From Schlesneria sp. (GTDB lineage: Bacteria > Planctomycetota > Planctomycetia > Planctomycetales > Planctomycetaceae), in NCBI GenBank assembly GCA_025353525.1, contig JANXOO010000281.1:1-14082 (forward strand): a DNA stretch of 14,082 nt, read 5' to 3'. The notes beneath the pieces are model-generated. The model worked only from the letters and a program-made list of their open reading frames with translations. It was not told the DNA's origin and made no database searches. Below are positions 1 to 14,082 of the stretch, piece after piece. A program made the translations under genes and the position numbers. Position 1 is the first letter of the stretch; every line of letters begins with the position of its first letter.

Positions 1-33
1 GCCAAGAAGTCAGGCCTCGCCCTCCCAAAGTGA
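1..33 (+). CDS. Possible 3' end of an upstream gene (10 codons and stop)
   Basis: Reading from base 1, ten sense codons end at TGA 31-33. A strong hairpin starts four bases later, which is the usual arrangement at the end of a gene. Only ten residues are visible, so no family can be named, and the open frame could be chance. The hairpin is the main reason to propose it. Confidence 0.3.
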   Translation, partial: AKKSGLALPK

Positions 34-36
34 ACC

Positions 37-70
37 GGGTGCAACGGGGCGCGGATCGCCGGTTGCACCC
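37..70 (+). terminator. Strong intergenic hairpin, probable terminator without T-tract
   Basis: GGGTGCAAC (37-45) and GTTGCACCC (62-70) are perfect inverted repeats. Inside them GGCG (48-51) pairs with CGCC (57-60) around a five-base loop, giving a 13-bp stem broken by a small asymmetric bulge. No run of T follows, so this is not a classical rho-independent terminator. It may still end transcription of the gene that seems to stop at base 33, or protect its 3' end. Confidence 0.55.
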
Positions 71-352
71 ACGAGCGATTGGCGAATCTCCCATGGACAT
101 TTGTTCGGCGACAATTATTATTCGCGGTCGCTACTGTTTCCGGCTTCAAAAAGACGAGATGGCCAATCGAGAACTCGGCGGCATCGACGTGAACGACCGA
201 AAACAAAGTATGCCGGGTATGATGACAGCCGGAAGTCGCACCAGGACTTTCCACGGTACGATGTTACAACGTCGTCAGGAGCATGGTAGCGGCAGGTACG
301 TCGAAATACCGCAAGCTGCCTGGCAAATAGCGAAAAGGACAGCAATATCAAA
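71..352. other. Intergenic leader upstream of the methyltransferase
   Basis: No convincing gene was found here. Open frames exist on both strands, but they give arginine-rich, low-information products. The one structure seen is an 18-base near-perfect dyad at 258-275 (ACGATGTT, two bases, AACGTCGT; seven of eight positions match), about 77 bases upstream of the methyltransferase start. No clear -35/-10 pair was recognised. Confidence 0.4.
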
Positions 353-1060
353 ATGAAGTCATCTGTTGAAGAAATTCGCCAGCGATTCGATGCCGATGTC
401 GAACGGTTTTCCAATCTGGAAACGGGGCAGTCGGCGACCGTCGATGCGCCCCTGGCGATGGCGCTGGTTGCACAGGCCGCTGCGGTAGTCACTCCGAATG
501 CAAAACATGTGATTGATGTCGGTTGCGGTGCCGGAAACTATTCTTTGAAATTGTTGCAACTGATTCCAAACCTGGATGTCACTTTGATTGACCTCAGCCA
601 ACCGATGCTTGATCGGGCTGTCGAACGCGTCAGTCGGGCGACAAACGGGACGGTCACCGCCATCCAGGGAGATATTCGCGAGATCGAACTTCCTGAATCG
701 GGCTGTGACATCGTCCTGGCATCGGCAGTCTTGCACCACCTGAGATCAGACGCAGAGTGGCAAAACGTCTTTGCGGCCTTCTGTCGCGGACTACGAACCG
801 GGGGCTCGATCTGGATCTTTGATTTGATCGAGAGTTCACTCAAGTCGGTTCAATCCCTCATGTGGCAGCGGTACGGTGAATACCTCGCCAACTTCAAAGG
901 TGCCGCATGGCGAGATGAGGTGTTCGCCTATGTCGATCGCGAAGATACCCCGCGGTCGCTCGTCTTTCAGCTTGATCTGCTTCGCTCGGTTGGATTTCAG
1001 CAGGTAGAGATCCTGCACAAGAATTCGTGTTTCGCGGCGTTTGGTGCCGTCAAAAGTTGA
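353..1060 (+). CDS. Class I SAM-dependent methyltransferase, substrate unknown
   Basis: A 235-residue protein with a single Rossmann-type methyltransferase domain. The SAM-binding motif I is VIDVGCGAGN at residues 53-62. The acidic residue at the end of strand 2 lies in LIDLSQPML (78-86). GDIREI (106-111) and the segment DIVLASAVLHHL (119-130) form the following motifs, in the pattern of methyltransferase type 11/12 domains (ubiE-like, cmoA-like). The N-terminal helix (IRQRFDADVERF) and the C-terminal part after residue 160 probably form the substrate site, but nothing there names a substrate. There is no signal peptide, so the protein should be cytoplasmic. An AAAAGGA at 333-339 can serve as ribosome binding site, at somewhat long spacing. 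The gene is first in a same-strand run with a DUF2721 membrane protein and an RraA family protein. Small-molecule or quinone-type methylation is possible but unproven. Confidence 0.9.
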   Translation: MKSSVEEIRQRFDADVERFSNLETGQSATVDAPLAMALVAQAAAVVTPNAKHVIDVGCGAGNYSLKLLQLIPNLDVTLIDLSQPMLDRAVERVSRATNGTVTAIQGDIREIELPESGCDIVLASAVLHHLRSDAEWQNVFAAFCRGLRTGGSIWIFDLIESSLKSVQSLMWQRYGEYLANFKGAAWRDEVFAYVDREDTPRSLVFQLDLLRSVGFQQVEILHKNSCFAAFGAVKS

Positions 1061-1128
1061 CTCGGTTGAGTTCCCGTTGCCGGAATCGTTACGATCCGTT
1101 CCGTGACCAGTGGTCGTCTCCCGGATCG

Positions 1129-1677
1129 ATGCTTTCGTATATCGCGCAATGCCTGCTTATGGAATCCAATCCCTTTGCCGTCCTCTCGCTGATTGTCGCT
1201 CCGGCGATCCTGACAAACGCAAGTTCCGTGCTCATTATGAGTACCAGCAACCGGTTGGCGCGAGGCGTTGACCGGGCTCGTGAACTGTCCAAACAACTCG
1301 AAGAGACGACCCGGTTCGACGGAGATGAAGCGCAGCGACGGATTCGGGAGCTGACGGCTTCCGAAACACGGGTTCTGCTGCTGCTAGGTGCCTTGCGCAG
1401 TTTCTATGTGGCTCTGGGTGCCTTCTCGTCGTCTGCGATTGTCTCGTTGCTCGGTGCGGTACTTGTCCCCGTGCGAGTGGAACTGTTAGTCATGTTACTC
1501 GAGGTGGCTGCCGTCGGTGCAGGGTTACTCGCCGTCAGTGCACTCGTCTACGGTTCCGTTCTGCTGCTCCACGAAACCAGAATCGCCGTTCAGGTCACGA
1601 GTAACCGTGCAGCGACCGTCCGCGAACGAATCCAGAACAAGCAAACAATTCCAGGTGATCACGACAAGCACCTTTAG
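1129..1677 (+). CDS. DUF2721-like membrane protein
   Basis: A predicted 182-residue inner-membrane protein of unknown function. It shows the DUF2721 arrangement: a first hydrophobic helix (about 14-38, with LIVAPAILTNASSVLIM) followed directly by the polar STSNRLARGVDRARELSKQL segment (38-57), a charged probable coiled helix to about residue 80, then two further membrane helices (about 82-112 and 118-148). The C-terminal tail is basic and polar. An open frame extends upstream to a GTG at 1027 inside the methyltransferase gene, but those extra residues are unlike the family. ATG 1129 or ATG 1159 is the likely start, and neither has a strong ribosome binding site. It lies 68 bases after the methyltransferase and 40 before the RraA family gene, so co-transcription is likely. 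The family assignment is from remembered family pattern; no function is known to me. Confidence 0.8.
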   Translation: MLSYIAQCLLMESNPFAVLSLIVAPAILTNASSVLIMSTSNRLARGVDRARELSKQLEETTRFDGDEAQRRIRELTASETRVLLLLGALRSFYVALGAFSSSAIVSLLGAVLVPVRVELLVMLLEVAAVGAGLLAVSALVYGSVLLLHETRIAVQVTSNRAATVRERIQNKQTIPGDHDKHL

Positions 1678-1717
1678 ACGACAATCCGACATCGACAAAA
1701 CCTGGGGACGCAGCCGC

Positions 1718-2386
1718 ATGACCGTTTCGCAACCGTTGACAATAACACTTCCAATGATGCGAGCGTCGCTTTATTCCGCTGTCGTCAGTGATGCGCTGGA
1801 TGGATTGGGTTATAAGCGTCAGTCGCCACGATTACCCTTGCGGCCGTTCACAAGTTCCAGCCTTTTGGTGGGCCGCTGCAAAACGACGCTATGGGTCGAT
1901 ATGGCGCATATGGACACACGTCCGTACGAACTGGAATTAAAGGCTGTCGACGAGTGCCAGCCCGATGATGTCCTGATTGCTGCCGCCGGTGGTTCGGTCC
2001 GATCAGGGATCTGGGGTGAATTGCTGACAACGGCGGCACTTAACGGAGGCTGTGTCGGTGCGATTATTGACGGCGCGATTCGGGATGTCGGCAAAATTCG
2101 TGCGATGAATTTTCCCGTATTCGCTCGGAGTACCTGCGTCTACGACAGCCTTAACCGACAGCGTGTTGTCGATATCGATATTCCGATCGAACTCGACGGC
2201 GTCGCATTTCATCCGGGCGATCTCGTATTCGCTGACGAAGACGGTGTCGTTGTTGTGCCGCAAGTGGTTGAGAACGAAGTGGTCCGGCGAGCATGGGACA
2301 AAGTGAACGCCGAAAACGTCGTGCGAGATGCAATCCGTAACGGGCTTAAATCGACCGAAGCCTTTAAAAAGTATGGCATACTTTGA
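1718..2386 (+). CDS. RraA / HMG-CHA aldolase family protein
   Basis: A 222-residue cytoplasmic protein of the RraA-like fold (also annotated 'dimethylmenaquinone methyltransferase' in older databases, a name now regarded as wrong). Family landmarks are SDALDGLGY (24-32), the segment WGELLTTAALNGGCVGAI (99-116), the Arg-Asp pair in DGAIRDVGK (118-126), and the C-terminal GDLVFADEDGVVVVP (167-181). E101 lies exactly 20 residues before R122-D123. As I recall, that matches the (D/E)-X20-R-D metal/substrate motif of pyruvate-forming class II aldolases and oxaloacetate decarboxylases of this fold. E199 may be the residue contributed across the subunit interface. Enzymatic activity is therefore more likely than RNase E inhibition. 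ATG 1718 is chosen because GGGGA (1704-1708) lies nine bases upstream; the open frame before it is not protein-like. It sits between a membrane protein and a secreted beta-helix protein, and neither names its substrate. Confidence 0.9.
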   Translation: MTVSQPLTITLPMMRASLYSAVVSDALDGLGYKRQSPRLPLRPFTSSSLLVGRCKTTLWVDMAHMDTRPYELELKAVDECQPDDVLIAAAGGSVRSGIWGELLTTAALNGGCVGAIIDGAIRDVGKIRAMNFPVFARSTCVYDSLNRQRVVDIDIPIELDGVAFHPGDLVFADEDGVVVVPQVVENEVVRRAWDKVNAENVVRDAIRNGLKSTEAFKKYGIL

Positions 2387-2484
2387 CCCGGACAGATCAC
2401 CTCCCGGAACAATGCATTAAACCGGCTGATTCGCGATTCCCGTTTCTCACATCGTTCTTCTTCAACAAAACCGAGTACAAACCC

Positions 2485-3318
2485 ATGATCATTGGTCGCT
2501 GTTTTCTGATCGTGTCGCTGCTGGCAGTCAGCCCGATAACGGCAAGTGAGATTTTTGTGGACAATATCATCGGTCGCGACGCCGACGACGGATCGACGAC
2601 TCATTCGAGCGACGGACGAGCAGGGCCGGTCTATTCAATCCAACGAGCTCTTCAACTGGCGGGATTCGGCGATGTCATCGTACTGGCCAAAACCGGCAGG
2701 CCGTATTACGAATCGCTGTCGCTGACAGGTGATCGTCACAGCGGAAACCGATTCAGGCCTTTCATGATTCAGGGGAACGGAGCCACGATCAGCGGGTTAA
2801 GATCCCTGCCTCACGGAAGCTGGCAAAAAGCCGGATCCAAACTTTGGAAAGTGACGCTCACGCGAAAGGGTCACTACCGGCTGCTGCGTAACGGTCGTTC
2901 GCTGCCCGAATTCAAAGCGGAAGGGGGCGAAGACCCCTTGTCGAAATTGTCGCCCGGTGAGTGGACCGCCTGGCGCGGCAGCCTCTATTTCCTTCAGGAT
3001 GGCGTTGATCCGCCAGAGAGCCAGGCGTTCGCATATTCGGCCGAGCAGACCGGAATTTCGTTACATCACGTCAGCAACGTGCTGATTTCGGATGTGACAT
3101 TGCAACATTTTCGTTTTGACGGAATCCACGCACAGGGACTTTGCGACGGAATTATTCTCGACAACGTCAATTCGTTCGAAAACGGGCGTGCGGGAATCGT
3201 TTCGAGCGGTGCATCGAGAATTGAATTATTCGGCGGCAAGATTGCAGGGAACAGTCATCATCAACTACTCGTCCTGGACCATTCGACAGCCATCCCGGAC
3301 GGATGCGAGATCGAGTGA
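2485..3318 (+). CDS. Secreted right-handed parallel beta-helix protein
   Basis: A 277-residue exported protein. Residues 1-20 form a signal peptide (basic start, hydrophobic core, likely cleavage at ITA-SEIF). The mature start resembles planctomycete beta-helix proteins: IFVDN followed by an Asp/Gly-rich turn (RDADDGS), then SIQRALQLAGFGDVIVL (51-67), which is the usual 'series of hits after an entry strand' pattern. Later segments such as NVLISDVTLQHFRFDGIHA (198-216), CDGIILDNVNSFENG (220-234) and SRIELFGGKIAGNS (244-257) look like successive helix coils of the pectate-lyase-like type. Such proteins often bind or cut polysaccharides, but I see no identifiable catalytic set. The protein is short for the class and ends while coils are still being formed, so it may be C-terminally shortened. 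ATG 2485 is chosen for the signal peptide; a TTG at 2383 would add an unlikely 34-residue leader. It lies 98 bases after the RraA family gene. Confidence 0.8.
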   Translation: MIIGRCFLIVSLLAVSPITASEIFVDNIIGRDADDGSTTHSSDGRAGPVYSIQRALQLAGFGDVIVLAKTGRPYYESLSLTGDRHSGNRFRPFMIQGNGATISGLRSLPHGSWQKAGSKLWKVTLTRKGHYRLLRNGRSLPEFKAEGGEDPLSKLSPGEWTAWRGSLYFLQDGVDPPESQAFAYSAEQTGISLHHVSNVLISDVTLQHFRFDGIHAQGLCDGIILDNVNSFENGRAGIVSSGASRIELFGGKIAGNSHHQLLVLDHSTAIPDGCEIE

Positions 3319-3381
3319 AACATACGGTTTGCTGATACCCCGATCCTGCACAAGAAACTCCGTCAATTGCGCCATCCACCC

Positions 3382-4455
3382 TCACTCGACGGTCTTCTTC
3401 GGTACGGCGATTGTCACAGTCATCAGTTGATCGTCGCGACGAACGACCAGTTTCAGTTGATCGCCGCTTTCGAGCCGACCCAGTTCTTCTTTAAGCATTT
3501 GACACGATTGAACCAGATCGTCGCGCACAAACAAAATCAGATCATTGGGTTGCAAGCCAGCGGCTTCGGCCAGTGAACCGGGCAGAACCCGATCGATGTA
3601 CGCAGGTGTCCTGGCGACGACATCAGGAATTGTGATGATCCCGAAATCAGCAGCGTCGTACCGGCGTGGCCTGGTGCGAATTGAATTTTCGTTGCCATCG
3701 TCATCGCGTTTCGTGGAACTGAATCGACCGGAAATGATCTGCCCGACAGTCTCCTGAAGTTCACTGATCGGCATCACGTAATTGAGCCAGGTATTCGTTT
3801 GGGCGTTCCGTAATTCCTTACCGATCATGCCGATAAGTCGACCGTCCCAGGTCGTCAACACTCCGCCTGCCGCACCGGCGTTGTTGGTCACAGCGTCGAT
3901 CACGTAAACGGGGCCCGCATAAGGTGCGTCGAAGGCGCCCCGACGGGCGGCCAGAGTTGTTTTGGCGGCGATGACGCCGTGAATGACTGACACGGGTTCG
4001 TCGCCGGTAGCGACTTTGAAAGCGTTGCTGAAGCCGAGCACCCGTGTCCCCGGCCCGGCGCTCGTTGCCATCCCCATGTCAAAAAAAGGAAGCCCCTCGG
4101 CTTCGATTTTGAGGACAGCCAGATCAAGCGGCGGTTCGGCTCCGATGACTTTTCCCTCAAACCGGCGTCCGTCGTGCAACACGACCGAAACCGTGTCGCT
4201 ATCAAGGATATGACTCCAGACAGTCACAATGTGACCTTGAGGCGATACCAGGAACCCCGAACCATATGCATACAGATTCTTTGATCCTCCCGCTCCGAAA
4301 ATCTTCACGACTTTGGGGGCAACCGTTGCAATTGTTTGCGATGTCGATTGCGCACTGCAGAGATTCGCCGTTGCGGCGATGGCGAAAAAGACGATTGCCA
4401 GGCCAGGTCGTTTTCGTGAAAACATAGACGCGATCCGTATGAAGGAAGTGCTCAT
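3382..4455 (-). CDS. Exported HtrA-like trypsin-fold/PDZ protein lacking the catalytic serine
   Basis: A 357-residue protein: signal peptide, trypsin-like domain (about 40-240), PDZ domain (about 268-352). In the protease domain the order of HtrA landmarks is kept: GSGFLVSPQGHIVT (65-78), a histidine at 82 in a region with one extra residue compared with the usual TNNHV, and PLDLAVLKI (109-117) with D111. At the nucleophile site the usual N-P-G-N-S-G-G-P-L reads N-A-G-A-A-G-G-V-L (192-200), so position 196 is alanine. By that reading the protein cannot act as a classical serine protease and is probably a pseudoprotease: a binding, scaffold or regulatory subunit. The PDZ part (LPGSLAEAAGLQPNDLI, 291-307) is intact. 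An alternative start at 4425 gives a cleaner signal peptide (MFSRKRPG then a hydrophobic core, cleavage near CSA-QS). It lies 33 bases downstream of the active paralogue, almost surely in one operon. Confidence 0.9.
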   Translation of the reverse strand: MSTSFIRIASMFSRKRPGLAIVFFAIAATANLCSAQSTSQTIATVAPKVVKIFGAGGSKNLYAYGSGFLVSPQGHIVTVWSHILDSDTVSVVLHDGRRFEGKVIGAEPPLDLAVLKIEAEGLPFFDMGMATSAGPGTRVLGFSNAFKVATGDEPVSVIHGVIAAKTTLAARRGAFDAPYAGPVYVIDAVTNNAGAAGGVLTTWDGRLIGMIGKELRNAQTNTWLNYVMPISELQETVGQIISGRFSSTKRDDDGNENSIRTRPRRYDAADFGIITIPDVVARTPAYIDRVLPGSLAEAAGLQPNDLILFVRDDLVQSCQMLKEELGRLESGDQLKLVVRRDDQLMTVTIAVPKKTVE

Positions 4456-4488
4456 TTCAAAGGTGATCTTCGCTATTCAGTATTTCAG

Positions 4489-6255
4489 TCATTGGGAGGA
4501 TGGTGAAACTTGCGTTGAGTTCTCTGACGCTGAGACATCGATTGTCAGCAGATCGAACGTACCATAGTCGGTGTCACCGTACCGCACAGAAAACCGGTTT
4601 GGAAAATGCCGTCCCTGGAATTCGGTATATTGCAGGAACCTGACCTCGGACGCATCGACATCTGTTCCAAGTGACGAATCAAATCCTACGAGCAATCCGT
4701 CATTCGTTCTGAAATACCAGTGACACTCGATTGTCGAATTCTTCGTGACCAGAACATCAACCGTCGGTCCCCGTCCGTCGAGCGGGTGACTGCCGTCGTA
4801 ATAGGTCTCGTTAAAGGCCGTTGCCCCTTCGGTGAGCAGCAACTTGAACTGGTAGAGGGCTGCCAGCAAGCCTCCCGATCCTGGCGGTTCGTCGACGAAA
4901 TCGGTCCCATCGAGTTTCTGAAGACCGGGGGCGCGTTTGGTGAACTGCGAGGTCAATGCCTGCGGCAACAATTTGATTTGAAAGCTGTCTCCGTCGACCG
5001 TTCTTCCACCCAGCGTCCATTTTCCCGCGATTCCCTGCCATGCTGAAAATGGCAGCAATCCTTTCAGAACCCGTTCCTGTTCCTGTTGATTGAAATAGTA
5101 ATTGGCATACCCGGCCTTCTTCACGAGCAGCTTTTTGTATTCGTCGGGAAGTTTTTCTTCAGGCAACTCCGCCCCTGTTGCCGGCTGTTTTTCAGGTGAC
5201 CTGGGCCCGCGACCGTTCGGCCGAGGGGGCTGAGGCCCTTTGGGACCGGAGGGGAGGGCGAGTTCCGTCTTACGATGCAGCGGAGGCAATTCAACAAAAA
5301 TCTGGTGTTTCTGACCCTCGCGGCGGTATACGAGCGGTAACGACCACCCTTTGGGATAGATCCCAAGGATGTTTTTGAACTGGTTCACGCTGCCGATCGG
5401 TCGACCGGCGAACGAAATGATCTCGTCGTCATCGCGTAACCCGCGTCGAAACGCATCCGACGATTCCAGAATGGAATCGACGAGCACCGTTCTGTCGGCG
5501 CCGGTACGCACGGTTGCGCCCAGTGTTGCATGGTCGACAATGTGTCCTCCACGAAGCTGATCCATAAAATGACGGATCTGGTTGATCGAAATGGCATACC
5601 CTGCACCAACGTTGACTCGCCCCCGTTTCTCAACAGCAATTCGACCATTGATCCCGATCAATTCGCCTTTGGCATTGAACAACGGCCCTCCGGAATTTCC
5701 CGGATTGATCGAAGTATCGACCTGAATGCAATCGGTATATTCCAGGAATGTTCCCGACGGGTACTGATAGCGATGCGCACCGCTCACCATTCCAAATGTC
5801 ACAGTCGGCTGGAAGTCGGTTGCCAGCAGAAACGGATTACCCATTGCGTACGTCCAGTCACCGGCCATCACGGCGTCGCTGTCACCCAGGGGTGCGAAGG
5901 GGAAATCGGTTCTTCCAAGCATTTTGATCAGCGCGACATCGCCGGTCGGATCGATTCCCACGATGACGGCATCGTAAAGAACCCCGTCATTCAACCCGCA
6001 TTTCATGAAATCGCCGCAGGCGCTGGTAACGTGGAAATTCGACAGAGCGTAACCGTCGGGGCTGATCAGGACTCCCGAGCCACCTCCATTGCCATCTTGA
6101 GAAAAGATCGCAACGACGGCCGGAGCCGCCTGTCGGACGACTTCCGTCCGAACCTGCTGAGCCCGAAGTACTTCGGGTTCGGCGGCGACTGAAACGCCAC
6201 TCGACATCATACTGAACGCGACAATCAGGACCGGCAAGCCAGCGGAACACTTCAT
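4489..6255 (-). CDS. Exported HtrA/DegP-like serine protease with PDZ and an extra C-terminal domain
   Basis: A 588-residue protein. Residues 1-25 are a signal peptide (cleavage near VAA-EPE). The trypsin-like domain (about 35-235) has all three catalytic residues: H75 in SNFHV, D106 in TGDVALIK and S188 in INPGNSGGPLF. A PDZ domain follows (about 243-322; FRRGLRDDDEIISF, GRPIGS). A Pro/Gly-rich linker (about 333-362) leads to a C-terminal region (about 366-575) that usual HtrA proteins lack. Its WTLGGRT start, the long extended strands and the late LQYTEFQGRHFPNRFSV segment resemble a LolA-like lipoprotein-sorting beta-sheet, but this is weak inference. The start at 6255 is supported by GGAAAG (6262-6267) six bases upstream. 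The protein should work in the periplasm on misfolded or specific protein substrates. It is first in the operon with the pseudoprotease and is divergent from the response regulator. Confidence 0.93.
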   Translation of the reverse strand: MKCSAGLPVLIVAFSMMSSGVSVAAEPEVLRAQQVRTEVVRQAAPAVVAIFSQDGNGGGSGVLISPDGYALSNFHVTSACGDFMKCGLNDGVLYDAVIVGIDPTGDVALIKMLGRTDFPFAPLGDSDAVMAGDWTYAMGNPFLLATDFQPTVTFGMVSGAHRYQYPSGTFLEYTDCIQVDTSINPGNSGGPLFNAKGELIGINGRIAVEKRGRVNVGAGYAISINQIRHFMDQLRGGHIVDHATLGATVRTGADRTVLVDSILESSDAFRRGLRDDDEIISFAGRPIGSVNQFKNILGIYPKGWSLPLVYRREGQKHQIFVELPPLHRKTELALPSGPKGPQPPRPNGRGPRSPEKQPATGAELPEEKLPDEYKKLLVKKAGYANYYFNQQEQERVLKGLLPFSAWQGIAGKWTLGGRTVDGDSFQIKLLPQALTSQFTKRAPGLQKLDGTDFVDEPPGSGGLLAALYQFKLLLTEGATAFNETYYDGSHPLDGRGPTVDVLVTKNSTIECHWYFRTNDGLLVGFDSSLGTDVDASEVRFLQYTEFQGRHFPNRFSVRYGDTDYGTFDLLTIDVSASENSTQVSPSSQ

Positions 6256-6266
6256 GGATTACTTTC

Positions 6267-6300
6267 CGAACGAATACCGAACGCATTGTCCGTTCGAACG
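6267..6300. promoter_or_regulatory. Cluster of CGAACG motifs upstream of the protease operon
   Basis: CGAACG occurs at 6267-6272 and 6278-6283, and the perfect palindrome CGTTCGAACG at 6291-6300 holds one copy on each strand. These lie 12-45 bases before the protease start codon, in the leader or promoter. They could be an operator for an unknown regulator, or chance in a CG-rich sequence. Confidence 0.25.
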
Positions 6301-6317
6301 AAGGCAATGCCGTCTTC

Positions 6318-6339
6318 CATCAGAATCGCGGATCTGATG
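6318..6339. other. Hairpin in the leader of the protease operon
   Basis: CATCAG (6318-6323) pairs with CTGATG (6334-6339), and ATC (6325-6327) with GAT (6331-6333), around a GCG loop with one bulged A. This gives nine base pairs. No T-run follows on either strand, so it is not a clear terminator. It may be an operator or an RNA leader structure. Confidence 0.3.
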
Positions 6340-6367
6340 ACTTCGGGGAAGGGCTAATCCGGAAAAT

Positions 6368-6510
6368 TCAGGATGCACTTCGGGTATTCTGCCAGGCGAA
6401 AGACATGACGCATTCGTCGGTCGCGTGTTTCCGAAAGTCCCTGGGGAACACGATCAACGTCACTTCGTTCCAGAATATCACCAGTTTTTCATTGAGGCGA
6501 CCGCCAGGAA
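6368..6510 (-). pseudogene. Coding-like fragment ending at the inverted-repeat element
   Basis: On the minus strand the frame closing at the TGA covering 6368-6370 encodes about 45 residues that look protein-like (for example VIFWNEVTLIVFPRDFRK). Third codon positions are rich in G and C, as in the neighbouring real genes. Upstream of about 6510 the same frame runs into the palindromic element at 6493-6600 and becomes low-quality sequence. No start codon with a ribosome binding site lies at the good part. It may be the 3' remnant of a gene broken by the element, or a conserved non-coding repeat. The family is not recognised. Confidence 0.2.
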
Positions 6511-6600
6511 CGAAAATACAAGTCGCTGAAAAAGTGGGACAGGCACCAGGAAGACCCGGAGCCAGTCCCCCTGGTAGATTTTCCACTGCCGGTCGCCTCA
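6493..6600. repeat. Palindromic element with 11-bp terminal inverted repeats
   Basis: TGAGGCGACCG (6493-6503) and CGGTCGCCTCA (6590-6600) are perfect inverted repeats closing a 108-base segment. Inside is a second hairpin: GGGACAGGCACC (6536-6547) against GGAGCCAGTCCC (6558-6569), with just two A-A mismatches and a ten-base loop. The inner motif matches, from memory, a dispersed intergenic repeat of planctomycete genomes. The whole resembles a small non-autonomous (MITE- or REP-like) element. No clear target-site duplication was seen, and no transposase is present in the window. Confidence 0.6.
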
Positions 6601-6661
6601 CTGAATCCCGAGCGGTGCACGATCTCTGTCCCCCAAACGCCTCGTCATTGATGCGCTCTGG

Positions 6662-6673
6662 CAACAATTGTTG
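6662..6673. promoter_or_regulatory. Palindrome CAACAATTGTTG, possible operator
   Basis: A perfect 12-base palindrome, overlapping a second dyad TTGTTGAACAA (6669-6679). It lies just upstream of the proposed -35 box of the response regulator promoter, where an operator for an activator or autoregulator would be expected. Which protein binds is unknown. Confidence 0.3.
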
Positions 6674-6683
6674 AACAAAAATG

Positions 6684-6711
6684 TTGACGACTCGCAACTG
6701 TGACGTATGTT
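6684..6711 (+). promoter_or_regulatory. Possible sigma-70 type promoter of the response regulator
   Basis: TTGACG (6684-6689) matches five of six -35 positions. TATGTT (6706-6711), 16 bases later, matches four of six -10 positions. Transcription would begin near 6718 and leave an untranslated leader of about 200 bases before the ATG at 6918. This is consensus matching only. Confidence 0.3.
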
Positions 6712-6917
6712 TGCCATACCCTCGAATTGAATTGTCTCCCAGCGTCCCCTGGACCTTGCGTTTCTTACGATCCGCAGATCCGGCACCATCGGACTGAATT
6801 GCACGTCGGCCTCGACTTCCTGGACGGAATCGGGTCACCGATGACTGCAATGTCGCGCCGACGGCCATTGATTTTGTGTTTCCGCTGGTTCGAGACTCTC
6901 TTTGTAAAGCACAGGCT

Positions 6918-8309
6918 ATGACTCAAGGTTCCCTTCTCGTCGTCGACGACGATCGCCCGCTTCTGGAATCGATTGCCGACTACCTTCGTGGACTCGGACA
7001 TCGCACCGAGACCGCCAACAATTGTCAGGAAGCAATCGAACGGATGAAAGAATTTCCGTTTGATGCGGTGATCTGTGACGTGAATCTTCCCGATCAGGAC
7101 GGATTTCAACTGCTCGAATGGGCCACTCAGACCGTGCCCGATACGCAAGTGATTCTGTTGACCGGATTCGGGACAATTGAAAGCGCCGTCGACGCCATTC
7201 GACTGGGAGCTTTCGACTACCTCACCAAGCCGATCATCGAAGATGAACTGAATTTCTCGATCAACCGGGCACTCGGTCAAAAGCAGATTGTCAGCGAAAA
7301 CAGACAACTCAAGCAACAGCTCAACCAGCGATTCGGGCTAAGCAATATCGTCGGACACGACTACCGCATGCAGAAAATGTATGACCTGATCGAAAGCGTA
7401 TCAGACACGCGAACGACAGTTCTTGTCCTGGGTGAGTCGGGGACGGGCAAGACGCTGACCGCCAGGGCGATTCACCAGATGAGTAACCGCCGCGATAAAC
7501 CGTTCGTGGAAGTGGCGTGCGGAGCGTTGCCTGACTCGTTGCTGGAAAGCGAACTGTTCGGACACGTGGCCGGTGCGTTTACGGGTGCCAACCACGACAA
7601 GATGGGAAAATTTCTGCAGGCGAACGGCGGCACAATTTTCCTTGACGAAATCGGAACGGCATCGCCCAGCTTGCAAGTCAAACTGTTACGCGTGTTGCAA
7701 GACCGCGAATTCGAACCTGTCGGCGGTACAAAGACTCACAAGGTCGACATCCGCATGATCCTTGCGACCAATCTGGATCTTGAAGAAGCGGTGCGAAAGG
7801 GCGAATTCCGCCAGGATTTGTACTACCGCATCAATGTCGTCACGTTGACTCAGCCGCCACTGCGCGAACGAATCAGCGATATCCCGCTGCTCGCCGAACA
7901 CTATCTCGCGGACTTCGTCAAACAGACGGGCAAGCAGGTTACCGGATTCAGTCGCGAAGCGGTTGAGCAACTGCAGCGATATCGCTGGCCAGGTAACGTT
8001 CGTGAACTGGTCAATGTGGTTGAACGAGCCGTTGTGCTGACGAAGAATACGGTGATTCAGCCAAGCGATTTTCCGGAAACGTTGCGTCGGGACGACTCGT
8101 TTGCCGAACTCGGCGGACGCCTGGGTGCGATCGGCAACAACCTGAAATCGGCGTTGGCAACTCCGGAAAAACAAATGATTCTGGATGCACTTGAGTCGCA
8201 CGGCTGGAATCGCCAGGAGACTGCAGATTCTCTTGGAATCAACCGCACAACGCTCTACAAGAAAATGAAGAAGTACGGAATCAGCTTTGAAAAACAGTTG
8301 ATGTCGTAA
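6918..8309 (+). CDS. NtrC-type sigma-54-dependent response regulator
   Basis: A 463-residue three-domain transcription activator. The receiver domain (about 4-120) has acidic D10-D12, the phospho-acceptor D54 in ICDVNLP, T82 and K104 (TKP). The AAA+ domain (about 142-375) has Walker A GESGTGKT (172-179), the sigma-54 contact loop GAFTGA (219-224), Walker B TIFLDEI (239-245), and RWPGNVREL (356-364). The C-terminal Fis-type helix-turn-helix covers about 418-455 ([19 protein letters not shown]). All key residues are intact, so it should bind upstream DNA, be switched on by phosphorylation and open sigma-54 promoters. ATG 6918 starts the receiver domain correctly; a ribosome binding site is weak. 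No partner histidine kinase is in the window. It is divergent from the HtrA-like operon, which makes that operon a possible but unproven target. A strong terminator follows. Confidence 0.95.
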
Positions 8310-8339
8310 ATCCGTCCACATCGGCAGTCATGCTACCCG

Positions 8340-8383
8340 CAGAAGCCCGCCTCGCATTCGCAAGGCGGGCTTCTGTTTTTTTT
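8340..8383 (+). terminator. Rho-independent terminator of the response regulator
   Basis: CAGAAGCCCGCCT (8340-8352) and AGGCGGGCTTCTG (8363-8375) form a perfect 13-bp GC-rich stem around a ten-base loop, followed at once by eight T residues (8376-8383). It lies 31 bases after the regulator stop codon. This separates the regulator from the citrate synthase family gene as a transcription unit. Confidence 0.95.
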
Positions 8384-8770
8384 GCTTCGCGTCCACTCCG
8401 ACAATCTCGTCCACTCCGACAATCTCGTCCGAAGCGACGATCTCGGCGACAGCCAAATCAAGGACTCTTAGGCAATTCTGTCCGAGGACTAACGTCGCTC
8501 GGCTCGCCTGAATACCGAATCTTCGCGGCATTGACCGCAACATGTGGGGTCTGGCAGTTACTGGCAACTTGCGACAATTATTCATGCGCCGGACCTTTGC
8601 CGCCAGCATCTTTGTTACTGCTGTTCGCCCAAGGTCCCTTCAAGTCGTTTCGCGACTGGAATATACTCTGCCTGGACCGGAATGACGAGTTTTTCAAATG
8701 GGGATCCCCTTTCCCGAAACGCGCCGTCTTCCAGCCGATTGTCACAATTGTCTTTTTCGTTGGAAAACGA
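8384..8770. other. Intergenic region upstream of the citrate synthase family gene
   Basis: These 387 bases hold the 18-base tandem repeat (8390-8443) and otherwise no gene I can support. The citrate synthase frame stays open through it, but the translation is basic and low-complexity. A TATACT (8662-8667) could be a -10 box, but its -35 partner is poor. A short hairpin overlaps the ribosome binding site at 8756-8771. Confidence 0.5.
8390..8443. repeat. 18-bp tandem repeat, two exact copies and one degenerate copy
   Basis: CGTCCACTCCGACAATCT occurs exactly at 8390-8407 and 8408-8425. A third copy with several changes fills 8426-8443. The array begins six bases after the T-run of the terminator. 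The unit length is a multiple of three, so any frame through it stays open, which explains the misleading long frame here. Confidence 0.85.
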
Positions 8771-8771
8771 A
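8756..8771 (+). promoter_or_regulatory. Ribosome binding site within a small hairpin loop
   Basis: TTCGTT (8756-8761) and AACGAA (8766-8771) can pair around the loop GGAA, which is the likely Shine-Dalgarno core of the citrate synthase family gene. The last base of the stem is the A of the start codon. The stem is AU-rich and weak, so any effect on translation would be modest and temperature-sensitive. Confidence 0.3.
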
Positions 8772-9895
8772 TGGATCACGCCGCAGTTCCGATGCCCTCT
8801 TCAGGAAAAATCCTCGAAGGTGAAACGGCTATTACGTCGATCGAAACAGGGCTGCACTATCGGGGCTATGCGATCGGTGACCTGGTCGAAGAATCCAACT
8901 TTCTCGAAACGGCATTCGCCATCGTTCAGGGGGATCTTCCGTCACAGGAACAGATCGCCGATATGCAGGCGGTGATAGCCGAAGCCGCAGTGCTGGAAAA
9001 CGACATCGAATCGTGGATCGAACGTTTGCCTTTGAACGTCCCTGCCATTGATGTTTTGCGGACGAGTGTCAGTCTGCTGGGACTTTCCGACGCCTACGAA
9101 GAAGAACTTTCAGCCGGTGATGTCTGGGAAACGCTGCAGCGACTGCTGGCTCAATTTCCGTTGATGATTGCTGCCCGGCATCGGGCGATTCACAATATGG
9201 AACCACCACAGTTCCGCGAGGACCTTGGTTACGCCGGAAACCTGTTGTTCGGATTGACTGACCGCGAACCGACGCCGCTGGCCGAACGCGCAATGGATGC
9301 GTTCCTGATCCTGAGTGCCGAACACGAAATGGCCCCGTCGACGTATGTCGCTCGAATTGTCGCGTCGACGCGATCCGACTTTTTGTCGGCGGTGATCGCA
9401 GGGATCTGTACGATCAAGGGCGTTTGGCACGGCGGGCCCGGCCGTCAGGCGATCGACATTCTCGAAGCGGTCGAGGCTCCCGAAGCGGCACAGTCTATTG
9501 TTCGCGCGGTCTTGAAACAATACGAACGACTTCCAGGATTTTGGCATCGCGTCTACCGCGTCAGCGATCCGAGATCCGAACTGCTGCGACCACTTTGCCG
9601 GGAACTTGCGGCTGAAGTCGGGAAATTGCCTATGGAAGAAGTGGCCACTGCCATCGAAACGGCGGTCTGGGACGAACAACAGATTCTGCCGAGTTTCGAC
9701 TGGCCTGCCGCTCGGTTACTGCATTACCTTGGTGTGGAAGCGGATCTGTTCGTCCCGATGTTCGTCATCAGCCGGACAGTTGGCTGGGCTGCACACTTTA
9801 TCGAACAACAGCAATTGCCCCAGCCAATTCGCCCCCGAGCCACTTATGTGGGGACCCCTGTTCGACAATTCGTGCCACTTTCCGAAAGAGGATAA
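8771..9895 (+). CDS. Citrate synthase family enzyme (citrate or 2-methylcitrate synthase)
   Basis: A 374-residue cytoplasmic protein of the short type-II citrate synthase family, which condenses an acyl-CoA with a 2-oxoacid. Family segments are GETAITSIETGLHYRGYAI (17-35), PAIDVLRTSVSLLG (91-104), AEHEMAPSTYVARIVAST (183-200), the catalytic H220 in GVWHGG, H259 in GFWHRVYRVSDPR (256-268), D310 in SFDWPAA and the end IRPRATYVG (353-361). The triad is complete and well spaced. Unusual are GVWHGGPGRQAI, where most members have GPLHGGANEAV, and HEMAPST in place of HE-x-NAST. These changes flank the acyl-CoA/oxaloacetate site and suggest a paralogue with altered substrate rather than the main citrate synthase. 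ATG 8771 is chosen because the family domain starts there; GGAA lies six bases upstream. The threonine synthase gene follows after 23 bases. Confidence 0.88.
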   Translation: MDHAAVPMPSSGKILEGETAITSIETGLHYRGYAIGDLVEESNFLETAFAIVQGDLPSQEQIADMQAVIAEAAVLENDIESWIERLPLNVPAIDVLRTSVSLLGLSDAYEEELSAGDVWETLQRLLAQFPLMIAARHRAIHNMEPPQFREDLGYAGNLLFGLTDREPTPLAERAMDAFLILSAEHEMAPSTYVARIVASTRSDFLSAVIAGICTIKGVWHGGPGRQAIDILEAVEAPEAAQSIVRAVLKQYERLPGFWHRVYRVSDPRSELLRPLCRELAAEVGKLPMEEVATAIETAVWDEQQILPSFDWPAARLLHYLGVEADLFVPMFVISRTVGWAAHFIEQQQLPQPIRPRATYVGTPVRQFVPLSERG

Positions 9896-9918
9896 CGGCG
9901 AACCGAGCCTATTGAATC

Positions 9919-11301
9919 ATGCACGCCTTTCAACGCTGTATTGCTCCCCTGTGTCGTTCCACATTTGACGTGACCGATGTCCTGACATCGTGTCCCGACT
10001 GTGGCAACCTGCTCGATATCGATTATGAGTGGGACAAGCTGCCGGTTCCAAAGTCGCTTCGTGACTTTGAATCCCGCTGGTCGAACCGCCGCAATCCGCT
10101 CGATTTCAGTGGCGTCTGGCGATTCCGCGATCTCCTCCCGTTCGCTCCCGACCGCGACATCGTGACCATCGGCGAAGGCCAGACAATCCTTCAACAGAAC
10201 CAGGCGGTCGGAAGATACGTCGGGCTGAAAGATGGTGGACTGTTTTTGCAGTACGAAGGACTGAATCCTTCGGGAAGTTTCAAAGATAACGGCATGACCG
10301 CCGCTTCGACGCATGCACGGATGGTCGGAGCCAAAATGGCAGCATGCGCGTCGACAGGAAATACAAGTGCTTCGCTGGCAATCTATGCCAGTACCGCAAA
10401 ACTGTTCCGCGTCGTCGTTTTTGTCGGCAGCGGGAAAATCGCCTACGGGAAGCTCTCGCAGGCTCTCGACTACGACGCGAAGACGTTGCAGGTATTGGGC
10501 GACTTTGATGACGCACTTGAACGAGTGCGGGAAGTCTCGGGCGAACGCGGCATCTACCTCTGCAACAGCGTCAACCCATTTCGACTCGAAGGCCAGAAGT
10601 CGATCATGTACCGAGTACTCGAATCGCTCAACTGGCAAGTTCCCGACTGGATTGTCGTACCTGGCGGAAACCTGGGCAATTCGTCGGCTTTCGGAAAAGC
10701 ATTCGTCGAACTGAAGCAACTCGGATTGATCGACCGTATTCCACGATTGGCTGTAATCAATGCTGCCGGTGCCAATACGCTGTATCAGCTTTACGAAGAA
10801 CAAGGTGTTCGCTGGGACGGCGGGATGTCGGACGACGGGACGATCGAGGCATTCTTCGACAAAATGGCTCGTGAAAATCGCAAAGCGTCAACAATCGCGA
10901 GTGCGATTGAAATTAACCGGCCCGTTAATCTGAAGAAATGTCTTCGAGCTCTGGATGCCTGTGACGGTGTTGTCAGACAGGTTTCCGACCAGGAAATTCT
11001 CGACGCCAAAGCACAAGTGGGTGCCGGGGGATTCGGCTGCGAACCCGCCAGCGGAGCGAGTGTTGCCGGAGCAAAGCGGTTACGTGAAGAAGGCGTCATC
11101 GCCACTGGTGACCGCGTCGTTTGCATTTTGACAGGCCACCAGTTGAAAGATCCCGACGCAACGGTGGCATATCACTCAGGGAACAAAACCCTGTTTGAAG
11201 AAAAACTCGGTACGCGAGGAGTCGAAATGGCAAGCTTTGCAAACAGCCCGTTGGTCGTCGAGAACAACCTGCAAAAGATTATCGAAGTGCTTGAACGATG
11301 A
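9919..11301 (+). CDS. thrC: Threonine synthase (PLP-dependent)
   Basis: A 460-residue PLP fold-type II enzyme that turns O-phosphohomoserine into threonine plus phosphate in the cytoplasm. The N-terminus has a zinc-ribbon-like set of cysteines (C7, C12, C25, C28), common in many bacterial and archaeal threonine synthases. The PLP lysine is K122 in [11 protein letters not shown] (116-126), the substrate/PLP loop is STGNTSAS (145-152), and the phosphate-binding loop is [10 protein letters not shown] (248-257). CEPASGAS (374-381) and [10 protein letters not shown] (403-412) are typical C-terminal signatures. Length is normal for the class with an N-terminal ribbon. No strong ribosome binding site precedes ATG 9919, but it lies 23 bases after the citrate synthase family gene, so translation may be coupled. 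Threonine is a precursor of 2-oxobutyrate and propionyl-CoA, which gives one conceivable metabolic tie to a 2-methylcitrate-type neighbour; this is inference. Confidence 0.95.
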
Positions 11302-11464
11302 ACCGCATCGTGAACTCGAAACGGCAGCCCTGGTCACAACCGCCGACCTGACGGAATGGGTCGATACCCTGACGAAAATCCCGCCGGTCGCGCGTGCCGT
11401 TCCATTTGAGAACACCGCGCACGTCGATCTGAAAATATCCGTCATGATCATGACGACCAATTAA
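11291..11464 (+). CDS. Possible small protein overlapping the end of thrC
   Basis: Starting at TTG 11291, 11 bases before the end of thrC and in another frame, a 57-residue reading frame closes at TAA 11462-11464. Its codons look like real coding sequence: third positions are mostly C or G, with many CTG, GTC, GCC and ACC and no rare arginine codons. The product (for example [20 protein letters not shown]) is soluble, with an amphipathic first half and a hydrophobic tail (ISVMIM). No family is recognised. The ATG at 11298 is in a different frame and stops after 17 codons. A GAAG lies close upstream, so translational coupling to thrC is the likely mode. The TTG start is uncertain, and the frame may instead be a remnant. 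Confidence 0.4.
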
Positions 11465-11495
11465 AGGCCCCAATTAAAGGCCCCAATTAAAGGCC
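11459..11495. repeat. 13-bp tandem repeat, nearly three copies
   Basis: AATTAAAGGCCCC is repeated exactly at 11459-11471 and 11472-11484, with 11 of 13 bases of a third copy at 11485-11495. It lies between convergent genes. The stop codon of the possible small protein falls inside the first copy, and the minus-strand CDS ends 20 bases further on. Confidence 0.9.
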
Positions 11496-11514
11496 TGAGC
11501 ACGGTTATCGGGAA

Positions 11515-14082
11515 TCAGTCGGCCAATTCGTGAATCGTATTGTGGATCACGCCACTGTAAGGGATGCCGTCAATGGTACGGAACGAATACCTGATCTCCA
11601 TGCACCATGTCGGTCGAAGATCCGGTGTCTCGAATTCTGCAGTCGTGCCACTCGCCGATAAATTCACTTCGCGAACGGCAAGCGGCTGCTCGTTGTAATG
11701 ATCCGATCCGTAGTTGGCCGTCCTCTTCAATGACCACGTTTTTATTTTAACGCTCTCTTTATTCACCGATGCGGAATCCAGCGATTCGGTAAACGTCAAT
11801 TGAATCTTTCCCTTTCTGGCGTGAAGCCGGATCGGAAGATGCATCGGCCGACCGGTGGCTCGCAACCGATAGAGGCCACCGGGCTGGATGGCATTACCCG
11901 CCCACGCAAACATTCCACACAGGTAAAGCTGGCCATCTGAAGGATGGAAGCGTCCACGCATGACGCCTGTCGGGAACGCCGCTATGGGCAATTCGATCAT
12001 TCCACCCTGCATGCCTCGGCCAGTCTTTTCGTGCGGGACGACAAAGACTTTTCCAAAACCGTACGACAAATTCAGCAGCGATCCATTCAACGCTCCCCAG
12101 CGTTTGCTATCGACCCACAGCAACTCGGCAGGAGACCTGTCGAACGCGTTCGTAACCCAGCATAACGGTGGTTCCATGGCTGCGTCGGATGAATCAGTCA
12201 CGTCGTGATAGCCGAACATATTGCCATAAAACCGGGGCTTGCCCGAAGGATCGGCCGTGACCCAGTTGATGCGATTCTTGGGATTCCAGAACCCTTCCTG
12301 ATCGGTGACGACAAAGGAACCGTCGGGGTTGAGGCAAACGCCATTGGCCGCCCGAAAACCCGTTGCAAGGATATCTGTCCGCGAACCATCGTTGCTGACT
12401 CGCAGCAACGTACCATGATGAGGAACCACTGCGGCGAGCGCGTGGCGGCCCGATTTGGCGTAGTAGAAATTTCCTTCCGCGTCCGTCTGCAAACCCATTG
12501 CAAATTCGTGGAAGTGCTCGGTCACCTGATGATCATTGTTCAGACACTCGTAGTAATCCGTCTCGCCATCGCCGTTCAAATCATGCAGCACTGTTAGTTG
12601 ATCCCGGCAAATCACATGGATTTTTCCGTGAACGAACTTTAAGCCCAATGGCTGAAACAGTCCCGAAGCGATTCTCCGCCAGCGTAACGTCGGTGCGGGT
12701 GCCGGTTCGGTGACGGACTCTGCTGCGGGAGACATCTCGACCAGCCAGACATCGCCGTCCCAGGTACAGACGGCAATACGCCCGTCGGGGAGGAAATCGA
12801 GTCCCGTGAATCGAACCTGTGCGAGCCACGGATTTGACTCGGGTGCCGTCAACGTATCGGATTCAAACGGACCTGCGTCTTTTCCGAATGTTGTCCGCGT
12901 TTCAATTTGTTGAGCCCAGCGAGGTGGCCCTCCGTTTGTGTACTGTGACAAATCGGTGTCGGATGCCGGAATCGACGGATTGCAGATTCCGGAGTCGTTC
13001 GTGATCCGTTTGTCCCGCTCGTCGTCCGGCCCAACTGCGGCCGTCCAGATCGTGAATTTTAATGGCTCCTGGCCCGCCGGGATTTTCAGGCTCAATCTCC
13101 CACCGGTTCCGACCCACTTGACCGGCGTTGTTCGGGGAACGAATCCTGCGACAACCGTTCCTGACACAACTGTTGCTGGCGACGTTGGCGCCGCGGTTTT
13201 GTTACTGCGAATTTCGCGGTCGTCGGCTTTTCCATTCGCGGTCGTGCATGCGTAGACAGTTCCATCCGTACCATCGATGGCAAAAGTTCGCGTACCGGGA
13301 TTCACGTTCTCTGTTACCTGAAGTTCGATGTCACGGTCGCGCGGCCCGACATTCAATGTACGGAGAAACCAGGGTGAATGAGTCTCCGCAAGTGGCGTAT
13401 GCAACCCAGGTAATTCGAATACACTGGTTGACCCAATTGTGTACGACAAGACCGACTGCTGCCCAAAGTGGTACAAACCTCGAAACCTGCCCCAATTGCG
13501 GGGCAGTGGTCCGTATCTCAGACCGTCACGCCCTTTGACTCGAAGGTCATCGCGAAACTCGCCTGTTTCCGGATTCGACCAGCCCGGACCTGTGGAATTG
13601 CTCGCGGTGATCGAACCGACAATGCGCGGATGAATGGCGTGCTCGCCGTTGAACTGGATGCCTCGCCAATCAATGAATGAATCGCCGTTCGCGTCTGCCT
13701 GGGGACGACTCCATGAAGCCGCCATACGCAGAGTATCAGTATCGAAGATCGTCCAGTGGCGACCTCGCGAAACCCCGCCCGCTCCGGGGTCAAGTCGGAT
13801 TGCGATCCCCTTATAGGCGAGGTTATGCGTGTCACCGGGAATTTCGTACGTGTGTGTCAGGCTGGGACCGTAGTCCATTGCACTCCATGGCTCGATCTTG
13901 ACCGGCAAAGGACCGCGTGTATCACCGTGTGGCAATCTTGCGAGAAGGCGGGCATCGACCGGTACGAACTGCGCAGGATTATGCGAACGAAGATACGTCT
14001 CGCGGATGTAGTGTATGACATCGTATTTTTGAGAGGGGACCATCCACGTCTGAGCGGCCATTAATCCGAAGCCGCTCGTCAG
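11515..14082 (-). CDS. DUF6797/beta-propeller protein, C-terminal part (5' end outside window)
   Basis: The frame is open to the window edge, so 855 C-terminal residues of a longer protein are seen. The first visible part (WMVPSQKYDVIHYIRETYL) matches the end of the cytochrome c-like module that begins such planctomycete proteins, so a haem c (CxxCH) domain is expected just outside. About 350 residues of DUF6797-like sequence follow (MDYGPSLTHTYEI, AYKGIAIRLDPGAGGVSRG). Then a beta-propeller with NHL/sorbosone-dehydrogenase-like blades begins (VRFTGLDFLPDGRIAVCTWDG, GLFQPLGLKFVHGKIHVI, AANGVCLNPDGSFVVTDQEG, RGRFHPSDGQLYLCG). A C-terminal beta-sandwich about 100 residues long ends it (KGKIQLTFTESLDSASV). 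The family is usually exported and thought to serve in redox breakdown of polysaccharides; substrate is unknown. The Met at 14059-14061 is internal. It is convergent with thrC. Confidence 0.85.
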   Translation of the reverse strand: MTSGFGLMAAQTWMVPSQKYDVIHYIRETYLRSHNPAQFVPVDARLLARLPHGDTRGPLPVKIEPWSAMDYGPSLTHTYEIPGDTHNLAYKGIAIRLDPGAGGVSRGRHWTIFDTDTLRMAASWSRPQADANGDSFIDWRGIQFNGEHAIHPRIVGSITASNSTGPGWSNPETGEFRDDLRVKGRDGLRYGPLPRNWGRFRGLYHFGQQSVLSYTIGSTSVFELPGLHTPLAETHSPWFLRTLNVGPRDRDIELQVTENVNPGTRTFAIDGTDGTVYACTTANGKADDREIRSNKTAAPTSPATVVSGTVVAGFVPRTTPVKWVGTGGRLSLKIPAGQEPLKFTIWTAAVGPDDERDKRITNDSGICNPSIPASDTDLSQYTNGGPPRWAQQIETRTTFGKDAGPFESDTLTAPESNPWLAQVRFTGLDFLPDGRIAVCTWDGDVWLVEMSPAAESVTEPAPAPTLRWRRIASGLFQPLGLKFVHGKIHVICRDQLTVLHDLNGDGETDYYECLNNDHQVTEHFHEFAMGLQTDAEGNFYYAKSGRHALAAVVPHHGTLLRVSNDGSRTDILATGFRAANGVCLNPDGSFVVTDQEGFWNPKNRINWVTADPSGKPRFYGNMFGYHDVTDSSDAAMEPPLCWVTNAFDRSPAELLWVDSKRWGALNGSLLNLSYGFGKVFVVPHEKTGRGMQGGMIELPIAAFPTGVMRGRFHPSDGQLYLCGMFAWAGNAIQPGGLYRLRATGRPMHLPIRLHARKGKIQLTFTESLDSASVNKESVKIKTWSLKRTANYGSDHYNEQPLAVREVNLSASGTTAEFETPDLRPTWCMEIRYSFRTIDGIPYSGVIHNTIHELAD

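Follow-up and report, generated by a model that had tools for sequence, protein, structure and literature searches.

An HtrA-type protease and two paralogues lacking the catalytic triad, probable partners in one complex of the Planctomycetota

The stretch of DNA analysed here (the window; 14,082 nucleotides, contig JANXOO010000281.1 of Schlesneria sp., phylum Planctomycetota) carries the gene of an HtrA-type protease, A, followed by that of a related protein, B, in which the catalytic serine is replaced; in many relatives a third gene with trypsin and PDZ domains, C, comes after B on the same strand, and the usual order is A-B-C. We propose, with fair confidence, that B and C act as partners of A without being catalytic themselves, most likely as subunits of one hetero-oligomer. 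Comparison of the sequences indicates that B and C have lost the triad, that the three proteins come from an old triplication, and that they have been kept adjacent, retained together and joined in single chains; physical contact of A with B and C, and control of A by them, would be the consequence. A sequence-only reading of this DNA had described the unit as a pair, and it proved to comprise three genes, the additional one being more degenerate.

Both genes of the window are on the minus strand, at the positions given by that reading and confirmed by an ORF check: A at 6255..4489 (588 residues) and B at 4455..3382 (357 residues), 33 nt downstream of A across the spacer at 4456-4488. The product of A includes a signal peptide, assigned by reading, a trypsin-like domain (residues 59-202, 5650-6081; Pfam PF13365, 3.2e-29), a PDZ domain (residues 245-323, 5287-5523) whose PDZ_2 match of 20 bits is below the Pfam cut-off of 27, and an extra C-terminal domain (residues 386-575, 4531-5100). 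The latter shows high pLDDT in the predicted model; Pfam and NCBIfam gave zero matches in it, and in the structure comparison the HtrA part took up all the matches. The alignment of 47 A sequences bears out the triad His75 (6031-6033), Asp106 (5938-5940) and Ser188 (5692-5694). B has a signal peptide, also assigned by reading, a trypsin-like domain (residues 65-210, 3826-4263; Pfam) and a PDZ domain (residues 285-351, 3403-3603; PF13180, 5.5e-07). As had been noticed, it keeps a histidine and an aspartate (His82, 4210-4212, and Asp111, 4123-4125, by alignment), and its nucleophile motif, NNAGAAGG, places Ala196 where the catalytic serine is expected; the codon, GCA, is at 3868-3870 and not at 3866-3868 as previously given. 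Trypsin_2 and PDZ were matched in both proteins, and the predicted single-chain structures of both match HtrA structures. A and B thus share the order of a trypsin-like domain followed by PDZ that defines HtrA (S1C) proteins, and of the two A has the triad and B, because of Ala196, lacks it. A is presumably exported and active. The two genes are flanked by genes on the opposite strand, at 6876-8309 and 2383-3318, which encode a sigma-54 response regulator and a beta-helix protein; in the window A and B therefore look like a two-gene unit.

The pairing of an active with a dead protein, regarded as fixed by the sequence-only reading, holds among the relatives. Residues were counted over distinct sequences, identical ones being taken once, and the two chains that contain both A and B (L199 and L204) were included in both sets. 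In the smaller alignment (47 A and 50 B) all 47 A sequences carry His, Asp and Ser; in the larger set 111 of 112 A do, and the remaining one ends before the site, which gives 111/111 for those that have it. The B set comprises 246 sequences, with 120 records that are the best 120 of the 2484 matches of the B search. Serine occupies the nucleophile position in 0/245 B that have the site (one sequence is cut off), where the residue is Ala (176), Gly (46), Gln (9), Tyr (4), Pro (4), Glu (2), Phe (2), Asp (1) or Leu (1), and none of the 243 distinct B with letters at all three sites has an intact triad. The serine was retained at that site in 17/17 outgroup HtrA-type proteins of these genomes, which were chosen by HMM score and in which the Ser motif alone was read.

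In this set, which is rich in near relatives, B keeps His in 206/244 and Asp in 193/244 of the sequences with a letter, so a role of the His-Asp pair is possible in near relatives. These residues are what could favour the idea that B has remained an enzyme and works by an unusual mechanism; however, the variety of residues at the Ser position speaks against it, as does the fact that outside the class His is retained in only 2/19 and Asp in 0/19 readable B, and we consider it very improbable. Even less credible is decay of the B gene or an error of assembly. The genome is a draft of 1559 contigs and GCA is one base away from a Ser codon; nevertheless, Ala is present at the nucleophile position in all 14 congeneric loci, which makes a sequencing error unlikely, and orthologues of B were found in 49 other genomes. 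The median dN/dS of B is 0.098 (16 of 91 congeneric pairs, with dS<2), similar to 0.101 for A (23 of 91 pairs usable) and 0.115 for C (6 usable pairs). These ratios indicate that purifying selection acts on B as it does on A, and with the conserved Ala they led us to reject decay.

C is the most degenerate of the three. At the Ser position, 104 of 105 distinct sequences carry Tyr and the other, a fragment, carries Trp, and the His position is Asn in 86 of the 105; in a search with one C query, Tyr was present in 120/120 of the best matches (the query counted) out of 5947. The annotation 'serine protease Do' is attached to some relatives of B and C despite the lost triad. In the genome of the window C is on another contig (G000:C167:2421-4466; L173:2259-4469), unlinked from A and B, and has a trypsin-like domain and two PDZ stretches; its C-terminal end gives weak matches of hydrolase type. 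Within this genus C is mostly away from A-B, and one congener, G009, has A-B-C together. The C-terminal region of C gives weak esterase-type Pfam matches (an example of this end is L073:5048-7075); a motif search located it in 50 of the 105 sequences and not in the other 55, and the presumed esterase nucleophile is Ser in 7 of those 50, in an alignment that is uncertain there. With this region, the C chain may include a second dead enzyme.

The sequence-only reading would have been undermined by B being absent next to A in all relatives, and B adjoins A in most of those examined. Of 49 loci of relatives, 46 have A immediately upstream of B, two lack it there and one is cut off on that side; for 80 named loci the corresponding numbers are 66, nine and five. 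C follows B downstream in 29 of the 49 loci, with 16 lacking it there and four cut off, and in 51 of the 80, with 22 lacking it there and seven cut off; the two sets have genomes in common, and related genomes in these counts are not independent samples. Seventeen of 20 loci outside the class read A, B, C; another (L193) has B and C with the place of A cut off, and the remaining two have A and B as a single chain followed by C. The trio is mostly retained where its genes are unlinked: for the nine of the 80 loci in which B has no adjoining A, A was found elsewhere in eight of the genomes and was not found elsewhere in the other, G305; for the 22 loci without C, 13 genomes were searched and C was present elsewhere in all 13, and the other nine are congeners for which a separate search found C. 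One genome assembled in a single contig (G162) has the three genes far apart. Among 59 genomes (that of the window and relatives), with presence calls that rest on thresholds set by us, 49 have all three genes, nine have none, and the sole exception, G048 (L058/L221), has only a long-branch B with Phe at the Ser position and neither A nor C nearby. Three profile searches of 246 genomes of the phylum identified 40 with all three genes, one (G245) with A and C, in which the contig ends beside A, on the side where B is expected, and 205 without this type, some of which have the second operon type described below. The scores in these searches split into two groups and cut-offs were placed at the gaps: at least 262 bits for B (next 175), at least 348 for C (next 269), and at least 440 for A, plus matches of 374 and 358 on the contig of B, other matches to A being at most 377.

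In some genomes A and B form a single chain, as in L199 and L204. When the fused chain of L199 was used as query, 52 A-then-B chains were present among the best 120 of 1720 matches (query counted), a number that is no rate since the query itself is fused; 46 are A-B, three A-A-B, two A-B-C with a weak C part, and one A-B-B. With the protein of L204, which looks the same as P0125, the fused set amounts to 53 sequences. The A part carries His, Asp and Ser in all 53, and the B part has an intact triad in none of them. A Ser appears in two fused B parts, P0182, where it is aligned, and P0181, where it was read from the same stretch, and both have Leu and Gln at the His and Asp sites; one other fused B part has Thr at the Ser position. 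An intact-triad enzyme elsewhere in the B family, which would have counted against the sequence-only reading, was thus rejected for separate and fused B alike. False fusions could arise by a frameshift across overlapping genes, an artefact that is unlikely because the linkers of the 53 sequences are devoid of a signal-peptide-like stretch (maximum hydrophobicity 1.61); the N-termini of separate B have a median hydrophobicity of 2.1, and 190 of 233 reach at least 1.8. On one quick tree of B, with the 53 fused sequences and 29 selected separate ones, in which gains and losses are not distinguished, the fewest changes between the two states are 10, six of them forced by the starred branches; fusion of B to A has occurred more than once. 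Names in the match lists include Phycisphaerae and Pirellulales, and among the named rows, which are the minority, of the best 120 matches in each of two lists there is no name outside Planctomycetota.

In relatives the trio is the end of a longer operon. Upstream of A, four more gene families are found repeatedly in the same orientation, in 66, 52, 44 and 32 of 110 loci (the window included), counts that are lower bounds as the stretches differ in length. The family nearest to A is an NPCBM protein (two examples), the second is weakly TPR-like (E 0.025), and the other two gave zero Pfam matches; L241 and L244, two loci from separate classes, have a VWA-type protein ahead of these families (one of the matches is just below the cut-off), so that the order is VWA-type, two long proteins, weakly TPR-like, NPCBM, A, B and C. 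None of the four families adjoins A in the window, and a relative of the NPCBM gene, 30% identical, is at G000:C1216:6654-7841 in the same genome. A clear pathway is not apparent from the neighbouring genes in the loci of relatives. This longer operon and the extra, weakly esterase-like region of C would fit an explanation in which B and C are repurposed scaffolds or ligand binders of the same envelope pathway that neither bind nor control A, and there is a precedent in PflC, described in the available part of its report as an HtrA-fold protein without the triad that forms a motor disk (PMC12222027). The fusions of A with B and the co-occurrence are also compatible with one pathway without contact; nonetheless, the single chains together with the retention of all three genes when unlinked point to A, and we regard this explanation as unlikely, though it is the one we take most seriously after partnership with A.

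The trio seems to be old. In a tree built from 113 domains, each of the three proteins A, B and C makes up a single clade with support 100/99, another HtrA group joins A (98/96), and by eye the order within the three subtrees is similar; we read this as the trio predating the split of the sampled classes, transfer aside. A second, related operon type, which again combines one active and two dead members, was found in other families of the phylum at 15 loci from 14 genomes (L246-L260); these were chosen by A-like and C-like matches side by side, and their number is therefore no rate. One genome, G122, has both types (L194 and L259). A' carries His, Asp and Ser in 15/15 loci; these residues are complete in 0/11 separate B' and 0/15 C' readings, and four C' retain Ser but carry Asn at the His site. 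Three separate genes are present in 11 of the 15 loci, ten in the order B'-C'-A' and one (L246) A'-B'-C'; B' and C' are one protein in L255 and L257, and the stretches of L249 and L259 show C' and A' alone. In a quick tree (SH-aLRT only) A' goes with A (89), C' with C (95) and B' with B (88).

That B and C work with A is the simplest account of proteins that are kept by selection, inherited with A, retained when unlinked and fused repeatedly, and these patterns suggest that they probably act with A in one complex. The hetero-oligomer put forward by the sequence-only reading has in this way gained indirect support from adjacency, co-retention and A-B fusions; in it B might recognise substrate or regulate assembly, as that reading suggested. 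A would be the secreted HtrA-type protease that does the cutting; B and C, old paralogues that lost their catalytic residues, would have been kept as its partners and could use their protease-like clefts and PDZ domains to shape A, to gate it or to feed it. Trimers are the building unit of HtrA proteins, which, together with one active and two dead members, points tentatively to a heterotrimer. A stronger version, an obligate A:B:C heterotrimer with one active site of three, derived from an ancestral homotrimer that diverged into three genes before the sampled classes split and preserved in two operon types that include A-B and B'-C' fusions, is possible and we advance it tentatively. By analogy B and C might instead be inhibitors or substrates of A, which would block it until a signal removes them. 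The Csp trio, in which one protease is active, two are dead and CspBA is a fusion, lends itself to this comparison, given that CspA and CspC are hypothesised, in the available part of that report, to hold CspB off (PMC6464247); the present data contain no direct evidence against such a role, which we nevertheless judge improbable.

Pseudoenzymes are common, but what they do is seldom easy to examine. In this case a protease has been kept with two dead copies across classes of a phylum, and natural fusions fix a pairing. If the three form one complex, an HtrA ring could be rebuilt from unequal subunits, as has happened in the proteasome and in ClpP/ClpR, and the trio would offer a clean setting in which to study the role of a dead subunit.

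Among known systems, DegP, DegQ, DegS and other HtrA (S1C) proteins are active and form homo-oligomers, whereas B and C lack the triad. MamE and MamO are encoded in one operon, and in that system the pseudoprotease is needed for proteolysis by its partner. The sequence-only reading knew of no bacterial HtrA operon of this kind, but a bacterial HtrA with a pseudoprotease partner had already been described in MamE and MamO of magnetosomes, MamO having Thr at the place of Ser, according to the part of the report available (PMC4794232). MamE/MamO is a pair and the planctomycete system a trio; moreover, A scores 116.4 bits against the NCBIfam MamE model and B 42.6 against that of MamO, the cut-off being 800 for both, and the TauE domain considered in the comparison with MamO is absent from the Pfam matches of B. 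Csp proteases are subtilisin-type, and the Pfam search listed no subtilase match for A or B, which are trypsin-like instead. In architecture alone, A, B and C resemble the Csp trio of Clostridioides difficile, with one active protease, two pseudoproteases and an active-dead single chain, CspBA, in the available account (PMC6464247); Csp serves spore germination, and no sequence relation to A, B or C was seen. PflC of Campylobacter jejuni likewise has an HtrA fold, lost the triad and became structural in the flagellar motor, but the portion of its report available does not mention an active/dead operon partner (PMC12222027). Among the papers listed by searches of open-licence PubMed Central for planctomycete or HtrA pseudoproteases, none describes the trio in its title or abstract opening; a count of PDZ proteins in planctomycetes (PMC6411480) and a survey of 91 genomes, with 42 inactive homologues of serine proteases (PMC2605481), do not mention it in the parts available. 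Precedents for a protease-like protein kept without its triad exist in MamE/MamO, the Csp trio and PflC, and what appears to be new is an ancient trio of HtrA proteins.
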